56,483 bases of DNA from a virus. The notes under the pieces are model-generated. The model saw nothing but the letters and a program-made list of their open reading frames with translations, was not told the DNA's origin and ran no database searches. The position numbers were made by a program, and so were the translations under genes. Shown one piece after another: positions 1 to 56,483 of the stretch (position 1 is the first letter of the stretch; the number at the start of each line of letters is the position of its first letter). Location: positions 1-56,483 of IMG/VR virus record IMGVR_UViG_3300031227_000050; one strand, written 5' to 3'.

Positions 1-263
1 TCATCAGTTTTATGTCCAATAGAAGATACTTGAGCATCAATACCAATCGTTTTTAAGACCTTATTAACCAACCTAATTATTTTTGTAGTCTTACTTATAA
101 TATCATTTTTGTCTAAATGAAATCCCATAGCTTTGATTGTTATGGTGGTTTCAGGTGGAAATACTACTGACCGTGCAGCGGTGCAGACTACCTTTTGTCC
201 TTGTGGTCCTGGGACCAGTTCGGCAGCTTGTTGCATAGCTATAGCATCTATTATTTCAAACAT
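1..263 (-). CDS. hypothetical protein, 3' end outside window
   Basis: Open frame of at least 87 residues that starts with ATG at 261-263 and runs off the left edge of the window. A good ribosome binding site (GGAGAAAAGAA) precedes the ATG. The visible part is a soluble, mixed alpha/beta sequence with no motif I recognise. Its first 13 bases overlap the end of the small gene at 251-352, the tight packing seen throughout the window. Confidence 0.7.
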   Translation of the reverse strand, partial: MFEIIDAIAMQQAAELVPGPQGQKVVCTAARSVVFPPETTITIKAMGFHLDKNDIISKTTKIIRLVNKVLKTIGIDAQVSSIGHKTD

Positions 264-352
264 TTCTTTTCTCCAAATATCTTTTTCCAGTTTTTCTCAA
301 ACCGCTTCTTTGTTATATACATGGGTCTGCGTTTACTACCTTTACCGTTCAT
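251..352 (-). CDS. 33-residue basic phage peptide (GKGSKRRP type)
   Basis: A 33-codon gene. Its start overlaps the end of 349-762 as ATGA, and its end overlaps the next gene by 13 bases. The product begins MNGKGSKRRP and then carries a KRFEKNWKKIFG segment. I recognise this from memory as a common tiny phage protein type with a basic GKGSxRRP head and an aromatic W-IFG tail. Its function is unknown to me. The overlaps on both sides and the recognisable composition support a real gene. Confidence 0.72.
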   Translation of the reverse strand: MNGKGSKRRPMYITKKRFEKNWKKIFGEKKCLK

Positions 353-762
353 ACCTCATATACCCATACTTGTAAACCGTATTGTTTAGCCTTGTTAATC
401 ATGTCGGTGGTGCCATGTGAATCACCCTTAATGATAGCTAATAAACAATCTCCGTATTTAGCCATCTTCTCATTCCTATCAAAACCCGCCTTAGCATTAT
501 ACTTACCATATGGACCCGTTTTAATAACAGCGCCCTTAGCTTTTAAATCGTCCCACTTAGCTGGGAATTCTTTAACCTTTAGATTGTTGTTGTTTGCCCA
601 AATACCACCTGTAGTATCTATGCCTCTAGCGGCACCGTGTACTACCTCTGTAATATCTTTTACTACTAGTGGTGGGTCACAGGATTCAGCGTAAGCAATA
701 GCTTTTTGTACCCATGAATATTCAGAGAGTGTTCTAGTACCTGCTATAATAAGTTTCATCAT
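349..762 (-). CDS. SLOG-superfamily protein (DUF2493/YspA-like)
   Basis: A 137-residue protein. It opens with KLIIAGTRTL, followed by a GAARGID loop near residue 44, an FDRNEKMA segment near residue 94 and a DxxxHGTTDMI motif near residue 113. This order matches the Rossmann-like SLOG/DUF2493 family, thought to bind nucleotides or nucleotide-derived ligands. Its role in phages is not established. The ATGATG start overlaps the stop of the upstream nuclease gene by four bases, which implies translational coupling. Confidence 0.8.
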   Translation of the reverse strand: MMKLIIAGTRTLSEYSWVQKAIAYAESCDPPLVVKDITEVVHGAARGIDTTGGIWANNNNLKVKEFPAKWDDLKAKGAVIKTGPYGKYNAKAGFDRNEKMAKYGDCLLAIIKGDSHGTTDMINKAKQYGLQVWVYEV

Positions 763-1796
763 ACTGCTCCTGGGGCTTGGTAATCTGTGACACTGTAACC
801 TGGTTTACTCATGTGTTCTATAATGGTTGGCATAGAGCGGTGTTTAAAACAATACCTCAACTGTTCACACTTTGTCATCTTTGTGCCACATGGACATACT
901 TGTCCTGCTCGTTTTTCTATTAATGGTTTAACATTAGTATCTTCAAATGTAGATTTACCAAAATAACAAAAGCCCTTACACTTCCATGAGCGAGTAACTT
1001 TTGGCCAAGCGGTATCTCTAATTTTCTGAAATTTGTTACGTAACATATCTATAGTATCAGGAATATCTTCCCTGGTAAATGGTATAGTAAATGGTCCACC
1101 ATGATTAATGTAATGAATAGTAACAAAAACATTATCAACATGTGGATATAGTAGGTGTGTTGCGTAGTGGTACATTCTTAGTTGCGCATTGGAGAACAAA
1201 CTCTCGTGTGTGTACTCTTCTCCAGTAGCCCAGTTTTTTCTTAGGCCAGTTTTCCAGTCAACAATCTCATAGGTTTCGGGTGTCACCTGAGTAATAGTAT
1301 CAATAGTACCCTTAATAGCAAATTGTCCCTCGACCTTTTTACCACCTAACTCATAAGAATATGTTGCCCACTTATCAGGAAACTCTATGTCAAAAAATGG
1401 TTCCGCATCAACAATAGTCATAGTACGTGGGTCAAATTGTGTACCTAGTACCTTATTGACACTATTAATACAAAAATCATAGTCCTTCTTAGACCAGTTA
1501 TGATGTGAAAATGCTTTAGAAAAGTAATCAAACGAACGAGAGGTTAATGTTTCTGGGTCTGTATCAATAGTTACAGTAATACCTAAATCGTTATCACGGA
1601 AGGATTTCTTTCCGTTTTGATTTGCTTTCTTTGCATTGGAAAAAGTCTCCATAACCTTATGAACTATAGTACCCTTATCAGCCGCCATGTTAGATGGTCC
1701 AGATAGACCTAAGATATATTCACCAAAATATTTCATCTCGCACATATCGTGACTTCCGTATCCACTGCTGCGCAAATATGTGATTGGAATAGCCAT
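759..1796 (-). CDS. PD-(D/E)XK exonuclease, RecB/Cas4-like
   Basis: A 345-residue protein. The N-terminal YLRSSGYGSHDMCEMKY region is typical of RecB-type nucleases. A GTIVHKVME helix follows, then the catalytic core IVDWKTG with the D-x-K signature near residue 190. The C-terminal third is cysteine-rich (CKGFCYFGK, CPCGTKMTKC), which suggests a metal or Fe-S cluster as in Cas4/AddB nucleases. I chose ATG at 1796 because AGGAAA lies just upstream; a TTG at 1823 gives a longer frame that overlaps the previous gene. It probably processes DNA ends with the recombinase encoded nearby. Confidence 0.82.
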   Translation of the reverse strand: MAIPITYLRSSGYGSHDMCEMKYFGEYILGLSGPSNMAADKGTIVHKVMETFSNAKKANQNGKKSFRDNDLGITVTIDTDPETLTSRSFDYFSKAFSHHNWSKKDYDFCINSVNKVLGTQFDPRTMTIVDAEPFFDIEFPDKWATYSYELGGKKVEGQFAIKGTIDTITQVTPETYEIVDWKTGLRKNWATGEEYTHESLFSNAQLRMYHYATHLLYPHVDNVFVTIHYINHGGPFTIPFTREDIPDTIDMLRNKFQKIRDTAWPKVTRSWKCKGFCYFGKSTFEDTNVKPLIEKRAGQVCPCGTKMTKCEQLRYCFKHRSMPTIIEHMSKPGYSVTDYQAPGAV

Positions 1797-1804
1797 TAAT
1801 TTCC

Positions 1805-2665
1805 TTATATGTTTGTAAGCCAACCGCTATCAATGAGTGCTTGTTGGACTAAGTGATTTTGTTGCAATACTGTTACTGGTTTCTCATTATCAATTATCCA
1901 ATCAAATTTATTCCAATCAAACTTATCTTTGTCAAGCGCAGTTTCACTTTCATGTACATCCTCACCCTTAAAAGGATTGCGCGTCAACCTCATGACTTTA
2001 CCACCGGCCTCTTGTATACCCTGAACCTCATTGGGGAATCTTACATCTGTAATCACCGCAAACGCAGAGTTGTCTTCTTTAATTTGGAGAAGAGTAGATG
2101 CTACCCACACATCACCGTACATACGACGAAAGATTTCAGTGCCAATATACTGCATAACATCACGGGCAGTCATTGGACCTGAAATATGAACTATGAGCCC
2201 TTGTGCTGTAACCAATTTTTGTGTATCGTTATAGTCTTTGGGTTCAGTATACATATTCGCCATAGATTTAAGTTGTTCTGGAGTAATAATCCCTGGCATA
2301 TCTTCCCAGCGATATCTAGTTTCACTGTTCTTATCGGCATCAGTACCATAGCATTGTTCATACGTTAGTCCTAACGCACTCATACACACATCCTGTTTCA
2401 GCTTATCCGCATAACTATATAGCTTAATAAACCGGTCTATGTAATTCTTTTTTAAATCATCTATATCTACATTGCGACGATAGTAGTCAAATATACCAGC
2501 GAACCTTGTGTCTTTTAAGATGTCGCTTATCCATAGCTTACCATCGTCCCCAATAACGAACTCTCCATCTACTAACGCTATGCCTTGCATAACTAAACCT
2601 AGTAAAAAATTCGCAGCAGTACTTTTACCACCTTGTTTACAACCCGAAAGTCCCAAAATTGCCAT
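1805..2665 (-). CDS. deoxynucleoside monophosphate kinase
   Basis: A 286-residue P-loop kinase. The Walker A loop GCKQGGKST lies at residues 8-16. The C-terminal half carries VITDVRFPNEVQ, a signature I know from phage dNMP kinases of the T4 gp1 and T5 type. Such enzymes phosphorylate dNMPs, including phage-specific ones, to dNDPs for DNA synthesis. The gene is coupled to 2665-2982 by a TAATG junction and belongs to the same nucleotide-supply theme as ThyA, dCMP deaminase and the reductase elsewhere in the window. Confidence 0.82.
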   Translation of the reverse strand: MAILGLSGCKQGGKSTAANFLLGLVMQGIALVDGEFVIGDDGKLWISDILKDTRFAGIFDYYRRNVDIDDLKKNYIDRFIKLYSYADKLKQDVCMSALGLTYEQCYGTDADKNSETRYRWEDMPGIITPEQLKSMANMYTEPKDYNDTQKLVTAQGLIVHISGPMTARDVMQYIGTEIFRRMYGDVWVASTLLQIKEDNSAFAVITDVRFPNEVQGIQEAGGKVMRLTRNPFKGEDVHESETALDKDKFDWNKFDWIIDNEKPVTVLQQNHLVQQALIDSGWLTNI

Positions 2666-2982
2666 TATATTAACCTCTCTATCATAGTGTCGAATGGTAC
2701 ATAATTGACTGCATATTTAGCAGCAATAAATAGTTTCATCATTTCATCTTTATGTGATTCTGTATAAATAATAATATTTCGTACTGCTGGTTGCATAGAT
2801 ATTATCCAGTGAACTAAATATTCGGAGTATGAACCTAAAAGTATTGTGTTAGTATCAACGATAGATTCAAGTGCTGCAATACAAAGTCCGTCTGTATCAA
2901 CATACTGTATAGTAACACCGGTTTGTTTCACAGCCTTTTTAAGTTGCTTACCCCTTTTTACATTAGTGTCGAATACTATCAT
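2665..2982 (-). CDS. hypothetical protein, receiver-like alpha/beta fold
   Basis: A 105-residue protein that I do not recognise. It opens MIVFDTNVKRGKQLKKAVKQ and alternates short strands and helices, which is loosely like a response-regulator receiver or Rossmann fold; no phosphoacceptor set is evident. The ATG at 2982 lies one base after the stop of the primase gene. The six-frame extension to 2994 would need a TTG start. Confidence 0.65.
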   Translation of the reverse strand: MIVFDTNVKRGKQLKKAVKQTGVTIQYVDTDGLCIAALESIVDTNTILLGSYSEYLVHWIISMQPAVRNIIIYTESHKDEMMKLFIAAKYAVNYVPFDTMIERLI

Positions 2983-2983
2983 A

Positions 2984-4150
2984 TTAAATCTCAATTTTAT
3001 ATTGTTCTATTAGTGGTATAAGTAACATTTGTAAGTCGTCTATCGAGGTTGCCCCAACATCATTGTCACCAAGGTCAGGGGTTAAAATATTATATTGGTT
3101 CTTGCAACTCTCTGCGATTGTTGTCCTTGCTACTATACCGGCCTCGTCGGGGTCTGTCAACAAAATAATCGTAAAAGCGCCAGAAGCGTCCAATAAAGTT
3201 TTCTGGCCAGGGGATAATTTTGTACCGAAGGTGGCTATCGAATTATGAATACCGGCATCTTCTAGTCTCAACACATCCTTTGGACCCTCAACTAAGATAA
3301 CTATACCACATTTTTTAATGTGTGTATGAGCCTCCCACAAGTTGTATAACCAATATTCACTTTTAAAATCTGCTGAGTTGCGCCACTTAGCATATTGTGG
3401 TGCATACTCTGGTGATGGACAATCAGTCTCGGGGTTATGCCAAAGTTTACATTCTGGACATCTATCCCAAATGCTTCTACCTATACACCCCACCATAAAC
3501 CTACCGTTCTCTTCATATACTGGGAACACTATACGTTCTGACATTGGCTTATTAGGTGTAGTACATAATCCCACGTCATATTTATCTAATGTTGCAGAAG
3601 AAAATCCCAACTCTAAGAATGGTTTAGCTGGAATCTCTAGTTTATTGCGAATTTGTGCTCTACTAACGGTATAGGCGGCCTTGGGACGCTGACTTGTAAA
3701 GATATGTGCTTGGGATATAAACCTATCTGTGTTAATACTGGCGGAATTTACTAGTAAATTATCATAATTTACATTCAGAAACTTCATACACCAATTGATT
3801 GTGTCCATAAAGCCACATACTTTGTCTCCCTTTTGTACCCATTCATACTCTACCTTAGATAATAATCCCCTCACGAAACCAAGGGCCGAGGGTTGAAATA
3901 TTACTTCACATGCTCTTGTGTTACAGCACCAGTTACCCCTGTGTGTATGGCCCGAGTGATAAAAATTGAGCGCATCAACATTATCTCCATCGTGTATAGG
4001 ACATCTACCTATGTACATCTTAGATGTTTGGCGCATATCTAGGTTAAAATAATGGACCACCTTGTCAAAATTGTCACTAATAGATTGTGATAGTAGGTTT
4101 AACTTGGCCTGTGTCCATTGTTTATTGGAATGGGATATCATTGCCTTCAT
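2984..4150 (-). CDS. DNA primase, DnaG-type (CHC2 zinc finger and Toprim)
   Basis: A 388-residue primase. Near the N-terminus, CPIH and a CCNTRAC segment form a CHC2-type zinc-binding domain. The Toprim core follows, with the ILVEGPKD glutamate and the LLTDPDEAG aspartates. This family lays down RNA primers for replication. The gene follows the helicase gene and overlaps it by 29 bases, the usual primase-helicase pairing. I chose ATG at 4150 because AGGACA precedes it; the longer frame would start with TTG. Confidence 0.88.
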   Translation of the reverse strand: MKAMISHSNKQWTQAKLNLLSQSISDNFDKVVHYFNLDMRQTSKMYIGRCPIHDGDNVDALNFYHSGHTHRGNWCCNTRACEVIFQPSALGFVRGLLSKVEYEWVQKGDKVCGFMDTINWCMKFLNVNYDNLLVNSASINTDRFISQAHIFTSQRPKAAYTVSRAQIRNKLEIPAKPFLELGFSSATLDKYDVGLCTTPNKPMSERIVFPVYEENGRFMVGCIGRSIWDRCPECKLWHNPETDCPSPEYAPQYAKWRNSADFKSEYWLYNLWEAHTHIKKCGIVILVEGPKDVLRLEDAGIHNSIATFGTKLSPGQKTLLDASGAFTIILLTDPDEAGIVARTTIAESCKNQYNILTPDLGDNDVGATSIDDLQMLLIPLIEQYKIEI

Positions 4151-5594
4151 TGTCCTGAGTAGTGGGGAATCCTGTCTTTTCCTTAGCCTGTTCAATCATC
4201 CACACAACCTTACGCTGCCCCTCAGTAATCTTAGCACATTCACCAACCATATGACAATTGATATAGTCTCCACTTTGAAAATCTGCACCGTGACGAGACA
4301 CCACTGGCACCAACTTACGATTACCAGCGTCCTGACCATCTTCTGCTATTTCTTCGTCTGACTTACGTTTGAAAATAGTAAAGTTGGAACATAACCAAAT
4401 GATTCTATCAGACCCACTGGCCGTATCAGTAGACTCTTTATTGATACCATCTCTGTTAGTTTGCATAAAGGTAAGAAATGGTAGTTGATAGCGCATAGCA
4501 AAGTTATGAAGCGAAGTCATCAAAAAGCCCAATAATTGATACTCTTTCATATCGTTACTAATACCCTCTTGAGTCATTAACTTTAAATAGTCATATACTA
4601 TTACACACGGCTTAGCCTTACCGTCATCGTCAAGTCCCACATTTTTGACCAACCAGCGCCTCATAATAGCTACTTGTTCCTCAAATGGCATACCAGCTAT
4701 GGATAAGTGGTAATATGGTACTTTTTCCTGCTCTATTTTTTTAGCTGCACTTAATACTTTTTCTTTTGTGTCTGGTTTTAAAGCATATTGTCCAGTTTCA
4801 ATGTCGTAGATGTAGCAATCTGTTATCATAGCCAGGGTACGATGCTGGTGGTCCTCTTTACGCATTTCAGTATCCATGTTGAACACTGGAATTCCAGTAG
4901 TATCAGCTATATAATAGCCCATGTTGTCTGAGAGTAATGTTTTCCCCGTTTTGGGCCTAGCTGCAATCACATTAACCGTACCGGGGCGCAAACCCCCACC
5001 TATAGCACTGTCGTATTCTGGGAACCCAGTAGCAATACCAATACTGTCAACTGGATTTTCTCCAAGATAAGTAATATACTCAAGCAGACCATCTCCCAAA
5101 AGAGTTGGTTCGTTATCTTGAGAGTCGTGCAACAACGATGTAAAGTCGAATATAGCATCTTCTGCAATTCCTAATATATGAGTTACTGTTTCATCACCAC
5201 TTAGATTGGTTAGCTTGCCCTTGGCGTCGTCGAGCTGAGTACCTAGTAGTCTGGCGATTTCTAATTTACGAATCTTAGCTGCAAACCTTCTAACATTCTT
5301 TTGAGATACCGGAAAATTAAAGATGGCTTGTAGGTGTTGGGCTTGTTGTCTTGTTTCAAATAGGTGTCCAATGCCCAGTTCAATAGCAGCGGATTGAATG
5401 ATTGGAACATCTATTGTAGCCCCATCATTCTGTTCAAGAACATGGTGTACACAATCATATATAGCCTGATTTTCTGCTATAGTAAACGTAGTAGAAGACA
5501 AAATGTCAACTACATCTAAGTATGAGTCTGAACCATAACGACAAATGCCGGCTAGTACAGCTCTTTCAGCGGGTGCATCTGATAGTACCTTCAT
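4122..5594 (-). CDS. replicative DNA helicase, DnaB-type
   Basis: A 490-residue protein. The DnaB-like N-terminal helical domain opens with AERAVLAGI. The RecA-like C-terminal domain has Walker A ARPKTGKT near residue 213, Walker B CVIVYDYLKLM near residue 326 and an MQTNRDG segment resembling the sensor region. DnaB-type helicases unwind DNA ahead of the replisome as hexamers. The start overlaps the stop of the upstream gene as ATGA. Confidence 0.9.
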   Translation of the reverse strand: MKVLSDAPAERAVLAGICRYGSDSYLDVVDILSSTTFTIAENQAIYDCVHHVLEQNDGATIDVPIIQSAAIELGIGHLFETRQQAQHLQAIFNFPVSQKNVRRFAAKIRKLEIARLLGTQLDDAKGKLTNLSGDETVTHILGIAEDAIFDFTSLLHDSQDNEPTLLGDGLLEYITYLGENPVDSIGIATGFPEYDSAIGGGLRPGTVNVIAARPKTGKTLLSDNMGYYIADTTGIPVFNMDTEMRKEDHQHRTLAMITDCYIYDIETGQYALKPDTKEKVLSAAKKIEQEKVPYYHLSIAGMPFEEQVAIMRRWLVKNVGLDDDGKAKPCVIVYDYLKLMTQEGISNDMKEYQLLGFLMTSLHNFAMRYQLPFLTFMQTNRDGINKESTDTASGSDRIIWLCSNFTIFKRKSDEEIAEDGQDAGNRKLVPVVSRHGADFQSGDYINCHMVGECAKITEGQRKVVWMIEQAKEKTGFPTTQDNEGNDIPFQ

Positions 5595-6130
5595 CTACGC
5601 GTTCTCCCCTCACAATCATCACAAATATATTGTAGTATGCCATTACCGTCTCTATATACTTCATTTGGTAATACGTCATACCAATATTTACAACGACTAC
5701 ATTCTACTTCAATGTATTTGACCTTGTCTCTACGCTGTGTAGGTTGATTACCACCTATTAATTTTTTGTCTATTTCAGTATCGCTTTTATAAGAGTGTTT
5801 TTCGGACATCTGATTAAATTGGTTTTCTCTAGGTCCAGTTTGAAGGCTCTCATTTCTTGTTTGTCTACCAGATGGGCGACCACTAGAGCGCTCTCGTCTA
5901 TGTTCTTGTATATCGAACTCAGGTCTTCTAGGACGGCGACTTCTAGATGTTTTTCTACCCTGTCTGGATGGTGTAACTACTTCCTCATCATCAGGGAGGA
6001 TAAGTTTGCTTTTGCGCTGTTGTTTACGCTTTTTTTCACCCTTGGCTTTGCGTTGAATAAGTTCTAGAACTTCTCCTAAGTCATCTTCTGACAGGCCATT
6101 TAAGATATCTGTTACTGATGGTTTACCCAT
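5591..6130 (-). CDS. hypothetical basic, disordered protein with C-terminal zinc ribbon
   Basis: A 179-residue protein. A short helical N-terminus (VTDILNGLSEDDLGEVLELI) leads into a long run rich in Arg, Lys, Ser and Gly that looks disordered. The C-terminus carries a four-cysteine zinc ribbon (CSRC...CDDC). The location between a helicase gene and recombination genes suggests a nucleic-acid-binding accessory, but that is inference. AAAGGAAA supports ATG at 6130. Confidence 0.65.
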   Translation of the reverse strand: MGKPSVTDILNGLSEDDLGEVLELIQRKAKGEKKRKQQRKSKLILPDDEEVVTPSRQGRKTSRSRRPRRPEFDIQEHRRERSSGRPSGRQTRNESLQTGPRENQFNQMSEKHSYKSDTEIDKKLIGGNQPTQRRDKVKYIEVECSRCKYWYDVLPNEVYRDGNGILQYICDDCEGRTRR

Positions 6131-6626
6131 AAGATGTTTCCTTTGTGTATTTCGAGCGACGTACATCCATTAATACTTTAGACAAAAAGTTGATACCTTC
6201 AGATAATCCTGTAAGTCGTTGTATTCTATGATTAGCATGTTTTACCATGTCGTGAACTTTTTGGGCGAAAGCATTTTCTTTTGCAAGTAGTGCAAACTTT
6301 AACTCATGTTTAGTATATTGACCATAGTTGTCTTTAACATCAGCAAGCAATTCTCTTAGAATGGCTTCAGCCCACAGTTGATTACTACGCTCTGTATTGT
6401 ATAATCTTGTAATGTAAAACGAAAATTGTGCCAAGCGATATGCTATAGCAGCACAGTCTTCTACAGATAATGAAAGTATCGAAATCTTATCCATAGTTAA
6501 ATAGCCATTTAATTCAATATCTGTGCCTGGTGCCATGGCTGGTGGCAACCCACAACGCCCTTCGTATTCATCCAATTTTTGTTGAACAGCTTTAATGCGT
6601 TCTTCTGCTGTGATACTATTGGCCAT
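6123..6626 (-). CDS. hypothetical alpha-helical protein
   Basis: A 167-residue, mostly helical protein that I do not recognise. It contains a long amphipathic stretch (YRLAQFSFYITRLYNTERSN) and a C-terminal helical region. It lies between a nuclease gene and a basic zinc-ribbon gene in the recombination block, so an accessory role in recombination is possible but unproven. A GGGAG site upstream supports ATG at 6626; a longer frame to 6674 overlaps the neighbour. Confidence 0.62.
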   Translation of the reverse strand: MANSITAEERIKAVQQKLDEYEGRCGLPPAMAPGTDIELNGYLTMDKISILSLSVEDCAAIAYRLAQFSFYITRLYNTERSNQLWAEAILRELLADVKDNYGQYTKHELKFALLAKENAFAQKVHDMVKHANHRIQRLTGLSEGINFLSKVLMDVRRSKYTKETSYG

Positions 6627-7032
6627 TAATACGACGCTCCCACTCTTTGTCTGTTTCATTAAATGGTAACTCAATGAAGATAATGTTATTCAAAATACAC
6701 CAGTCTTTCTTCATGTTGTCATTTTTACGAGCTTGCATAAACTTTAACATTGTTCCATGATAATGTGGTACAAACTTGTAGTGTTGTTCACCGTGTACCT
6801 CAACAGCGCAGTGAAGGACAGGGATGTAAAAATCTAAATACAATGTCTTAAATTGAACTGGGGAAAAGGAAACTTCTTCTAAGGTAGATACAGTAGGAAA
6901 CATTCTTTGAAGTAGTTTTCTAGTACGAACATGTAGGCTACTTTTATTACTACTATCTATTTGAATGTCTGCACCAGTGGGTTTCCAAGCGTGTTGGACC
7001 TGTGTTTTTGCTTCCACATATCTAACAAACAT
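6616..7032 (-). CDS. PD-(D/E)XK endonuclease-like protein (Vsr/DUF559-like)
   Basis: A 138-residue protein. The core LYLDFYIPVLHCAVEVHGEQHY resembles small restriction-endonuclease-fold proteins, with the D near residue 70 and an E-x-HG-x-QH motif near residue 80. The C-terminal FIELPFNETDKEW fits the last strand of the same fold. A nearby arrangement next to recA/uvsX-like genes is familiar from other phages. It probably cuts or processes DNA in recombination. The start ATG overlaps the end of the recombinase gene and has a GAGG site. Confidence 0.68.
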   Translation of the reverse strand: MFVRYVEAKTQVQHAWKPTGADIQIDSSNKSSLHVRTRKLLQRMFPTVSTLEEVSFSPVQFKTLYLDFYIPVLHCAVEVHGEQHYKFVPHYHGTMLKFMQARKNDNMKKDWCILNNIIFIELPFNETDKEWERRINGQ

Positions 7033-8083
7033 TACTTAACCTCATCATTTCTCTAAACTTAGTATGTAAGTCATCGTAAACATCGGGATTTTCTCTCAAA
7101 TATGTAGATGCTTTCTCAGCACCTTGAATTTTTTTGTCACCAATAGTATACCAAGAACCACCCACCTCTACTAAACCGAGGTCTTTGCCAATTTGCAGTA
7201 TTTCATATTCTTTATCTAAGCCATACCCATAACGCAATAAGGAGTCTGCCTTACCTCCAGGCGGTCCTACACTAGAGCTATCACAGACCCAGTGTACTAT
7301 TTGACCCACCTGTGCTTCACCATCCATGAATGGGGTAGAATGCGTAGCTCTTAACTTTACCTCTCTAGCATATTGAACTTTTTGTCCAGAAGACTCTTGC
7401 CATTTTTTCATACTACCAGGTGTTTGGTTAGCATACAGGTGTGTGATACACATGAGTATAGAATTATTGATAGGAAGTACATTACTTAATCTTTTAGTTA
7501 AATTAGATAGCATAAGCGGTACGTCATCACGGATTCTATCACCTATATTAGCATTCATTCTACCAGAACTACATAGTTGTGATATAGAGTCTACTATGAA
7601 TATTGCACCAGGCTTAGTATGAATATATGCTTCTAAAATTTCCAAATAATCTTCTGCATTTAAGATTTTGCCCGGTCTAGACTTAATAACCTGTAGGTGA
7701 TTTTCGTCTGTTAATAGATGTGGTATACCAGCTAAGTCTCTTGCTTTAATGCGTCCCTCTACGTTAAAAAAGTATACTTTACGCCCTACTTTTTTGTCAG
7801 TTAGAGATGATTTATATTCTAATCTTTGTGCTGTTCCACCAAAGTGCAAACACATACTAGTTTTACCTACCTTGGGTGGTCCTGTAACAACTACCATGCC
7901 ACCTTCTTGTATACCACCACCAGTAGCAAGGTCTAGTGTAGGACTGATAGGAATAATCATTCTAGGGGTGTCAATAATTGTTTTACCGCTGACGAATACA
8001 TCATCTCCAAACTTTTTTCTCAAGTGTTTATCAACAGTATCAGGTGTCAACTTAATTTGTTGGTCTTTTTTTTCTTTAGCCAT
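7022..8083 (-). CDS. RecA/UvsX-like recombinase
   Basis: A 353-residue strand-exchange ATPase. Walker A is GPPKVGKTS near residue 68 and Walker B is AIFIVDSISQL near residue 160. The ordering and the NSILMCITHLY segment are typical of phage UvsX/RecA proteins. It would coat single-stranded DNA and promote homologous pairing in recombination-dependent replication. It sits with the helicase, primase and nuclease genes. Confidence 0.85.
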   Translation of the reverse strand: MAKEKKDQQIKLTPDTVDKHLRKKFGDDVFVSGKTIIDTPRMIIPISPTLDLATGGGIQEGGMVVVTGPPKVGKTSMCLHFGGTAQRLEYKSSLTDKKVGRKVYFFNVEGRIKARDLAGIPHLLTDENHLQVIKSRPGKILNAEDYLEILEAYIHTKPGAIFIVDSISQLCSSGRMNANIGDRIRDDVPLMLSNLTKRLSNVLPINNSILMCITHLYANQTPGSMKKWQESSGQKVQYAREVKLRATHSTPFMDGEAQVGQIVHWVCDSSSVGPPGGKADSLLRYGYGLDKEYEILQIGKDLGLVEVGGSWYTIGDKKIQGAEKASTYLRENPDVYDDLHTKFREMMRLSNVC

Positions 8084-8536
8084 TTAAACCTCGTTATCTA
8101 AATCTTTCAGCTTACCAAGGGGAGTACTACGTACCCTGCGTTGTCGTATTTGTGATATTGTGGCGGGTTTTTCCACTGGCTGTGTTGTAATTTTTTGCAG
8201 ATTTTGCAATTCGGCTAAAACAATCTTGTTATATCGCTCAATCACCGGTATCAACCAGGGTGCGTGTAAAGAATAGATACGACTAGCTTCTTTATCTTGT
8301 AACGCTCTAATGATAGCTTTTTCATGATACTTTTTTAGTAACGTATGGCACTTTCTCAGTTGTGATTTAAAAAAGAGCTGCCACTCTGGTAGATTCCAAA
8401 ACTTAATTGGAAGGTCTACTTTTAGATTGGCAGCCTTTCTTTCACACACACGCTCAATAATATATTGTGCGGCAGTTACAAATTTTTCTGGTGAATAAAG
8501 CGACTGATATCTACTCTTATCAGTTTGCTTTCCCAT
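8084..8536 (-). CDS. hypothetical protein, helical and basic
   Basis: A 150-residue protein with no motif I can name. It opens MGKQTDKSRYQSLYSPEKF, has a tryptophan-rich middle (FWNLPEWQLFF) and a basic tail. The ATG overlaps the previous stop as TAATG, and GGAGAAATG lies upstream. It probably belongs to the replication/recombination operon. Confidence 0.65.
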   Translation of the reverse strand: MGKQTDKSRYQSLYSPEKFVTAAQYIIERVCERKAANLKVDLPIKFWNLPEWQLFFKSQLRKCHTLLKKYHEKAIIRALQDKEASRIYSLHAPWLIPVIERYNKIVLAELQNLQKITTQPVEKPATISQIRQRRVRSTPLGKLKDLDNEV

Positions 8537-9084
8537 TACATCATTTCTCCCTCTTTGGGCTTCCATACATGGTCCCTGATTTTACGAGATGGTTTATTAG
8601 ATGAACGTTTCTTAGATTCATCAATTCTTTCAGATGCAGCTTGAGTCATTGCTGCTACTCCACCACGACCACCAGCGGCACGGGTTACCATCAAATCCTT
8701 AGCATTTAAACTACGAATACATAATGCATAAAGTTGGGTTCCATTATCTGGATGAAAATCGAGCTTGCGCAAGACACGCTCAATAATTTCTTTGGCTTCT
8801 GTCTTGTCCAAACCTGCACCCTTTAACTTATGCATGGTTTGTATTCTGGTTTCTTTGTTGATTTCGGCCTTGAATGCGGGTTCTTCATCACTGGCAGTTT
8901 CTTCAGCCTTGAGACGTGTAGCAACGATAGTGTTGATAATACTATCTAATTCTTCGCTAGCATATTTAGAAACTGTAAGTGCTGTTCTATCCAATTCTAC
9001 AGCAATTTCTTCAACAGTCTTGCCATCAGTTAGCATTCCCTTAATTGCGAATTTTTCTGTGTTACTTAGTTTACCCGTTGCCAT
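8536..9084 (-). CDS. helix-turn-helix DNA-binding protein
   Basis: A 182-residue protein. Residues 5-40 (LSNTEKFAIKGMLTDGKTVE, then ELDRTALTVSKY) fit a helix-turn-helix of the kind found in recombinases and sigma-like regulators. The C-terminus is a basic, Ser/Lys/Arg-rich tail. A DNA-binding role is likely; the target is unknown. Its start overlaps the previous stop as TAATG. Confidence 0.68.
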   Translation of the reverse strand: MATGKLSNTEKFAIKGMLTDGKTVEEIAVELDRTALTVSKYASEELDSIINTIVATRLKAEETASDEEPAFKAEINKETRIQTMHKLKGAGLDKTEAKEIIERVLRKLDFHPDNGTQLYALCIRSLNAKDLMVTRAAGGRGGVAAMTQAASERIDESKKRSSNKPSRKIRDHVWKPKEGEMM

Positions 9085-9578
9085 TATGCCATCTCTCTTT
9101 CAGCTTCGTACAAAGAAGCTTTATTTTTTGTGGTTAAAAATTGAATATATAATGCAAATGCCCTTTTGTTTACTGGGGCAAATTTCATAACCCGTTCTCC
9201 GGCATTATGTTTACCATGTTGTCCTTCGGTTAAGCCAATAGGATTAAAAAATCTAGAGTCGGGACCGACCTTAACATAGTATTTAGTTGCTGTACCTACC
9301 CTAGTTACCATTTTTGCCAACGCTTCTGAGCGATTTTCCGCTTCTTCTACGTTACCATTATCAAATTCTACGTCGTCTAGCATAGGTAGAGGGGTGTTAC
9401 CGAAAATCTCTACGGTTTCAAAAAAATCCTCTTTGCCTCTCATTGTAAATACGACAACAGTTCGTTCTTCATCACCAATGTGTTGCTTATTACTCTGTAC
9501 TGCGCTTTGGTGTTTAGTAGTGTGCATAGAGTTGAACATATCTTTTGGACGTACTCTATGTCTGTTTACCTTTTGCAT
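9084..9578 (-). CDS. hypothetical protein
   Basis: A 164-residue soluble protein. It has a basic N-terminus, an acidic middle (DDVEFDNGNVEEAE) and the phrase FFNPIGLTEGQ near residue 110. I do not recognise the family. AAAGGAACG precedes the ATG, and the start overlaps the previous gene by 23 bases. Confidence 0.65.
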   Translation of the reverse strand: MQKVNRHRVRPKDMFNSMHTTKHQSAVQSNKQHIGDEERTVVVFTMRGKEDFFETVEIFGNTPLPMLDDVEFDNGNVEEAENRSEALAKMVTRVGTATKYYVKVGPDSRFFNPIGLTEGQHGKHNAGERVMKFAPVNKRAFALYIQFLTTKNKASLYEAEREMA

Positions 9579-9783
9579 GAATTCGTTCCTTTAGGTTAGT
9601 TAAAAATTGTTTGGTGGCTTCTTGACACTCAGTTAAGCTATCACCACATATAGTAAAAGGTATACTCTCATGATGTTTATCTTTTACCCTTGTGCCCACC
9701 TTACCATCTGGTTGTTTCTCACAAAGCTCATAATAAATTGTAACACAAATCACAGATTGATGAGGAATGTTTGGTTCACTCAT
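9556..9783 (-). CDS. hypothetical small protein
   Basis: A 75-residue soluble protein of unknown function. AAGGAAAAATA precedes the ATG. It overlaps neighbours on both sides (8 and 23 bases), consistent with a packed operon. No motif is evident. Confidence 0.62.
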   Translation of the reverse strand: MSEPNIPHQSVICVTIYYELCEKQPDGKVGTRVKDKHHESIPFTICGDSLTECQEATKQFLTNLKERIHAKGKQT

Positions 9784-10165
9784 TATTTTTCCTTTTATCT
9801 ATACGAGATTGTTTTTCGCTGACTTGAATATGACCCTGACTATCCCTCTTAACCTGTTCCATGCCAGGACCAAGAGGTATTTCCAGTGGTTTGTTTTTAT
9901 ATGCATTGTTTTCACGATGGATACTTGCTTTTTCATCTGCGCTAAGCTTGTTTGCATTTTTATTAGCCATAGAACCTACAGTTTTAGGTGTAATATCAAC
10001 TACATTACAGTTTTCAGCTACATAATTTCTACGTACAGGTTTACGCTTTTTGCAGGAAGAACAGGTAGGTTTTAGTTGGGATACCTCATTCATTGAGGCT
10101 TTTATCTCGAATTGATGACCGCATCCATTATCGTCTGGGTCACATAGGAAAATATATGTGGGCAT
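9776..10165 (-). CDS. FmdB-type zinc ribbon protein
   Basis: A 129-residue protein. It starts MPTYIFLC, then a GCGHQFE segment and a CSSCKKRKPVRR knuckle. This is the regulatory FmdB/zinc-ribbon pattern with four metal cysteines in the first 45 residues. The remainder is polar and probably disordered. I chose the ATG at 10165 because MPTY is the family start; a GTG at 10180 would add five residues. Confidence 0.72.
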   Translation of the reverse strand: MPTYIFLCDPDDNGCGHQFEIKASMNEVSQLKPTCSSCKKRKPVRRNYVAENCNVVDITPKTVGSMANKNANKLSADEKASIHRENNAYKNKPLEIPLGPGMEQVKRDSQGHIQVSEKQSRIDKRKNNE

Positions 10166-10169
10166 TATA

Positions 10170-10265
10170 CTATACACCACTTTCTATGCCAAAAAGTAAT
10201 CCTTCGGCATCAAATAGGGAGTTTCTTGTAAATTTTCTACTAAGTACTTTGTATAAATGGTTCAT
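10170..10265 (-). CDS. possible 31-residue protein
   Basis: A 31-codon frame begins at ATG 10263-10265 and ends with TAG at 10170-10172. It fills an otherwise empty stretch between two genes and overlaps the end of 10240-10443. The C-terminal half reads SLFDAEGLLFGIESGV. No convincing ribosome binding site is visible, so this call is tentative. Confidence 0.35.
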   Translation of the reverse strand: MNHLYKVLSRKFTRNSLFDAEGLLFGIESGV

Positions 10266-10443
10266 CTATACCGGTTACACAATGTGAATAATCACCACTA
10301 CGACGAATAGAATCTATGTTTAATGGATGTCGTTTTGTATCATTCATTTTCATAGGTTTAGCTATAACCTTGGTTTTATCTACCCCTAAGATAGTTAAAC
10401 AACCAAGGGCGGCTAGTTTGAAAAAGTTTCTACGTTCGTTCAT
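10240..10443 (-). CDS. small exported protein with twin-arginine signal
   Basis: A 67-residue protein. The N-terminus MNERRNFFKLAALGCL matches the Tat pattern RRxFxK followed by a short hydrophobic segment. The remaining 45 residues are polar and unrecognised. A Tat signal would send a folded or cofactor-bearing product across the host inner membrane. The start overlaps the HNH gene as ATGA, with AGGAATAA upstream. Confidence 0.62.
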   Translation of the reverse strand: MNERRNFFKLAALGCLTILGVDKTKVIAKPMKMNDTKRHPLNIDSIRRSGDYSHCVTGIDEPFIQST

Positions 10444-11111
10444 GATTTATTCCTATTAAGTAAGTGTTTGTAAATAGGTGTAAGATATGGCACCCATTCT
10501 TCTGGAATTTGCATCCAAGGAGATATGCCTAAAATAAACTGGGCGGGATTAAGTTCCTTAACAGGTCTAAGTAACTTCATGCCTGCTTGTTTGGGTGTTC
10601 TATCAGCCTTTTTACGGTTACACAAGATACAACATGTTACAATGTTGGTCCAGTTGGTTGGCGTTCCTTTATAGTGATTCCTTTTCCATACAGCCCTAGG
10701 AATAACATGGTCATAGGTTAACTCAGAGGTATGTTCTAGTTTACCACAGTATTGACAGGTTAACTGGTCCCTGATAAATACATTCTTGCGGGAAAATGGA
10801 ATTTTGTTGCGGTTTTGTCTGATATATTTTGGACATCTAACTACGGCGGGCATAGGATATTTCCTGGTACTACCCTGAATGAAGTCGTCCTTATAAAAAT
10901 CAATGACCTCTAATCCATTTGCAGGATTATCCTGATTCATCATTGACAAAACAATACCACGCTGCCAACCGATTAATCCTAATGGAGTATAATCAGCGTT
11001 TAAAACTAATGCCTTACGATGTTGAGGCTTTTTACTGTCACAGTGTTGCTCAACTGGTTTAGTCCGCTGCTTTGTCTCTATCTGCTTTTGCTTCCTCTTT
11101 TTCTTTGACAT
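10440..11111 (-). CDS. HNH endonuclease
   Basis: A 223-residue protein. A central CQYCGK pair, the HVIPR histidine and the later CILCNRKK pair form an HNH nuclease core. The N-terminal phrase KALVLNADYTPLGL is typical of a widespread bacterial/phage HNH family. It is probably a free-standing DNA endonuclease; whether homing or packaging-related is not clear. GGAGGACTATA precedes ATG at 11111. Confidence 0.8.
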   Translation of the reverse strand: MSKKKRKQKQIETKQRTKPVEQHCDSKKPQHRKALVLNADYTPLGLIGWQRGIVLSMMNQDNPANGLEVIDFYKDDFIQGSTRKYPMPAVVRCPKYIRQNRNKIPFSRKNVFIRDQLTCQYCGKLEHTSELTYDHVIPRAVWKRNHYKGTPTNWTNIVTCCILCNRKKADRTPKQAGMKLLRPVKELNPAQFILGISPWMQIPEEWVPYLTPIYKHLLNRNKS

Positions 11112-11802
11112 TATAGTCCTCCACGGCTTTAACAATTACCTCAACAAGTGGGCTTCTAATAATATCCTCATTGGTTAGCTCTACAAGGCCAACCTCGCCC
11201 ACACCATTCAAAATACGCATATATTTTTCAAGTCCGCCCGAACGATGGGCTTCCAAATCTGTTTGTGATATATCACCAGTAAGTACCATGGTACTATTGT
11301 TACCTATTCTGGTTAGCAACATAGTAATTTGTTCAAATGTAGCATTCTGACATTCATCAGCTATAATAAAGCTGTTGTGTAAACTGCGCCCTCTCATGTA
11401 GGCAAATGGAAGTACCTCTATTTGATTACCATTTAACATTCTTTGAATATCAGCTAAGCTACAGTATACATTTAACTCATCATAGATAGGTCTCATGTAT
11501 GGGTCGGATTTTTGTTGTATATCACCAGGTAAAAAGCCTGTGTTTTCTCCTGCCTGAACAAATGGCCTAGTTATAATGATTCTGTCGCATTGTTTTTTAG
11601 CTAATCGTATAATAGCGGAGGCAACAGCAATGTGAGTTTTACCAGTACCGGCGGGTCCAACACAAAATGTTATACCATGTTGATTAATTGTTTTGATGTA
11701 ATGTTTTTGATTATTAGTTTTACCAGTAAGGTGGTATTTTTTCAATGTTAAATCATTACTGATTGGTTTACGCTTTGGCTTTAGTGGTCTAGGCGGCATC
11801 AT
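11059..11802 (-). CDS. phoH: PhoH-like ATPase
   Basis: A 247-residue P-loop protein. GPAGTGKTHIAVA is Walker A, IIITRPFVQAGENTGFLPG is a PhoH signature, and FIIADECQN is Walker B. PhoH-type ATPases are common in phages; they are linked to phosphate stress in bacteria and some have helicase or RNase-linked roles. AAGGAAACACC precedes the ATG at 11802. Confidence 0.88.
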   Translation of the reverse strand: MMPPRPLKPKRKPISNDLTLKKYHLTGKTNNQKHYIKTINQHGITFCVGPAGTGKTHIAVASAIIRLAKKQCDRIIITRPFVQAGENTGFLPGDIQQKSDPYMRPIYDELNVYCSLADIQRMLNGNQIEVLPFAYMRGRSLHNSFIIADECQNATFEQITMLLTRIGNNSTMVLTGDISQTDLEAHRSGGLEKYMRILNGVGEVGLVELTNEDIIRSPLVEVIVKAVEDYNVKEKEEAKADRDKAAD

Positions 11803-11811
11803 GGTGTTTCC

Positions 11812-14800
11812 TTATACTAAAATACAGGCCCCTCCAGCACAGGCAATTTCTTGCTCTGGCTGAGTTTCGTCTTGTTCTTCAATCATGGTTGTATAATCTA
11901 CAGGTTTAATACTATCTACTAGGTCGCAATATAACTTCCAATTGTATACATCTTTCATACAATATGTTAGTCTTTTTAGGTCACCATCAAAATACTTAAT
12001 GGCAAACTTGTTCATTTTCTCCACCATAGCACACTGTTTGGCAATTTTCATCCAAAAGGCAGAGTCTCCACCTCCATTAGTACTAATCTTAGTATTGAGC
12101 TTATCATATAGTGTAATATCACATGCTTTCCATAGGTTATCACAGGCATCTAACGCTATTTCTATCAAACCGGAGGTCCATAAGGCAGCATCTCCATATT
12201 CTCTTACAATCTCTCTTGCTGTATACACCGCAGTAAATGGAGCTTGGGCATAATCTTTGTCGCCACTCTGAGGCAATAAGGCAACACCACAAAAATACCG
12301 TTTGTTTTTGTAGATAAAATCAGCTACTTCGACCCATTCAGTTGGGGTAACAGTGATAGTATTTGATACATTATGACTGAGCCACGATTGTGTACATAGT
12401 TTTTTGTTTTTACCGGAATTAACCCAGTTACCCTGTGTGCTTTTAACAATGTCTAGTAATGCCAAGGCGGGCATTTGGTTCTTAGTTTTGGCACCATCAG
12501 GTACTTCAATAGGAAAGATGATAATATCATCAGTATCGTTAGCCGACCATACTGAACGAGTGCAGGCTTGTTGGTTGGTAGCTCTAAAATGTTGGTAAGG
12601 ATTCTCAGCTCTATTAGCTTGTAAAATACGTAAGTATCTTTTTGAATGGTGGGGGTGTAAGCTGGATGATGTACCTAATAGACACGATGATGTGCCCTCT
12701 GGTTTCATACAAGTAGTACGGGCAGCTTGATTAACTCCAATTATCTTAGCAAATGCTTTATTAGTATCAACTATGGTTTTAGCAACCGTACGTTGATTAG
12801 TAGGATTAAGTACTATGTCAAAATTTTCCATAGCTCCGGTCATAGATACGCCGAGTAGAGCTTCCCGCTGGAATATTGCTTGGGACCAGGATGTGAGGTA
12901 CTCAAGCCTGGTAAATCCTGCTTGGAGAGTACCGATAATAGCTGCCGCTCTACCTCTCTCATTAAAGTCTGCGATATCCTTGATAGTTGCGCAATTGATG
13001 GTCGAAAGGTTACATCCCTGCCATCCAGATTCAAGACCCATTTCGGTTGGTAGCGCTTTATATCCCATTCCATCATATGTCTCCATATACTTGTCATATT
13101 TCGCTTGGTCAACAATGTAATATGCCCACATGCCAATTTCAGCACATGGATTTATCAACATTTCTAAATCGTCGGTCCAAATGAAACCGGGCTCACCATG
13201 TTCTTTAACATGTTCTAATATAGCTAAGAATTCTTCCTTGGTTGTCTTGTTACGTAATAACATAACAGAATTATTTGAGCGTGCTCGCTGCCCATTTTCT
13301 TCTTTCCAGTTGCCCGTTTTGGCAGTCATCATCTCATGGTCGTCGGCCGAAAACAAACATATTGTGGATGAATTATGAACTAATATTCCATTACATAAAA
13401 AACAGCTTTCTTGTTCTACCTCGATATCATACGTGTCAATAGCATTATTTTGCTCAATGCTTAAAACACGAATAGGAACTATGTGTTGATTATGATAATA
13501 TTTATCGGCTACCCAACCAGTCATTCTTTTGTTATTTGTAGACCAAGAATGTCTCAGCCCTTTTGGATACGGCTTAGAAAACCATTTAGCCGGAAAACAA
13601 TTTGATGTTTTTTTATCGTGGGTTATTCTAGGTATTTTAGTTGCAAATCTATATTTAGATACAAACTCGATATACTGTTGTAGGTCTAGTTTGTTTAGAA
13701 TACTCACATGGTATTGGTCTTTCCAATTTGGTTTACCTTGATTACATTTCCATGTAGATACAGCTTTTAATTGTATCCTACTGATAATACCACAGCTTAA
13801 TAATAAAGATTGTAATTGTTTAGCAAAGTCTTCATAAATAGTACATGTTACACAGAAGGGTTTAACTTTTACCGAACCATCTGCATCTACTACACCTTGA
13901 ATATATGCCATTCTTATGTTTACAGAAGCCTTTTTAACAAAATCTGGTATATTAATAGGTGTATTAGGTTGTTTGATATGTGTATGAAAGTAGGTAGCTA
14001 ATTGCTTACTTTTTACTCTAACCCTATAATAATGGTCTTCGTGTGGTCTGTGTTGAACGGTTACATTTACACCAAATCTTGTCAATTGTTGGGCTACATC
14101 AACTGCTTGTTGTTTGTGTTCCTCAGCAACAGCTACAGACAAAGCCCCACTGTTATGGGTTAACTTAACATAGCCATCTCCATGAAATATTCCTAAAAAC
14201 CATGCCATTTTTTCATCTAATGGTGGTATAACAATATTTTTACATGTAGTTGAACGGGCTGGTTTTATATACTTAAAACTTGGTAGTCGTGTTGTGTTAT
14301 TGTGGTTATCAGCACGACGAATACTATATAGGTAATCGTCATCTGTTAAGTTTTTAGCATATTTCCAAGTAAATTGACCATCATAACTGTTTAACACAGC
14401 TACTCTATGATTTGGGGTACATTTTATAGTTCCATTTTGATGTTTTATTGTAACACAATTTTGTTTACCTTGACTAAAAGTGTTAATTACCCTTTTCCAT
14501 CCATTAGGTGTTGATACATAATCTCCAATGGTTACATCTTGTATATCTTTATATCCTTGTTCTTTGATTAAAACCTTTTCATCTTGTGCTATACATCTCC
14601 TAACACCACCACTTAAAACTGCATCGGATATATGCATAACAATATCATAGCAGTCTATAGGGCGTAATCTTTTTCTACCTTCTTGGTAACGACAACGTCT
14701 TAATAGAGCATCAATACGTATAATAGCACTTCTTAACCCGTTTGGCCCCGGCGCTTTGCCAACACCTGAACTTAGAAAAGAACCAGCAGGTCTAATTTGA

Positions 14801-15345
14801 GAATAATCAAAAACAACTTCGCCACATTTAGCATATTTTTCGTAAGCAGGGTCTATAACTACATCTAGGTGATTACTTAATAACACCCCAATGGTGTCAG
14901 CCCAACCCTCAATGGTATCGGGAACAACAAATGTTTCCTGATGAGAGAGAATTTCGCGCCTAAAACCAGGGAGTCTATCTACGTGTTGTTTTTGTACTGA
15001 AAATCCAGTCCCACAACCACATAATAATAACCAAAAACATTCTTGGAAAAATCGTGGTCTATCACAATAGGAACTCACACAATTATATATTCTAGCGTTC
15101 TTTTTTAGTGCTGGTGTGCCCCCAAATTGTAATGCTCTCTGTGACCCTAACACTTTCTTCTTGAGCATCATGTCGTATGCCCAGTTTATCTCTTCATCTA
15201 TACCTTTATCGTTGTAAAATTCCAACATCATATCGCGCACTCGATATACTGCTTCTTTCCAAGTCTCTCTGCGCTTCTCTTTGGCAATCCATCTGGCATA
15301 TTTAGATACAAGAGTATAATTCATTAATTCTGGTAAAGCTGACAC
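11812..15345 (-). CDS. class II (B12-dependent) ribonucleotide reductase with intein
   Basis: A 1177-residue precursor. The extein (769 residues) resembles monomeric adenosylcobalamin-dependent ribonucleoside-triphosphate reductase. It has NPCAEI with the thiyl cysteine near residue 734 and a C-terminal CAGGAC pair (1169 and 1174) that would re-reduce the active site. An intein of 408 residues sits after SGGVRR (residues 251-658) and is followed by SSTICLF. The enzyme converts NTPs to dNTPs without oxygen dependence. The start is GTG at 15345 behind AAGGAG. Confidence 0.88.
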   Translation of the reverse strand: MSALPELMNYTLVSKYARWIAKEKRRETWKEAVYRVRDMMLEFYNDKGIDEEINWAYDMMLKKKVLGSQRALQFGGTPALKKNARIYNCVSSYCDRPRFFQECFWLLLCGCGTGFSVQKQHVDRLPGFRREILSHQETFVVPDTIEGWADTIGVLLSNHLDVVIDPAYEKYAKCGEVVFDYSQIRPAGSFLSSGVGKAPGPNGLRSAIIRIDALLRRCRYQEGRKRLRPIDCYDIVMHISDAVLSGGVRRCIAQDEKVLIKEQGYKDIQDVTIGDYVSTPNGWKRVINTFSQGKQNCVTIKHQNGTIKCTPNHRVAVLNSYDGQFTWKYAKNLTDDDYLYSIRRADNHNNTTRLPSFKYIKPARSTTCKNIVIPPLDEKMAWFLGIFHGDGYVKLTHNSGALSVAVAEEHKQQAVDVAQQLTRFGVNVTVQHRPHEDHYYRVRVKSKQLATYFHTHIKQPNTPINIPDFVKKASVNIRMAYIQGVVDADGSVKVKPFCVTCTIYEDFAKQLQSLLLSCGIISRIQLKAVSTWKCNQGKPNWKDQYHVSILNKLDLQQYIEFVSKYRFATKIPRITHDKKTSNCFPAKWFSKPYPKGLRHSWSTNNKRMTGWVADKYYHNQHIVPIRVLSIEQNNAIDTYDIEVEQESCFLCNGILVHNSSTICLFSADDHEMMTAKTGNWKEENGQRARSNNSVMLLRNKTTKEEFLAILEHVKEHGEPGFIWTDDLEMLINPCAEIGMWAYYIVDQAKYDKYMETYDGMGYKALPTEMGLESGWQGCNLSTINCATIKDIADFNERGRAAAIIGTLQAGFTRLEYLTSWSQAIFQREALLGVSMTGAMENFDIVLNPTNQRTVAKTIVDTNKAFAKIIGVNQAARTTCMKPEGTSSCLLGTSSSLHPHHSKRYLRILQANRAENPYQHFRATNQQACTRSVWSANDTDDIIIFPIEVPDGAKTKNQMPALALLDIVKSTQGNWVNSGKNKKLCTQSWLSHNVSNTITVTPTEWVEVADFIYKNKRYFCGVALLPQSGDKDYAQAPFTAVYTAREIVREYGDAALWTSGLIEIALDACDNLWKACDITLYDKLNTKISTNGGGDSAFWMKIAKQCAMVEKMNKFAIKYFDGDLKRLTYCMKDVYNWKLYCDLVDSIKPVDYTTMIEEQDETQPEQEIACAGGACILV
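13372..14595 (-). mobile_element. intein with LAGLIDADG homing endonuclease in ribonucleotide reductase
   Basis: Codons 251-658 of the reductase. The N-terminal splice block starts with Cys (CIAQDEKVLI) and block B is CTPNHRVAV. The two dodecapeptide motifs are LGIFHGDGYV and IQGVVDADGSV. The C-terminal block ends FLCNGILVHN before Ser+1. The segment interrupts the conserved GGVRR-SST sequence. Splicing and homing residues look intact, so it is probably active. Confidence 0.9.
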
Positions 15346-15353
15346 TTAATTGG

Positions 15354-15614
15354 TTACTCCTTGTTGATTTGTTTGAGAATTTTCTCGGCTTCTTTGTTGG
15401 TGGGTAATTGTTCGTTCTTCCTTGCTCTATGATGTTTCTTTCTTTTGGGCTTACCAACCATTTTTTGCCAAAAATCAGCAATCTTTGCGCCATCGTGGTG
15501 CTTTAAAGACTTAGTCCTACCTGTTGGGTCACCTTTATAGTCACGAATTTGTACTACTAATTCAAAGTCACTACCAACCTCTTCCTGCCCACTACCAATA
15601 TCTAGTTGAGACAT
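15354..15614 (-). CDS. hypothetical small protein
   Basis: An 86-residue polar protein. It starts MSQLDIGSGQEEVGSDFELV and ends in a basic, lysine-rich tail. I do not recognise it. AAAGGAAACACAC precedes the ATG, and the gene lies nine bases before the reductase gene, whose ribosome binding site falls in its last codons. It sits just downstream of the terminator at 15644-15670. Confidence 0.65.
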   Translation of the reverse strand: MSQLDIGSGQEEVGSDFELVVQIRDYKGDPTGRTKSLKHHDGAKIADFWQKMVGKPKRKKHHRARKNEQLPTNKEAEKILKQINKE

Positions 15615-15643
15615 GTGTGTTTCCTTTGTCCAATGTAATGAAG

Positions 15644-15670
15644 AAAAACCCGCCCATGGTGGACGGGTTT
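15644..15670 (-). terminator. intrinsic terminator
   Basis: On the minus strand a 10-base-pair stem (AAACCCGTCC with GGGCGGGTTT, one G-U pair) closes the five-base loop ACCAT and runs into TTTTT. It would stop transcription of the structured region to its right before the 15354-15614 gene and the reductase, or act as an attenuator for them. Confidence 0.8.
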
Positions 15671-15934
15671 GTGATTTTTAAGCGACACTGTGAATTAATT
15701 ACTCTTACGCAGAGTATTTGTGTGACGGTGTTCTTTGAATTGTTTGTTTTTATTGATTGCAATTAAATTATAATTAAACCTATTGAAAGAACACACCTAG
15801 ATAAGTCGAAGAGGTGTCGCTTTAACGAACCGTAGTAAAAACGATGGAATGAGTGGATGAACTCCTTCAATGGAAGGAATGACGCCCTGAACTCCATCGT
15901 TAAGGATTCATTGATTTATACTCCGACATATGTA
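15671..15934 (-). ncRNA. candidate structured noncoding RNA or leader upstream of the reductase genes
   Basis: No protein gene fits this interval. Two perfect nine-base inverted repeats nest within it (15680-15688 with 15814-15822, and 15728-15736 with 15786-15794), and a hairpin lies at 15700-15716. Together they form a three-way junction. A repeat-family A element lies at 15842-15899. A TATAAT-like box lies just upstream at about 15936, and an intrinsic terminator follows at 15644-15670. An alternative hairpin (15793-15798 with 15812-15817) would compete with both long stems. Confidence 0.55.
15842..15900 (-). repeat. repeat family A, copy 1 (double stem with symmetric internal loop)
   Basis: On the minus strand an outer stem ACGATGGA/TCCATCGT encloses two copies of GTTCA-N5-TCAT that face each other around an inner stem TCCTTC/GAAGGA. 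Related copies lie at 37028-37085 and 40058-40120. The outer and inner stems change sequence between copies but remain paired. Confidence 0.7.
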
Positions 15935-15945
15935 TTATACACCGT
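15935..15945 (-). promoter_or_regulatory. weak promoter candidate
   Basis: A TATAAT box overlaps the dCMP deaminase stop codon (GGTGTATAAT). A TTTACT hexamer 17 bases upstream is a partial -35 match. If used, it would produce the structured RNA that ends at the 15644-15670 terminator. The -35 match is poor, so confidence is low. Confidence 0.35.
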
Positions 15946-16480
15946 TGATGACAGTTAGTAAACTATCGGGAACTTTGATTTCTCGGATTTTTGGTCCATT
16001 TCCATAAGTAATATATTGAAATTGTCTATAGAATATATCGTTATCTTTATCAAGGTTAGTACGAGCACCGGCTATGATAACGACTTCTTTTATTCCACAT
16101 TGATATAGGTATTGTATACAATATTTACATGGTCTATGGGTGCAATAACATACACTGTTTAGTGTTGCCCTTCCTAATCGAGCGCAATTAAGAATTGCAT
16201 TATGTTCTGCATGTATCATCCAAAGATATTTGTCAGGGCGTACGTTAGGTAGGGCATAATCGCGCGCACCTCTAACATATCCGTTATATCCAGTGGTAAG
16301 AATAGTTTTACCTACTGGTTCTACTAAAACAGCCCCAACTTTAGTTTGAGAGTCAGGGCTTCTTCTTGCTGCTAAAAGTGCATGTCCCATGAATTGTTCA
16401 TCCCATGAGGGTAGAGAAACATCTTCATGTTTAGTAAACATTTCGGACTTAGCCAAAATTTCCCACGGAAAATCATCCAT
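15935..16480 (-). CDS. dCMP deaminase
   Basis: A 181-residue zinc-dependent deaminase. The metal and catalytic motif HAEHNAIL lies near residue 94, and the second motif HRPCKYC near residue 115. The SQTKVGAVLV segment and later IIAGARTN also fit the family. The enzyme makes dUMP from dCMP for thymidylate synthase, which is encoded at 21639-22628. AAAGGACAAGT precedes ATG at 16480; the longer frame to 16582 would run through a tRNA gene. Confidence 0.85.
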   Translation of the reverse strand: MDDFPWEILAKSEMFTKHEDVSLPSWDEQFMGHALLAARRSPDSQTKVGAVLVEPVGKTILTTGYNGYVRGARDYALPNVRPDKYLWMIHAEHNAILNCARLGRATLNSVCYCTHRPCKYCIQYLYQCGIKEVVIIAGARTNLDKDNDIFYRQFQYITYGNGPKIREIKVPDSLLTVINGV

Positions 16481-16506
16481 ACTTGTCCTTTCGATTAAAT
16501 AGTAAG

Positions 16507-16588
16507 TGGGTGAGGGGGGATTCGAACCCCCACGCCTTTCGGCACGACATTCTAAGTGTCGCATGTATACCAGTTTCATCACACACCC
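16507..16588 (-). tRNA. tRNA-Leu (anticodon TAG)
   Basis: A class II cloverleaf of 82 bases. The anticodon arm is CGACA-CTTAGAA-TGTCG, the variable arm is long (TGCCGAAAGGCG) and the T arm is GGGGG-TTCGAAT-CCCCC. The acceptor pairs except at one U-U position. No CCA is encoded. The upstream HNH gene ends inside its first bases. Confidence 0.85.
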
Positions 16589-17085
16589 TTATAATATTTC
16601 AACACCTCATCAATATTTAAAGTATGTTCTATCGCGTGACAATTACGGCACAACAACATACATTTTTGTATTTCCTGTTCTAGGATTTTCCATGACATTG
16701 CGTGCCAATGGGCAGCTAAATTAAAAGATTTATTAGATGAGTCAATATGATGAAATGTTAATGTCCTAATATCTTTATTCCCACAATGTATACATTGTCC
16801 TCCTAAGAACTCAATAGCACGTAACCTGTTTTTATATCTAGTATAACGATTCCTACATACTGAACAAACATCATTTTTAGTCCAAGAAAATTCTTTACTA
16901 CAGATAGGACATATTTTAGTAGTAATCCTATTATTTGTTGCTACTTCTCGACGTAGTTTGTATCCTGCTTTTGAATTGAAAGGTGAGCAGTCTAAACAAT
17001 AACTACGACTTTTTAATATTCTGATTTTTCCATCTATTTTCACACGATATGGAAAATTATTGTGACACTTTTTACACTTAGGCAT
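16579..17085 (-). CDS. HNH homing-type endonuclease with zinc knuckles
   Basis: A 168-residue protein. It carries four cysteine pairs (CKKC, CLDC, CPIC, CSVC, CIHC), the HNH core TFHHIDSSNKSFN, and the final CRNCHAIEH. This matches free-standing HNH endonucleases common in phages. AAAGGAGGG precedes ATG at 17085. The stop codon TGA lies within the first ten bases of tRNA-Leu, so the gene abuts and overlaps a tRNA, a frequent target for such selfish genes. Confidence 0.8.
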   Translation of the reverse strand: MPKCKKCHNNFPYRVKIDGKIRILKSRSYCLDCSPFNSKAGYKLRREVATNNRITTKICPICSKEFSWTKNDVCSVCRNRYTRYKNRLRAIEFLGGQCIHCGNKDIRTLTFHHIDSSNKSFNLAAHWHAMSWKILEQEIQKCMLLCRNCHAIEHTLNIDEVLKYYKGV

Positions 17086-17141
17086 AAATATACCCTCCTT
17101 TAGTATACTATACACCAATGTCTACTTAAACGCTACAAAAT

Positions 17142-17501
17142 TTATACTTCGTGCCAAACCTCCGTTACTTCATTAACACTGGTTTCTTTTCCAGTTTCTA
17201 GCAAAGCATTCATTGTCTTATTGTTGTCTCTCCAATAGGTTCTCCAACCCATCTTACGTCTTAACATCCTACGAAGAGCATTAGTTTCTCTTCTTGATGG
17301 TTTATTGAACATTCTAACTGCTACAGTCACAGATTCATCTAAGGTTTCATCTCTCTTAGCTCTACAATACTTAATCATATTTACTATTTGACTTATAATT
17401 GTCATAAATAAGCTAATAGTAGCAGGGTCTATGAAAACCTGTTGTTCATCTTGTTGCGGCTTAGTTTTTAATGCCACCTTGGTTGCAAGGTCTGTTAACA
17501 T
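17142..17501 (-). CDS. hypothetical protein with one hydrophobic segment
   Basis: A 119-residue protein. A hydrophobic stretch at residues 26-43 (ATISLFMTIISQIVNMI) is followed by a basic region rich in Arg and Lys. It may be membrane-associated. I do not recognise it. A near-perfect sigma70-type promoter (17517-17544) lies immediately upstream, so the gene can be expressed independently of its neighbours. Confidence 0.6.
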   Translation of the reverse strand: MLTDLATKVALKTKPQQDEQQVFIDPATISLFMTIISQIVNMIKYCRAKRDETLDESVTVAVRMFNKPSRRETNALRRMLRRKMGWRTYWRDNNKTMNALLETGKETSVNEVTEVWHEV

Positions 17502-17516
17502 TATTCTCTTCCCTTT

Positions 17517-17544
17517 ATTATATGTGAAAAATTGGATTTGTCAA
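17517..17544 (-). promoter_or_regulatory. sigma70-type promoter
   Basis: TTGACA and TATAAT on the minus strand are separated by 16 bases, both matching the consensus fully. The -10 box ends 15 bases before the ATG at 17501, leaving a very short leader that cuts into the AAAGGG ribosome binding site. Confidence 0.72.
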
Positions 17545-18173
17545 GGAGAAAGCGTAAATAAATACGAAAGTCTGGTAGATTCAGCGATTTGACCTGGCTC
17601 TGTCCATGCATCAGAACGATTGTGAATCAAATCAAACCCATTAAAATTAAACGAATAGGCTGCTGTGCTGCTACATACCGGATAAACTACATCTTGTACA
17701 TCGTCAACCATTAAGTCTTTGGAACTATAAAACAATCTTAGTCCCACCATTTTGTGCTTTAACATCCACCATACACGACGGTAACCATAAGGTAAACCGG
17801 TCATCTTTCTCATAGTTTTGGTAACCGCTTTACCATCAAAATTCTTTTTTACTAGAGTGGTAGTTTGTGTTTCTAAATCAAATTCCCATTTAGACCATAC
17901 AGGAATGGGTCTATATACATCAATGATACCAGGTCTCTTAATAACTAATTTTTCTAAGTTTGATGACACTCCACCCACATTTTCTTTAAATTCTACTACT
18001 TCTAGTAGACCATTTACCCATGATGCTAAACCAACATGTGAATAAGTTGTTTCTCCTGCTTTACCTATGAAATAAGAAACTAAACTACGACCACGAAACA
18101 ACAACACATCCGCTTCTTGAATCAGAGGTTTTGCTTCCCTATATAATAGGGTCGTTTGTTTGTTAAGTACCAT
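17541..18173 (-). CDS. permuted NlpC/P60 (YiiX-like) papain-fold hydrolase
   Basis: A 210-residue protein. Near the N-terminus ADVLLFRG precedes YSHVGLA with the catalytic-type histidine, and a later PVCSSTAAYSF holds the cysteine. His-before-Cys order is the permuted papain-like arrangement (YiiX/DUF830). Such enzymes cut amide or ester bonds in cell-wall or lipid substrates. A related protein is encoded at 49092-49583. Confidence 0.72.
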   Translation of the reverse strand: MVLNKQTTLLYREAKPLIQEADVLLFRGRSLVSYFIGKAGETTYSHVGLASWVNGLLEVVEFKENVGGVSSNLEKLVIKRPGIIDVYRPIPVWSKWEFDLETQTTTLVKKNFDGKAVTKTMRKMTGLPYGYRRVWWMLKHKMVGLRLFYSSKDLMVDDVQDVVYPVCSSTAAYSFNFNGFDLIHNRSDAWTEPGQIAESTRLSYLFTLSP

Positions 18174-18612
18174 TGGTTCGTCTTAAATCTGCTACTTCTG
18201 TTTGTAAGTGTCCCAACTCCACACCGTTTTTTAATACTGCACTTTTCAGTTGGTCTACAGACATTTGAGTTCTATCACCTTGACTTTTAATTTCTTCTAC
18301 AAGGTCTTTAAACCATTGAGGAGGAACCTCAGTAGGCATTTTTGCCATTTCTTCTCTAATTTTGGCAATTTCTTGATAAACTTTTAAGCCATCACTAGCA
18401 GTAAATCTGTTACCTCTAGTCTCAGCCATAAATTCTCTTAGCTCTGCTATAGTTTCTCTGTCATGATGTATTTGAGATAATTCTGCTCTTATAAAAAATG
18501 CTGCTATGCTTAACACAAGAATAATAGCAAATTGTGCTACGGCCAATCCGGTTTTTAGTTTATCAACCGTACCATTATTCCAGAACCTATTAAACTCACT
18601 TATTTTCGGCAT
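18163..18612 (-). CDS. membrane-anchored coiled-coil protein
   Basis: A 149-residue protein. A single transmembrane segment covers about residues 20-42 (LAVAQFAIILVLSIAAFFI). The rest is a long, charged helical stretch with heptad-like spacing. Spanin-like or envelope-associated roles are possible, but no signature proves it. GGAGCAACATA precedes the ATG, and the gene lies just downstream of a strong terminator. Confidence 0.65.
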   Translation of the reverse strand: MPKISEFNRFWNNGTVDKLKTGLAVAQFAIILVLSIAAFFIRAELSQIHHDRETIAELREFMAETRGNRFTASDGLKVYQEIAKIREEMAKMPTEVPPQWFKDLVEEIKSQGDRTQMSVDQLKSAVLKNGVELGHLQTEVADLRRTNGT

Positions 18613-18626
18613 TATGTTGCTCCATT

Positions 18627-18660
18627 AAAAAGGCCGGTAGCCAGTCGCCTGACTACCGGC
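18627..18660 (-). terminator. intrinsic terminator
   Basis: Minus-strand stem GCCGGTAG/CTACCGGC, with an extra CAG/CTG pairing in the loop, is followed by TTTTT. It ends the transcript of the 18673-19545 virion-type gene. Confidence 0.9.
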
Positions 18661-18672
18661 GCTTTAAGTTAA

Positions 18673-19545
18673 TTACCACAGAGTACGTTCAGCGTAATCA
18701 TTTTGGTCTGGAAGAGGCTTAGGCTCTTTGTAAACTAATTCACCTGGTTTTGAAGCAGTTGGATTAGCCGCATCATCAGCAGAACCATCGGTTTGATTAG
18801 CATCATCAGAAATACTATAGTAACCAGCGTTAGTAGTAGAAGCCGTTGGAGCGGTTGACCATGCGCCACTGTAAATGTTCCAATAACCAGCTACAATAGC
18901 GGTTGCGACTCCATCGGTGAAGAGCGATTGAGCCATGTGGATACTTCTACGGTTGGTTGGGTCTGCGGCACCGGAACGCAACACAGTTTTGGAAATACCA
19001 GCAAGAGTGGTAGACACTCTACGCATAACATATGTAGCAGCAGTCATGGTAGCAAAATTACCAGCATATAGGTAATAAGTCATTGTACCAGCACCACTTG
19101 TATATGCCTTTGTAGTGGTAAAAGTATCTGTAGTAACAGCAGTAACTCTTTGGGTACCGGCTACTTCACTACTTGTGTCAGTCACATTAAGAATATCACC
19201 GGCTGATAGCCCGTGAGAAGCTAATGTATAAACTGCAACACTACTTGCAGCAGCTACGCTAGTAATACTAACAGCAGATGCAGCCCATGCGGCACTACCC
19301 ACATCGTTACCAGCCATAACCTTAGAACCGTTATTACGACGAGTATAACCTTCACCTATAGCATTCAATAGGTCTCTGTCAGAATATAATTTCTTACATC
19401 TACCAGTATTAATAGTAGGTTGAGTGGCTGGATTCTTAGAATCCGAAAAATCACCTTTTGCATTGTATGCAACCCCGGCAGCAGTATAATAAAAATCTGC
19501 CGCATCAGGATTAACAATACGATACATCGTTTGTGTGTTAGCCAT
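18673..19545 (-). CDS. putative virion structural protein with FCCH-like repeat domain
   Basis: A 290-residue protein, rich in Ala, Thr and Ser and low in charge. The middle phrase YTLASHGLSAGDILNVTDT followed by VTAVTTDTFTT is the small beta domain often found in phage tail or head-decoration proteins (resembling the E1 FCCH domain). It has its own terminator and is flanked by noncoding bases, consistent with strong late expression. The exact virion location is unknown. Confidence 0.7.
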   Translation of the reverse strand: MANTQTMYRIVNPDAADFYYTAAGVAYNAKGDFSDSKNPATQPTINTGRCKKLYSDRDLLNAIGEGYTRRNNGSKVMAGNDVGSAAWAASAVSITSVAAASSVAVYTLASHGLSAGDILNVTDTSSEVAGTQRVTAVTTDTFTTTKAYTSGAGTMTYYLYAGNFATMTAATYVMRRVSTTLAGISKTVLRSGAADPTNRRSIHMAQSLFTDGVATAIVAGYWNIYSGAWSTAPTASTTNAGYYSISDDANQTDGSADDAANPTASKPGELVYKEPKPLPDQNDYAERTLW

Positions 19546-19629
19546 TTGTTTTTACCTTATTTATATGGCCAAAACTAATCCTATAAGTCCTATGATTAAA
19601 ATGTTCCTATCCACTCTTAATATACACCA

Positions 19630-20292
19630 CTAATGACAAGAAGCGATTTTAGCAGGGAAAAGTATCCTAATGGCGTGGGCTGAGTGTAATTTTACGCCAA
19701 AGATTTTGCTAAAGGCTAGTTTATCTAGATGTCCTTGGTTATTTACAGTGCCATTCATGATGAAATCAATGTTTTTATAGCTATCTTGTAACAAATGTAG
19801 TACCGCTAACTGGTCTGCAAAATTGTCCATAAAGTGGCCGGTAGCTATTGAAGCATATTCTATATTTAGGTCACAGAGTAGGGCAAAAACCCATCGCAAT
19901 TCTAATAATCTAAGGCGTCTGTAATCTATACTGATTTTGAATGTGGCATCATGGTCTTCACACATTTTTTGGTGGGCTTGAATGTCTTCAGTAATAAGGT
20001 CTGGTTTTGCATTTAAGACCCAGTGGGTATTAATAGCAAGGTCAATAGCATTTGCGCCCTTATGTAGGGCATCTAATGATGAATGTTGGCGTACTGAAGC
20101 ATTAGACATACCATAAGGAAAATCAATGAGTGCAGAAACCAATATACTATCAGTAAGTTCGGTCTTTAATTTTGAGAGAAAGAATGTTGGTACACTAATA
20201 CAATCAAAGTCGCTTTCTATAGCTGTAAAACCTGCTTGGATGACATCATCTAATAATAAATTGTGACCATGTAATTGTAGTTCTTTGTACAT
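19630..20292 (-). CDS. deoxyribose-phosphate-aldolase-like protein, catalytic lysines apparently lost
   Basis: A 220-residue protein. ISVPTFFLSKLK, then DFPYGMSNASVRQ and GANAIDLAIN follow the order of DeoC TIM-barrel aldolases. The family motif that carries the Schiff-base lysine (K-T-S-T-G-F) appears here as ASIATGHF, without the lysine. A second family lysine near the C-terminus is not evident. The protein is either a different enzyme on the DeoC fold or an inactive relative. The ATG at 20292 overlaps the previous stop as TAATG. Confidence 0.65.
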   Translation of the reverse strand: MYKELQLHGHNLLLDDVIQAGFTAIESDFDCISVPTFFLSKLKTELTDSILVSALIDFPYGMSNASVRQHSSLDALHKGANAIDLAINTHWVLNAKPDLITEDIQAHQKMCEDHDATFKISIDYRRLRLLELRWVFALLCDLNIEYASIATGHFMDNFADQLAVLHLLQDSYKNIDFIMNGTVNNQGHLDKLAFSKIFGVKLHSAHAIRILFPAKIASCH

Positions 20293-20516
20293 TAGTAATT
20301 CCACTCATCATTCACATTATAAATATGTGTACTACAGTTATGTTTTGTTGTGAGCATTATTACAACAAAAAACGGCCATACCGGCCATACGAACCATAAA
20401 TCCCTATAAGATGTTGGCCATTTACATTCAATAGCTTCTAATTTTAGTGACAATAGAGCGCCAAAAGTCCATATTATAAAGAAAGCAGCGCATAAACATA
20501 TAATTCCTAGTGTCAT
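20292..20516 (-). CDS. small membrane protein
   Basis: A 74-residue protein. Two hydrophobic helices (residues 3-25 and about 41-56) flank a short polar loop, and the C-terminus is polar. There is no recognisable family. Start and stop overlap neighbours by 4 and 1 bases. Confidence 0.62.
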   Translation of the reverse strand: MTLGIICLCAAFFIIWTFGALLSLKLEAIECKWPTSYRDLWFVWPVWPFFVVIMLTTKHNCSTHIYNVNDEWNY

Positions 20517-21214
20517 TCTTCTTCCTCTTCTTGTCTAAGTTCTTCAAAAGTTGAAAACTCAATGTCTCCAAACACAGCATCCATTAATCCATAATCGACA
20601 GCTTGTCTGGGTGTGATATAAAATTCTCGTTTTTCATTAATAGTTTTACGTAACCATTCTATAATGTCTTTTTCCTCCATACCCTCTCTTCTAAAGAATT
20701 GTCCTTCAATACAGCGGGTAGCATATATTTCTAACATTCTTTCGTTGAGCTTTTTACTCCATTCGGCTTCAGCAATACCAGATTGACAATCACCGTCATA
20801 ACCAAGTGTGCCAAAGTGAATCAAAAAGTCTGCATTGGGCATTATCACACGCCACTTAGCGGCCTGTGGAATGATTGATGACATACTACGAGCATGAGCG
20901 TATGCAAGTAGTACAATATTAGACTTTGATGGGTCATCACAACTAGCTTTTATGGCATCATATATGGCAATACCATAGTTCCAGTCTCCACCGTTAGTAG
21001 TTTGATGTACTAAGATAGTGGAGTTGTTTAGGTTGTTTAGCAATTGCAAATTTGTGATAAATCTATTTGCTACACTAGCATCTATTTCATCACCATATAT
21101 ACTGGGTGCTATAAAAATTTCTCTAGAGTCTAATATAATACCAAAATTATGACCATCATAAATCATTTCGCTTTGTTGAGATATATTACGACGCCTAGCT
21201 TTTGATGGTGGCAT
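20513..21214 (-). CDS. clpP: ClpP-like serine protease
   Basis: A 233-residue protein with the ClpP/crotonase fold. The nucleophile region ARSMSSIIPQAA holds the serine, and FLIHFGTLG holds the histidine. The helix FYITPRQAVDYGLMDAVFG closes the domain. The third catalytic residue, normally Asp, aligns with Glu in KREFY. In phages such proteases often act on capsid or host proteins; the precise job here is not known. Confidence 0.8.
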   Translation of the reverse strand: MPPSKARRRNISQQSEMIYDGHNFGIILDSREIFIAPSIYGDEIDASVANRFITNLQLLNNLNNSTILVHQTTNGGDWNYGIAIYDAIKASCDDPSKSNIVLLAYAHARSMSSIIPQAAKWRVIMPNADFLIHFGTLGYDGDCQSGIAEAEWSKKLNERMLEIYATRCIEGQFFRREGMEEKDIIEWLRKTINEKREFYITPRQAVDYGLMDAVFGDIEFSTFEELRQEEEEE

Positions 21215-21642
21215 TAGCGATTACCCCTTTTTTGTAAGTGTTTTTGTAATGTTATGTCAATAGTATGTGTTACATCCTTGGGTTGAAAGAGTTTACCAAT
21301 ACCAATTCTCATGCGGTATGGAGTATAAACATCAAACGTTTCTACACCTAGGGTGTCAGCTATTAACTTTACAATTTTGTCAGATATCTTAAAGTTAGTG
21401 TGTCCAATCCATAAATTAAAGACCTTACCAGGACTATTACGATTTAAGATAGGAAATGCACCCATTGGGGTAATAATTACCCTACCCTCTTCTTCTGTTT
21501 CATCTTCGTCGTCGTCTCTGTTTGTTTCTATTAAATCATAATCTGCTTTGTCCCAATGGTCATCTTGGGTATCTTCATCAGCCTTTTTGTTCCATGGGTC
21601 TTTCCATTTCTCCCATAATATAACATGTTTGGTATTTTTCAT
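21214..21642 (-). CDS. conserved phage protein of unknown function
   Basis: A 142-residue protein. The N-terminal third is acidic (DRDDDEDETEEE type). The C-terminal part contains FNLWIGHTNFKIS and VYTPYRMRIGIGKLF, which I recall as a conserved phage family without assigned function. It overlaps clpP by one base and thyA by four. Confidence 0.65.
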   Translation of the reverse strand: MKNTKHVILWEKWKDPWNKKADEDTQDDHWDKADYDLIETNRDDDEDETEEEGRVIITPMGAFPILNRNSPGKVFNLWIGHTNFKISDKIVKLIADTLGVETFDVYTPYRMRIGIGKLFQPKDVTHTIDITLQKHLQKRGNR

Positions 21643-22628
21643 ACTGCTACATCTCCGAAGTCTATTTTGGAATACGGATTATAATTAAGTAGTTCAACAT
21701 CCTTGTGTGTCCACTTAAAAATGTCTGGTTGTGTAATTTTAACTTGAGGAAGGTGGCGAGGGATTCTTTCTAGTTGTTTGTGTGCTGTTGAAATTTGATT
21801 CTCGTAAATATGGCAGTCACATAGCATACCAGACAAATTACCCGGTTGAAGTTCGCTGCCAGCGGCCAAGAGGCACAAAAGTAAACCATAACTAGCTATG
21901 TTAAATGGCACCCCTAGCATTAAATCACATGAACGCTGCGTCCAATGTAGGTTGATTACACCATCAATGACTGTGATAACAAAACATAAATGGCATGGTG
22001 GTAACGCTTGTAAATGTTGTTGATTTGGATTCCACGCTGAACATACCATGCGTCTATCATTAGGATTTGTCTTTAATGTATCAACAATGTATTTGAGTTG
22101 GTCAAAACCGCCTGTTTGATAATCATACATCTTTGGAGGAACACCATTTAATTCTGCGTATGCATTTTCTTCGTATTCATTCAGCGGGCCATAATGTTCA
22201 CCAAATTTACGCCACTGATAACCATAGATTGGTCCAAGGTCGGTTGTTGCTCTTTGTAATTGTTTTCTAACACTGTCTTTAGATTCATGAGGACTTGGCG
22301 AGCCACCCATAATATCGCAATCCCACTGTGCTGTGGGATTAGCCCACTCGTTCCATATCTTACATCCTCGTTCCTGATACCATTTCTTATCAGTGATACC
22401 ATTAATAAATCCTTCAAGCTCTACACACATAGTCTTAAATGCAACACGCTTGGTAGTCAATAGCGGAAAGTTGTAACATATTGTAGCGTTGTCTTGAGAT
22501 TGGGCAGTTTGTCCTAAGTTATGTGAAAAATGCATGTTGGGTAAAGCAATAGTATCAATACCTGTTCTATTTTTTTTCATTCTCCCATGTACTAGTACAT
22601 CGTCTACAATGTCTAAATATGCGTTCAT
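21639..22628 (-). CDS. thyA: thymidylate synthase
   Basis: A 329-residue ThyA. RTGIDTIALP, PLLTTKRVAFK, GPIYGYQWRKFG and the catalytic PPCHLCFV are all present, followed by QRSCDLMLGVPFNIASY and the CDCHIYENQ region. The enzyme methylates dUMP to dTMP using methylene-tetrahydrofolate. It is longer than the usual bacterial enzyme (about 264 residues) because of inserts in the middle. It works with dCMP deaminase and the reductase. Confidence 0.93.
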   Translation of the reverse strand: MNAYLDIVDDVLVHGRMKKNRTGIDTIALPNMHFSHNLGQTAQSQDNATICYNFPLLTTKRVAFKTMCVELEGFINGITDKKWYQERGCKIWNEWANPTAQWDCDIMGGSPSPHESKDSVRKQLQRATTDLGPIYGYQWRKFGEHYGPLNEYEENAYAELNGVPPKMYDYQTGGFDQLKYIVDTLKTNPNDRRMVCSAWNPNQQHLQALPPCHLCFVITVIDGVINLHWTQRSCDLMLGVPFNIASYGLLLCLLAAGSELQPGNLSGMLCDCHIYENQISTAHKQLERIPRHLPQVKITQPDIFKWTHKDVELLNYNPYSKIDFGDVAV

Positions 22629-23047
22629 TATTCGCTCTCATCTTTGGTGGGTGTTAAGTTAAACACAGCCAATGGACTGATTGCCGGAACATTATTACAA
22701 TCATCACTATCTTCTATTAGAGATTGCCATTTATTAATAGCTTTAATAACAAACTCTTTGTGTTCAACATTTTCCAGAGCGATTTGAACAATGATTTGAC
22801 GCATGGTTTCGATGAATGTACCGGAGCATATATGGTGTAGAAATTCCCCAAATACTAAGGCTCTACCATCTGTAAACTCTTCATCTTTCCATATTACTTT
22901 AATGTTTATATCACCAGTAGGAGTTAGTTGAAAAAGCACCTCTCCAATATTTTTGGGAACTTCTGGTTCAGCTTGTGCTTTTTGATTTTCTATAAGTTCT
23001 TCTACACTCGGATGGTTGTATCCTAATAGTCTTTGTATCCAGTTCAT
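22628..23047 (-). CDS. hypothetical protein
   Basis: A 139-residue soluble protein. It starts MNWIQRLLGYNHPSVEEL and has an alpha/beta middle with PTGDINIKVIWKDEEFTDGR. I do not recognise it. It is coupled to thyA by a one-base overlap (TAATG type). Confidence 0.62.
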   Translation of the reverse strand: MNWIQRLLGYNHPSVEELIENQKAQAEPEVPKNIGEVLFQLTPTGDINIKVIWKDEEFTDGRALVFGEFLHHICSGTFIETMRQIIVQIALENVEHKEFVIKAINKWQSLIEDSDDCNNVPAISPLAVFNLTPTKDESE

Positions 23048-23397
23048 ATTTTCCTCAAATCTTCTGTTATGTCAGATATAAGAGCTAAATTATTAGTGTC
23101 TTTTAATGATATCCAATAAGCATCTTGCAATTTAGTATCGTATGGTAGCCAACAACCATATGTAATACATATTGATGACAATTCTTCATAAATTATTTGT
23201 GAACAAGATAATAGTTTAAGATTAGCCCAAGAGATGTCTACTGTAGAATGAGTCCTAAATACATCATTAGGACATAATCCGCTTTTCTGAGGTAAAATTA
23301 ATTTCGTTGGATGTAAGGAACAAATGTGTTTCATTCCATCTATTGAATCTATCCCTACTAATAGTAAGCGTGTGTATACTGAATATAGTTCACCCAT
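23044..23397 (-). CDS. hypothetical protein
   Basis: A 117-residue protein of unknown function with a mildly hydrophobic N-terminus (VYTRLLLVGIDSIDG). It overlaps both neighbours (4 and 8 bases). No motif is evident. Confidence 0.6.
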   Translation of the reverse strand: MGELYSVYTRLLLVGIDSIDGMKHICSLHPTKLILPQKSGLCPNDVFRTHSTVDISWANLKLLSCSQIIYEELSSICITYGCWLPYDTKLQDAYWISLKDTNNLALISDITEDLRKI

Positions 23398-23887
23398 TAT
23401 GTTTTCCTAATGTTTGAATAATTTTTGCAAGTCTACTAACTGTATCCAATGTATCTAAACGAACAAAAACTTCAGGCATCATCCTATATAGATATATTGT
23501 AGCATTACCATCACCAGTTCGTTCTATTACTTTTTTAGGTGTATGACACCCTACATAATGTTTTAGAATCTCTCTGCCCACGCAGTATACACCACCATCT
23601 GCAATCTGTATCCACAAATCTGCTTGAGTAATCATTAATCCACTAGGTTTACAAGTACGAGGATTGTAAACCTCGATTGCTATGTTGCCACTTTTAGCAG
23701 CATATATGTCATACTTAACCTCTATGGTAAACGATAAATCCCCCTTCGGAAATTTACAGGCCAAATCAAACTCTGAACGTTTTTTAGTATTGTCGTTAGT
23801 GTTACAAGTAATACCACAAGGTGTCAACAGTTCACTAACTATATGTTCTCCATCCATACCATCTTTTAAATCTTTTACAAATGTCAT
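23390..23887 (-). CDS. PD-(D/E)XK nuclease-like protein
   Basis: A 165-residue protein. The sequence EFDLACKF, FTIEVKYD and GNIAIEVYN follows the D-(X)n-ExK pattern with a downstream glutamate, as in Holliday-junction resolvase or restriction-type nucleases. It probably cuts DNA; substrate unknown. It overlaps the sigma-like gene by one base. Confidence 0.7.
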   Translation of the reverse strand: MTFVKDLKDGMDGEHIVSELLTPCGITCNTNDNTKKRSEFDLACKFPKGDLSFTIEVKYDIYAAKSGNIAIEVYNPRTCKPSGLMITQADLWIQIADGGVYCVGREILKHYVGCHTPKKVIERTGDGNATIYLYRMMPEVFVRLDTLDTVSRLAKIIQTLGKHNG

Positions 23888-24483
23888 TAGGATAATGCCT
23901 TTCTAAGCTTCGATAATGCTGTATTAATATGATTGCTTACCATTTGATATGAAATACCCACCTTAGCTGCAATTTGTCTTAATGTCATCTGTTCAAAATA
24001 TTTATCCTTGACACATTGTCTTTGAATATCGGTCAATATAGTAGAAGCTAGTACTATTCTTAACTGAGTTATAGCTTCTTGTTTAAGTGTGTGCTTAACG
24101 GGTTCTAATAGTCTCGTTTGAGGAATTGTGTCACCTAATTCTTTTTTACTATCGCCACCTGGTGAATGTTCATTAAGAGACCTTATTATTTTGTTGTTTT
24201 TAAATCTCGACATATAACCTTTGATTGCCCAGATGACACACTGTTTACGATAGCCAAATTTTGAACCTTTACCATTCCAATTCCAATCAGCCATAATAAT
24301 TGCTATAGTTATGTGATTAAGGGCGTCTGCGCTTTGAAGAATCTGGGCACACAACATAGGGTGAAATCTTGGTGCTACTGTACGTATTAAACGTAAGGTA
24401 GCAGTTTTATATTGAGCTAACGTATCAAATGATATGTCCTCCGAGGACTTATGCGGAGTGCTTAATGGTGCTATGTCTATCAT
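23887..24483 (-). CDS. sigma70-family-like RNA polymerase sigma factor
   Basis: A 198-residue protein. The C-terminal part, ILTDIQRQCVKDKYF, then MTLRQIAAKVGIS and ALSKLRKAL, reads as region 4 with its helix-turn-helix. The middle (ADALNHITIAIIMADWNWNG, then FGYRKQCVIWAIKGYMSR) fits a shortened region 2. The size is close to T4 gp55, the late sigma factor. I infer a phage-specific sigma that redirects host RNA polymerase to late genes. ATG at 24483 overlaps the previous stop as ATGA. Confidence 0.72.
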   Translation of the reverse strand: MIDIAPLSTPHKSSEDISFDTLAQYKTATLRLIRTVAPRFHPMLCAQILQSADALNHITIAIIMADWNWNGKGSKFGYRKQCVIWAIKGYMSRFKNNKIIRSLNEHSPGGDSKKELGDTIPQTRLLEPVKHTLKQEAITQLRIVLASTILTDIQRQCVKDKYFEQMTLRQIAAKVGISYQMVSNHINTALSKLRKALS

Positions 24484-25028
24484 ACACACCCTTTTCTTAT
24501 TGCAGTAGAAGATATATCTATTGGTTCATAAGTTTGTGTAACCATATGACATATTTCTTTTAGCCGTTGGCTTTTACAAACATGCATAGGGCTACCCAAT
24601 CTAGGATAGACAATAAACATTGCGTCTTTTTTACACAATACTTCGATAGCATTCTTAACACCCTGTTCACCATTGAAATATGAGGATGGGTCTTCAACCT
24701 TACTTAATGTGTTCATGCCCACTAAAAACTTTGGCCTCTGATATAGTGCTAATTTGTCTACAAAAGTAGCATAATCACTAACTACCAACCCCTCTATATA
24801 ATGCAAGCCTCTTATTTGACTACGTAAAAAACTAACACGCAGAGATAACTGTGTTGGAGTCAAATTTGGTTTGTTTGTATTACAATTTTTAGTTGGTAGT
24901 TCTAACCATACTCTTCTACCCATATGTGTGTAGGCATGTTGAGCTATAGCCTGGTGCCCAGTGTGCATTGGGTTAAACGACCCGGAAAATATAATAGGTT
25001 CGATAAAATTGTCTTTGTAAACTTTCAT
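24480..25028 (-). CDS. nicotinamide/nicotinate mononucleotide adenylyltransferase-like
   Basis: A 182-residue nucleotidyltransferase. The FSGSFNPMHTGH segment holds the HxGH motif near residue 23. Near the C-terminus ISSTAIRKG is the second adenylyltransferase motif. NadD/NadM-like enzymes join ATP and NMN or NaMN to form NAD; phosphopantetheine adenylyltransferase is an alternative. NAD supply could support the RNA-repair and other enzymes encoded nearby, but this is inference. ATG at 25028 overlaps the ligase stop. Confidence 0.78.
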   Translation of the reverse strand: MKVYKDNFIEPIIFSGSFNPMHTGHQAIAQHAYTHMGRRVWLELPTKNCNTNKPNLTPTQLSLRVSFLRSQIRGLHYIEGLVVSDYATFVDKLALYQRPKFLVGMNTLSKVEDPSSYFNGEQGVKNAIEVLCKKDAMFIVYPRLGSPMHVCKSQRLKEICHMVTQTYEPIDISSTAIRKGCV

Positions 25029-26233
25029 TCGTAATCTCTTATAGAAATGCCTACTGGAAAGCGCGGTACTGGACACTTAGAGGTAGTCCACGCAAAAAAT
25101 CTAACGGTTAACATTTTACCTTTGAGCTTACCAGCCTTCCAGTCTGTCCAATACTGTTCTCGTATTGCTTCACTACCTTCTGGTTTTACGCCAAACCCAG
25201 CGTCTAACTTAGTTATACAGACAAACGTACACTGATTGACCATCTTGCCCTTATTCTCATAGGCGTCTACTATTTCAAACTCTGCGTCCATGAATTTTTT
25301 GACCTTTTGTAGGTCAGATGAACGACCCCCACACTTGTAAGCGCCAGTTTTATTGCGCAACATGATACCTTCATAGCCCTGTTTAGTTTTGCGGCTATGT
25401 AGTTTTTCTACTTCGGCATGACTGTTGACAGTAAGGGTATGGGTTAGCCTGACAATACCATCATTAGTTAAGTATGACTCTAAGAACTTGTGTCTTAGTT
25501 CATAACCGTTATTAGATACCACATCATAGACATAATACTGTATGTTAGGTGTGTCCTTAGATGGCTTATCTCTCTTAATGGCAGAGGTAAGTGTTTGAAA
25601 CTCTTCTCCGTGAACATAGAGTTCGCCATCTAGAATGGTTCCTGGTGGTAAGCCCAAGTCTTGCACAGCTTGTTGTATATGGGTCAGAATGTGCCACTCT
25701 TTTTCTTGACGAGAGAACAGCCTTACAGAACCATCGTTCTGAACCACAGCTATACATCGTATACCATCTAACTTGGGTTGAGCATAGCATGGAAACTTTA
25801 TCTTACCGCCGTCTTTTAATATAGACAGGTCTTTGCCAGCTACATTGTAAGATTTCGCCAACATAGGTCGAATTGTATCTTTAACAGGTACAGCAATTTT
25901 TTCACTGTATCCACCCCTATCTTTCTTTTTATTCCATAAAGACTGCGCCTCCACACAACATTGGTCCCATACACTGGTTGCATTTGCGCGCCCTATATTT
26001 TTACCTGCTTTAATGGTTGTAAAAGTAGTTTGTAATTTACCATCTACTAAACCATGTTCCTGTATGTATCTAGGTGTACCACTTTTTGCAACAAGAATTT
26101 GTTTACGTGTTATCTCGTCTATTCTGTCAACTTGATTTGGTTGTAGTACATAACTATCCTCACATCTAATACTCCATTGTCTCAATCTATTCATAGTGTC
26201 AAACTTATATAAAATCGGCCAAGTACATTTCAT
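25025..26233 (-). CDS. ATP-dependent DNA ligase
   Basis: A 402-residue ligase. The nucleotidyl motif I is AQPKLDGIR with the AMP-accepting lysine near residue 153. Motif III-like YYVYDVV, motif IV EGIMLRNKTGAY and motif V LQKVKKF follow in order. An N-terminal region of about 130 residues (GKNIGRANATS) resembles the WGR-like leader of other phage ligases. It seals nicks during replication and recombination. GGAG precedes the ATG. Confidence 0.87.
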   Translation of the reverse strand: MKCTWPILYKFDTMNRLRQWSIRCEDSYVLQPNQVDRIDEITRKQILVAKSGTPRYIQEHGLVDGKLQTTFTTIKAGKNIGRANATSVWDQCCVEAQSLWNKKKDRGGYSEKIAVPVKDTIRPMLAKSYNVAGKDLSILKDGGKIKFPCYAQPKLDGIRCIAVVQNDGSVRLFSRQEKEWHILTHIQQAVQDLGLPPGTILDGELYVHGEEFQTLTSAIKRDKPSKDTPNIQYYVYDVVSNNGYELRHKFLESYLTNDGIVRLTHTLTVNSHAEVEKLHSRKTKQGYEGIMLRNKTGAYKCGGRSSDLQKVKKFMDAEFEIVDAYENKGKMVNQCTFVCITKLDAGFGVKPEGSEAIREQYWTDWKAGKLKGKMLTVRFFAWTTSKCPVPRFPVGISIRDYE

Positions 26234-26235
26234 AA

Positions 26236-26394
26236 TTACTCCAAGTGTTCGGCTAGTGCGGTTAATATCATACCCATAATGATTAATAGTGACACGACTA
26301 CAGAATGTGGCACTAATAAATCAAAGTGTTCATTAAGACAACACAGAGAATATCCCCATGCCGCCCCTAAAGAAACCAATCCTAAAAACTTCAT
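26236..26394 (-). CDS. small membrane protein
   Basis: A 52-codon gene between the ligase and the next membrane gene. It overlaps the upstream gene as ATGA and stops two bases before the ligase ATG. Two hydrophobic helices (FLGLVSLGAAWGYS and VVVSLLIIMGMILTALA) make it a likely inner-membrane peptide of unknown function. Confidence 0.6.
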   Translation of the reverse strand: MKFLGLVSLGAAWGYSLCCLNEHFDLLVPHSVVVSLLIIMGMILTALAEHLE

Positions 26395-26576
26395 TCTTTT
26401 GGTGCCTTTAAACTAAGAATTAATCCAAGCCCTATAAATGCACTCAATCCCATTATAAGATTATCTTGTGTTGTTGGTTGCGTGCCTGCTTGATGAACCA
26501 TACTACATATGGCGTATCCTGCTGCTGTTCCTATTAATAGAAACCCTGTTGCTATTTGAAATATAAGCCAATGCAT
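26391..26576 (-). CDS. small membrane protein
   Basis: A 61-residue protein with two transmembrane helices (residues 3-26 and about 39-57). Function unknown. AGGAGAATATAA precedes the ATG. It forms a pair with the 52-residue membrane protein next to it. Confidence 0.65.
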   Translation of the reverse strand: MHWLIFQIATGFLLIGTAAGYAICSMVHQAGTQPTTQDNLIMGLSAFIGLGLILSLKAPKE

Positions 26577-26586
26577 TTATATTCTC

Positions 26587-27708
26587 CTAATTGTTTGTCG
26601 TCTTGCCTATTTTACCACAATTATCACAAAAGTCAAGTCTTTTTCTGGCAATTAGAATTTCTATAAGAACTCCTGCTGAACGAGTCCAAGTAAATCTATC
26701 AGCAGTAGCTATACCACTTAAGTTATTTGGTCTTTCCTGATAGCAGTATCTCATATATTCAATCAACTGGTCTTCTTCATCCATATCAATTTCGGCCCAT
26801 TCTCCTTGACCTGTAAAGAATATACCGTCGAAAGCAGTTTCCATATTAGGTGTTTCAATAAGAAAAGAGTTAACACCATCACAAAACTCTGTGTGTGCGC
26901 TATTGTTGGTAGCTATGACTGGCTTGCCACACGCCATAGATTCCAAAAGTTCTAGGTTCCACCCCTCAGCGTGACTAGGAAATACCCCACAGTCACACTG
27001 GTTGATAATTTTGGCTACATCTGTGTGGGTCGCTACTGGATTTAACAAAGTAACCTTAGAATATAACTTAGCATTAGTATACATCTTAGTCCAGTAATTA
27101 AGCTGATGTTCTCTAAGGAATGGGTTGTGTGGCATCATTACTAAATGAACATCGTCAGTAGTTTCAAACGCTTTGTCGAACGCTCGAATTAGAACGTCGT
27201 GACCCTTGCGCTTTTCCCATTTACCTATATTAAAGAAGGTATATGGTTGGTTATCTTTGTGCCTACCGTCTTTATTTGGTTTAAAAGTATTGGTATCTAC
27301 ACCACATGGTACTTTATATACTATTGAGTTAGGTACTTGGTTACATAAAATGTTTTTAGCCCATTCAGATGATGCTATAAGATAATGGGGAACACTTAGA
27401 TGCGCTAGTTCTCTAGCGTTAAATCTGTCTAGTTCAAAAAACGGCCAAGCATAATATGGTCCATTGCCTATTCTCTTAGCAAGGTCAAATTGGTGCCATA
27501 TATTAATACATGTGGCTTTTGGGTCAACCATATTTTGTTGGTATACTAGAGCCTCAAGCAACCTTTTATCTGGACCTTCTGGAATACTACCATATGGCCA
27601 AAGAGTTATGTCTATACCACCTGTTTTAAAAAGTTCTAGCGTTAGATTTTTGCCAACTACTCCATATCCTGTGTTAGATAGGCTAGTCATAAGATTAATT
27701 GGTATCAT
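26587..27708 (-). CDS. GT-B glycosyltransferase (GT4 family)
   Basis: A 373-residue protein. FNIGKWEKRKGHDVLIRAF and the donor-binding FPSHAEGWNLELLESMACGKPVIATN are GT4 signatures, including the E-x7-E motif. GT4 enzymes move sugars from nucleotide-sugar donors. The target may be phage DNA, virion or host surface. A zinc knuckle (CDNCGK) ends the protein. Confidence 0.83.
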   Translation of the reverse strand: MIPINLMTSLSNTGYGVVGKNLTLELFKTGGIDITLWPYGSIPEGPDKRLLEALVYQQNMVDPKATCINIWHQFDLAKRIGNGPYYAWPFFELDRFNARELAHLSVPHYLIASSEWAKNILCNQVPNSIVYKVPCGVDTNTFKPNKDGRHKDNQPYTFFNIGKWEKRKGHDVLIRAFDKAFETTDDVHLVMMPHNPFLREHQLNYWTKMYTNAKLYSKVTLLNPVATHTDVAKIINQCDCGVFPSHAEGWNLELLESMACGKPVIATNNSAHTEFCDGVNSFLIETPNMETAFDGIFFTGQGEWAEIDMDEEDQLIEYMRYCYQERPNNLSGIATADRFTWTRSAGVLIEILIARKRLDFCDNCGKIGKTTNN

Positions 27709-28066
27709 GTAAATATTCCTGTATACTTTGCATAGCTTCTCTGGCTGTTACCCAGAGCTTAGCTAAGTTTTTATCGTCTATTTTTTTTGAATCAATATAT
27801 GTAAAGATACAGTACCCAAGCCCTTCGTACATAATATATTCATCAATTTGTTCTACAGTTAACTTGCCTTTTGGTAATGGCTCAGGTATTTCAATTGGTG
27901 GCATACCTTTAATAGCATCTGTTACCCAGGTTCCCATACCTATGATATCGGTATCAAGATTGGTTTTAGTTTTTTTCTTTGATTTAAAATCGTGACCACA
28001 ATCTGGACACTTCTTAGTGCGTGGTCCACAACCTTTTTTACACTTTGGACAAACCTTTAGCGGCAT
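27695..28066 (-). CDS. zinc-ribbon protein
   Basis: A 123-residue protein. The first 25 residues carry two cysteine pairs (CPKCKKGCG and CPDCGHDF) that form a zinc ribbon. The rest is soluble and unrecognised. It starts 23 bases after the RNase P RNA 3' end with AAGGATGACTTAA upstream. A role linked to RNA is an open guess. Confidence 0.68.
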   Translation of the reverse strand: MPLKVCPKCKKGCGPRTKKCPDCGHDFKSKKKTKTNLDTDIIGMGTWVTDAIKGMPPIEIPEPLPKGKLTVEQIDEYIMYEGLGYCIFTYIDSKKIDDKNLAKLWVTAREAMQSIQEYLHDTN

Positions 28067-28089
28067 TTAAGTCATCCTTAAATAAAAAT

Positions 28090-28328
28090 AGTATCTCTAT
28101 AAGCGGGATTCTGTTATCAACTGTCATTTATCTCAGGCTTACGCCTGGGTTATTCACTTGCCTCTACCCGAGCATCATCGGTCTGTTCATCACCTAGCTC
28201 TGTTTGAGTTGCACCCTCGGTAGTGCGAGCGAGTTGTTCTAATTTTCTAGATAACAACTCTCCTACCTTAAACAGTAGTGTCCCGACTTTCCTCTACCGC
28301 AATGGCGGCAGCGACAGTCTGAGATACC
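28090..28328 (-). ncRNA. rnpB: RNase P RNA (bacterial type A-like, compact)
   Basis: About 239 nt. P1 pairs GGTATCTC (28321-28328) with GAGATACT (28090-28097). P2 pairs GACTGTC with GACAGTT. P3 is the hairpin CTGCCGC/GCGGTAG. P4 pairs AAGTCGGGA with TCCCGCTT, with a bulged U, as in all RNase P RNAs. Conserved blocks seen are AGGAAAGTCGGGA (CR-I), GAGATAAATGAC (near the 3' end) and ACAGAATCCCGCTTAT (CR-V). A perfect hairpin in the middle (GAGTTGTT/AACAACTC) fits P12. It would cut 5' leaders of phage tRNAs with the host protein subunit. No phage protein subunit gene is seen. Confidence 0.93.
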
Positions 28329-28549
28329 AAATCAAATATTTCCACCTTCTTAGCAATGCGGCGAAGGTCATCCTGTACATCAGTATTACCATCATCACCA
28401 CTCCATCTTCCTAGAACAAATTGCTCATAATCTAATGCTGCTGCCAACACTCTTAATTTTCTTGCATCAGATAATTTTGTACTTGCTTGTCGTTGTTCCT
28501 CTGTTGGGAAACCCGTTAAATAAGGATTAACGTCGTCTTTTTTTTCCAT
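28268..28549 (-). CDS. hypothetical protein whose 3' end overlaps the RNase P RNA
   Basis: A 93-residue acidic, helical protein; the C-terminal SQTVAAAIAVEESRDTTV is encoded inside the RNA's P2, P3 and P4 5' strands. The final 61 bases overlap the RNA. AAAGG precedes the ATG, and it overlaps the upstream gene by 23 bases. Coding is plausible, but if the RNA is the main product these codons are constrained by it. Confidence 0.58.
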   Translation of the reverse strand: MEKKDDVNPYLTGFPTEEQRQASTKLSDARKLRVLAAALDYEQFVLGRWSGDDGNTDVQDDLRRIAKKVEIFDLVSQTVAAAIAVEESRDTTV

Positions 28550-29174
28550 CTGATTTACCTTTTCTAAATGAGGTTACTAGGTCAAAACCTTTTGCTTCAA
28601 TCATTACTTTATCTGGTACATGTGGAACAACTTCTCGTTGTCCACCCAATACACCAAAGAGATACATTTCAATTTCTTGGAATGTATGATACACATCAAA
28701 CAGTCTATAGAATTTAATATCAGCTAAGACAGGATTGATATATATATTGCGAAATGTACGAATAAAATATGGAGTATGGAATTCTGTAAAAATGTCCTTA
28801 CAAATTTTGTCATGTGTTACTATACTTTCAAATGATGCTTTAAGTCTTTTAAAACTTTGAGCCATACTATCTCGTCTATGTCGTTTACAATTTGTAGTAA
28901 TAGCTTCCCAAGCAAAATCAAGGTCATAGAAATAGCCATTCGGCTCATCGCCTCCGTCCAATCGGATTACTGGATAAGCATGTCCACAAAAACCAACTAC
29001 TATAATATCATATTGTCTTTTTGCCCAAGTAGATACATAGCGATTACTTCCATACCATAACATATAATTTACACGACGCTCAATAGTTTCTTTTTTTCGA
29101 TGCCAAAAATTAACATTGTCTGATGGGTCCATCATACAGTCGTAGTAGTCATGATATTTACTTACAATTCTCAT
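28527..29174 (-). CDS. conserved phage protein of unknown function
   Basis: A 215-residue protein. The start MRIVSKYHDYYD and the later Tyr-rich, Phe-rich body match, from memory, a widespread phage family with no known role. ATG at 29174 overlaps the upstream stop as ATGA; the longer frame to 29219 duplicates part of the neighbour. Confidence 0.7.
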   Translation of the reverse strand: MRIVSKYHDYYDCMMDPSDNVNFWHRKKETIERRVNYMLWYGSNRYVSTWAKRQYDIIVVGFCGHAYPVIRLDGGDEPNGYFYDLDFAWEAITTNCKRHRRDSMAQSFKRLKASFESIVTHDKICKDIFTEFHTPYFIRTFRNIYINPVLADIKFYRLFDVYHTFQEIEMYLFGVLGGQREVVPHVPDKVMIEAKGFDLVTSFRKGKSDGKKRRR

Positions 29175-29470
29175 TTCATTAATCCAATACCTATAATAGA
29201 TAATGCAACACCAATCCATTGTAAAATGGTAAAATTTTTACCTGCTCCCAGATATATCATACCACTATAAAATCCAATTAGAATCATCAAATCAAAGATG
29301 ATACCATCTCGCAATACATTTTTAGAATAGTAAGCTATCAGTGGCCATAAGCCAAATGCCTGTAATACAAATAGTAAACCAACGTATTTAATTTGTTGTG
29401 TGTCGTTACAAGCCTTACTTGCCCACGCATAAAAGAAATAGTAGATTATTGCTACTGGTATCCAATACAT
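29171..29470 (-). CDS. membrane protein, DMT/SMR-like
   Basis: A 99-residue protein with about four hydrophobic helices. The last segment, ILQWIGVALSIIGIGLMK, resembles the final helix of the drug/metabolite transporter superfamily (EamA/SMR type). It may export or import a small molecule, but the family assignment is loose. Confidence 0.55.
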   Translation of the reverse strand: MYWIPVAIIYYFFYAWASKACNDTQQIKYVGLLFVLQAFGLWPLIAYYSKNVLRDGIIFDLMILIGFYSGMIYLGAGKNFTILQWIGVALSIIGIGLMK

Positions 29471-30114
29471 TACGGAATTGCCGGTTGCTCAATAGCTAGA
29501 CATACTTCGCCATTTTGTGCTATTAGTTTATCCATATCACTATTAGTAATATAAGCCCGTCCCTGTCTACCCCAATCTCTTCCCCAACTGTTCTTCATAC
29601 GAAAGCGCTTATACTTTGATGAATAGCCAGTAAGAAGGTATGCATGTCCACCATATACTTGACCACTTACTCTTAAATAACCTTTCTTATCTGGTACCAT
29701 CATACCTTCATACCAATTAGTTCCTACTACTACCGGCCCTTCTTCTAAAAGTGTAGCTGCTAAAGTATTAACATCCCAACACCAATTATAGGCGCGGATT
29801 AAACCAATACGTTGAAGGATTTTAGCACCAGCTCTAACACTAGTACCTTGTTCACCATCATCTTCCCACTCATCTACCATTGTAGCTAACGAATATAGCC
29901 CATCTGGATTTACGAAATTTAGTATAGGACTATTAATAAGCCAATGTGCCCACGCATAACCTACACAATGAGGTGTTTGACCTTGGTTACCCCACCATCT
30001 AGTGTCTCGCCAGTATCTCTCAGTTCTCTTAGATGTACCACGTCTTAGACGAAATTTTATATCTCTTTTATCTTCGGCAAATCTTCTACCGAACTTGAAT
30101 TTATCTGTGTTCAT
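29470..30114 (-). CDS. C1 family cysteine peptidase (papain-like)
   Basis: A 214-residue protein. GNQGQTPHCVGYAWAHWL supplies the catalytic Gln and Cys, GGHAYLLTGY the His, and RMKNSWGRDWGRQGRAYI the Asn and the conserved trailing residues. The catalytic set is complete and in the usual papain order. It has no signal peptide. A role in virion maturation or host protein cutting is possible. Confidence 0.85.
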   Translation of the reverse strand: MNTDKFKFGRRFAEDKRDIKFRLRRGTSKRTERYWRDTRWWGNQGQTPHCVGYAWAHWLINSPILNFVNPDGLYSLATMVDEWEDDGEQGTSVRAGAKILQRIGLIRAYNWCWDVNTLAATLLEEGPVVVGTNWYEGMMVPDKKGYLRVSGQVYGGHAYLLTGYSSKYKRFRMKNSWGRDWGRQGRAYITNSDMDKLIAQNGEVCLAIEQPAIP

Positions 30115-31202
30115 TCGAATATCCTATTGTGAGTTCTGTTTACACGAACAAAGGAGGCACAGTCTCCTAAGTATCTTAAATCAGTTGCTCCAACATAGGC
30201 GCAACAACTGCGCAGTCCTCCTACGATTTCCTTTAGTATATCTGCAACTGGTCCTTTGTATGGCACTGATACTTTTTTACCTTCAGATGCAGTGTAATCC
30301 TTACGACCATTATGTTTGTCTTGGGCTGAGTAGGAAGACATACCATAGAAACTTAATGCCTTTTTGCCTCCCCGTCTTTCTTCTCTAATACTAATACCAA
30401 GCGTAGGATGTGTAGTACGTTCCCATTTGACATCATATTCCCATTCTCCATCACACTCGTCTGTCCCCGTCAGCATTCCGCCCACCATAACAAAGTCTGC
30501 GCCCGCCGCAAACGCTTTGCAAATATCTCCGGGGGTTCGACAGCCACCATCTGCACAGATTAAACCAAGGCGTCCCTCGTCGCTCTTGCGGCCATGTGCG
30601 GCGTCGGCACACTCCATGATTGCGGAAAGCTGAGGATAGCCCACACCGGCCACCAGTCTCGTAGTACACACACTCCCGCCACCAACTCCAATCTTAACTA
30701 TATCAGCACCATGGTCGATTAACCGTTCGACCATATTAGGGGTACATACATTGCCGGCTATAATAGTAAGCTCTTTACCATGTTTTTCGCGCATCTTAGA
30801 TACCAACTCAAGAAACTGATTTGTGTATCCATTAGCAACATCTAAACACACATATTTTGGAGGCATGTTATGGTTCATGGCATCCATACCGAAGCTTTCT
30901 ATATTATATCCGTCTTGTTGGTCTGTTAATGATTGTCCCATTTTATCAAGCACAGAATAATGTTTGTGTAATACGCAACCCATTTGATGGTCGCGCATCA
31001 CCTTGGCCATAGCAAACGTACCAGTAGTATCCATATTAGCCGCCAAGATAGGGACACCTTTCCATACATTAGACGAATGATAAAACTTAAACTCTCTAAC
31101 AAGGTTTACTGCTTTCCTACTAGCATTGATGCTACTCTTTGGTACAATAAGAACATCATCGAAGTCTAGTTTGACCCCATCTAAGATTTGTGCTTGTCCC
31201 AT
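30111..31202 (-). CDS. guaC: GMP reductase (IMP dehydrogenase/GMP reductase family)
   Basis: A 363-residue protein. The active-site loop GGGSVCTTRLVAGVGYPQL has the catalytic Cys. ADGGCRTPGDICKAFAAGADF and FYGMSSYSAQD are characteristic of GuaC. The enzyme converts GMP to IMP with NADPH, feeding purine salvage and host RNA breakdown products into dNTP synthesis. Its start overlaps the end of the split RNA ligase gene. Confidence 0.88.
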   Translation of the reverse strand: MGQAQILDGVKLDFDDVLIVPKSSINASRKAVNLVREFKFYHSSNVWKGVPILAANMDTTGTFAMAKVMRDHQMGCVLHKHYSVLDKMGQSLTDQQDGYNIESFGMDAMNHNMPPKYVCLDVANGYTNQFLELVSKMREKHGKELTIIAGNVCTPNMVERLIDHGADIVKIGVGGGSVCTTRLVAGVGYPQLSAIMECADAAHGRKSDEGRLGLICADGGCRTPGDICKAFAAGADFVMVGGMLTGTDECDGEWEYDVKWERTTHPTLGISIREERRGGKKALSFYGMSSYSAQDKHNGRKDYTASEGKKVSVPYKGPVADILKEIVGGLRSCCAYVGATDLRYLGDCASFVRVNRTHNRIFE

Positions 31203-32398
31203 TACTTGCCGTCCGTCCCGCCCTTTCGGGCCAAATAATCTGCGCTTACACTCTTCAAGATAACCCGTCCCAATATAGGAACAGTACGGTCTATAACTGG
31301 TTTGATTACTACTCCTTCGCGCCCTTTAAACTTACTCTTGGGATTTTCACATACCTCAGTAAGCCCATCGGTAAGCTCCCTAACTATCTCAGGAGAGTAG
31401 GTACCTATATATAGCTCTGGTACATGAGGAATACTATATTGATGACAAAGTTCTCTTACGTTTTGCCACATGATAAACTTACCACCAATGGTGATGTCAA
31501 ATACAGAAAAAGCTTTTGGCCCATCGTACTGCATATCCTGAATATCTTCTCCGTAAATCTCCCCATAGATAACTATAGGCTTCTGGTATAAGGTAAATAA
31601 GTCAGCCAACATCTTTTTGACTGGTGGATACTTCATGGGTGACCAATACAGACACTCATTACCATTAGTATCCTCTTGCTTACGGCGAGTATTATGAGAG
31701 CCCGCCATGAAAGTTGGTACCATCTCTCCATTCTCATCTGCATCTAGAGCAATGCCCAATCTACAGTTTGTATTGTGTACTATTATTCCTGACGCTACAA
31801 AATTATGGGTATCTTTAATTTGTAGGTCATATCTTTTATAAGACTGAACTAATTTTTTCTTCTTAATAAGTTTCATTTTTGTAACTTCTTTTTGTAAAAG
31901 GTCTTTAATATATCCTCTATAAATAGGTTTTAAATTATGTTGTTCAATTACTTCTTTGGTTAAATTTAAATGAACCCGTTGACCTACCTTTTGCTTGTTT
32001 TGCAATGTCAGATAACCTAATTTTCTATCTTTAACTATATGTAAAAGAATATAATCAGGCTCGGTTATTATATGCATTTCATATATTGGTTCTAGAACAT
32101 CAAAATTATATCTTGCAAATATCAATGGTTGTTTTGGATAATGAGGATAATTTGGACTAATAGTAGAACTATCTTTATCTATCATAGTGGTACTTTTAAC
32201 CTCAGCTTTCAATATTTTATTTGCTATAGATATATATACATCTCCTCCTTTACCATCTTTTTTTCTATGTCCATTAAATGCTAAAGCCACCAAACCTTCT
32301 GATATTTTTTCTGGCAAATTTGGTTTACGCTCATTTATATCAAAACATTTTCTATATGCTATATAAGCATTACACATTTCTCGTATTAATATAGGCAT
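31202..32398 (-). CDS. restriction-endonuclease-like domain fused to C-intein and RNA ligase C-terminal half
   Basis: A 398-residue polypeptide in three parts. Residues 1-174 resemble a small type II restriction endonuclease, possibly of the Bsp6I type, with the PD-(D/E)XK-like set GGDVYI and KAEVKST. Residues 175-209 are a C-intein starting at a Met and ending GIIVHN before Thr210. Residues 210-398 are the C-terminal part of an RNA ligase (TNCRLGIALD, EGVVIKP, VILKSVSADY). It must join the N-terminal half at 34116-34946 by trans-splicing. Confidence 0.8.
   Translation of the reverse strand: MPILIREMCNAYIAYRKCFDINERKPNLPEKISEGLVALAFNGHRKKDGKGGDVYISIANKILKAEVKSTTMIDKDSSTISPNYPHYPKQPLIFARYNFDVLEPIYEMHIITEPDYILLHIVKDRKLGYLTLQNKQKVGQRVHLNLTKEVIEQHNLKPIYRGYIKDLLQKEVTKMKLIKKKKLVQSYKRYDLQIKDTHNFVASGIIVHNTNCRLGIALDADENGEMVPTFMAGSHNTRRKQEDTNGNECLYWSPMKYPPVKKMLADLFTLYQKPIVIYGEIYGEDIQDMQYDGPKAFSVFDITIGGKFIMWQNVRELCHQYSIPHVPELYIGTYSPEIVRELTDGLTEVCENPKSKFKGREGVVIKPVIDRTVPILGRVILKSVSADYLARKGGTDGK
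31772..31876 (-). mobile_element. C-terminal split intein fragment
   Basis: 35 codons, M175-N209 of the 31202-32398 product. It opens MKLIKKKKLVQSYKRYDLQI and ends THNFVASGIIVHN, with +1 Thr. Length and shape match C-inteins of natural split inteins. It pairs with the N-intein at 34119-34415. Confidence 0.85.
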
Positions 32399-33321
32399 TT
32401 AAGTATTCTATTGACTAATACTGGACATACAGAATTACCTGCTTGTTTATAAATTTGTCCATTGGCTACTGAATATTTGAATGTGCTTGGAAACCCCTGT
32501 AATAGTAAACATTCTTGTGGGGTTAATTTTCGTATCCCAAACCTATCCTTAATTAGAGGTACATTATGTCCACCAGTACCCATATTAGCAGTTAATGTAG
32601 GACATAAACCATTTTGATTTCTTCGTACATAAATTCTTCTAAGTTGATAAATGGCATCGTCAATAACATTGTCTTTTAACATATCATAGTACTGCGAATC
32701 AGTTTTATAATAATATCTACTTTCTTGTTTTATGTTTCTTTGTAGTATACTAGATATTTTAGAGGTTAATACTATTGGTAGCGGGAATTGAAACGTTGTT
32801 GTTTTACCATGAATACCAACAAAAAACATACGCTTTCTACATTGTGGAATATTAGTATGTGTATCTAAATCTACGACATCAGTAAAAACAGAATATCCTA
32901 CTTGTTCTAAGGCTGATATAATATTAGTATAGTCCTGACCTCCATTAGTATTCTTAATATTGGCAACATTTTCAAAAATGAAATATTTGGGTTGATGATA
33001 TTTTAAAATTTCAATCAAATAATTAATTAGAATACCTCTACTATCCTTAGACCCCAATTTATTACCAGCTAAGCTAAATGATTGACATGGAAACCCGCCA
33101 GTTAATAAATTGTGTGCTGGCAATGCTCTTATATTTACCTTGGTTATGTCACCAAACATTGGTATATCTAGAAAATTTTCTTGGTAAGTTTGACAAGCAT
33201 ATTTATCATATTCTATAGCACCAACACATTTAAAATCCATATCAAGTTCACCACATGCTTGTTTAACACCAAGATGAAATCCACCAATTCCAGCAAACGC
33301 ATCTAACAATTTAATTTTCAT
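32386..33321 (-). CDS. C5-cytosine DNA methyltransferase
   Basis: A 311-residue enzyme. Motif I is DAFAGIGGFHLG, motif IV GGFPCQSFSLAG with the catalytic Cys, motif VI ENVANIK, motif VIII CRKRMFFVG and motif X QAGNSVCPVLV. It modifies cytosines in a specific site. It sits directly before the endonuclease-like domain, overlapping by 13 bases, as in type II restriction-modification pairs. Confidence 0.9.
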   Translation of the reverse strand: MKIKLLDAFAGIGGFHLGVKQACGELDMDFKCVGAIEYDKYACQTYQENFLDIPMFGDITKVNIRALPAHNLLTGGFPCQSFSLAGNKLGSKDSRGILINYLIEILKYHQPKYFIFENVANIKNTNGGQDYTNIISALEQVGYSVFTDVVDLDTHTNIPQCRKRMFFVGIHGKTTTFQFPLPIVLTSKISSILQRNIKQESRYYYKTDSQYYDMLKDNVIDDAIYQLRRIYVRRNQNGLCPTLTANMGTGGHNVPLIKDRFGIRKLTPQECLLLQGFPSTFKYSVANGQIYKQAGNSVCPVLVNRILKCLY

Positions 33322-34076
33322 TTTCTATCTCCATCAGTCCACTTAATTTTAGTTACATCATATTCTTTATTTGATTTATGTTGCTTAGCAACTAAGTTAC
33401 ACCAAAAAATCAGCTCATCATTATCTAATACCGATTTAATTCTATTAAGTCTTTTATGAATAATTTGTATATTACCTTCCTTATAGCCCTCACTATTATC
33501 TATCCTATCTAATGAAGCCGTTTGTATACTTTTATCTTGATTTCTACAAAAAAATACATCAACACCAGATAAAGCACATTTTTTATTTTGCCTTAACCAC
33601 AACTCATAAACATCTTTGGCTATTATATCAAACTGTAAACCTCTTTCTTCTGCGTGATATTTTAGTCTACGAAACCATGAACCTGATACATCTTCATATC
33701 CCTTAAAGTTTACAATAGAACAATAGCCACAAGATTTTGTTAAACCACGCTTTAGTGATGAGGCATTAATCATTTTAGTTCTACCGCACGCACATTTACA
33801 ACTCCACCTACGCTTGCCATGAGCATCTGGGCTAACCACATGTTTAACTGTAAGTTTTCCAAACGTTCGATTAGATAGGTCATCATCAGGATTATTAACC
33901 AATCTAGCTTTATACCTAGCATCTTTCACATCTTCATATATATCATATTTTTTACAATATTTTATGATAGTTTGCTTGCTATACTTAACCTCTTCAGATA
34001 ACTTAGCCAAAGACTTAAGATTTGCTATTAATTCTTGAACTAACAACTCTTCTGTTAATACATCTTTACATTTCAT
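33318..34076 (-). CDS. HNH-type endonuclease with zinc-binding module
   Basis: A 252-residue protein. The N-terminus has a helix-turn-helix-like region, then a GKLTVKHVVSPDAHGKRRW and CKCACGR zinc module. The C-terminal core is CALSGVDVFF and SLDRIDNSEGYKEGNIQIIH, an HNH-type nuclease motif. It is probably the homing enzyme for this locus. AAAGGATGTTCTC precedes the ATG. Confidence 0.75.
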   Translation of the reverse strand: MKCKDVLTEELLVQELIANLKSLAKLSEEVKYSKQTIIKYCKKYDIYEDVKDARYKARLVNNPDDDLSNRTFGKLTVKHVVSPDAHGKRRWSCKCACGRTKMINASSLKRGLTKSCGYCSIVNFKGYEDVSGSWFRRLKYHAEERGLQFDIIAKDVYELWLRQNKKCALSGVDVFFCRNQDKSIQTASLDRIDNSEGYKEGNIQIIHKRLNRIKSVLDNDELIFWCNLVAKQHKSNKEYDVTKIKWTDGDRK

Positions 34077-34077
34077 G

Positions 34078-34123
34078 AGAACATCCTTTGTGTAAAATAC
34101 TGAAAACTCAGTATATTATACAC
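34078..34123 (-). promoter_or_regulatory. inverted repeat and promoter-like box between N-intein gene and HNH gene
   Basis: On the minus strand GTGTATAATATACTGA is followed by a short loop and TCAGTATTTTACAC, an imperfect stem-loop. TATAAT overlaps the stop codon of the N-intein gene and could serve as a -10 box. A clear -35 is missing. It could drive or regulate the inserted HNH-methyltransferase-endonuclease set. Confidence 0.4.
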
Positions 34124-34946
34124 TAGATTCTCCCAAAACGATATGATTTTCTGTTAAATCTCGGGCTTTTATCCAGCCATCGGTAGTCAATACCGGATGG
34201 TCTTCGGTACAAACCAATGTCTGCCCATTATCAAACTCAAGTTCAAACCAATCTAATTGGTCGGTTTCATCCTGAACTAACACTCCCTCAACATCTGAGT
34301 GTGTAAATAACCCCTTGTCTACATCATATGTTTTAACTTTTTCTCCAACCACAATATCTTTGATGGGTTTTTGTGTACCATCAGACATAGTTACTAAAGA
34401 GTCTTCACGAAGACACCCATGAATCTTCTCAGTTATTACTACTTCTTCATCCTCTAACCACACATCAGGATAATTACCCCAATGTTCTATAGAAGTATAC
34501 TTAGGAAACTGAGGATTGTCTTTCATCACATCACCCTGGGTAGACTTAACGGGTGGTTCCCATTTGGTGATACCTAATGCATCTATTACATCAGCACTAT
34601 CTATTTTAGTATTACCATTATTCGAAGTATATTCTAAGAACGATTTCATCGTCATTATTGTTCCATATGATACTTCACCTCTCAGCCTAGCTGCTTTTAC
34701 TCTCCGAGCATTTGTGTTAAATGACTTAGGTAACTCTGCACAATACTTAGTAATGTTCAGGTACTCATGTAATAGTGCAGGAAGAATAGCATCTGGTGGG
34801 ATGAACACAACTAAGTCTCCGGGACTCAATAGGTCTTTCTGTACTATAACAGACCATCCTTTGACCGTAGCTATTTCTAGCCGGTCTGCATTGGGGTGGG
34901 GCTGAATATCCTTAACGGATGTTATTTCAACGATTAGCTTTGACAT
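34116..34946 (-). CDS. RNA ligase N-terminal half fused to N-intein
   Basis: A 276-residue polypeptide. Residues 1-177 are the N-terminal extein, starting with an OB-like domain (VEITSVKDIQPHPNADRLEI) and reaching the ligase active site VITEKIHG, with the nucleotidyl lysine at about 174. Residues 178-276 are an N-intein. The gene ends there, so the ligase is complete only after trans-splicing with 31202-32398. GAGGAACACA precedes the ATG. Confidence 0.85.
   Translation of the reverse strand: MSKLIVEITSVKDIQPHPNADRLEIATVKGWSVIVQKDLLSPGDLVVFIPPDAILPALLHEYLNITKYCAELPKSFNTNARRVKAARLRGEVSYGTIMTMKSFLEYTSNNGNTKIDSADVIDALGITKWEPPVKSTQGDVMKDNPQFPKYTSIEHWGNYPDVWLEDEEVVITEKIHGCLREDSLVTMSDGTQKPIKDIVVGEKVKTYDVDKGLFTHSDVEGVLVQDETDQLDWFELEFDNGQTLVCTEDHPVLTTDGWIKARDLTENHIVLGESSV
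34119..34415 (-). mobile_element. N-terminal split intein fragment
   Basis: 99 codons. Block A begins with Cys (CLREDSLVTMSDGTQKPI) and block B is TLVCTEDHPVLTTDGW. It lies exactly at the K-x-H-G/T-N active-site motif of the RNA ligase. No endonuclease domain is present; about 2.2 kb with three other coding units separates it from its C-intein. Confidence 0.87.
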
Positions 34947-34964
34947 TGTGTTCCTCGTATTCTG

Positions 34965-35735
34965 TTATAAGTATTGCATCCAACCTTTTAAATCTTTATC
35001 TTCTTTGACCGGTTTGCCCTTTTCGAAGACTATCTTATTATCTAACACTGCTTTGACCTTTGTTCTATCGAAGGTAATGTTTGGTAAGATTCCCTCTAAG
35101 GCGTCTACTATTTCATCAGTATCAAAATGTGGCTTATAATCTATGACTAAATCTATATCATGGCGGGCTTCATCGAGGGCATCCATTGATGCTGACCACA
35201 TTCTTAATAAGTCTGGTAGTGTTATGGTTGCCCATTCCTGTTTCATGTATGAGCGCGCACATTCTCCAAAATTTCTAGCACAGTAAATGATTTTAGAACT
35301 GGGCAACAACCATTTAAGAAACTGTATATCTTCTGGTGTATTAAACAGAGATTTACATCCTACATATTTGGTTTTGAAAATGTCTCGATTTAAATTTTCT
35401 GCTCGTTGGGGAGATAACAATATTTGACTTATATATACGCCATATGCTTTAGTGTAAGCATCTCTTGCTTCTCCAAGGTTGGCTTGCCAACACGAGTTAT
35501 TTATTCTAAATTCTGCATCTTGTTTTGTGGCTGCCTCCCTACGACCATTTTGTGATGCAATAGTTACTCTTCCAAGCTTAATTATATTATTGTCTTCTCC
35601 GTATATCAAAATTTCTGGGTGTGAGTTAAGCACTCGTTGCATTAATGTACTACCACACCTATATATAGGCCCACATACAAAGACAACCTTTGGTGCATAA
35701 GGTATTTGTTCTTCAGTCGTAGTATTGTCGCACAT
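34965..35735 (-). CDS. sulfotransferase-like protein
   Basis: A 256-residue protein. The PAPS-binding loop is CGPIYRCGSTLMQRVLNSHP near residue 21, and the 3'-phosphate motif is RNFGECARSYMKQ near residue 155. The enzyme would move sulfate from PAPS to a carbohydrate or protein. It neighbours the RNA ligase gene but belongs functionally with the glycosyltransferases. Confidence 0.75.
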   Translation of the reverse strand: MCDNTTTEEQIPYAPKVVFVCGPIYRCGSTLMQRVLNSHPEILIYGEDNNIIKLGRVTIASQNGRREAATKQDAEFRINNSCWQANLGEARDAYTKAYGVYISQILLSPQRAENLNRDIFKTKYVGCKSLFNTPEDIQFLKWLLPSSKIIYCARNFGECARSYMKQEWATITLPDLLRMWSASMDALDEARHDIDLVIDYKPHFDTDEIVDALEGILPNITFDRTKVKAVLDNKIVFEKGKPVKEDKDLKGWMQYL

Positions 35736-36075
35736 TTCTTACATATTCCTTTAAAAGTGCAGCAATAGATTGACCATTTATCCAAAGTGCGCCAATCAAT
35801 CTATTAAAACTATTGATATCAGTTAATTTTATACTACTTTTACCTGCCGGAATCCACAGTGTTGCATTACAACCCTGGAGTATACCGATTAGATACTCTT
35901 TGACTTTTCGCCCAAGCTTAGTGTTAAGCTCAGGCATATTAAATTGATTATCTAGGTCATCAGGGTCAATAAATCTTACCGGAAAGCGTCGTGTGATTTC
36001 CACCACAGCAGTGTCTCCATCAATAACTCGAATCACCTTTACTTTTGTAATAAAACCTTCTGGTGGTACTACCAT
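35713..36075 (-). CDS. staphylococcal-nuclease-like protein
   Basis: A 120-residue protein. VKVIRVIDGDTAVVEI, VRFIDPDDLD and MPELN with LGRKVKEYLIGIL, then FNRLIGALWINGQSI, follow the SNase fold and several active-site positions. It is shorter than the full enzyme. It probably cuts DNA or RNA; no signal peptide is present. Confidence 0.75.
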   Translation of the reverse strand: MVVPPEGFITKVKVIRVIDGDTAVVEITRRFPVRFIDPDDLDNQFNMPELNTKLGRKVKEYLIGILQGCNATLWIPAGKSSIKLTDINSFNRLIGALWINGQSIAALLKEYVRNVRQYYD

Positions 36076-36242
36076 GGGTTTGTCCTCTGTAGGCGGATAA
36101 TTCTAATACCAAAGACATACATATCAGTATAACCTATTAATGAATCATTTGGGTCTTCATAATATTTGACATTTCTAGTAGCAAAAGGTATCATACAGTA
36201 GGTTAGTTTAAACATACTATACATAGATTTTAACATAATCAT
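36069..36242 (-). CDS. hypothetical small protein
   Basis: A 57-residue protein with a mildly hydrophobic N-terminus (MIMLKSMYSMFKLTYCMI). GGGAGAAAG and a TAATG overlap with the PRTase gene support ATG at 36242. Function unknown. Confidence 0.58.
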   Translation of the reverse strand: MIMLKSMYSMFKLTYCMIPFATRNVKYYEDPNDSLIGYTDMYVFGIRIIRLQRTNPW

Positions 36243-36682
36243 TAATCTTTCTCCCATGGAAATACTATCCATTTGTTTGGTTTAAGTGCGGCAAAATAAG
36301 CAGGACGGGGTAAAGTCCCCAATTTATAATATAACGAGGCTGTTGTAGCTGGGCCGAAATGATTGTAAAATAGACGTAGGGTGATTCCATCATCTACTAC
36401 ATCATCTACGACAAGGGGATTCTTCCAATCACAGATGCGGTAAGTTCCATGGTGGATGTTCACCCTGCCATGATATCTAGAAATGGTGACGTGACGAACA
36501 GGAATTTGTAAGCGGCGTGCAATACGTTTGCCTATTTGTCGTCCACCTCTAGCGATGTAAACAACAACGTCGAACGGGTCTTGTAGGTGAGCCCATTCAA
36601 CATGTTTGGTGAGTTTACGTATTAACTTGATACATTCTCTACCACCCAAATAACATTCTTCGACTTGACTTACTGTTCCCAT
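36242..36682 (-). CDS. phosphoribosyltransferase
   Basis: A 146-residue protein. The PRPP-binding loop LVVDDVVDDGITL lies near residue 90, and VVYIARGGRQIGKRIA is the first loop. This matches the xanthine/hypoxanthine PRTase type. The enzyme would salvage purine bases, in line with the phage's GMP reductase. Confidence 0.8.
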   Translation of the reverse strand: MGTVSQVEECYLGGRECIKLIRKLTKHVEWAHLQDPFDVVVYIARGGRQIGKRIARRLQIPVRHVTISRYHGRVNIHHGTYRICDWKNPLVVDDVVDDGITLRLFYNHFGPATTASLYYKLGTLPRPAYFAALKPNKWIVFPWEKD

Positions 36683-36897
36683 GGGGGTTTATCTCCTTCT
36701 TTCCACCAGGTATCGTCGCCATCATTTTCTTTTTGTCTCTGTATCGTACAGTCTACTAACCAATGAATAAATTTATCAAAATTAACCACCATAACTACAT
36801 CTTTAGTTGTTACACCATGAAGTGTTACTGCTTCGGTATGGTCTCCTGTAAGTAATTTAACATCACTTGGTAATTTGGGTAGTTTGGGTAGTGCCAT
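36670..36897 (-). CDS. hypothetical small protein
   Basis: A 75-residue protein, proline-rich at the start (MALPKLPKLPSD) and tryptophan-rich at the end (DDTWWKEGDKPPWEQ). It overlaps the PRTase gene by 13 bases and is preceded by a terminator for the tRNA-Thr transcript. Function unknown. Confidence 0.6.
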   Translation of the reverse strand: MALPKLPKLPSDVKLLTGDHTEAVTLHGVTTKDVVMVVNFDKFIHWLVDCTIQRQKENDGDDTWWKEGDKPPWEQ

Positions 36898-36912
36898 AAC
36901 ATCCTTTCCAAT

Positions 36913-36938
36913 AGAAAAAGCCCGCCGAAGCGAGCTTG
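36913..36938 (-). terminator. intrinsic terminator after tRNA-Thr
   Basis: Minus-strand stem AAGCTCGC/GCGGGCTT closes a UUCG tetraloop and runs into TTTTTC. It would end transcription of the first tRNA array just before the 36670-36897 gene. Confidence 0.88.
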
Positions 36939-36950
36939 TAGTGTTGTAAG

Positions 36951-37022
36951 AGCCCTATGAAGGAATCGAGCCTTCTTTCATACCTTACCAAGGTATTGTA
37001 ATAACCATTATACGAATAGGGC
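36951..37022 (-). tRNA. tRNA-Thr (anticodon GGT)
   Basis: A 72-base cloverleaf: acceptor GCCCTAT/ATAGGGC, anticodon arm ATACC-TTGGTAA-GGTAT, T arm GAAGG-CTCGATT-CCTTC. No CCA is encoded. Confidence 0.9.
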
Positions 37023-37027
37023 CAAAT

Positions 37028-37085
37028 ACACGGAATGAATTGGTGAACTCCATTATCAGATGGAATGATAAGGTGAACTCCATGT
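37028..37085 (-). repeat. repeat family A, copy 2
   Basis: Outer stem CATGGA/TCCGTG, inner stem TCCAT/ATGGA and two GTTCA-N5-TCAT internal-loop strands match copies at 15842 and 40058. Here the stems differ in sequence but pairing is kept. It lies directly between a tRNA-like element and tRNA-Thr. Confidence 0.7.
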
Positions 37086-37092
37086 ATGAAAA

Positions 37093-37192
37093 AAGGAGAG
37101 ATAGGGCTCGAACCTATGCTGGGCAAACCAGTATGCGCTCTAGAACTAACACTGGATGAAGATACCGACTTCTTCATTATAGCAACTCTCCT
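37093..37192 (-). tRNA. tRNA-like element with unusual insertions
   Basis: Acceptor AGGAGAG/CTCTCCT, a class II variable arm (CTGG/CCAG) and a T arm ATAGG-TTCGAGC-CCTAT are clear. The D region holds an extra hairpin (ATGAAG/CTTCAT), and no standard seven-base anticodon loop can be placed. It is either a remodelled or decaying tRNA. Confidence 0.5.
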
Positions 37193-37198
37193 AAACAG

Positions 37199-37269
37199 CA
37201 GAGGTAGAAGGAGTTGAGCCTTCTCTTATTGATTCAAAGTCAACCGTGCAACCCTTACACTATACCTCT
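37199..37269 (-). tRNA. tRNA-Gln (anticodon TTG)
   Basis: A 71-base cloverleaf: acceptor AGAGGTA/TACCTCT, D arm GTGTAAGGGTTGCAC, anticodon arm GTTGA-CTTTGAA-TCAAT, T arm GAAGG-CTCAACT-CCTTC, discriminator G. No CCA is encoded. Confidence 0.9.
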
Positions 37270-37393
37270 GTATCCCACCACCGACCCCTTTAATGAACCC
37301 TTACAGATTCATTAAAGTCACCGCCACTACATCGAGAACGTCCTTATCCTTAGTCGGGGAAACTAAGGCTCAGGGCTCCCCAGCCCTTCTGGA
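37270..37393 (-). ncRNA. structured noncoding stretch with three hairpins and possible kissing loops
   Basis: No gene is seen. A perfect 10-base-pair hairpin (37288-37297 with 37308-37317), a CCTTAGT/ACTAAGG hairpin (37348-37368) and a GGGCT/AGCCC hairpin (37373-37386) lie in a row. The last two loops contain complementary CCCC and GGGG, so they could kiss. It follows the structural gene that ends at 37394. Confidence 0.5.
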
Positions 37394-37777
37394 CTAATCC
37401 TCGAATAGTATTATTTTAACTTTTACATCACCAGATGCATCTGGATTAGCTTGTGCTCTTATTGAACCAGATGGCATCACGCGTATCCATGCTTCTTCCC
37501 CAGCTAGTAGCTTACCAAATTCTACCATAGCCCCAGAAAGTGTTGGGCCATAAGTAACAAAGTTGGTATCATCTAGGTTTTTAAGATACATGAAACCCTG
37601 AGTAACAATGTCTCCTACTCCTAGGATTTCTTCAGCAGCATAACCAACTGTAATTACTGGGGCATATGAACCCAGTGTGGTCTGGTCAAATTTATTTGAA
37701 CCAGTGTCTCCCCATTTTTCAGTCAGTTCGCCGTTAACCAGCTTACCTTTAAGTGTTACATCAAATTCTTCAGTCAT
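37394..37777 (-). CDS. putative virion protein
   Basis: A 127-residue, beta-rich, Gly/Val/Thr-rich protein. VDITLKG-like strands and GEEAWIRVMPSGSIRAQA resemble phage head or tail accessory proteins, but I recognise no exact family. It ends with a structured noncoding stretch. Starts with ATG at 37777; the ribosome binding site is weak. Confidence 0.6.
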   Translation of the reverse strand: MTEEFDVTLKGKLVNGELTEKWGDTGSNKFDQTTLGSYAPVITVGYAAEEILGVGDIVTQGFMYLKNLDDTNFVTYGPTLSGAMVEFGKLLAGEEAWIRVMPSGSIRAQANPDASGDVKVKIILFED

Positions 37778-37790
37778 TGTTAGGTACTTT

Positions 37791-37823
37791 ATGTAAGGAC
37801 ATAGTATTATTTGTTATGTCCTA
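37791..37823 (-). promoter_or_regulatory. leader hairpin upstream of the 37394-37777 gene
   Basis: Minus-strand GGACATA and TATGTCC form a seven-base-pair hairpin (extendable to about ten) between the small membrane gene and the next start codon. It may regulate translation or stability. Confidence 0.45.
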
Positions 37824-37839
37824 ACATTAGTATCCTAAT

Positions 37840-37935
37840 TTATCTTACTGCATAAAACGCACATATACTCAAGATATACAGAGCAAAGAAAAGAGTTGCA
37901 ATTACAATATCTAAGTCTTTGCTATTTATATACAT
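37840..37935 (-). CDS. 31-residue membrane peptide
   Basis: A 31-codon gene with AAAGGAACAATC upstream of its ATG. The product starts MYINSKDLDIVIATLFFALYI and has one hydrophobic helix. It fills the gap between tRNA-Gln and the next gene. Its function is unknown. Confidence 0.58.
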   Translation of the reverse strand: MYINSKDLDIVIATLFFALYILSICAFYAVR

Positions 37936-37950
37936 GATTGTTCCTTTAAG

Positions 37951-38021
37951 CTACCCCTTTAGGATTCGGACCTAAACTAAAAGATTCAGAGTCTTTTGTG
38001 CTACCGTTACACTAAAGGGTA
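37951..38021 (-). tRNA. tRNA-Gln (anticodon CTG)
   Basis: A 71-base cloverleaf: acceptor TACCCTT/AGGGGTA, anticodon arm AAAGA-CTCTGAA-TCTTT, T arm TTAGG-TCCGAAT-CCTAA, discriminator G. No CCA is encoded. Confidence 0.9.
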
Positions 38022-38027
38022 ATAAAG

Positions 38028-38115
38028 TTGCGGGCCAAGGAGTCGAACCTAGAATCTTCAGCTTATGAGGCTGACAAGGCGAGCAACTTAATGCTTCCGC
38101 GCCTAACCACCCGCA
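38028..38115 (-). tRNA. tRNA with anticodon CAT (Met or Ile2), large D arm
   Basis: Acceptor TGCGGGT/GCCCGCA, anticodon arm TCAGC-CTCATAA-GCTGA and T loop TTCGACT are clear. The D arm is enlarged: GGCG/CGCC closes an 18-base loop that can itself pair. CAT may decode Met or, after lysidine modification, Ile AUA. Confidence 0.78.
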
Positions 38116-38117
38116 AG

Positions 38118-38188
38118 TAGCGGAGAAGGGGGTCGAACCCTTTTGGCATCCTTATGAGGGATACTGTGTTAACCGAACACACACCGCT
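38118..38188 (-). tRNA. tRNA with anticodon CAT (Met or Ile2)
   Basis: Acceptor AGCGGTG/CTCCGCT (one U-U mismatch), anticodon arm TATCC-CTCATAA-GGATG, T arm AAGGG-TTCGACC-CCCTT, discriminator A. A second CAT tRNA next to the first suggests one is Met and one Ile2. Confidence 0.85.
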
Positions 38189-38233
38189 ATATCCAAAATG
38201 AGATGAATATGTTTAAATTTTAACTATACTGTA

Positions 38234-39073
38234 CTACCTCGGTGGAGGAGGGCAAAAGAATCTCTCCGGTTCCCCTGGAAAAGGGTTGGGAATATCTACC
38301 TCCACAGGTACACCCTTCGCTCTTAATGCTTCAACTGAATCATAATATAACACCACCACTGTCTTAGAAGAAATAGCTTTCTCGAAGCTTACCTTTCTCA
38401 CAGAACTGTTAATGGTATCACCATAACATGTGCCTAATGAAGCTGGTATAGCAGCAGGTACTTTACTACTACGTGACATTGAACCACCACAACATGACGA
38501 AGCACTAGGTGTATTACTCATACAACGTGCTTTCATTGTTACATCTGGAAGAACTATCCCACCACTAGTAAATTCTTCTCTTTCATAACCATATGATGGT
38601 AAAGTGTTGTTATACTCATTAGTACCAACCCACTTCAGGGGTATAGGATGAATATTTTCCCAAACATCTGGTTGTGGTAGTGGTGGTTGTGGTATGGTAT
38701 GACGAATGTTTTCATCATAAAATGCAACACCAATCACACCTACATTATTAGGTCTACCGGTTTTAGCTGCGTAAGATTTTTCTTTTCGACCAACAACAAA
38801 TGTTGCAACCTCTTCCATATTATTGCGCCAACCTTGAATGTTAATAGAACACCAAGGTGCAATCACATAACCGTTACCATCGCTGGTGGCATCAGTACCA
38901 TCAAGTACATTAACACCATCAACTGAAATTACTGCCAACGTTCGTTTGTTACTATTGTTACGTAGTTTCAAACTAAACCTTTTATTCAGGACAACTGGCA
39001 AATATGTCTTGCCCTGAAAGCTTACTTTTCTGACGGGTTTGCCGTCAATCATCATCTCTACTATATTCTTCAT
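38234..39073 (-). CDS. conserved phage virion-associated protein
   Basis: A 279-residue protein. The N-terminal half carries LKLRNNSNKRTLAVISVDGV, DGTDATSDGNGYVI and INIQGWR, a conserved set seen (from memory) in many phage structural proteins. The C-terminal half is Pro/Ser-rich and ends PPPPR. Probably part of the virion; the role is not defined. GGAAGGTAAATACT precedes the ATG. Confidence 0.68.
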   Translation of the reverse strand: MKNIVEMMIDGKPVRKVSFQGKTYLPVVLNKRFSLKLRNNSNKRTLAVISVDGVNVLDGTDATSDGNGYVIAPWCSINIQGWRNNMEEVATFVVGRKEKSYAAKTGRPNNVGVIGVAFYDENIRHTIPQPPLPQPDVWENIHPIPLKWVGTNEYNNTLPSYGYEREEFTSGGIVLPDVTMKARCMSNTPSASSCCGGSMSRSSKVPAAIPASLGTCYGDTINSSVRKVSFEKAISSKTVVVLYYDSVEALRAKGVPVEVDIPNPFPGEPERFFCPPPPR

Positions 39074-39115
39074 AGTATTTACCTTCCGTATCTTCTCATC
39101 TCATTTTGGAAAGAG

Positions 39116-39187
39116 AGCTGACGGAGGGAGTCGAACCCAATTCGACCGCTTTACAAGAGCGGCGCATAACCGTTCTGCCACGTCAGC
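39116..39187 (-). tRNA. tRNA-Thr (anticodon TGT)
   Basis: Acceptor GCTGACG/CGTCAGC, anticodon arm CCGCT-CTTGTAA-AGCGG, T loop TTCGACT. The T stem is imperfect (only GGG/CCC pairs well). No CCA is encoded. Confidence 0.85.
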
Positions 39188-39191
39188 AGTT

Positions 39192-39248
39192 GGTGACAAG
39201 TATTGTAATGATTTCAAGATACTTTATGTAGTCATTACTGCATTCACC
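39192..39248 (-). repeat. repeat family B, copy 1
   Basis: On the minus strand GGTGA-ATGCAG-TAATGA ... TCATTA-CAATACTTG-TCACC forms two stacked stems around a symmetric internal loop. It starts three bases after tRNA-Ser(TGA). Copy 2 lies at 39645-39704 with the same stems and a different terminal loop. Confidence 0.7.
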
Positions 39249-39251
39249 GAG

Positions 39252-39334
39252 CGGAAGGTGGAGGAGTCGAACCCCCACGCTTCACCGTGCCCTGGCGTTC
39301 AAGACCAGTTGCCCACCAACGAGCGGCACCTTCC
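39252..39334 (-). tRNA. tRNA-Ser (anticodon TGA)
   Basis: An 83-base class II cloverleaf: acceptor GGAAGGT/ACCTTCC, anticodon arm CTGGT-CTTGAAC-GCCAG, long variable arm, discriminator G. No CCA is encoded. Confidence 0.9.
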
Positions 39335-39336
39335 AA

Positions 39337-39380
39337 AACTGAGTCCTATAGACCCAGTTAATCCGGTTTACTAGCACCGG
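39337..39380 (-). other. two hairpins 5' of tRNA-Ser(TGA)
   Basis: AACTGGGTC/GACTCAGTT (nine base pairs, followed by TTTT) and CCGGT/ACCGG sit in the spacer before the tRNA. The first could be a weak terminator or a processing hairpin. Confidence 0.4.
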
Positions 39381-39463
39381 AGGGGTAAAAATATGTGACA
39401 AGGGATGAGGCGAATATTCCTTGGGCATTACAAGGTTAGCCTTCATAATTGGATATGTAATCG

Positions 39464-39622
39464 CTACTCGACATTCACATATATATTATATTCTATTATA
39501 GATTCTTCAGCAAATCTTTCTTTATGACGACACTTGCGTTTCTGTTGACACCAATCACAGTTGCATCTATATCGTCTATTGTTAGGGCGCTTTTTCTTTA
39601 TATCTTTGGGAGAACGGTACAT
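39464..39622 (-). CDS. 52-residue zinc-binding-type basic protein
   Basis: A 52-codon gene with a strong AGGAGAAAAAG site before the ATG. The product is basic and carries CNCDWCQQKRKC, a tight cysteine cluster likely to bind zinc. Function unknown. It lies between tRNA-Ser genes. Confidence 0.65.
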   Translation of the reverse strand: MYRSPKDIKKKRPNNRRYRCNCDWCQQKRKCRHKERFAEESIIEYNIYVNVE

Positions 39623-39644
39623 CTTTTTCTCCTAGTAGCTTATA

Positions 39645-39704
39645 GGTGACAAAAATTATAATGAATTCAAATATTGTATGTATGTAATCATTACTGCATT
39701 CACC
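39645..39704 (-). repeat. repeat family B, copy 2
   Basis: GGTGA-ATGCAG-TAATGA ... TCATTA-TAATTTTTG-TCACC, the same two-stem plan as copy 1 at 39192-39248. It begins five bases after tRNA-Ser(GGA) and ends before the zinc-binding gene. Confidence 0.7.
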
Positions 39705-39708
39705 TGAG

Positions 39709-39788
39709 CGGAAGACATGGGATTCGAACCCACAACCCGTTAAGGTACCTCAGTTCCAATGAGGCCGCTAACCGTTCGCCTATCTTCC
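39709..39788 (-). tRNA. tRNA-Ser (anticodon GGA)
   Basis: An 80-base class II cloverleaf: acceptor GGAAGAT/GTCTTCC, D arm GCGAACGGTTAGC, anticodon arm CCTCA-TTGGAAC-TGAGG, variable arm TACCTTAACGGGTTG, T arm with TTCGAAT. Its first nine bases contain the TAG stop codon of the upstream gene. Confidence 0.9.
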
Positions 39789-40022
39789 TTTTGTATATAG
39801 TCTGTTCCAAGCATCTAATTGAAATGACACTGCATTAGAAACATTTGTCATATTAGGCATTCTAAACCAATTCCAATAACCCGTAGGATATTCCTTGGTA
39901 GCCATAAACTTACGCTTACGCTTCCAAAAGAATAAGAATGTTTGTTCACAAGTTATAGTTGTTACTTGTTGTTCTATATCACCATACTTTAGCTTTTGTA
40001 TTCCTCTACTCAACATTTTCAT
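39780..40022 (-). CDS. hypothetical basic protein ending inside a tRNA gene
   Basis: An 80-residue, aromatic and basic protein (FLFFWKRKRKFM, GYWNWFRM). The last codons AAA GGA AGA TAG use the first bases of tRNA-Ser(GGA). GGAGCTACCAA precedes the ATG. No family is recognised. Confidence 0.6.
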   Translation of the reverse strand: MKMLSRGIQKLKYGDIEQQVTTITCEQTFLFFWKRKRKFMATKEYPTGYWNWFRMPNMTNVSNAVSFQLDAWNRLYTKGR

Positions 40023-40057
40023 TTGGTAGCTCCAATTATTGTCCTATAGTAAAATAA

Positions 40058-40120
40058 ATATGATGGAATAAGTCTTTGAACTCCTTCAATGGAAGGAATG
40101 ACACCCTGAACTCCATCGTA
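40058..40120 (-). repeat. repeat family A, copy 3
   Basis: Outer stem ACGATGGA/TCCATCAT, inner stem TCCTTC/GAAGGA, internal-loop strands GTTCA-GGGTG-TCAT and GTTCA-AAGAC-TTAT. It begins five bases after the end of tRNA-Val. Confidence 0.7.
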
Positions 40121-40124
40121 AAAG

Positions 40125-40197
40125 TAGCCACTAAGGGAATCGAACCCCTGTTTGCCGGATGTAAGCCGGCTGCACTTAACCGTTGTACTAAGCGGCT
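40125..40197 (-). tRNA. tRNA-Val (anticodon TAC)
   Basis: Acceptor AGCCGCT/AGTGGCT, anticodon arm GCCGG-CTTACAT-CCGGC, T arm AGGGG-TTCGATT-CCCTT, discriminator A. Behind a strong promoter at 40271-40298. Confidence 0.9.
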
Positions 40198-40270
40198 ATA
40201 TGGGGCTGGCAACATATTAGGGGTATATATTGTCTCGAACGATAGATACATGCCGCCAGCCACCATTTGT

Positions 40271-40298
40271 AGTATACACTAATTTGGCGAATTGTCAA
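40271..40298 (-). promoter_or_regulatory. sigma70-type promoter for tRNA-Val
   Basis: TTGACA, 16 bases, TATACT on the minus strand. Transcription would begin near 40264 and reach tRNA-Val at 40197. A leader hairpin (GGCTGGC/GCCAGCC) lies between. Confidence 0.75.
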
Positions 40299-40491
40299 GC
40301 GAAAAATCTGGGATTTTCGCAGGACCGGAGTTTTTTTTGTCGCAAATTTCTTGTGCTTTTTCTTGTTTCAAATAGTATGCTATTCCTAATCGTTCTAACT
40401 TGCGGTCCCATAAATACCATACTAACCTACCAGGATGAAATGCCTCTTTAATCCCACGCATAATGTCTTTAACTATGTAGCGGTTTTCCAT
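40279..40491 (-). CDS. hypothetical small protein
   Basis: A 70-residue protein, helical and aromatic (RLVWYLWDRKLERLGIAYYL), with a polar C-terminus. GAAGGATAACGTA supports ATG at 40491. The 3' end overlaps a hairpin (GCGAAAAT/ATTTTCGC) and the tRNA-Val promoter. Function unknown. Confidence 0.6.
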   Translation of the reverse strand: MENRYIVKDIMRGIKEAFHPGRLVWYLWDRKLERLGIAYYLKQEKAQEICDKKNSGPAKIPDFSLDNSPN

Positions 40492-40495
40492 TACG

Positions 40496-40567
40496 TTATC
40501 CTTCAAGTGAAATCTTGTTAACAATATCAACAAAGTGTGAACCATCACGATTCATAAAGTTTCCCAT
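40496..40567 (-). CDS. possible 23-residue peptide
   Basis: A 23-codon frame (starting MGNFMNRDGSHFVDI) whose ATG overlaps the stop of the WGR gene and whose TAA lies just before the next ribosome binding site. It fills an otherwise empty gap. Support is positional only. Confidence 0.42.
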   Translation of the reverse strand: MGNFMNRDGSHFVDIVNKISLEG

Positions 40568-40863
40568 CACATTTTGGGCTGTAGAATTTTACCCAGACTA
40601 CCTTTGGTTGTCCATTCTCCACGCTTATCATTCTTAGCGTGCATTTGATATTCGTACTCAGCTATAGCTGTTTCTTTGTCGGGACCACAGATGAATTGAC
40701 ATGCGGAACTAGGTTGTCCCACTCTACCATATTCAAAGTATGCATACCATTCCTGAGTTTTAGTAGACTGAACCACTGCGCCATGATAATACTTGTTAGT
40801 GTCAATTGTTACCCTGTTTGAAACATCCCATATCACATAACATGGTCTCGTTAAACACACCAT
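40567..40863 (-). CDS. WGR-domain protein
   Basis: A 98-residue protein. YFEYGRVGQPSSACQF is the WGR motif, preceded by YVIWDVSNRVTIDTNKYYHG and followed by a helical tail, as in WGR domains of PARP-type and bacterial DNA-binding proteins. It probably binds nucleic acid. The start is uncertain because no strong ribosome binding site is visible. Confidence 0.65.
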   Translation of the reverse strand: MVCLTRPCYVIWDVSNRVTIDTNKYYHGAVVQSTKTQEWYAYFEYGRVGQPSSACQFICGPDKETAIAEYEYQMHAKNDKRGEWTTKGSLGKILQPKM

Positions 40864-40966
40864 CTTGTGTAGAAGGAGGTCCAAAACATTTAAAATCGTC
40901 AGACATATGATTATCAGGAAACATTCCCTTCTTGAGTTTAGTACCCTTGAGTCTTCTCCTAGCCAT
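40802..40966 (-). CDS. hypothetical small basic protein
   Basis: A 54-residue protein, basic at the start (MARRRLKGTKLKKGMF). GGAAACTAATT precedes ATG at 40966. Overlaps the WGR gene by 62 bases. No family recognised. Confidence 0.5.
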   Translation of the reverse strand: MARRRLKGTKLKKGMFPDNHMSDDFKCFGPPSTQDGVFNETMLCDMGCFKQGNN

Positions 40967-41534
40967 AATTAGTTTCCGAATCATGATGGTCTGGTGCAAA
41001 TATATCTTGTTTCAATAAGGTTTCAATAGCAGAATATAACTCAACGGGTAACATGAGTTGATTATCTAAACCAATATCCACACATCTACCTAGTGGTTGA
41101 TAGCTACCATGACAATGCCCAAAAAAATGGACAGAGCCAGCACCGTTCTCGTTCCATACGGCTAGCGGAAAATGATTGAAGACTACCAATGTTCTATGAA
41201 CCCGCATTTCATAATGCTTATGTACACTCATAAAACAATTATCAAACCCGAGTTGTAACAATCTTCTATCGTGATTACCAATAAGAAGATGTATACTACG
41301 ACAATTGATTCTTGCTCTAAGCTCTGGTATAAGTTGCTTGTCACCAAAGGCGAAGTCACCAAGATGCCATAGGGTATCATCGGGTTTAACCATCATGTTG
41401 ATGTTATCTATGATGGTGTCGTTCATTTGTTCCAAGGACTCAAAGTTTCTATATCCGCGCTTCCAGTTAGACATAGAAGGACCACAAATATTGGTGTGGT
41501 TAAAATGTGTATCCGCAGTTAACCAAGTTGCCAT
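40959..41534 (-). CDS. metallophosphoesterase
   Basis: A 191-residue phosphatase or nuclease. Motifs DTHFNH, GDFAFG, GNHDRR, FNHFPL and GHCHGS are in order and complete for a two-metal site. It may cleave phosphodiesters of nucleotides or nucleic acids. A strong GAAGGAGAG site precedes the ATG. Confidence 0.88.
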   Translation of the reverse strand: MATWLTADTHFNHTNICGPSMSNWKRGYRNFESLEQMNDTIIDNINMMVKPDDTLWHLGDFAFGDKQLIPELRARINCRSIHLLIGNHDRRLLQLGFDNCFMSVHKHYEMRVHRTLVVFNHFPLAVWNENGAGSVHFFGHCHGSYQPLGRCVDIGLDNQLMLPVELYSAIETLLKQDIFAPDHHDSETNYG

Positions 41535-41548
41535 CTAACACTCTCCTT

Positions 41549-41671
41549 CTATGATAAAACACAGGCTAATACACACAAACATATAATTATACCAATGGTT
41601 ATTCCCGACATCCACTCCCATATAGGACTATGATTATCTAGTTCTTCTTGTGACCATAGAGTCATACTCAT
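41549..41671 (-). CDS. 40-residue membrane peptide
   Basis: A 40-codon gene starting with an ATGA overlap with 41668-41874 and ending before the phosphoesterase. A single hydrophobic helix (GITIGIIICLCVLACVL) covers the C-terminal half. Function unknown. Confidence 0.55.
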   Translation of the reverse strand: MSMTLWSQEELDNHSPIWEWMSGITIGIIICLCVLACVLS

Positions 41672-41874
41672 TTTTCTATTCCTAACTTATCTAATTCACC
41701 CTCTATCATTGCCAATGCACCACCTTCGACACAACGTTCCAGCATAGCATAATACTTACGTAGAGTTGATAGTTTATCCGACATACCACCATGTATTTCT
41801 ACAGCTTTTCTACACCTTGTGACTACCTTATCAACCTCAGATTGAGAACAATTATTTTGATTTCCAAAACTCAT
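41668..41874 (-). CDS. hypothetical small protein
   Basis: A 68-residue, polar helical protein with no known motif. Overlaps the membrane peptide gene by four bases and starts after the kinase gene. Confidence 0.58.
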   Translation of the reverse strand: MSFGNQNNCSQSEVDKVVTRCRKAVEIHGGMSDKLSTLRKYYAMLERCVEGGALAMIEGELDKLGIEK

Positions 41875-41875
41875 T

Positions 41876-42379
41876 CTATAACCTATTCTTATAATCTTCT
41901 ATATGCAAATCAGGAAATCTCGCCCGAATTCGTGGTAACACACAGGATTCAAAACGCCCATGCATATTAACTATAGTTGCATAAGGTACATTATGAGTCG
42001 TTTTTTCTGTACATGTTGCAGTAGAACCTGCCCAATCTGTTTGAGGAACAGCAAGCTCTACCCAGTATTCAAAGTAATTTGCTATCTGTAGATAGGGATG
42101 CATTTCCTGCACAGTAAGGTTGGTGTTGTCAACAATAACATTGTAACCAAGATTACATACTATTGACACTCTACGCTGGTTCCATTTGTGGGCGGCCCCT
42201 ATTAAACTAGCATCCCATTTATAAATATCACCAACCATAAAGTAATCGTCAGTTGATAAGATTATCGGTCTCTTACCATCATCATAACAGTGTTTATGGT
42301 GCAAATAATCATAAATTTGTCTTGCTAAAAATGACTTACCAGAACCCGGCAGGCCACGCATAATTATCATCTTGCTCAT
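41876..42379 (-). CDS. P-loop kinase, polynucleotide-kinase/N4BP2-like
   Basis: A 167-residue protein. Walker A is RGLPGSGKSFLA, then STDDYFM, AHKWNQRR and VIVDNTNLT. This series is typical of small P-loop kinases related to polynucleotide kinase. It would phosphorylate 5' ends of RNA or DNA. With two RNA ligases in the window, tRNA or RNA repair is a likely setting. ATG at 42379 overlaps the previous stop as ATGA. Confidence 0.75.
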   Translation of the reverse strand: MSKMIIMRGLPGSGKSFLARQIYDYLHHKHCYDDGKRPIILSTDDYFMVGDIYKWDASLIGAAHKWNQRRVSIVCNLGYNVIVDNTNLTVQEMHPYLQIANYFEYWVELAVPQTDWAGSTATCTEKTTHNVPYATIVNMHGRFESCVLPRIRARFPDLHIEDYKNRL

Positions 42380-42657
42380 TTTTTCTCCCATGAAATATGT
42401 AGGCAGTGTACAGTAAAAAAGGTTTGTTCCAACTCAATGTCAAAACCTTTCGTTTTAAAGTGGAGTAATATATACTCCATGTCAGAGTTTTTAGAAATGT
42501 ATACAGCAACCTCATCTTTTCTATCTTTTGCGGCAGCTTTTATCTTAGAAACAATGTTTCTTACATCTTCATTTGTACATGTTACCACCCATTTAGAGCG
42601 TGCATTAGCTGTAACTTCTCTAATAACATCTAAAGTAAACGGTTTTTTTTGAACCAC
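42376..42657 (-). CDS. hypothetical protein
   Basis: A 93-residue alpha/beta protein. It has DVRNIVSKIKAAAKDRKDEV and a beta-rich C-terminus. No family is recognised. It lies between the RNA ligase and the kinase gene and is coupled to the latter by a four-base overlap. Confidence 0.6.
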   Translation of the reverse strand: MVQKKPFTLDVIREVTANARSKWVVTCTNEDVRNIVSKIKAAAKDRKDEVAVYISKNSDMEYILLHFKTKGFDIELEQTFFTVHCLHISWEKK

Positions 42658-42660
42658 ATT

Positions 42661-43710
42661 TTAACCCTCCGGTTTGAGTAACTTCCATATCATCTTGGCA
42701 TAGTCATGCTCATCCATCATAGCAAACACAATATGTCTATAACGATAGTCTTTAATAAGATTGGCTACATACTTACGAGTCCAACTTGGGTCTATAGTAA
42801 CCTCATTGAGTTTATTCCACACTTCGGTCTCGATAACACGATATTTCTTTCTAAGTCCACTCTGAACACTAAGTATCCATTCAAAGTATTCATCGGGTAC
42901 ATTCTTAGGGTCTATTTCATAACTGTCACGCTCCCACTCCCAGAGTTTCTTTTCAGTTATGCTAGTCATAATATAATGAAGCCGCTTGTATTCCTCATAC
43001 TTGAACTTCAATCGGAAACCGTCCTCAAAGATAAGAACATAACCCTCGGCGTTGTCTCTATCGGGAGCCGCCTCTAATTCCTCAATAGTATTAATGTGAT
43101 ACAGCTTAGCAAACTTCATATATTTATTCATCAAAGACCACTCATCCCAATCATCTAAACCAGTATCATTATTCAGAACAGCTAAAAGAATTAATGCACG
43201 CTCATTTTTATAATTTACCACAATTCTATTTTCTGGGTAAATTATTTCAACCATATAGGTACAATCTATTGCAAAGGTTAACCAGTTATATTTTTCTTGC
43301 AATATTTTATTGGCTTCAATAGCCTGGTCTGATTCAAATGAACCCCTAGTGGCAATTTCCCACTTAGTTAGCAAAGGATTGTAGAAAAGTATCCCCAACG
43401 AACCATCTATCTTTTCCATGGTGATGAAGCGTTCATTAAAAATGTCTTTGAACTTACGACCATACAGGTGATGAACCTTATTTCTTATGGAAGTTAGTTG
43501 GTCAATAGTGAAGAACTTCTTAAGTGGTCTTGCTATGATGTTCCACTCGGCATCAACTATGAGCCCACGACACACAATAGTAGCTTCGTTCCACTCAAAA
43601 TCAAACTGGGTTTGTGGAGTGTAGTTTAATATCCACAAGTCACAGGTTGGATGCTTGCGGCGAGAAACATAACCTTTCTCAATCATCTTTTTAATTAATG
43701 GAATGTTCAT
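42661..43710 (-). CDS. T4 RNA ligase 1-like (Rnl1) RNA ligase
   Basis: A 349-residue ligase. Motif I is MEKIDGSLGILF with the AMP-accepting lysine near residue 99. TRGSF, MVEIIYPENRIVVNY, EGYVLIFEDGFRLKFK (motif IV and V) follow in order. RNA ligase 1 seals broken RNA, typically tRNA anticodon loops cut by host defence nucleases. The kinase next door is the usual partner. Confidence 0.85.
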   Translation of the reverse strand: MNIPLIKKMIEKGYVSRRKHPTCDLWILNYTPQTQFDFEWNEATIVCRGLIVDAEWNIIARPLKKFFTIDQLTSIRNKVHHLYGRKFKDIFNERFITMEKIDGSLGILFYNPLLTKWEIATRGSFESDQAIEANKILQEKYNWLTFAIDCTYMVEIIYPENRIVVNYKNERALILLAVLNNDTGLDDWDEWSLMNKYMKFAKLYHINTIEELEAAPDRDNAEGYVLIFEDGFRLKFKYEEYKRLHYIMTSITEKKLWEWERDSYEIDPKNVPDEYFEWILSVQSGLRKKYRVIETEVWNKLNEVTIDPSWTRKYVANLIKDYRYRHIVFAMMDEHDYAKMIWKLLKPEG

Positions 43711-43718
43711 TGTATTTC

Positions 43719-44177
43719 CTAAATGCCTTGCGGTGGTGTTACTACCTTCTTAGTATCAAGCTTAGGGTTTGCAACCATTATTCTTTGTGCTACAATAGTT
43801 GTAAATGTCTTACCTTCGCTCCACTGTTGTCCAATAGCAACAACGCTATGGTTATTGAATTCAACGTTGACTACAGCCAGTGTTATCTCAGGTTTAAGAT
43901 TAAATCTAAAATCATTATCTCTAAGATAGGTTAACGCCTCATGTTGATTGACAAACAAATGATAACCCGAGGTGTATGATTTACCATCCTCGCCAACGAT
44001 AGGAACATTAGTTGACTGTAGCCACTTGTTAAATTCTTCTGCATATTCTATGCCATAGTTAGTCAGACTACTATTATTATCTATGTTGTGACAAAATATT
44101 GGGTGCCACATATTAGGTAGCTCTCTTCTAAGAATAACGACTTTCCAAGCAGTAGTTTGTACTGAGCTTAAACACAT
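43719..44177 (-). CDS. hypothetical protein behind its own promoter
   Basis: A 152-residue protein. Segments SYTSGYHLFVNQHEALTYL and LAVVNVEFNNHSVVAIGQQW suggest an alpha/beta fold, but no family fits. It is the first gene after a near-perfect promoter and a terminator, so it heads the RNA-repair transcript. AAGGAGACATAAA precedes the ATG. Confidence 0.65.
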   Translation of the reverse strand: MCLSSVQTTAWKVVILRRELPNMWHPIFCHNIDNNSSLTNYGIEYAEEFNKWLQSTNVPIVGEDGKSYTSGYHLFVNQHEALTYLRDNDFRFNLKPEITLAVVNVEFNNHSVVAIGQQWSEGKTFTTIVAQRIMVANPKLDTKKVVTPPQGI

Positions 44178-44217
44178 TTTATGTCTCCTTCTTATTCAAA
44201 ACTGTAAGGTTCACGGT

Positions 44218-44245
44218 ATTATAGCACAAATTTCGCCGTTGTCAA
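44218..44245 (-). promoter_or_regulatory. sigma70-type promoter with extended -10
   Basis: TTGACA, 16 bases, TATAAT, with TGC just before the -10 box (TGCTATAAT). It faces the 43719-44177 gene and the RNA ligase block. Confidence 0.8.
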
Positions 44246-44247
44246 TA

Positions 44248-44281
44248 GAAAAAGACGGCCAAATTTTGAAAATCTGGCCGC
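44248..44281 (-). terminator. intrinsic terminator
   Basis: Minus-strand stem CGGCCA/TGGCCG, extended by GATTTT/AAAATT, runs into TTTTT. It ends the 44309-44941 gene's transcript and lies directly upstream of the promoter at 44218-44245. Confidence 0.85.
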
Positions 44282-44308
44282 CTTTCGCATTGTAAAATGT
44301 CAAGAAGT

Positions 44309-44941
44309 TTATGTACCTTGATAGGTAGCTGGTTCCTGACTTGGAAGCGTACCCTGTGGGATATCGCTCTTGTTGACTTCTCCACCCTTACGCTGGGTAA
44401 GAGTATACAACTGGTTGAGCAAGCTCGCCAACATGGTGGCCTCGTATTTGGTGATATTGTCAGTTTGATGGCGACTGTCTAAGCGAGTAGCTTCAACAAA
44501 AAACCTATCCAGACCCGTAACAAACGAACGAGCCATGTCATTTGGACAAGTGGTTGGTGTTACTTGTGGAATATCGACATCTGCGCCGCTTAAATCCCAC
44601 ACAACCTCGCGCAACATACCTACAGGCATCAACACATTATCTGTAGTTAATGCGTTAATGTTGAAGTCTTCTTCTAGACTTCTGGTAGTGTCTGCCGCCT
44701 GTGCTTCTAATTCCTCTTGAGTATACTCATCAGGATTATAGGCAATGTTTTCTAGTGTATCGCGTAGTTTTTCTAACTCGACGCACATGTAAGTGTTGAG
44801 AGCATCGTTCCAACCAGATTGAGCTAAGAACTCGCTACGGAGTGTCAATTGCTTGCGGAATTTGATGACCTCTGCTAACAAAAAGTGTACCCCAATATTA
44901 GGGAACAATGTATTAGCACCTTGAAAAGTGTTGTTAGGCAT
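44309..44941 (-). CDS. hypothetical helical protein, possibly virion-associated
   Basis: A 210-residue, acidic and mostly helical protein. It has no signal peptide and no motif I know. It is followed by a strong terminator and preceded by the protease gene, so the two may be transcribed together. TAGGAGATAAAAAAG precedes the ATG. Confidence 0.62.
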   Translation of the reverse strand: MPNNTFQGANTLFPNIGVHFLLAEVIKFRKQLTLRSEFLAQSGWNDALNTYMCVELEKLRDTLENIAYNPDEYTQEELEAQAADTTRSLEEDFNINALTTDNVLMPVGMLREVVWDLSGADVDIPQVTPTTCPNDMARSFVTGLDRFFVEATRLDSRHQTDNITKYEATMLASLLNQLYTLTQRKGGEVNKSDIPQGTLPSQEPATYQGT

Positions 44942-44959
44942 CTTTTTTATCTCCTAAAA

Positions 44960-47461
44960 TTATAGTTTAATACCCATTCTACGTAAAAATTCTTTGTCAA
45001 CCCATGACTGAATTGCTCCAGCAGTAGCTTCTGCCCCCAGCACATCCATTTGACCGTTACGAAGATTTTCTATAGCATCTTTATACAATACACCAAGCAA
45101 GGCTTCATTGTACAATGTACTCTTGGCTTTAACATCTTCGATAGTCAGCTTTTTCAAAAACTCTTTGCGAACCCAATTGTCAATAGCGTCTGCTGTACGC
45201 GCTTGACCCTGTAATTTAGTATGTCCATCACAATACAGTGTACCCTTGCGCAGTTGCACCACCGCCTCTCTATATAGTGTAGCAAAAACCGCCCATTGTC
45301 TTACACTTTCTCCATCTTTTTCTTTAAGCGCAAATAATTGTTGCATATATTCCTCACCCTGTGGTGTCACTGGTAATATTGGAGCTTCTTCTGTTTCCAC
45401 AGGGACAGTTCGTTGTTCCATCAAACCACTGTTATCTATGATGGTTGTAACACTGCTAGGAATCTTTTCAGTTAGTCTTTGCTCAAATATGTTAACGACT
45501 TCTGTTTTAAGCTCGTCTACCATCTTCTTTATGTCTTCAGTAGTTACAGAAGGAACTACAGGTACAGGTGAAGCAGGAAGAATTACAGGTACGGGTTTGG
45601 GCTCGGGCTCAACCGGAGTCGATACCGTTAATAAATCCTTTACCCTATCTAGTTCTTTATCAACCTTGCTAGACAGTTCTGTGGTAATATCTTTCATAGC
45701 ATCTTTCAATGTGCTACCAGTTTGTAGTCCACCTAATAGCTTACTTACTTTGTCTCCCAGTCGCGTTTCTATATCATTAAGCTCTTTTCGCAATTGATTG
45801 GCAAAGTCCTCACCGATAATAGGCGTTAGCTTTTCTTGTATAACATCTTCAACCTTATCCATCTGGTCTTTGACTTTAGTACGACCTCCACCCTTCCACC
45901 ACTTCCAAACGAACAACAAAATTACTGGTAATATAGCGCTACCAATACCAACGCCTGTTGCTGTAGTAAAACCAATAGTACTGTTCTCTTGTTCTACAAT
46001 GACATTATCTTTTTCTTCTATTACATTATCTTTTTCTGCTAAATTATTTTCCAATAAGTTAGCTTTATTTGTAAGCTCTGTAATAGATGATTGATAAGTT
46101 TGTATCTGTTTAACTAAATCATCGAGCGTTGTTTGTTTAGTAGCAGCCTGCTTACTTAGTTCTTCCAACTGTTCTTTATGTGACTGTTGTGCAGCTATAC
46201 TACCGGCTTTAATTGTCTTAATCTCACCATGTAAACCATCAATGATACTTATAGTTTCAAGTAATTCCTTACGAAGCTGTGTTTCTGCTACTTGTAACTT
46301 TGCTATTTCGGTATTTAGTATTTCAACTTCTACATCCTTGTTGAGTAATTGCTTTTTTAATTGCTCCAATTCTTCCTTGGTTTTGTCATCATCGCCTGAC
46401 CACTCTGGTAATGTTCCATAAGGGTTGTTATTATCTGGTGCGGGTTGATTCGGTGGTACCGGCGTTGGTGGCACTGGAACCGGAGGTACTGGTTGTCTTG
46501 GTCTTGGTAAAATGCGTGGTATAATTGGATTAGGATTAGGTCTAAAGTAATCCCCACCACCATAGTTAGGAGGACAGGTTCCGCCAGGACACTGTACATT
46601 CCATTGAACTACACGAATACCCTTTGGAACAACAGCTTCATAACTACCATCAACAAAAAATGTCATACGATAATACTTACTGTCATTACCTAATGCAAAC
46701 CCGCCACCCGGAGCTGTACAAGCACCTTGTGCTACTTCCACATAATGGTCTGGAACCCTAGCAAGTTTTAATACTGCACCCTTTTGTAGTTTATAAAATG
46801 TATCTATTAGAACTGCTGCGCCCTTAGCTTTCTCATATCCAGTAGCATCAGTCTGAACTGTTATAGGACCGATGCGCCAGGTAACAATACCCATCATCCT
46901 AGTTTGATATTCATCATCAATCTTGACTACTACATGAAGACCGCTTCCACTTTGACCACCAACAGGAGGTGGATGAAAAATTACTCTATTACCCTCATTT
47001 TTTACAACTATACCTTCCCAACCATTTGCCCACGCACCTCTACCACAACCGGCAGAGGCTACATATGCGCCAGTCTTATTGACATAATTAGGTTGTACTA
47101 ATGGAATAACACGAGGTGGGTATTTACCAAAATACCGTGCATCTACTGCCATAATTGCAAAATCAACCGGAGTCCGTTCATCATGTCTTTTCCATACAAT
47201 TGTAGCAGGAAGCATCTTAGTCTTGTGTCCTAGTTTAAAAAATTCAACATACCCTGTGCTGTTATTGCCAACCACATGTGCATTAGTAAAGACATAATAC
47301 TTACCATCTTTATGTAAATAGCATGTACCGCTACCCTTAGCGCCACGTACAGACACTCTACAAGTAGCTTCTAAGATTTGCGTAACGGTCAGTGGTTTGG
47401 CGTGAGCTATAGAGGTGCTAAACAAACCTATTGTTAAACATAGGAAGATTGTTTTGAACAT
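44960..47461 (-). CDS. membrane-anchored trypsin-like serine protease with coiled coil
   Basis: An 833-residue protein. Residues 1-21 form a signal peptide. Residues about 25-230 are a trypsin-like domain with His62 (TNAHVV), Asp100 (VDFAIM) and Ser171 (GQSGSGL). A Pro-rich stretch (about 305-342), a coiled coil (about 358-492) and a transmembrane helix (about 497-519) follow. The C-terminal part has two similar units near residues 748-783 and 800-829 (TADAIDNWVRKEFL and TAGAIQSWVDKEFL). It looks like an envelope-bound protease facing outside the inner membrane. Confidence 0.8.
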   Translation of the reverse strand: MFKTIFLCLTIGLFSTSIAHAKPLTVTQILEATCRVSVRGAKGSGTCYLHKDGKYYVFTNAHVVGNNSTGYVEFFKLGHKTKMLPATIVWKRHDERTPVDFAIMAVDARYFGKYPPRVIPLVQPNYVNKTGAYVASAGCGRGAWANGWEGIVVKNEGNRVIFHPPPVGGQSGSGLHVVVKIDDEYQTRMMGIVTWRIGPITVQTDATGYEKAKGAAVLIDTFYKLQKGAVLKLARVPDHYVEVAQGACTAPGGGFALGNDSKYYRMTFFVDGSYEAVVPKGIRVVQWNVQCPGGTCPPNYGGGDYFRPNPNPIIPRILPRPRQPVPPVPVPPTPVPPNQPAPDNNNPYGTLPEWSGDDDKTKEELEQLKKQLLNKDVEVEILNTEIAKLQVAETQLRKELLETISIIDGLHGEIKTIKAGSIAAQQSHKEQLEELSKQAATKQTTLDDLVKQIQTYQSSITELTNKANLLENNLAEKDNVIEEKDNVIVEQENSTIGFTTATGVGIGSAILPVILLFVWKWWKGGGRTKVKDQMDKVEDVIQEKLTPIIGEDFANQLRKELNDIETRLGDKVSKLLGGLQTGSTLKDAMKDITTELSSKVDKELDRVKDLLTVSTPVEPEPKPVPVILPASPVPVVPSVTTEDIKKMVDELKTEVVNIFEQRLTEKIPSSVTTIIDNSGLMEQRTVPVETEEAPILPVTPQGEEYMQQLFALKEKDGESVRQWAVFATLYREAVVQLRKGTLYCDGHTKLQGQARTADAIDNWVRKEFLKKLTIEDVKAKSTLYNEALLGVLYKDAIENLRNGQMDVLGAEATAGAIQSWVDKEFLRRMGIKL

Positions 47462-47549
47462 AATTTACTCCGCTTAAAAGTATCCGATTATTAACTTCTA
47501 TAGTATAATACCCCAAATGTCAGCTTTTTAGAACTAAATATGACCACTT
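47462..47549. other. intergenic stretch with inverted repeat
   Basis: A CAGCTTT/AAAGCTG inverted repeat and a TATTATACTAT box lie here upstream of the protease gene. A clear -35 is lacking. Either a weak promoter region or a leader. Confidence 0.3.
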
Positions 47550-48038
47550 TTAGAAAGCTGAATCCAGCAATAAGTCTACCATATCTTTGATTTCATGATA
47601 TACCTTGTGTTGTGGGACCATTGAGTATCGTTTAGTAGCCTTTTCTTTTATCCAATCTCTCAAATCGTTACCAAATTCTGTAGCCCTAGCATGAAAATCG
47701 CACACCATTTCTGCCAAATAAAGCCTATCCATAGTACGAATACCACCTATCCATGCATCTGGGTGATGTTTGTTTATAGTTTGGTGCTGTAATAGAGCAG
47801 CTTTGAAGAGTTCTGGAGTATGTTTTTTAGAATCATCTGTAAGATATTCCCATTCTACTCCATAGAATTTGGAATGGTCATGAACTAATCCATTAGCTAT
47901 TAACCTATGTCCAAGGTCTATTTCTCCCGCTTCTATAAGTCTACCTCCTAAAAGGTTGCAAGACTTAAATACATTTTCGATGTGGCGTATCAATGCGTCT
48001 CTGCGCTTTTGACACTTTTTAATTTCTAAACTAGCCAT
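47550..48038 (-). CDS. DUF5662-like phage protein
   Basis: A 162-residue helical protein. The VHDHSKFYGVEWEYL segment and later HHPDAW, EMVCDFHARATEFG resemble the DUF5662 family of phage proteins, which carry histidine/aspartate clusters like metal-dependent hydrolases. Enzymatic activity is unproven. Confidence 0.68.
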   Translation of the reverse strand: MASLEIKKCQKRRDALIRHIENVFKSCNLLGGRLIEAGEIDLGHRLIANGLVHDHSKFYGVEWEYLTDDSKKHTPELFKAALLQHQTINKHHPDAWIGGIRTMDRLYLAEMVCDFHARATEFGNDLRDWIKEKATKRYSMVPQHKVYHEIKDMVDLLLDSAF

Positions 48039-48204
48039 TTAATATACCTAGAAACCTCAATGGATTTCTATCTTCTCGATAAGATTTTCTAATATCGGGT
48101 AAAATTTGATTTGGTTGAAACAAAAACAAATAGTGTACCAAATCTATTACTAATATCAATAGTAGCAAATAACCTATTATAAAATAAATAATATCATACC
48201 ACAT
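48031..48204 (-). CDS. 57-residue membrane protein
   Basis: A 57-codon gene with AGGAGTAAACAGAG before its ATG. A strongly hydrophobic helix (FIIGYLLLLILVI) is followed by a basic tail. It overlaps the next gene by eight bases. Function unknown. Confidence 0.6.
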   Translation of the reverse strand: MWYDIIYFIIGYLLLLILVIDLVHYLFLFQPNQILPDIRKSYREDRNPLRFLGILNG

Positions 48205-48216
48205 CTCTGTTTACTC

Positions 48217-48402
48217 CTATCTATATAAGTCTACCAGTACCATTAATATACTTATCACAAATGTACCACCAAAAAATAACGTTGATGGCAACATGTCTAT
48301 AAATGACAGGGTACCACGAGACCTATTCTTATCTGCATGTTTCATAAATTTTGTAGCAGACATATACATAGATGAATCTTTATGTTTATGATAGATTGCC
48401 AT
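48217..48402 (-). CDS. 61-residue membrane protein
   Basis: A polar N-terminus (MAIYHKHKDSSMYMS) is followed by a hydrophobic helix (LPSTLFFGGTFVISILMVL). AAAGGTAAACAAATA precedes ATG at 48402. Function unknown. Confidence 0.58.
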   Translation of the reverse strand: MAIYHKHKDSSMYMSATKFMKHADKNRSRGTLSFIDMLPSTLFFGGTFVISILMVLVDLYR

Positions 48403-48440
48403 TATTTGTTTACCTTTAATAAATCTTTCCAAGGAATGAG

Positions 48441-48514
48441 TAGGGATGGAGAGAGTCGAACTCTCACTATCTAGTATTTGAAACTAGTGCCTCTGCCAAT
48501 TGGGCTACATCCCT
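48441..48514 (-). tRNA. tRNA with anticodon CAA and a short variable arm
   Basis: Acceptor AGGGATG/CATCCCT, anticodon arm CTAGT-TTCAAAT-ACTAG, short variable region (ATAGT), T arm GAGAG-TTCGACT-CTCTC. CAA would read Leu UUG, but Leu tRNAs normally have a long variable arm. It starts about four bases after the predicted transcript start of the 48525-48552 promoter. Confidence 0.82.
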
Positions 48515-48524
48515 CCTTAGTTCT

Positions 48525-48552
48525 ACTATACCATCAATTTGTGATTTGTCAA
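48525..48552 (-). promoter_or_regulatory. sigma70-type promoter for tRNA(CAA)
   Basis: TTGACA, 16 bases, TATAGT on the minus strand, ending 10 bases before the tRNA. Confidence 0.75.
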
Positions 48553-48815
48553 CAAGGATTTATATACATTGGAATAAATAACAGACGTTTCAGGTCATCC
48601 AGCGAACTCCCAATGGCTATACCGATAGCAAAGGCAGTCATAATTAGGATGAGAGTTAAAATAGAAAAGGTTGTGCCTGTGTTATGTATATTAACTGTAC
48701 ACGGTGGGTAACTATGTATGATATCTAACACTTTAGTTTGTAACAGTTTATATCCCATGCTTGTTGGTGGACGCTTTTCTGGGAATATATTTTTGACTTT
48801 GTCGTATAAATTCAT
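48549..48815 (-). CDS. small membrane protein
   Basis: An 88-residue protein. A hydrophobic helix (ILTLILIMTAFAIGIAIGSS) lies at about residues 52-71. The N-terminal half is polar. GGAGGTACAGTCTT precedes the ATG. The stop overlaps the -35 box of the tRNA promoter. Confidence 0.58.
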   Translation of the reverse strand: MNLYDKVKNIFPEKRPPTSMGYKLLQTKVLDIIHSYPPCTVNIHNTGTTFSILTLILIMTAFAIGIAIGSSLDDLKRLLFIPMYINPC

Positions 48816-49092
48816 AAGACTGTACCTCCGTATGATTGACCCTTAAAGATTTAACAGGCCATAGATACCTTTGTCCGCCCATTTCAACTTCAATCTTTTT
48901 ACCTGCTACAATCTGTCCCATGTGGATAAACATTATGGTATCTATTCTGCCAGAAGTAGACCCTAGTATGGTAATTTTACTACCATTGAGCAGGAGAAAA
49001 TCCTGTTCACCTATTTGGAAAAACTTTATACCATTAATTTCTAAAGGGCTACTTAACATAATGGCCACTGACAGTAATATACCATACACCAT
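48748..49092 (-). CDS. hypothetical exported or membrane protein
   Basis: A 114-residue protein. Residues 1-15 (VYGILLSVAIMLSS) look like a signal or anchor, followed by a beta-rich domain. It overlaps the small membrane gene by 68 bases in another frame; both have ribosome binding sites. Confidence 0.55.
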   Translation of the reverse strand: MVYGILLSVAIMLSSPLEINGIKFFQIGEQDFLLLNGSKITILGSTSGRIDTIMFIHMGQIVAGKKIEVEMGGQRYLWPVKSLRVNHTEVQSYEFIRQSQKYIPRKASTNKHGI

Positions 49093-49583
49093 CAGGCTAT
49101 CCTACCTAAACCCAGCGGCATTGTCCAATTTTCATAATCTAAGTAGTGTTCTATTACATGAAAACCCATTGGTTCACCTATGCGTACAGTCTGATAAATA
49201 TGGTCGGGACGCCGCCACCCTGGGTCTATGCCTAAAGCCTTAGCCCATGCCTTGCGCACTACACTAACACAATTTTCTCCAAGTGTTTGTCTGCGCCAGA
49301 ACATAAATACGGAGGCTAACTTGCGGTATGGTTTACCGACTAGATTGTAAGCTACTATGGAGGCATCATAAGCTATACCACTATCAAAATATCGTATGAC
49401 CTTATACTCTGGATATCTTAATCTAAACTTTTTTATTTCTACAGCAATGACTTTATTGGGACCAGCTTGGGCTTCAATTATGTAGTCGCCGGCACTAATA
49501 GATGCATGGTTCCAGTAACCTGGTGTGTCGTTACCGACTTCGTCAGTGTTACGGGTTATGATTATGTCACCTGATTGGTTCAT
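49092..49583 (-). CDS. permuted NlpC/P60 (YiiX-like) papain-fold hydrolase
   Basis: A 163-residue protein. GDIIITRN and YWNHASISAGDYI give the His in the first half, and GENCVSVVRKAW the Cys in the second. The His-Cys order is the permuted papain arrangement, as in 17541-18173. Likely an amidase or peptidase acting at the envelope. Confidence 0.7.
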   Translation of the reverse strand: MNQSGDIIITRNTDEVGNDTPGYWNHASISAGDYIIEAQAGPNKVIAVEIKKFRLRYPEYKVIRYFDSGIAYDASIVAYNLVGKPYRKLASVFMFWRRQTLGENCVSVVRKAWAKALGIDPGWRRPDHIYQTVRIGEPMGFHVIEHYLDYENWTMPLGLGRIA

Positions 49584-50208
49584 TAAGATATTCCTGTACT
49601 AAAGTTAGCGCTCTTTGTTTATCATCTAAACGAGATATATAATTTGCATGAAATAGTACCATATTATTTGGTATAAAATCAACAATATTGTCTAGAGGTT
49701 TATATTTTTTATGTATAAATTCTATATTCCAAAATTGTTCTTTAGGAAGTAAGAACCCGTTTATAGTATGCCATAATGCTTGTAACGCTGCTTGGTCATG
49801 TAATGTTTGATTTTTAGTTGGGGTAAGCCTTATAGCTTTGTCAAACATTTGTACAAGTTTGGTTGTACATTTCAACATCATAAAACCAGAACACATTTTT
49901 TCACAATCCCTTGATGCTACTACGTCATACTCATAATAGGGTTCTAGATATGGTTTTAAATAATTAACACAAAATAATATATCACTATCAATCCACAATA
50001 TATTAGTACTCAGATTTTTACAAACATAATGTCTAATCATTTCCAATTTAAACTTAGCTATCTTCCAAAAGTCTCCTTCGGCATGATTACCACCAAAATA
50101 TTTATCATAATATATTGTTGTTAATTGAATGTCTTGCGGAATAGAAGGTATCAAAAATTTGTGTAGCATTGAAGCATGACTAGTAGTATATAATGTATAT
50201 GCTTTCAT
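49567..50208 (-). CDS. nucleotide-diphospho-sugar transferase (GT-A fold)
   Basis: A 213-residue protein. NILWIDSDILF is the DxD-type metal site, CSGFMMLKC and TLHDQAALQAL are family signatures of a GT-A transferase. It would move a sugar from a nucleotide donor onto an acceptor. It starts the glycosyltransferase cluster 49567-53350. Confidence 0.72.
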   Translation of the reverse strand: MKAYTLYTTSHASMLHKFLIPSIPQDIQLTTIYYDKYFGGNHAEGDFWKIAKFKLEMIRHYVCKNLSTNILWIDSDILFCVNYLKPYLEPYYEYDVVASRDCEKMCSGFMMLKCTTKLVQMFDKAIRLTPTKNQTLHDQAALQALWHTINGFLLPKEQFWNIEFIHKKYKPLDNIVDFIPNNMVLFHANYISRLDDKQRALTLVQEYLNEPIR

Positions 50209-50969
50209 TTTATATCAACGTTGTTATGCCATATTGTATGAAGTGGTGGATAAATCCAAATCTTTTCTCCCAATAAACGAATTTGATTATGTAATCCTTT
50301 GTGTTCACACCACCCATCTTGTGGATAATATCCATCTAAACATTGTGATAATATATCCATTTTGTATAATGCAACACCGCCAAATGCAGACCATACTTCA
50401 ATAGGTTTATCATATTGAGTAAGAGAATTTAAACATGGATGCACTTTGAGAGCATGAGTCATAGCAGTCTTAGGCCAATTGGCAGTAAGTAGTTTGGTTT
50501 GATGGGATAATTGTAGAGCTAACCAATCGTAATAATATTGTTGACTCAAATCCTTACCGTTGGCAGTTAAAACAGCCCAGTTTAAATCAATGGGTTGAAA
50601 GAGAGAATCTAAACAAAAATATTTTAAGTCTAAATCTATAACTAATACGTAATCAAAATCTAGTTGATGTTGTATAATATATTGAAAGGTTTGGTTTCTA
50701 GCATCAGCAATACGTTACAATCTATTATTACTAATACCTGTATTATTATAAGTGGTAAACAATGTTTCTGAAACAATAGTAATATGTGGTAACTTTTGTA
50801 TTGTTTGTAATACCCTTTTAGTGTAATCTATAGAATCATTTTCATAGATAAACAAATGATATGTTGTTGTGTATTTTTCTAATACTTTTAAGAGTTTAAG
50901 AATCTTGGTTTTTAAATATAATAGATTTGGTGCCGCGTTTCTTAATATACTAATAGCTAAAACGTTCAT
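50205..50969 (-). pseudogene. glycosyltransferase with in-frame TAA
   Basis: One frame of 254 codons is cut by a single TAA at 50715-50717. The N-terminal part (FIYENDSIDYTKRVL) and the C-terminal part (VIDLDLKYFCLD, WCEHKGLHNQIRLLG) read as halves of one GT-A-like transferase. The C-terminal half lacks an ATG start. Either a recent nonsense mutation or recoding. Confidence 0.7.
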
Positions 50970-51727
50970 AATTGTGTTATGATAGCATTTGATGTTATGT
51001 TATCAGTAGCTATAAAAGTTTGATTTTTATTATCTATAAGATGTGTAGCACAACCCAAGATGGTTGCCCACCAACTAAATGTACTTCTATATGATACTAT
51101 AGTTGTAGATTCTGCTAATCTATACCAAGCATCAATCCACGAAGAAGTATGATATATAGGTAAATCATAACAATTGCGAATGGTTTTTATAATAAAATGA
51201 TTGGGGTCATCAGTAATAATTTCGGTTGGTATAGAAAGGTTTAATAAACGTATAGCTTGCTTAAAAAAACGAATTTTTTCTATAATATAATAATTATATC
51301 GTTTACGTACATAATATTGATGAGTATCGGTTAATCTAATATGTATGACATTTCTAAGTGTAGGTATTAATTTCTTTTTAGTAGTTAACCATGTTTTCAT
51401 TATAGGTCTGTTCGGTAATAAATTTTTATCGGCATCATAACCCATATAAACAATTGGTTGCGTTGGAGGGTGATTAAACGGTGGAAACTCCCAGTCTTTA
51501 TCTATTATTAAGGGTTCGCCGGTTAATATTCTACCACTTGGCCATTGTATATGATTAAAAATATATGGTAGGGTAAACTCTTTGGCGTGAATAACATTAC
51601 CATTTTTGTGTTGAGGATGTTGTCCGCCATGTACTAACTTTAAATTGTGTTTTGTAGCATAGTGTCTTACTAACATATATTGCCAAATTTGATTACCTAA
51701 ACCATTTTTAGTATATAATGTTATCAC
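50966..51727 (-). CDS. GT11-like (fucosyltransferase-type) glycosyltransferase
   Basis: A 253-residue protein. GLGNQIWQYMLVR is the N-terminal GT11 motif, VIHIRLTDTH fits the donor-binding HxRxxD-like block and STFSWWATILG the C-terminal motif. Family 11 enzymes add fucose in alpha-1,2 linkage. The target is unknown. Confidence 0.72.
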   Translation of the reverse strand: MITLYTKNGLGNQIWQYMLVRHYATKHNLKLVHGGQHPQHKNGNVIHAKEFTLPYIFNHIQWPSGRILTGEPLIIDKDWEFPPFNHPPTQPIVYMGYDADKNLLPNRPIMKTWLTTKKKLIPTLRNVIHIRLTDTHQYYVRKRYNYYIIEKIRFFKQAIRLLNLSIPTEIITDDPNHFIIKTIRNCYDLPIYHTSSWIDAWYRLAESTTIVSYRSTFSWWATILGCATHLIDNKNQTFIATDNITSNAIITQL

Positions 51728-52386
51728 AATAGTTGTTGTCCTCTATGCATAATTAAAGTACGCTCTCTTGCATGTTCTGGTCTTAAACATATAGCATGAG
51801 CATCTTCTCTATCTACCTCGTTGTCTATTATTGGTTTATGAACCCGGTTATTTTTTTTAACTATTGATTGAACTAAATAGCTAAAATAGATGTCTTCATG
51901 ATAATTTTGTTTTATGTCTTGTGTAATATTTTCGGTTAACATATGTTGCAACATATAGTATACATAGTTCTTATGGGACATAGATGCTCTACATCCAACT
52001 ATGTCCACTTCGGCTTCTTTACACTCTACAAAAATAGCATATGTATTATCTGGTTTGGGAACCCTACCCCAAAAACCATGAAGAATAGTATCATCTTCTA
52101 ACCAATGGTTGTAAAGAAGCTGAATATTTTCCATTGGTATAAAAGCATCATCATCAACAAATAATAAACAATCGGTTGTAGAATGTAAGGCCGCCAGCCA
52201 TCTAGATGGCATACCAATATCCACAGGAGGATTAATAACAATAGCTTTTGAATGTTGAATATTTATCTTAACAGAGCTATTATTCCAAATGATAACCTCT
52301 TTAACAATAGGAAATTGTAAATATTTACCGGCTCTATATTTAAGTTTTAGATGCCGTTTCCAGTTTAACATAACTAAACTTAACAT
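51724..52386 (-). CDS. glycosyltransferase, exostosin-C/GT64-like
   Basis: A 220-residue protein. CLLFVDDDAFI is a DDD metal motif, and EVIIWNNSS and FWGRVPKP resemble GT64 enzymes. It continues the sugar-transfer cluster and overlaps its neighbour by four bases. Confidence 0.65.
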   Translation of the reverse strand: MLSLVMLNWKRHLKLKYRAGKYLQFPIVKEVIIWNNSSVKINIQHSKAIVINPPVDIGMPSRWLAALHSTTDCLLFVDDDAFIPMENIQLLYNHWLEDDTILHGFWGRVPKPDNTYAIFVECKEAEVDIVGCRASMSHKNYVYYMLQHMLTENITQDIKQNYHEDIYFSYLVQSIVKKNNRVHKPIIDNEVDREDAHAICLRPEHARERTLIMHRGQQLL

Positions 52387-52426
52387 ATGAATATTCTCTC
52401 GACTATTTTGTTTTTAAATCAACTAG

Positions 52427-52500
52427 TGGGCAATACTGGACTCGAACCAGTGGTCCCTAGTGTGTTGGACTAGTGCTTTAACCATCTAAGCTAATCGCCC
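52427..52500 (-). tRNA. tRNA with anticodon AAC (Val) and C33
   Basis: Acceptor GGGCGAT/ATTGCCC, anticodon arm CTAGT-CCAACAC-ACTAG, T arm ACTGG-TTCGAGT-CCAGT, discriminator A. The base before the anticodon is C rather than the near-universal U33. Confidence 0.8.
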
Positions 52501-52647
52501 TTGCCTGTGGGGTATAATCAGACCTATCTGAGTACCCCTTTAGGGAACGGTTATCATTTCGACTCGGCTTCCCAAGGCAGCATTGCCCCACCTAGTGATA
52601 GTTTACAGACTTCACCAACGGTCTTTACTCACGAGGCTCATAATCAG
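52501..52647 (-). ncRNA. structured noncoding stretch between two tRNAs
   Basis: No gene fits. Perfect nested stems occur: GGGGTA/TACCCC (52509-52514 with 52533-52538) around TCAGA/TCTGA, GGGAA/TTCCC (52543-52547 with 52569-52573) and GGCA/TGCC (52576-52587). A GGTGA/TCACT hairpin also lies within it. It may be a spacer RNA processed with the tRNAs or a separate RNA. Confidence 0.45.
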
Positions 52648-52719
52648 TGCGCCATAAGAGATTTGAACTCTTACAAACTGCTTGGAAGGCAGTTATGCTA
52701 CCATTAACATCAATGACGC
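52648..52719 (-). tRNA. tRNA-Gly (anticodon TCC)
   Basis: Acceptor GCGTCAT/ATGGCGC, anticodon arm ACTGC-CTTCCAA-GCAGT, T arm AAGAG-TTCAAAT-CTCTT, discriminator A. It lies one base after the stop of 52721-53350. Confidence 0.9.
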
Positions 52720-52720
52720 A

Positions 52721-53350
52721 TTATTTTCTACCCTTATGATGAACCCACATAGGCCCAACATGAATAGAAAATGTAAACAGTGGTATTCTAGTAGCAAAAT
52801 AATCATTCGCAAAAATAGCATCATCTAAACCAGCGTGGTCAGAGTATGCTGGATATCTAGTACAAAAAGAACTGTGCCACATTTGAAAGTAGCCTACGAA
52901 CCAATCCACATGTGTGAAGTCCTCTATAGAGTATGTACACTTATTGGCAAAAAAATCCGCCAATTCTTTGTCATTATTGAGCAAAAGTCTCCCCCGTACA
53001 CTGTACAGGGCAAACTTATTGAGGGGTGTGGCTAATTCAATCGCCTCTTTAAAGCCAATTGGCAACAGAATAGTGTCCGCATCAAGCTGAACTAACCAAC
53101 CGTCTTTGTCACAGGCGTCTAAACCATCATTAATAGCGCGGCCCTTAGCAAAGTCCGCGCCATCTTCGTGTAGTTTAGTTGTTGTAACACACTCTAGGTT
53201 ATTCTTTTCACACAGCCGCCGAGTTGTAGTGTCATTGGGGTCTGTAACGATTATCCAACGGTCAAAACACTGGCGATTTCTTTCCATACCAAGCGTAAGA
53301 TAGTCTGAGTAGTTTTCACAAACTGTTACAGCTTCTATCTTAGTGTTCAT
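52721..53350 (-). CDS. glycosyltransferase-like protein (GT2-type)
   Basis: A 209-residue protein. WIIVTDPND, CDKDGWLVQLDADTILLP with a D-x-D motif and a C-terminal HVGPMWVHHKG fit a GT-A transferase of the kind common in phages. The start is ATG at 53350 with TAGGTAAG upstream; the GTG at 53359 is an alternative. Confidence 0.7.
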   Translation of the reverse strand: MNTKIEAVTVCENYSDYLTLGMERNRQCFDRWIIVTDPNDTTTRRLCEKNNLECVTTTKLHEDGADFAKGRAINDGLDACDKDGWLVQLDADTILLPIGFKEAIELATPLNKFALYSVRGRLLLNNDKELADFFANKCTYSIEDFTHVDWFVGYFQMWHSSFCTRYPAYSDHAGLDDAIFANDYFATRIPLFTFSIHVGPMWVHHKGRK

Positions 53351-53487
53351 AGTAAACACTTACCTATATAGTTGCCCACCAACATACCAACGGCAAATAC
53401 GCTGGCCACGATGACCACCAGACTACCTAAGATACCCGGACCCCCTTTGAATAAAACATCATCTGGTTCTGGGAATACAAATGCCAT
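53347..53487 (-). CDS. 46-residue membrane protein
   Basis: A 46-codon gene with GAGGCTTAGTA before the ATG and an ATGA overlap with the glycosyltransferase. A hydrophobic helix (GSLVVIVASVFAVGMLVG) covers the second half. A 13-codon frame (53497-53538, MPVLWAIVGTTIF) upstream may be a leader peptide. Confidence 0.55.
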   Translation of the reverse strand: MAFVFPEPDDVLFKGGPGILGSLVVIVASVFAVGMLVGNYIGKCLL

Positions 53488-53539
53488 TACTAAGCCTCAA
53501 AATATAGTTGTTCCTACTATCGCCCAAAGTACTGGCATT

Positions 53540-53764
53540 TTAGTAACCCTTATGAAAAATTAACAGATTGACTATAATATTTGTTATCAAGCTGATGTAT
53601 GGGATGTCTCTAAAATGATTAAGAAACACCATCAACAAACCAAATGAAGACCAAGCTGTGACGATGCCCCCATAAATAATAAACCCTTCGTTCGTTTGCC
53701 TATAGAGTGTCCATAACCCAGCAATGAAATATAGCATTAAAAACAGTGTAGTGTATACTTCCAT
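53540..53764 (-). CDS. small membrane protein
   Basis: A 74-residue protein with about three hydrophobic segments (LFLMLYFIAGLW, GGIVTAWSSFGLLMVFL, ISLITNIIVNLLIF). Function unknown. Confidence 0.6.
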   Translation of the reverse strand: MEVYTTLFLMLYFIAGLWTLYRQTNEGFIIYGGIVTAWSSFGLLMVFLNHFRDIPYISLITNIIVNLLIFHKGY

Positions 53765-53788
53765 ATTTTCTCCTGCTAAATTACTAAG

Positions 53789-53860
53789 TAGCCCGTGGGG
53801 GAATCGAACCCAAGCCTAGCAGAGTTTCGTAGACTCCGTACCCAATCCATAGGACAGGCC
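53789..53860 (-). tRNA. tRNA-Arg (anticodon ACG)
   Basis: Acceptor GGCCTGT/ACGGGCT, anticodon arm GGAGT-CTACGAA-ACTCT, T arm TTGGG-TTCGATT-CCCCC, discriminator A. No CCA is encoded. Confidence 0.88.
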
Positions 53861-53865
53861 AAAAG

Positions 53866-53936
53866 AGGCGCTAGAAAGAATTGAACTTTCACGTTCTGTG
53901 TTGCAGACAGAAATCCTCATACCAAAGGATAGCGCC
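53866..53936 (-). tRNA. tRNA-Cys (anticodon GCA)
   Basis: Acceptor GGCGCTA/TAGCGCC, anticodon arm TCTGT-CTGCAAC-ACAGA, T loop TTCAATT, discriminator T as usual for Cys. No CCA is encoded. Confidence 0.9.
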
Positions 53937-53940
53937 AGTA

Positions 53941-53981
53941 CGGGTTTTTGTGGACACTGGTTGCAAAACCCGCGAAACCAG
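53941..53981 (-). ncRNA. H-type pseudoknot, copy 1
   Basis: On the minus strand CTGGTT pairs with AACCAG and CGGGTTTT pairs with AAAACCCG in interleaved order, giving a classic H-type pseudoknot. It sits five bases after tRNA-Cys. A related copy lies at 55175-55210. Confidence 0.6.
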
Positions 53982-53997
53982 CAATGATATACGTCTT

Positions 53998-54059
53998 ACT
54001 CAAGTACAGGGAGTCGAACCCCACGTATTGTCCATCATTTAGGTAGCGTCCTACCTTAG
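53998..54059 (-). tRNA. tRNA-like element (T arm without a full cloverleaf)
   Basis: A TTCGACT T-loop with short stems and a loosely paired acceptor (CTAAGGTA with TACTTGAG) is present. Only about 28 bases lie between acceptor and T arm, and they form one hairpin (AGGTAG/CTACCT). No anticodon arm is visible. Likely a tRNA remnant. Confidence 0.4.
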
Positions 54060-54132
54060 TGGCCCCATAGGGATTCGAACCCTAACCCCACGGTTTAAAA
54101 GACCGGAATGCTTCCATTGACACCATAGAGCC
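54060..54132 (-). tRNA. tRNA-Lys (anticodon TTT)
   Basis: Acceptor GGCTCTA/TGGGGCC (with G-U pairs), anticodon arm CCGGT-CTTTTAA-ACCGT, T arm TAGGG-TTCGAAT-CCCTA, discriminator A. No CCA is encoded. Confidence 0.9.
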
Positions 54133-54134
54133 AT

Positions 54135-54335
54135 CTATCTGTTCTTTATCTTTGTACCGATGTATCTTCCAAAAAGTACTATACATGCTGGTAGCCATAA
54201 TACAGAAATAAATATTGCTACTTCTATTTCTACATTATCGTCCTCTGCAAATACACTAAATATACCAAAAAATATTATACCTAGTATTACGTAACTCAAA
54301 ACTACTATTACATATATTTGGAGTAATGGGTCCAT
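54135..54335 (-). CDS. small membrane protein
   Basis: A 66-residue protein with two transmembrane helices separated by an acidic loop (AEDDNVEIE). Function unknown. It ends two bases before tRNA-Lys. Confidence 0.6.
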   Translation of the reverse strand: MDPLLQIYVIVVLSYVILGIIFFGIFSVFAEDDNVEIEVAIFISVLWLPACIVLFGRYIGTKIKNR

Positions 54336-54343
54336 TAGTTTGA

Positions 54344-54646
54344 CTACCTTATTCTTAGGTCTAAATGGGGAATTTGATATGTAGGAGGACCATAGTACGG
54401 CATTCCATAAGGTCTAATCTCTAAATGGAAATTGGGAATTTGATATATTCTGGGAGCATAATAGGGCATTCTATGATGCCTATAAGGAGGAGCTATATAA
54501 ATATTACCTCTGCCCTCATTGTATGCTCTATTTCTATCACGAATATCTTGATTAAGATTATAATGATAGTGTATACCATATCTGTGAGCCGTAGCGGTGG
54601 AGACTAGGTACACAAAAATCACCAAAGCTAATACGATTCTTTTCAT
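54344..54646 (-). CDS. secreted His/Tyr/Pro-rich repeat protein
   Basis: A 100-residue protein. Residues 1-20 form a signal peptide. The rest has two near-identical units (YYAPRIYQIPNFHLEIRPYG and YYGPPTYQIPHLDLRIR) and is rich in His, Tyr and Pro. It could bind metal or surfaces. No homolog known to me. Confidence 0.62.
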   Translation of the reverse strand: MKRIVLALVIFVYLVSTATAHRYGIHYHYNLNQDIRDRNRAYNEGRGNIYIAPPYRHHRMPYYAPRIYQIPNFHLEIRPYGMPYYGPPTYQIPHLDLRIR

Positions 54647-54657
54647 GGTTTTAATCT

Positions 54658-54951
54658 CTATTTGTTATTATTTGGATACATCACTGATGTTATTGTACAC
54701 ACAAGACCAGTTACAAATGACAATATTGTAGTAAAAACGATACTTGTTGTTAAACTTTGTGACCAAGTTACTATTGTGGTTTCAATTATACTGTGTGTTT
54801 TTAAAGTATATACACCTCTAATCACAGTACCTTGAAACATTTCAGGTGAACCATACGCATAGGTATATTGTCCCACCATGGGTAGTATACACACAAGTAA
54901 TAGTAATACCATACCTACACTGAATAAACATATCCTACAAAAAGCACACAT
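54658..54951 (-). CDS. membrane protein
   Basis: A 97-residue protein with two hydrophobic helices (residues 8-27 and about 66-88) around a polar loop. The N-terminus has two Cys residues. AAAGGAG precedes the ATG. Function unknown. Confidence 0.6.
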   Translation of the reverse strand: MCAFCRICLFSVGMVLLLLVCILPMVGQYTYAYGSPEMFQGTVIRGVYTLKTHSIIETTIVTWSQSLTTSIVFTTILSFVTGLVCTITSVMYPNNNK

Positions 54952-54983
54952 TAATTATAAGCTCCTTTGTACATATTCCCAAG

Positions 54984-55069
54984 TTGTATAGGTGGGAGTC
55001 GAACCCACATTGTGTAGGGGCTTGCGATTTCTCGCTACCTTTATTACCGTTGCCATTACTTACTACACA
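54984..55069 (-). tRNA. tRNA-like element with GNRA hairpin
   Basis: A T arm GTGGG-TTCGACT-CCCAC and an acceptor (TGTGTAG with CTATACA) are present. No anticodon arm fits; instead there is a GCGA-GAAA-TCGC hairpin, and TGTGTAG is also perfectly complementary to an internal CTACACA. Either a rearranged tRNA or another RNA. Confidence 0.4.
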
Positions 55070-55088
55070 ACACATCTCGTCTCGTCAG

Positions 55089-55161
55089 TGGGTCCACTCA
55101 GAATCGAACTGAAATCTACTGGTTAAGAGCCAGCTATTCTAAACCGTTGAACTATAGACCC
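55089..55161 (-). tRNA. tRNA-Lys (anticodon CTT)
   Basis: Acceptor GGGTCTA/TGGACCC, anticodon arm GCTGG-CTCTTAA-CCAGT, T arm TTCAG-TTCGATT-CTGAG, discriminator A. No CCA is encoded. Confidence 0.9.
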
Positions 55162-55174
55162 GTAGGTTAGTTTA

Positions 55175-55210
55175 TTTTAAACACTGGAAAACCCGCCTGT
55201 TTAAAACCAG
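55175..55210 (-). ncRNA. H-type pseudoknot, copy 2
   Basis: CTGG pairs with CCAG and TTTTAAAC pairs with GTTTAAAA in interleaved order on the minus strand. Shares the GCTGGTTT and GCGGGTTTT sequence with copy 1 at 53941 but uses a different second stem. The rest of 55211-55329 holds small hairpins (CCCC/GGGG, GGCA/TGCC) and no gene. Confidence 0.55.
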
Positions 55211-55329
55211 CAGTAATTTGGCATTAAAAGTGCCTAGTCTATATATTACCTAGTTTTGCAAAACATATGTCAGCAGACCCAACAGAGGTAACCCCGTGTA
55301 CTTAGGGGACATAATGACGCTTGACATAG

Positions 55330-55402
55330 TGGTGCGCCAGGGAGTCGGACCCTGTCATTTTGCTCATCAGGCAAAATTGCACTAAACCGGCGCACACGCA
55401 CC
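55330..55402 (-). tRNA. tRNA-Ile (anticodon GAT)
   Basis: Acceptor GGTGCGT/GCGCACC, D arm GCGC/GTGC, anticodon arm TTTGC-CTGATGA-GCAAA, T arm CAGGG-TCCGACT-CCCTG, discriminator A. It lies just after the stop of 55405-55632. Confidence 0.9.
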
Positions 55403-55404
55403 TA

Positions 55405-55632
55405 TTACTTCCCTCTACTTAGTGTAGCTAAAAGTATCTTCAGAGAAGCTTCGTCAGAAAAACCCTCGTCTATTAAAGAGTCGTACACCTGACTAACAGC
55501 AGCGCTATACATATCAGTTAGACGTTTACCATAGGTTTTACCTAAAGATACAGTTGCATCCAACACCTTATCTATTTCTGCTTTGTTTTTTTCGTCTGTA
55601 AAAGCAGCTACTAATTGCATAATGTCATTCAT
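55405..55632 (-). CDS. hypothetical helical protein
   Basis: A 75-residue, all-helical protein (MNDIMQLVAAFTDEKNKAEI, DMYSAAVSQVYDSLIDEG). No family recognised. It starts with an ATGA-like overlap with the 56-residue gene and ends two bases before tRNA-Ile. Confidence 0.62.
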   Translation of the reverse strand: MNDIMQLVAAFTDEKNKAEIDKVLDATVSLGKTYGKRLTDMYSAAVSQVYDSLIDEGFSDEASLKILLATLSRGK

Positions 55633-55795
55633 GTTTATTCCTTTTTAGAGGTTCTATATAAGGCTTAATTAGTGGTACGGGTGTATCACCAAGCCTCCAA
55701 TCAATTTTATTATTGCGACTGTATATCCACCCTTTGATGAGATATGGAACACCGGGTTTCAATATCCAATAATCATATACTGAACCGGTTAACAT
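55625..55795 (-). CDS. 56-residue hypothetical protein
   Basis: A 56-codon gene starting at the TAATG junction with the LSM-like gene and ending inside the start of 55405-55632. The product (VYDYWILKPGVPYLIKGWIYS) is aromatic and polar. Function unknown. Confidence 0.58.
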   Translation of the reverse strand: MLTGSVYDYWILKPGVPYLIKGWIYSRNNKIDWRLGDTPVPLIKPYIEPLKRNKHE

Positions 55796-56088
55796 TATTT
55801 AGGTAACACCAAACTAGGCTTCGTTATTACAACACCCGAACCAAACTTTTCATTCCACATGTTAGCAATGTCATCTGCTGGGGCTAAATTATACTCAATT
55901 TCCATTTTGGAAATAATTATCACCTTTTCAGAGGTGTATGGAAGATATGGTACAATAGCAGTTTGTCCACCCTGACCCATCATCAATCGAACAGGTGTCT
56001 CTACTTTATAAAAACCCTCACAGTCTTCAATTATCTTACAAATAACATCAGCACCACCCTTTAGTCTTAGGTATCTAATTCCTAACAT
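55795..56088 (-). CDS. LSM-like domain phage protein
   Basis: A 97-residue protein. VICKIIEDCEGFYKVETPV and IVPYLPYTSEKVIIISKM fit the small beta-barrel (Sm/LSM-like) phage family. Sm/LSM proteins bind RNA in cells; here the role is unknown. Next to the tRNA array, an RNA-binding role is attractive but unproven. Confidence 0.68.
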   Translation of the reverse strand: MLGIRYLRLKGGADVICKIIEDCEGFYKVETPVRLMMGQGGQTAIVPYLPYTSEKVIIISKMEIEYNLAPADDIANMWNEKFGSGVVITKPSLVLPK

Positions 56089-56351
56089 AATTGTCCTTCC
56101 ATTTCCTCGATTAGTTTAACTAACACATCACCATGACAAGCCTTGGGTTTACAGAAACAACCTAACCTTTTACCTTCAAGCTCATGTAGAGCAGCAAGAA
56201 GGTGGGGCTGTTTACGAATCCACTTTTCATAAAACTTTATAACCCTTGCTCTATTACCGTTTGTTCCCACTACAAATGGGTTACCCCACTTGCTACCTCT
56301 ACCAATGTAAACATCGTAGGGTTCAACATATTTATTAACTACTCTTGTCAT
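56082..56351 (-). CDS. DUF4326-family protein
   Basis: An 89-residue protein. VYIGRGSKWGNPFVVG, the RxxVIKFYEKWI segment and LGCFCKPKACHGDVL with its cysteines are characteristic of DUF4326. Function not established. Overlaps the LSM-like gene by seven bases. Confidence 0.8.
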   Translation of the reverse strand: MTRVVNKYVEPYDVYIGRGSKWGNPFVVGTNGNRARVIKFYEKWIRKQPHLLAALHELEGKRLGCFCKPKACHGDVLVKLIEEMEGQLC

Positions 56352-56370
56352 CCTTTGGTCCTTTCTAAAG

Positions 56371-56441
56371 TGCGCCTAGCCAGAATCGAACTGACACTTA
56401 AACCTTGGCAAGGTTTCGTGCGACCACTACACTATAAACGC
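56371..56441 (-). tRNA. tRNA-Gly (anticodon GCC)
   Basis: Acceptor GCGTTTA/TAGGCGC, D arm GTGTAGTGGTCGCAC, anticodon arm AAACC-TTGCCAA-GGTTT, T arm GTCAG-TTCGATT-CTGGC, discriminator A. No CCA is encoded. Confidence 0.9.
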
Positions 56442-56447
56442 GAACAT

Positions 56448-56483
56448 TTAAGGTCTCCTTAGTTCAATTATGTCCCAGGTTCC
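56448..56483 (-). CDS. 3' end of an upstream gene (partial)
   Basis: Eleven sense codons (ending WDIIELRRP) and a TAA, open to the right edge of the window. An AAGGAG follows it, next to a 6-codon frame that runs into tRNA-Gly. Too short to identify. Confidence 0.35.
   Translation of the reverse strand, partial: GTWDIIELRRP

Follow-up and report, generated by a model that had tools for sequence, protein, structure and literature searches.

A phage-encoded RNase P RNA without the specificity domain and its relatives in large phages

Analysis of a linear virus record from IMG/VR, 56,483 bases long (the whole stretch of DNA analysed, hereafter the window) revealed an RNase P RNA gene, an identification made from the sequence through a covariance-model match and strong covariation in relatives. 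The RNA is 247 nt long and is essentially the catalytic domain (C-domain), with the specificity domain (S-domain) missing. We put the probability at roughly 75% that the locus is a working minimal RNase P RNA of type-A-like bacterial ancestry that has lost its S-domain and cuts phage pre-tRNAs; its transcription, catalysis, protein partner and substrate are inferred. RNase P RNA is regarded as a cellular gene. The original prediction, that this phage encodes one, is borne out by a full-length match to RF00010, covariation in relatives and phage genes on either side.

The window RNA and its locus

When the whole 56,483-base window was compared with all 4227 Rfam families, the model of bacterial class A RNase P RNA (RF00010) matched positions 28084–28330 on the minus strand over its entire length (model positions 1–367 of 367), with 70.7 bits and E=1.7e-19. 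This was the top-scoring RNA match of the window, the window tRNAs ranking below it. A full-length minus-strand match of this kind had been named beforehand as confirmation and was obtained, although the score lies under the RF00010 gathering score of 100 bits, so that default Rfam annotation passes over the RNA. Phage RNAs of this type escape annotation because the curated thresholds presuppose a complete S-domain. The MFE z-score of the RNA was -3.9, and the MFE fold itself differs from the RNase P fold.

P1, P2, P3, CR-I and CR-V were located on the minus strand as originally claimed, and P4 forms with the predicted single-U bulge (Table 1). The RNA thus has the features common to all RNase P RNA types, P4 with a bulged U and the core pseudoknot of P2 and P4, together with the class A features P6 pseudoknot, P15 GGU loop and P18. 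It fails two class A criteria, namely a score of at least 100 bits and the S-domain (P8–P14, CR-II, CR-III). In cellular RNase P RNA, P8–P14 constitute the specificity domain, which binds the T-stem/loop of the pre-tRNA. The P7 strands of the window RNA are separated by just 39 nt, enough for one hairpin, which means that P8–P14 are missing; CR-II and CR-III were looked for in the window RNA and were absent. Because the S-domain was tested and found absent, the RNA falls outside standard class A. The earlier suggestion that parts of P13–P14 and P16–P18 are missing was correct for P13–P14, which are gone with the rest of P8–P14, but not for P18, which is there (28147–28134).

Table 1. Coordinates of the window RNA, its structural elements and neighbouring genes
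Feature	Position	Strand	Remark
S-domain-less RNase P RNA gene	28084..28330	-	complete RF00010 match
P1 5' strand GGTATCTC	28321..28328	-	pairs with GAGATACT 28090-28097; 8/8 pairs changed on both sides
P2 5' strand GACTGTC	28313..28319	-	pairs with GACAGTT 28119-28125
P3 hairpin	28294..28311	-	
CR-I GAGGAAAGTCGGGA, including P4 5' strand and bulged U	28281..28294	-	
P5 5' strand CACT	28277..28280	-	pairs with GGTG 28212-28215
P6 pseudoknot 5' strand CTGTT	28271..28275	-	pairs with AACAG 28183-28187
P7 (GGTAG/CTACC) around single hairpin replacing the S-domain	28219..28267	-	
P15-P17 region, GGU loop (GGGTA 28165-28169), P6 3' strand	28162..28208	-	
P18 hairpin, GUAA tetraloop	28134..28147	-	
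CR-V ACAGAATCCCGCTTAT, including P4 3' strand	28099..28114	-	
Upstream 93-aa ORF	28268..28549	-	end overlaps 5' part of RNA
Upstream phage gene, PHROG 4243	28527..29219	-	
Downstream phage gene, PHROG 17752, Cys-rich N-terminus	27695..28066	-	
Phage glycosyltransferase, PHROG 2170	26587..27708	-	

The RNA sits between the PHROG 4243 and PHROG 17752 genes. The 93-aa ORF that overlaps it has no Pfam or PHROG match, and its final 21 codons coincide with the P1–P6 5' half of the RNA. Elsewhere the window carries phage genes for a DnaB-like helicase, a primase, a UvsX-like recombinase, a PD-(D/E)XK exonuclease, two RNA ligases, an ATP-dependent DNA ligase, a sigma factor and a ribonucleotide reductase with an intein. 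The fragment yielded no PF03237 terminase. The intein of the ribonucleotide reductase is of the LAGLIDADG type, and an RNA ligase ORF also contains an intein-splicing motif (window 11812–15345 and 31202–32398, minus strand).

A family of S-domain-less RNAs

IMG/VR and 84,980 species genomes were scanned with patterns, and annotated phages were searched by BLAST. Once duplicates and S-domain-bearing copies had been dropped, 38 distinct S-domain-less cores (the window and 37 further) remained, with a median pairwise identity of 0.55. Viral records of up to 642 kb account for 35 cores (34 without the window) and genome assemblies for three. Of 35 virus records searched for a PF03237 terminase, 11 had one; many of the 35 are fragments. 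S-domain-bearing RNase P RNAs from further large contigs of IMG/VR (e.g. G005, G013, G044) were excluded, their phage status being unsettled. The members include an isolated phage, Stenotrophomonas phage DLP6 (KU682439.2, 105774–106022; RF00010 E=3.3e-17), and a huge phage, the 642,428-bp record LR756502.1 (614639–614843), whose RNA was missed by the RF00010 search and matched the archaeal model RF00373 (E=3.6e-8).

Several candidates were rejected. The BLAST leads Agrobacterium phage Atu_ph04, Streptomyces phage Byblos and LR745208.1 had no RF00010 match, and Microcystis phage MaAM05 carries a 400-nt cellular-type RNA near fabI, engB and mtgA that is probably host DNA. Two contigs contained only isolated CR-V and P1 matches of 44–49 nt (G035 34680–34723, G046 19060–19108), which are incomplete RNAs and possibly attachment sites at the 3' end of a host rnpB. 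Separately, two near-identical phage RNase P RNAs (L032 and L046), both within arrays of 29–34 tRNAs and both undetected by RF00010, differ in that the P7 hairpin of one is enlarged by an insert of about 80 nt.

To evaluate structural selection, a 12-sequence alignment was scored against the structure drawn up for the window RNA. Paired cells made up 88.2% compared with 63.2% after shuffling, both sides had changed in 44 of 57 pairs compared with 26.6 in shuffles, and the covariation score was 0.639 against 0.193 in shuffles, falling to 0.08–0.12 when partners were slid by 1–3 columns. The structure was taken from the window and is hence favoured over the slid versions. Among individual helices, 97.9% of cells paired in P4, 100% in P5 and 96.7% in P6; P18 aligned poorly across the set and is not kept in every relative.

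A strand-swap test, in which 3' strands were exchanged among the 38 cores as the null, gave pairing in 34/38 cores for P4 (4 bp; null mean 7.7, maximum 15), 36/38 for P5 (mean 8.1, maximum 16), 28/37 for P6 (mean 4.7, maximum 11) and 24/38 for P2 (6 bp; mean 1.7, maximum 5). The P2/P4 pairing, whose failure in related phages would have spoken against the original prediction, therefore holds. P7 sequences were too similar for the test to discriminate. By a loose test, GGT was found in the P15 region of all 38 cores. The covariation in the 12-sequence alignment indicates purifying selection on the RNA.

P4 itself varies within the family. An alternative core pattern (GAGGAAGTTC ... ACAGAANNNNGNCTAC), prompted by LR756502.1 and DLP6 and with four P4 positions left as N, matched 18 viral stretches (12 distinct), and the open positions were complementary in 18/18. 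Compared with the usual core, an A-U pair is replaced by G-C and a G-C pair by U-G or U-A, beside the bulge; the bulge is retained as one of two adjacent U's. The covaried P4 (GAGGAAGTTC ... CTAC) occurs in 14 of the 38 cores.

The gene is patchy among phages. None of 37 records related to the window by DnaB (55–100% identity; several >190 kb) had an RF00010 match, nor did any relative by the glycosyltransferase, and no second viral contig was found with an exact 19-mer of the window RNA. The absence of matches in the DnaB-related records makes the RNase P RNA an accessory trait. Since RF00010 can overlook diverged members, as it did LR756502.1, the distribution count is a lower bound.

Cellular occurrences bear on whether the window RNA could be host or contaminant DNA, or else a non-functional copy in decay. 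With the pattern used, only three of the 84,980 species genomes carried the S-less form: two MAGs of Gemmataceae (L232, L234) and one isolate, Achromobacter anxifer LMG 26857 (L236). This pattern covered only the canonical core and a limited length range, and cellular cases beyond it are not excluded. In Achromobacter anxifer the S-less copy lies within an array of more than 30 tRNAs; its contig, 487 kb in length, also encodes a TraD-like protein, an RNA ligase and a thymidylate synthase, and a normal RNase P RNA copy (202 bits) is present elsewhere. In one Gemmataceae MAG (L234/L241) the S-less RNA adjoins a tRNA-Thr (AGT) and has cellular neighbour genes, and no full-size RNase P RNA copy was seen there. 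An origin of the S-less form in Gemmataceae was considered and rejected: of 61 genomes from the family, 52 scored above the Rfam cut-off, nearly all with RNAs of 360–640 nt. The S-less form is hence not the family norm, and the L234 copy looks transferred, in an unknown direction. Three of the nine species-genome matches (L231, L233, L238) were chance matches, and three others (L230, L235, L237) look like reduced cellular RNAs. One of the latter, from a Candidatus Methylopumilus MAG (L230), is the sole RNase P RNA found there, at 236 nt and by eye without CR-II/CR-III, a possible cellular S-domain reduction.

That Gemmataceae copy among cellular genes, and certain IMG/VR RNase P matches that are clearly cellular-type (high score, contig ends), give the contaminant explanation what support it has. 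With phage genes on both flanks of the window RNA, the rarity of the form in the species genomes under the pattern used and the normal additional copy in Achromobacter, we regard it as very improbable, and a decaying copy is contradicted by the covariation.

tRNA neighbours, protein subunit and proposed function

Across the family, the RNA is strongly linked to tRNA genes. A tRNA or tmRNA lies within 300 nt at 24/38 loci and within 1 kb at 26/38, and every one of the 296 tRNAs and tmRNAs within 2.5 kb is on the same strand as the RNA. One locus (L120) has 37 tRNAs. In DLP6, within a 30-tRNA cluster, the RNA match stops 3 nt short of a tRNA-Arg; we infer that an RNase P cut of this tRNA would define the RNA 3' end too. 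Predicted tmRNAs are also present at the phage loci L041, L111, L115, L133 and L144, and tRNAs with a predicted CTA anticodon (amber-suppressor or Pyl-like) lie near the RNase P RNA at L130 and L144.

The window differs from most relatives in that its RNA is not within a tRNA array: its 18 tRNAs, which all lie on the minus strand, are spread out and come no closer to the RNA than 8.6 kb. The original inference that the phage supplies a ribozyme for its own tRNA array is thus well supported for the family but not by the position of the window copy. None of the 18 window tRNA genes encodes a 3' CCA, and CT follows many of them. Without an encoded CCA, the GGU loop would come into play only once CCA has been added, if ever; the absence is compatible with a minimal RNase P RNA.

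The distance of the window copy from tRNAs also leaves room for a specialised RNase P directed at other phage transcripts (polycistronic mRNA, small RNAs) or at tRNAs without a good T-loop. Substrate choice should relax once the domain that binds the T-stem/loop is gone, and some loci have tmRNA or odd tRNAs. Against this, RNAs at 24 of the 38 loci lie within 300 nt of tRNAs, often abutting them, and we consider a specialised role unlikely.

RnpA (PF00825) was absent from 63 of the 64 virus and phage records searched, the window included, in a search that was positive in 10 of 14 control genomes; some of the records hold only cellular-type RNase P copies or none. This fits the earlier expectation that the protein subunit probably comes from the host. 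The exception, LR756502.1, carries RnpA at 525189–525473 (locus L242; PF00825 E=3.4e-14, motif KKFKRAVDRNRVKRLMRES), which also matched solved RnpA structures (E=4e-6), and a whole RNase P may thus be encoded by this phage. RnpA also occurs on another viral contig, L276 (3001–3282; PF00825 E=1.3e-10); no RNase P RNA was found on this 24.9-kb fragment with RF00373, and a single-sequence AlphaFold model of the protein reached a pLDDT of only 49.7 and was disregarded. Its gene adjoins PARG, adenylate kinase and CoaE genes. Some phages may bring both RNase P subunits.

In the preferred reading, a working minimal RNase P RNA, the RNA would be transcribed along with neighbouring phage genes in infection and would assemble with host RnpA, or in LR756502.1 probably with phage RnpA. 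The retained parts (P4, the P2/P4 and P6 pseudoknots and the P15 GGU loop) would cut and would grip the acceptor end of the substrate. The assembled enzyme is proposed to trim the 5' leaders of phage pre-tRNAs, plus tmRNA where present, and so may supplement or bypass host RNase P.

Work on the E. coli RNA shows that the C-domain alone cleaves, less efficiently and likely aided by a P6-like contact, that the P15–17 region touches the substrate 3' end, and that S-domain deletion costs almost 500-fold on a model substrate (PMC5839562). Exactly these C-domain parts, P6 and the P15–17 region, are retained by the phage RNAs. The roughly 500-fold loss without the S-domain counts against a working ribozyme, as do the tRNA distance in the window, the absence from DnaB relatives and the ORF overlap.

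A mimic of the C-domain could instead serve as a decoy that titrates host RnpA or blocks host RNase P, with no need for cutting. Phages often switch off host functions. A decoy would fit that habit, the shortening of the RNA relative to the cellular form and the lack of RnpA in most of these phages. However, it should require neither the active site in P4 nor the GGU loop of P15, yet P4 pairs are under selection and GGT is retained throughout by the loose test; position inside phage tRNA arrays argues for tRNA processing, and an RNase P block would hurt the phage's own tRNAs. We therefore rate the decoy as improbable, marginally more so than a specialised enzyme.

Comparison with known RNase P RNAs

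The phage S-less RNase P RNA family seems to be previously unreported. Searches of open-licence full texts turned up no description of a phage RNase P RNA, subscription papers being outside this coverage. Keyword checks found no mention of a phage RNase P RNA in overviews of huge and jumbo phages (PMC7162821, PMC7824862, PMC13282480) and none of an RNase P RNA in the DLP6 genome paper, which describes 30 tRNAs.

It is an evenly balanced proposition that large phages own a viral RNase P class, S-less, with a remodelled P4 in more than one third, usually located in tRNA arrays, and joined in at least one megaphage (LR756502.1) by a protein subunit to give a complete viral RNase P. If so, such an enzyme could free tRNA 5' maturation from the host. 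If the RNAs are functional, one of the oldest ribozymes has a place in viral genomes, tRNA 5' maturation joins the phage translation toolkit, and a way in which large phages operate big tRNA arrays is suggested. The family provides natural bacterial-type ribozymes without an S-domain and covaried versions of an otherwise near-constant P4, through which questions of S-domain role and P4 identity become directly testable; the isolated phage DLP6 opens the way to genetics.

Bacterial class A RNA (RF00010) shares with the window RNA P1–P5, the bulged-U P4, the P2/P4 pseudoknot, P6, the P15 GGU loop, P18, CR-I and CR-V. The phage RNA differs in lacking P8–P14, CR-II and CR-III, in its length of 247 nt and sub-cut-off score, in its location on a phage genome and, across the family, in the covaried P4 of 14/38 cores. 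Bacterial class B has an L5.1/L15.1 contact instead of P6, whereas P6 is there in the window RNA and covaries.

Archaeal RNase P operates with several archaeal proteins. Among natural RNAs, the minimal RNase P RNA of the archaeon Pyrobaculum comes nearest (PMC4919922). According to Lai et al. 2010, as cited in PMC4919922 and PMC5839562, this RNA of Thermoproteaceae (type T, alias type P) has a degenerate S-domain and a modelled P6 and is reported to lack P18. A degenerate S-domain in a natural RNA and P6 are thus shared with the window RNA, but type T/P is archaeal, cellular and without P18, whereas the window RNA is bacterial-type and viral with P18 at 28134–28147. We infer that S-domain loss in the phage RNAs was likely independent.

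The reduced RNase P RNAs of CPR bacteria (PMC8172020) have likewise lost helices and score below Rfam thresholds; they are cellular, many without P13, P14, P16 and P17 and a few without P12, whereas the phage RNAs lose the entire S-domain. The engineered E. coli C-domain RNA (CP RPR; PMC5839562) keeps the same domain and is active without the S-domain; it is artificial and likely relies on a P6-like contact, whereas the phage RNAs are natural, with a P7 hairpin and a real P6.
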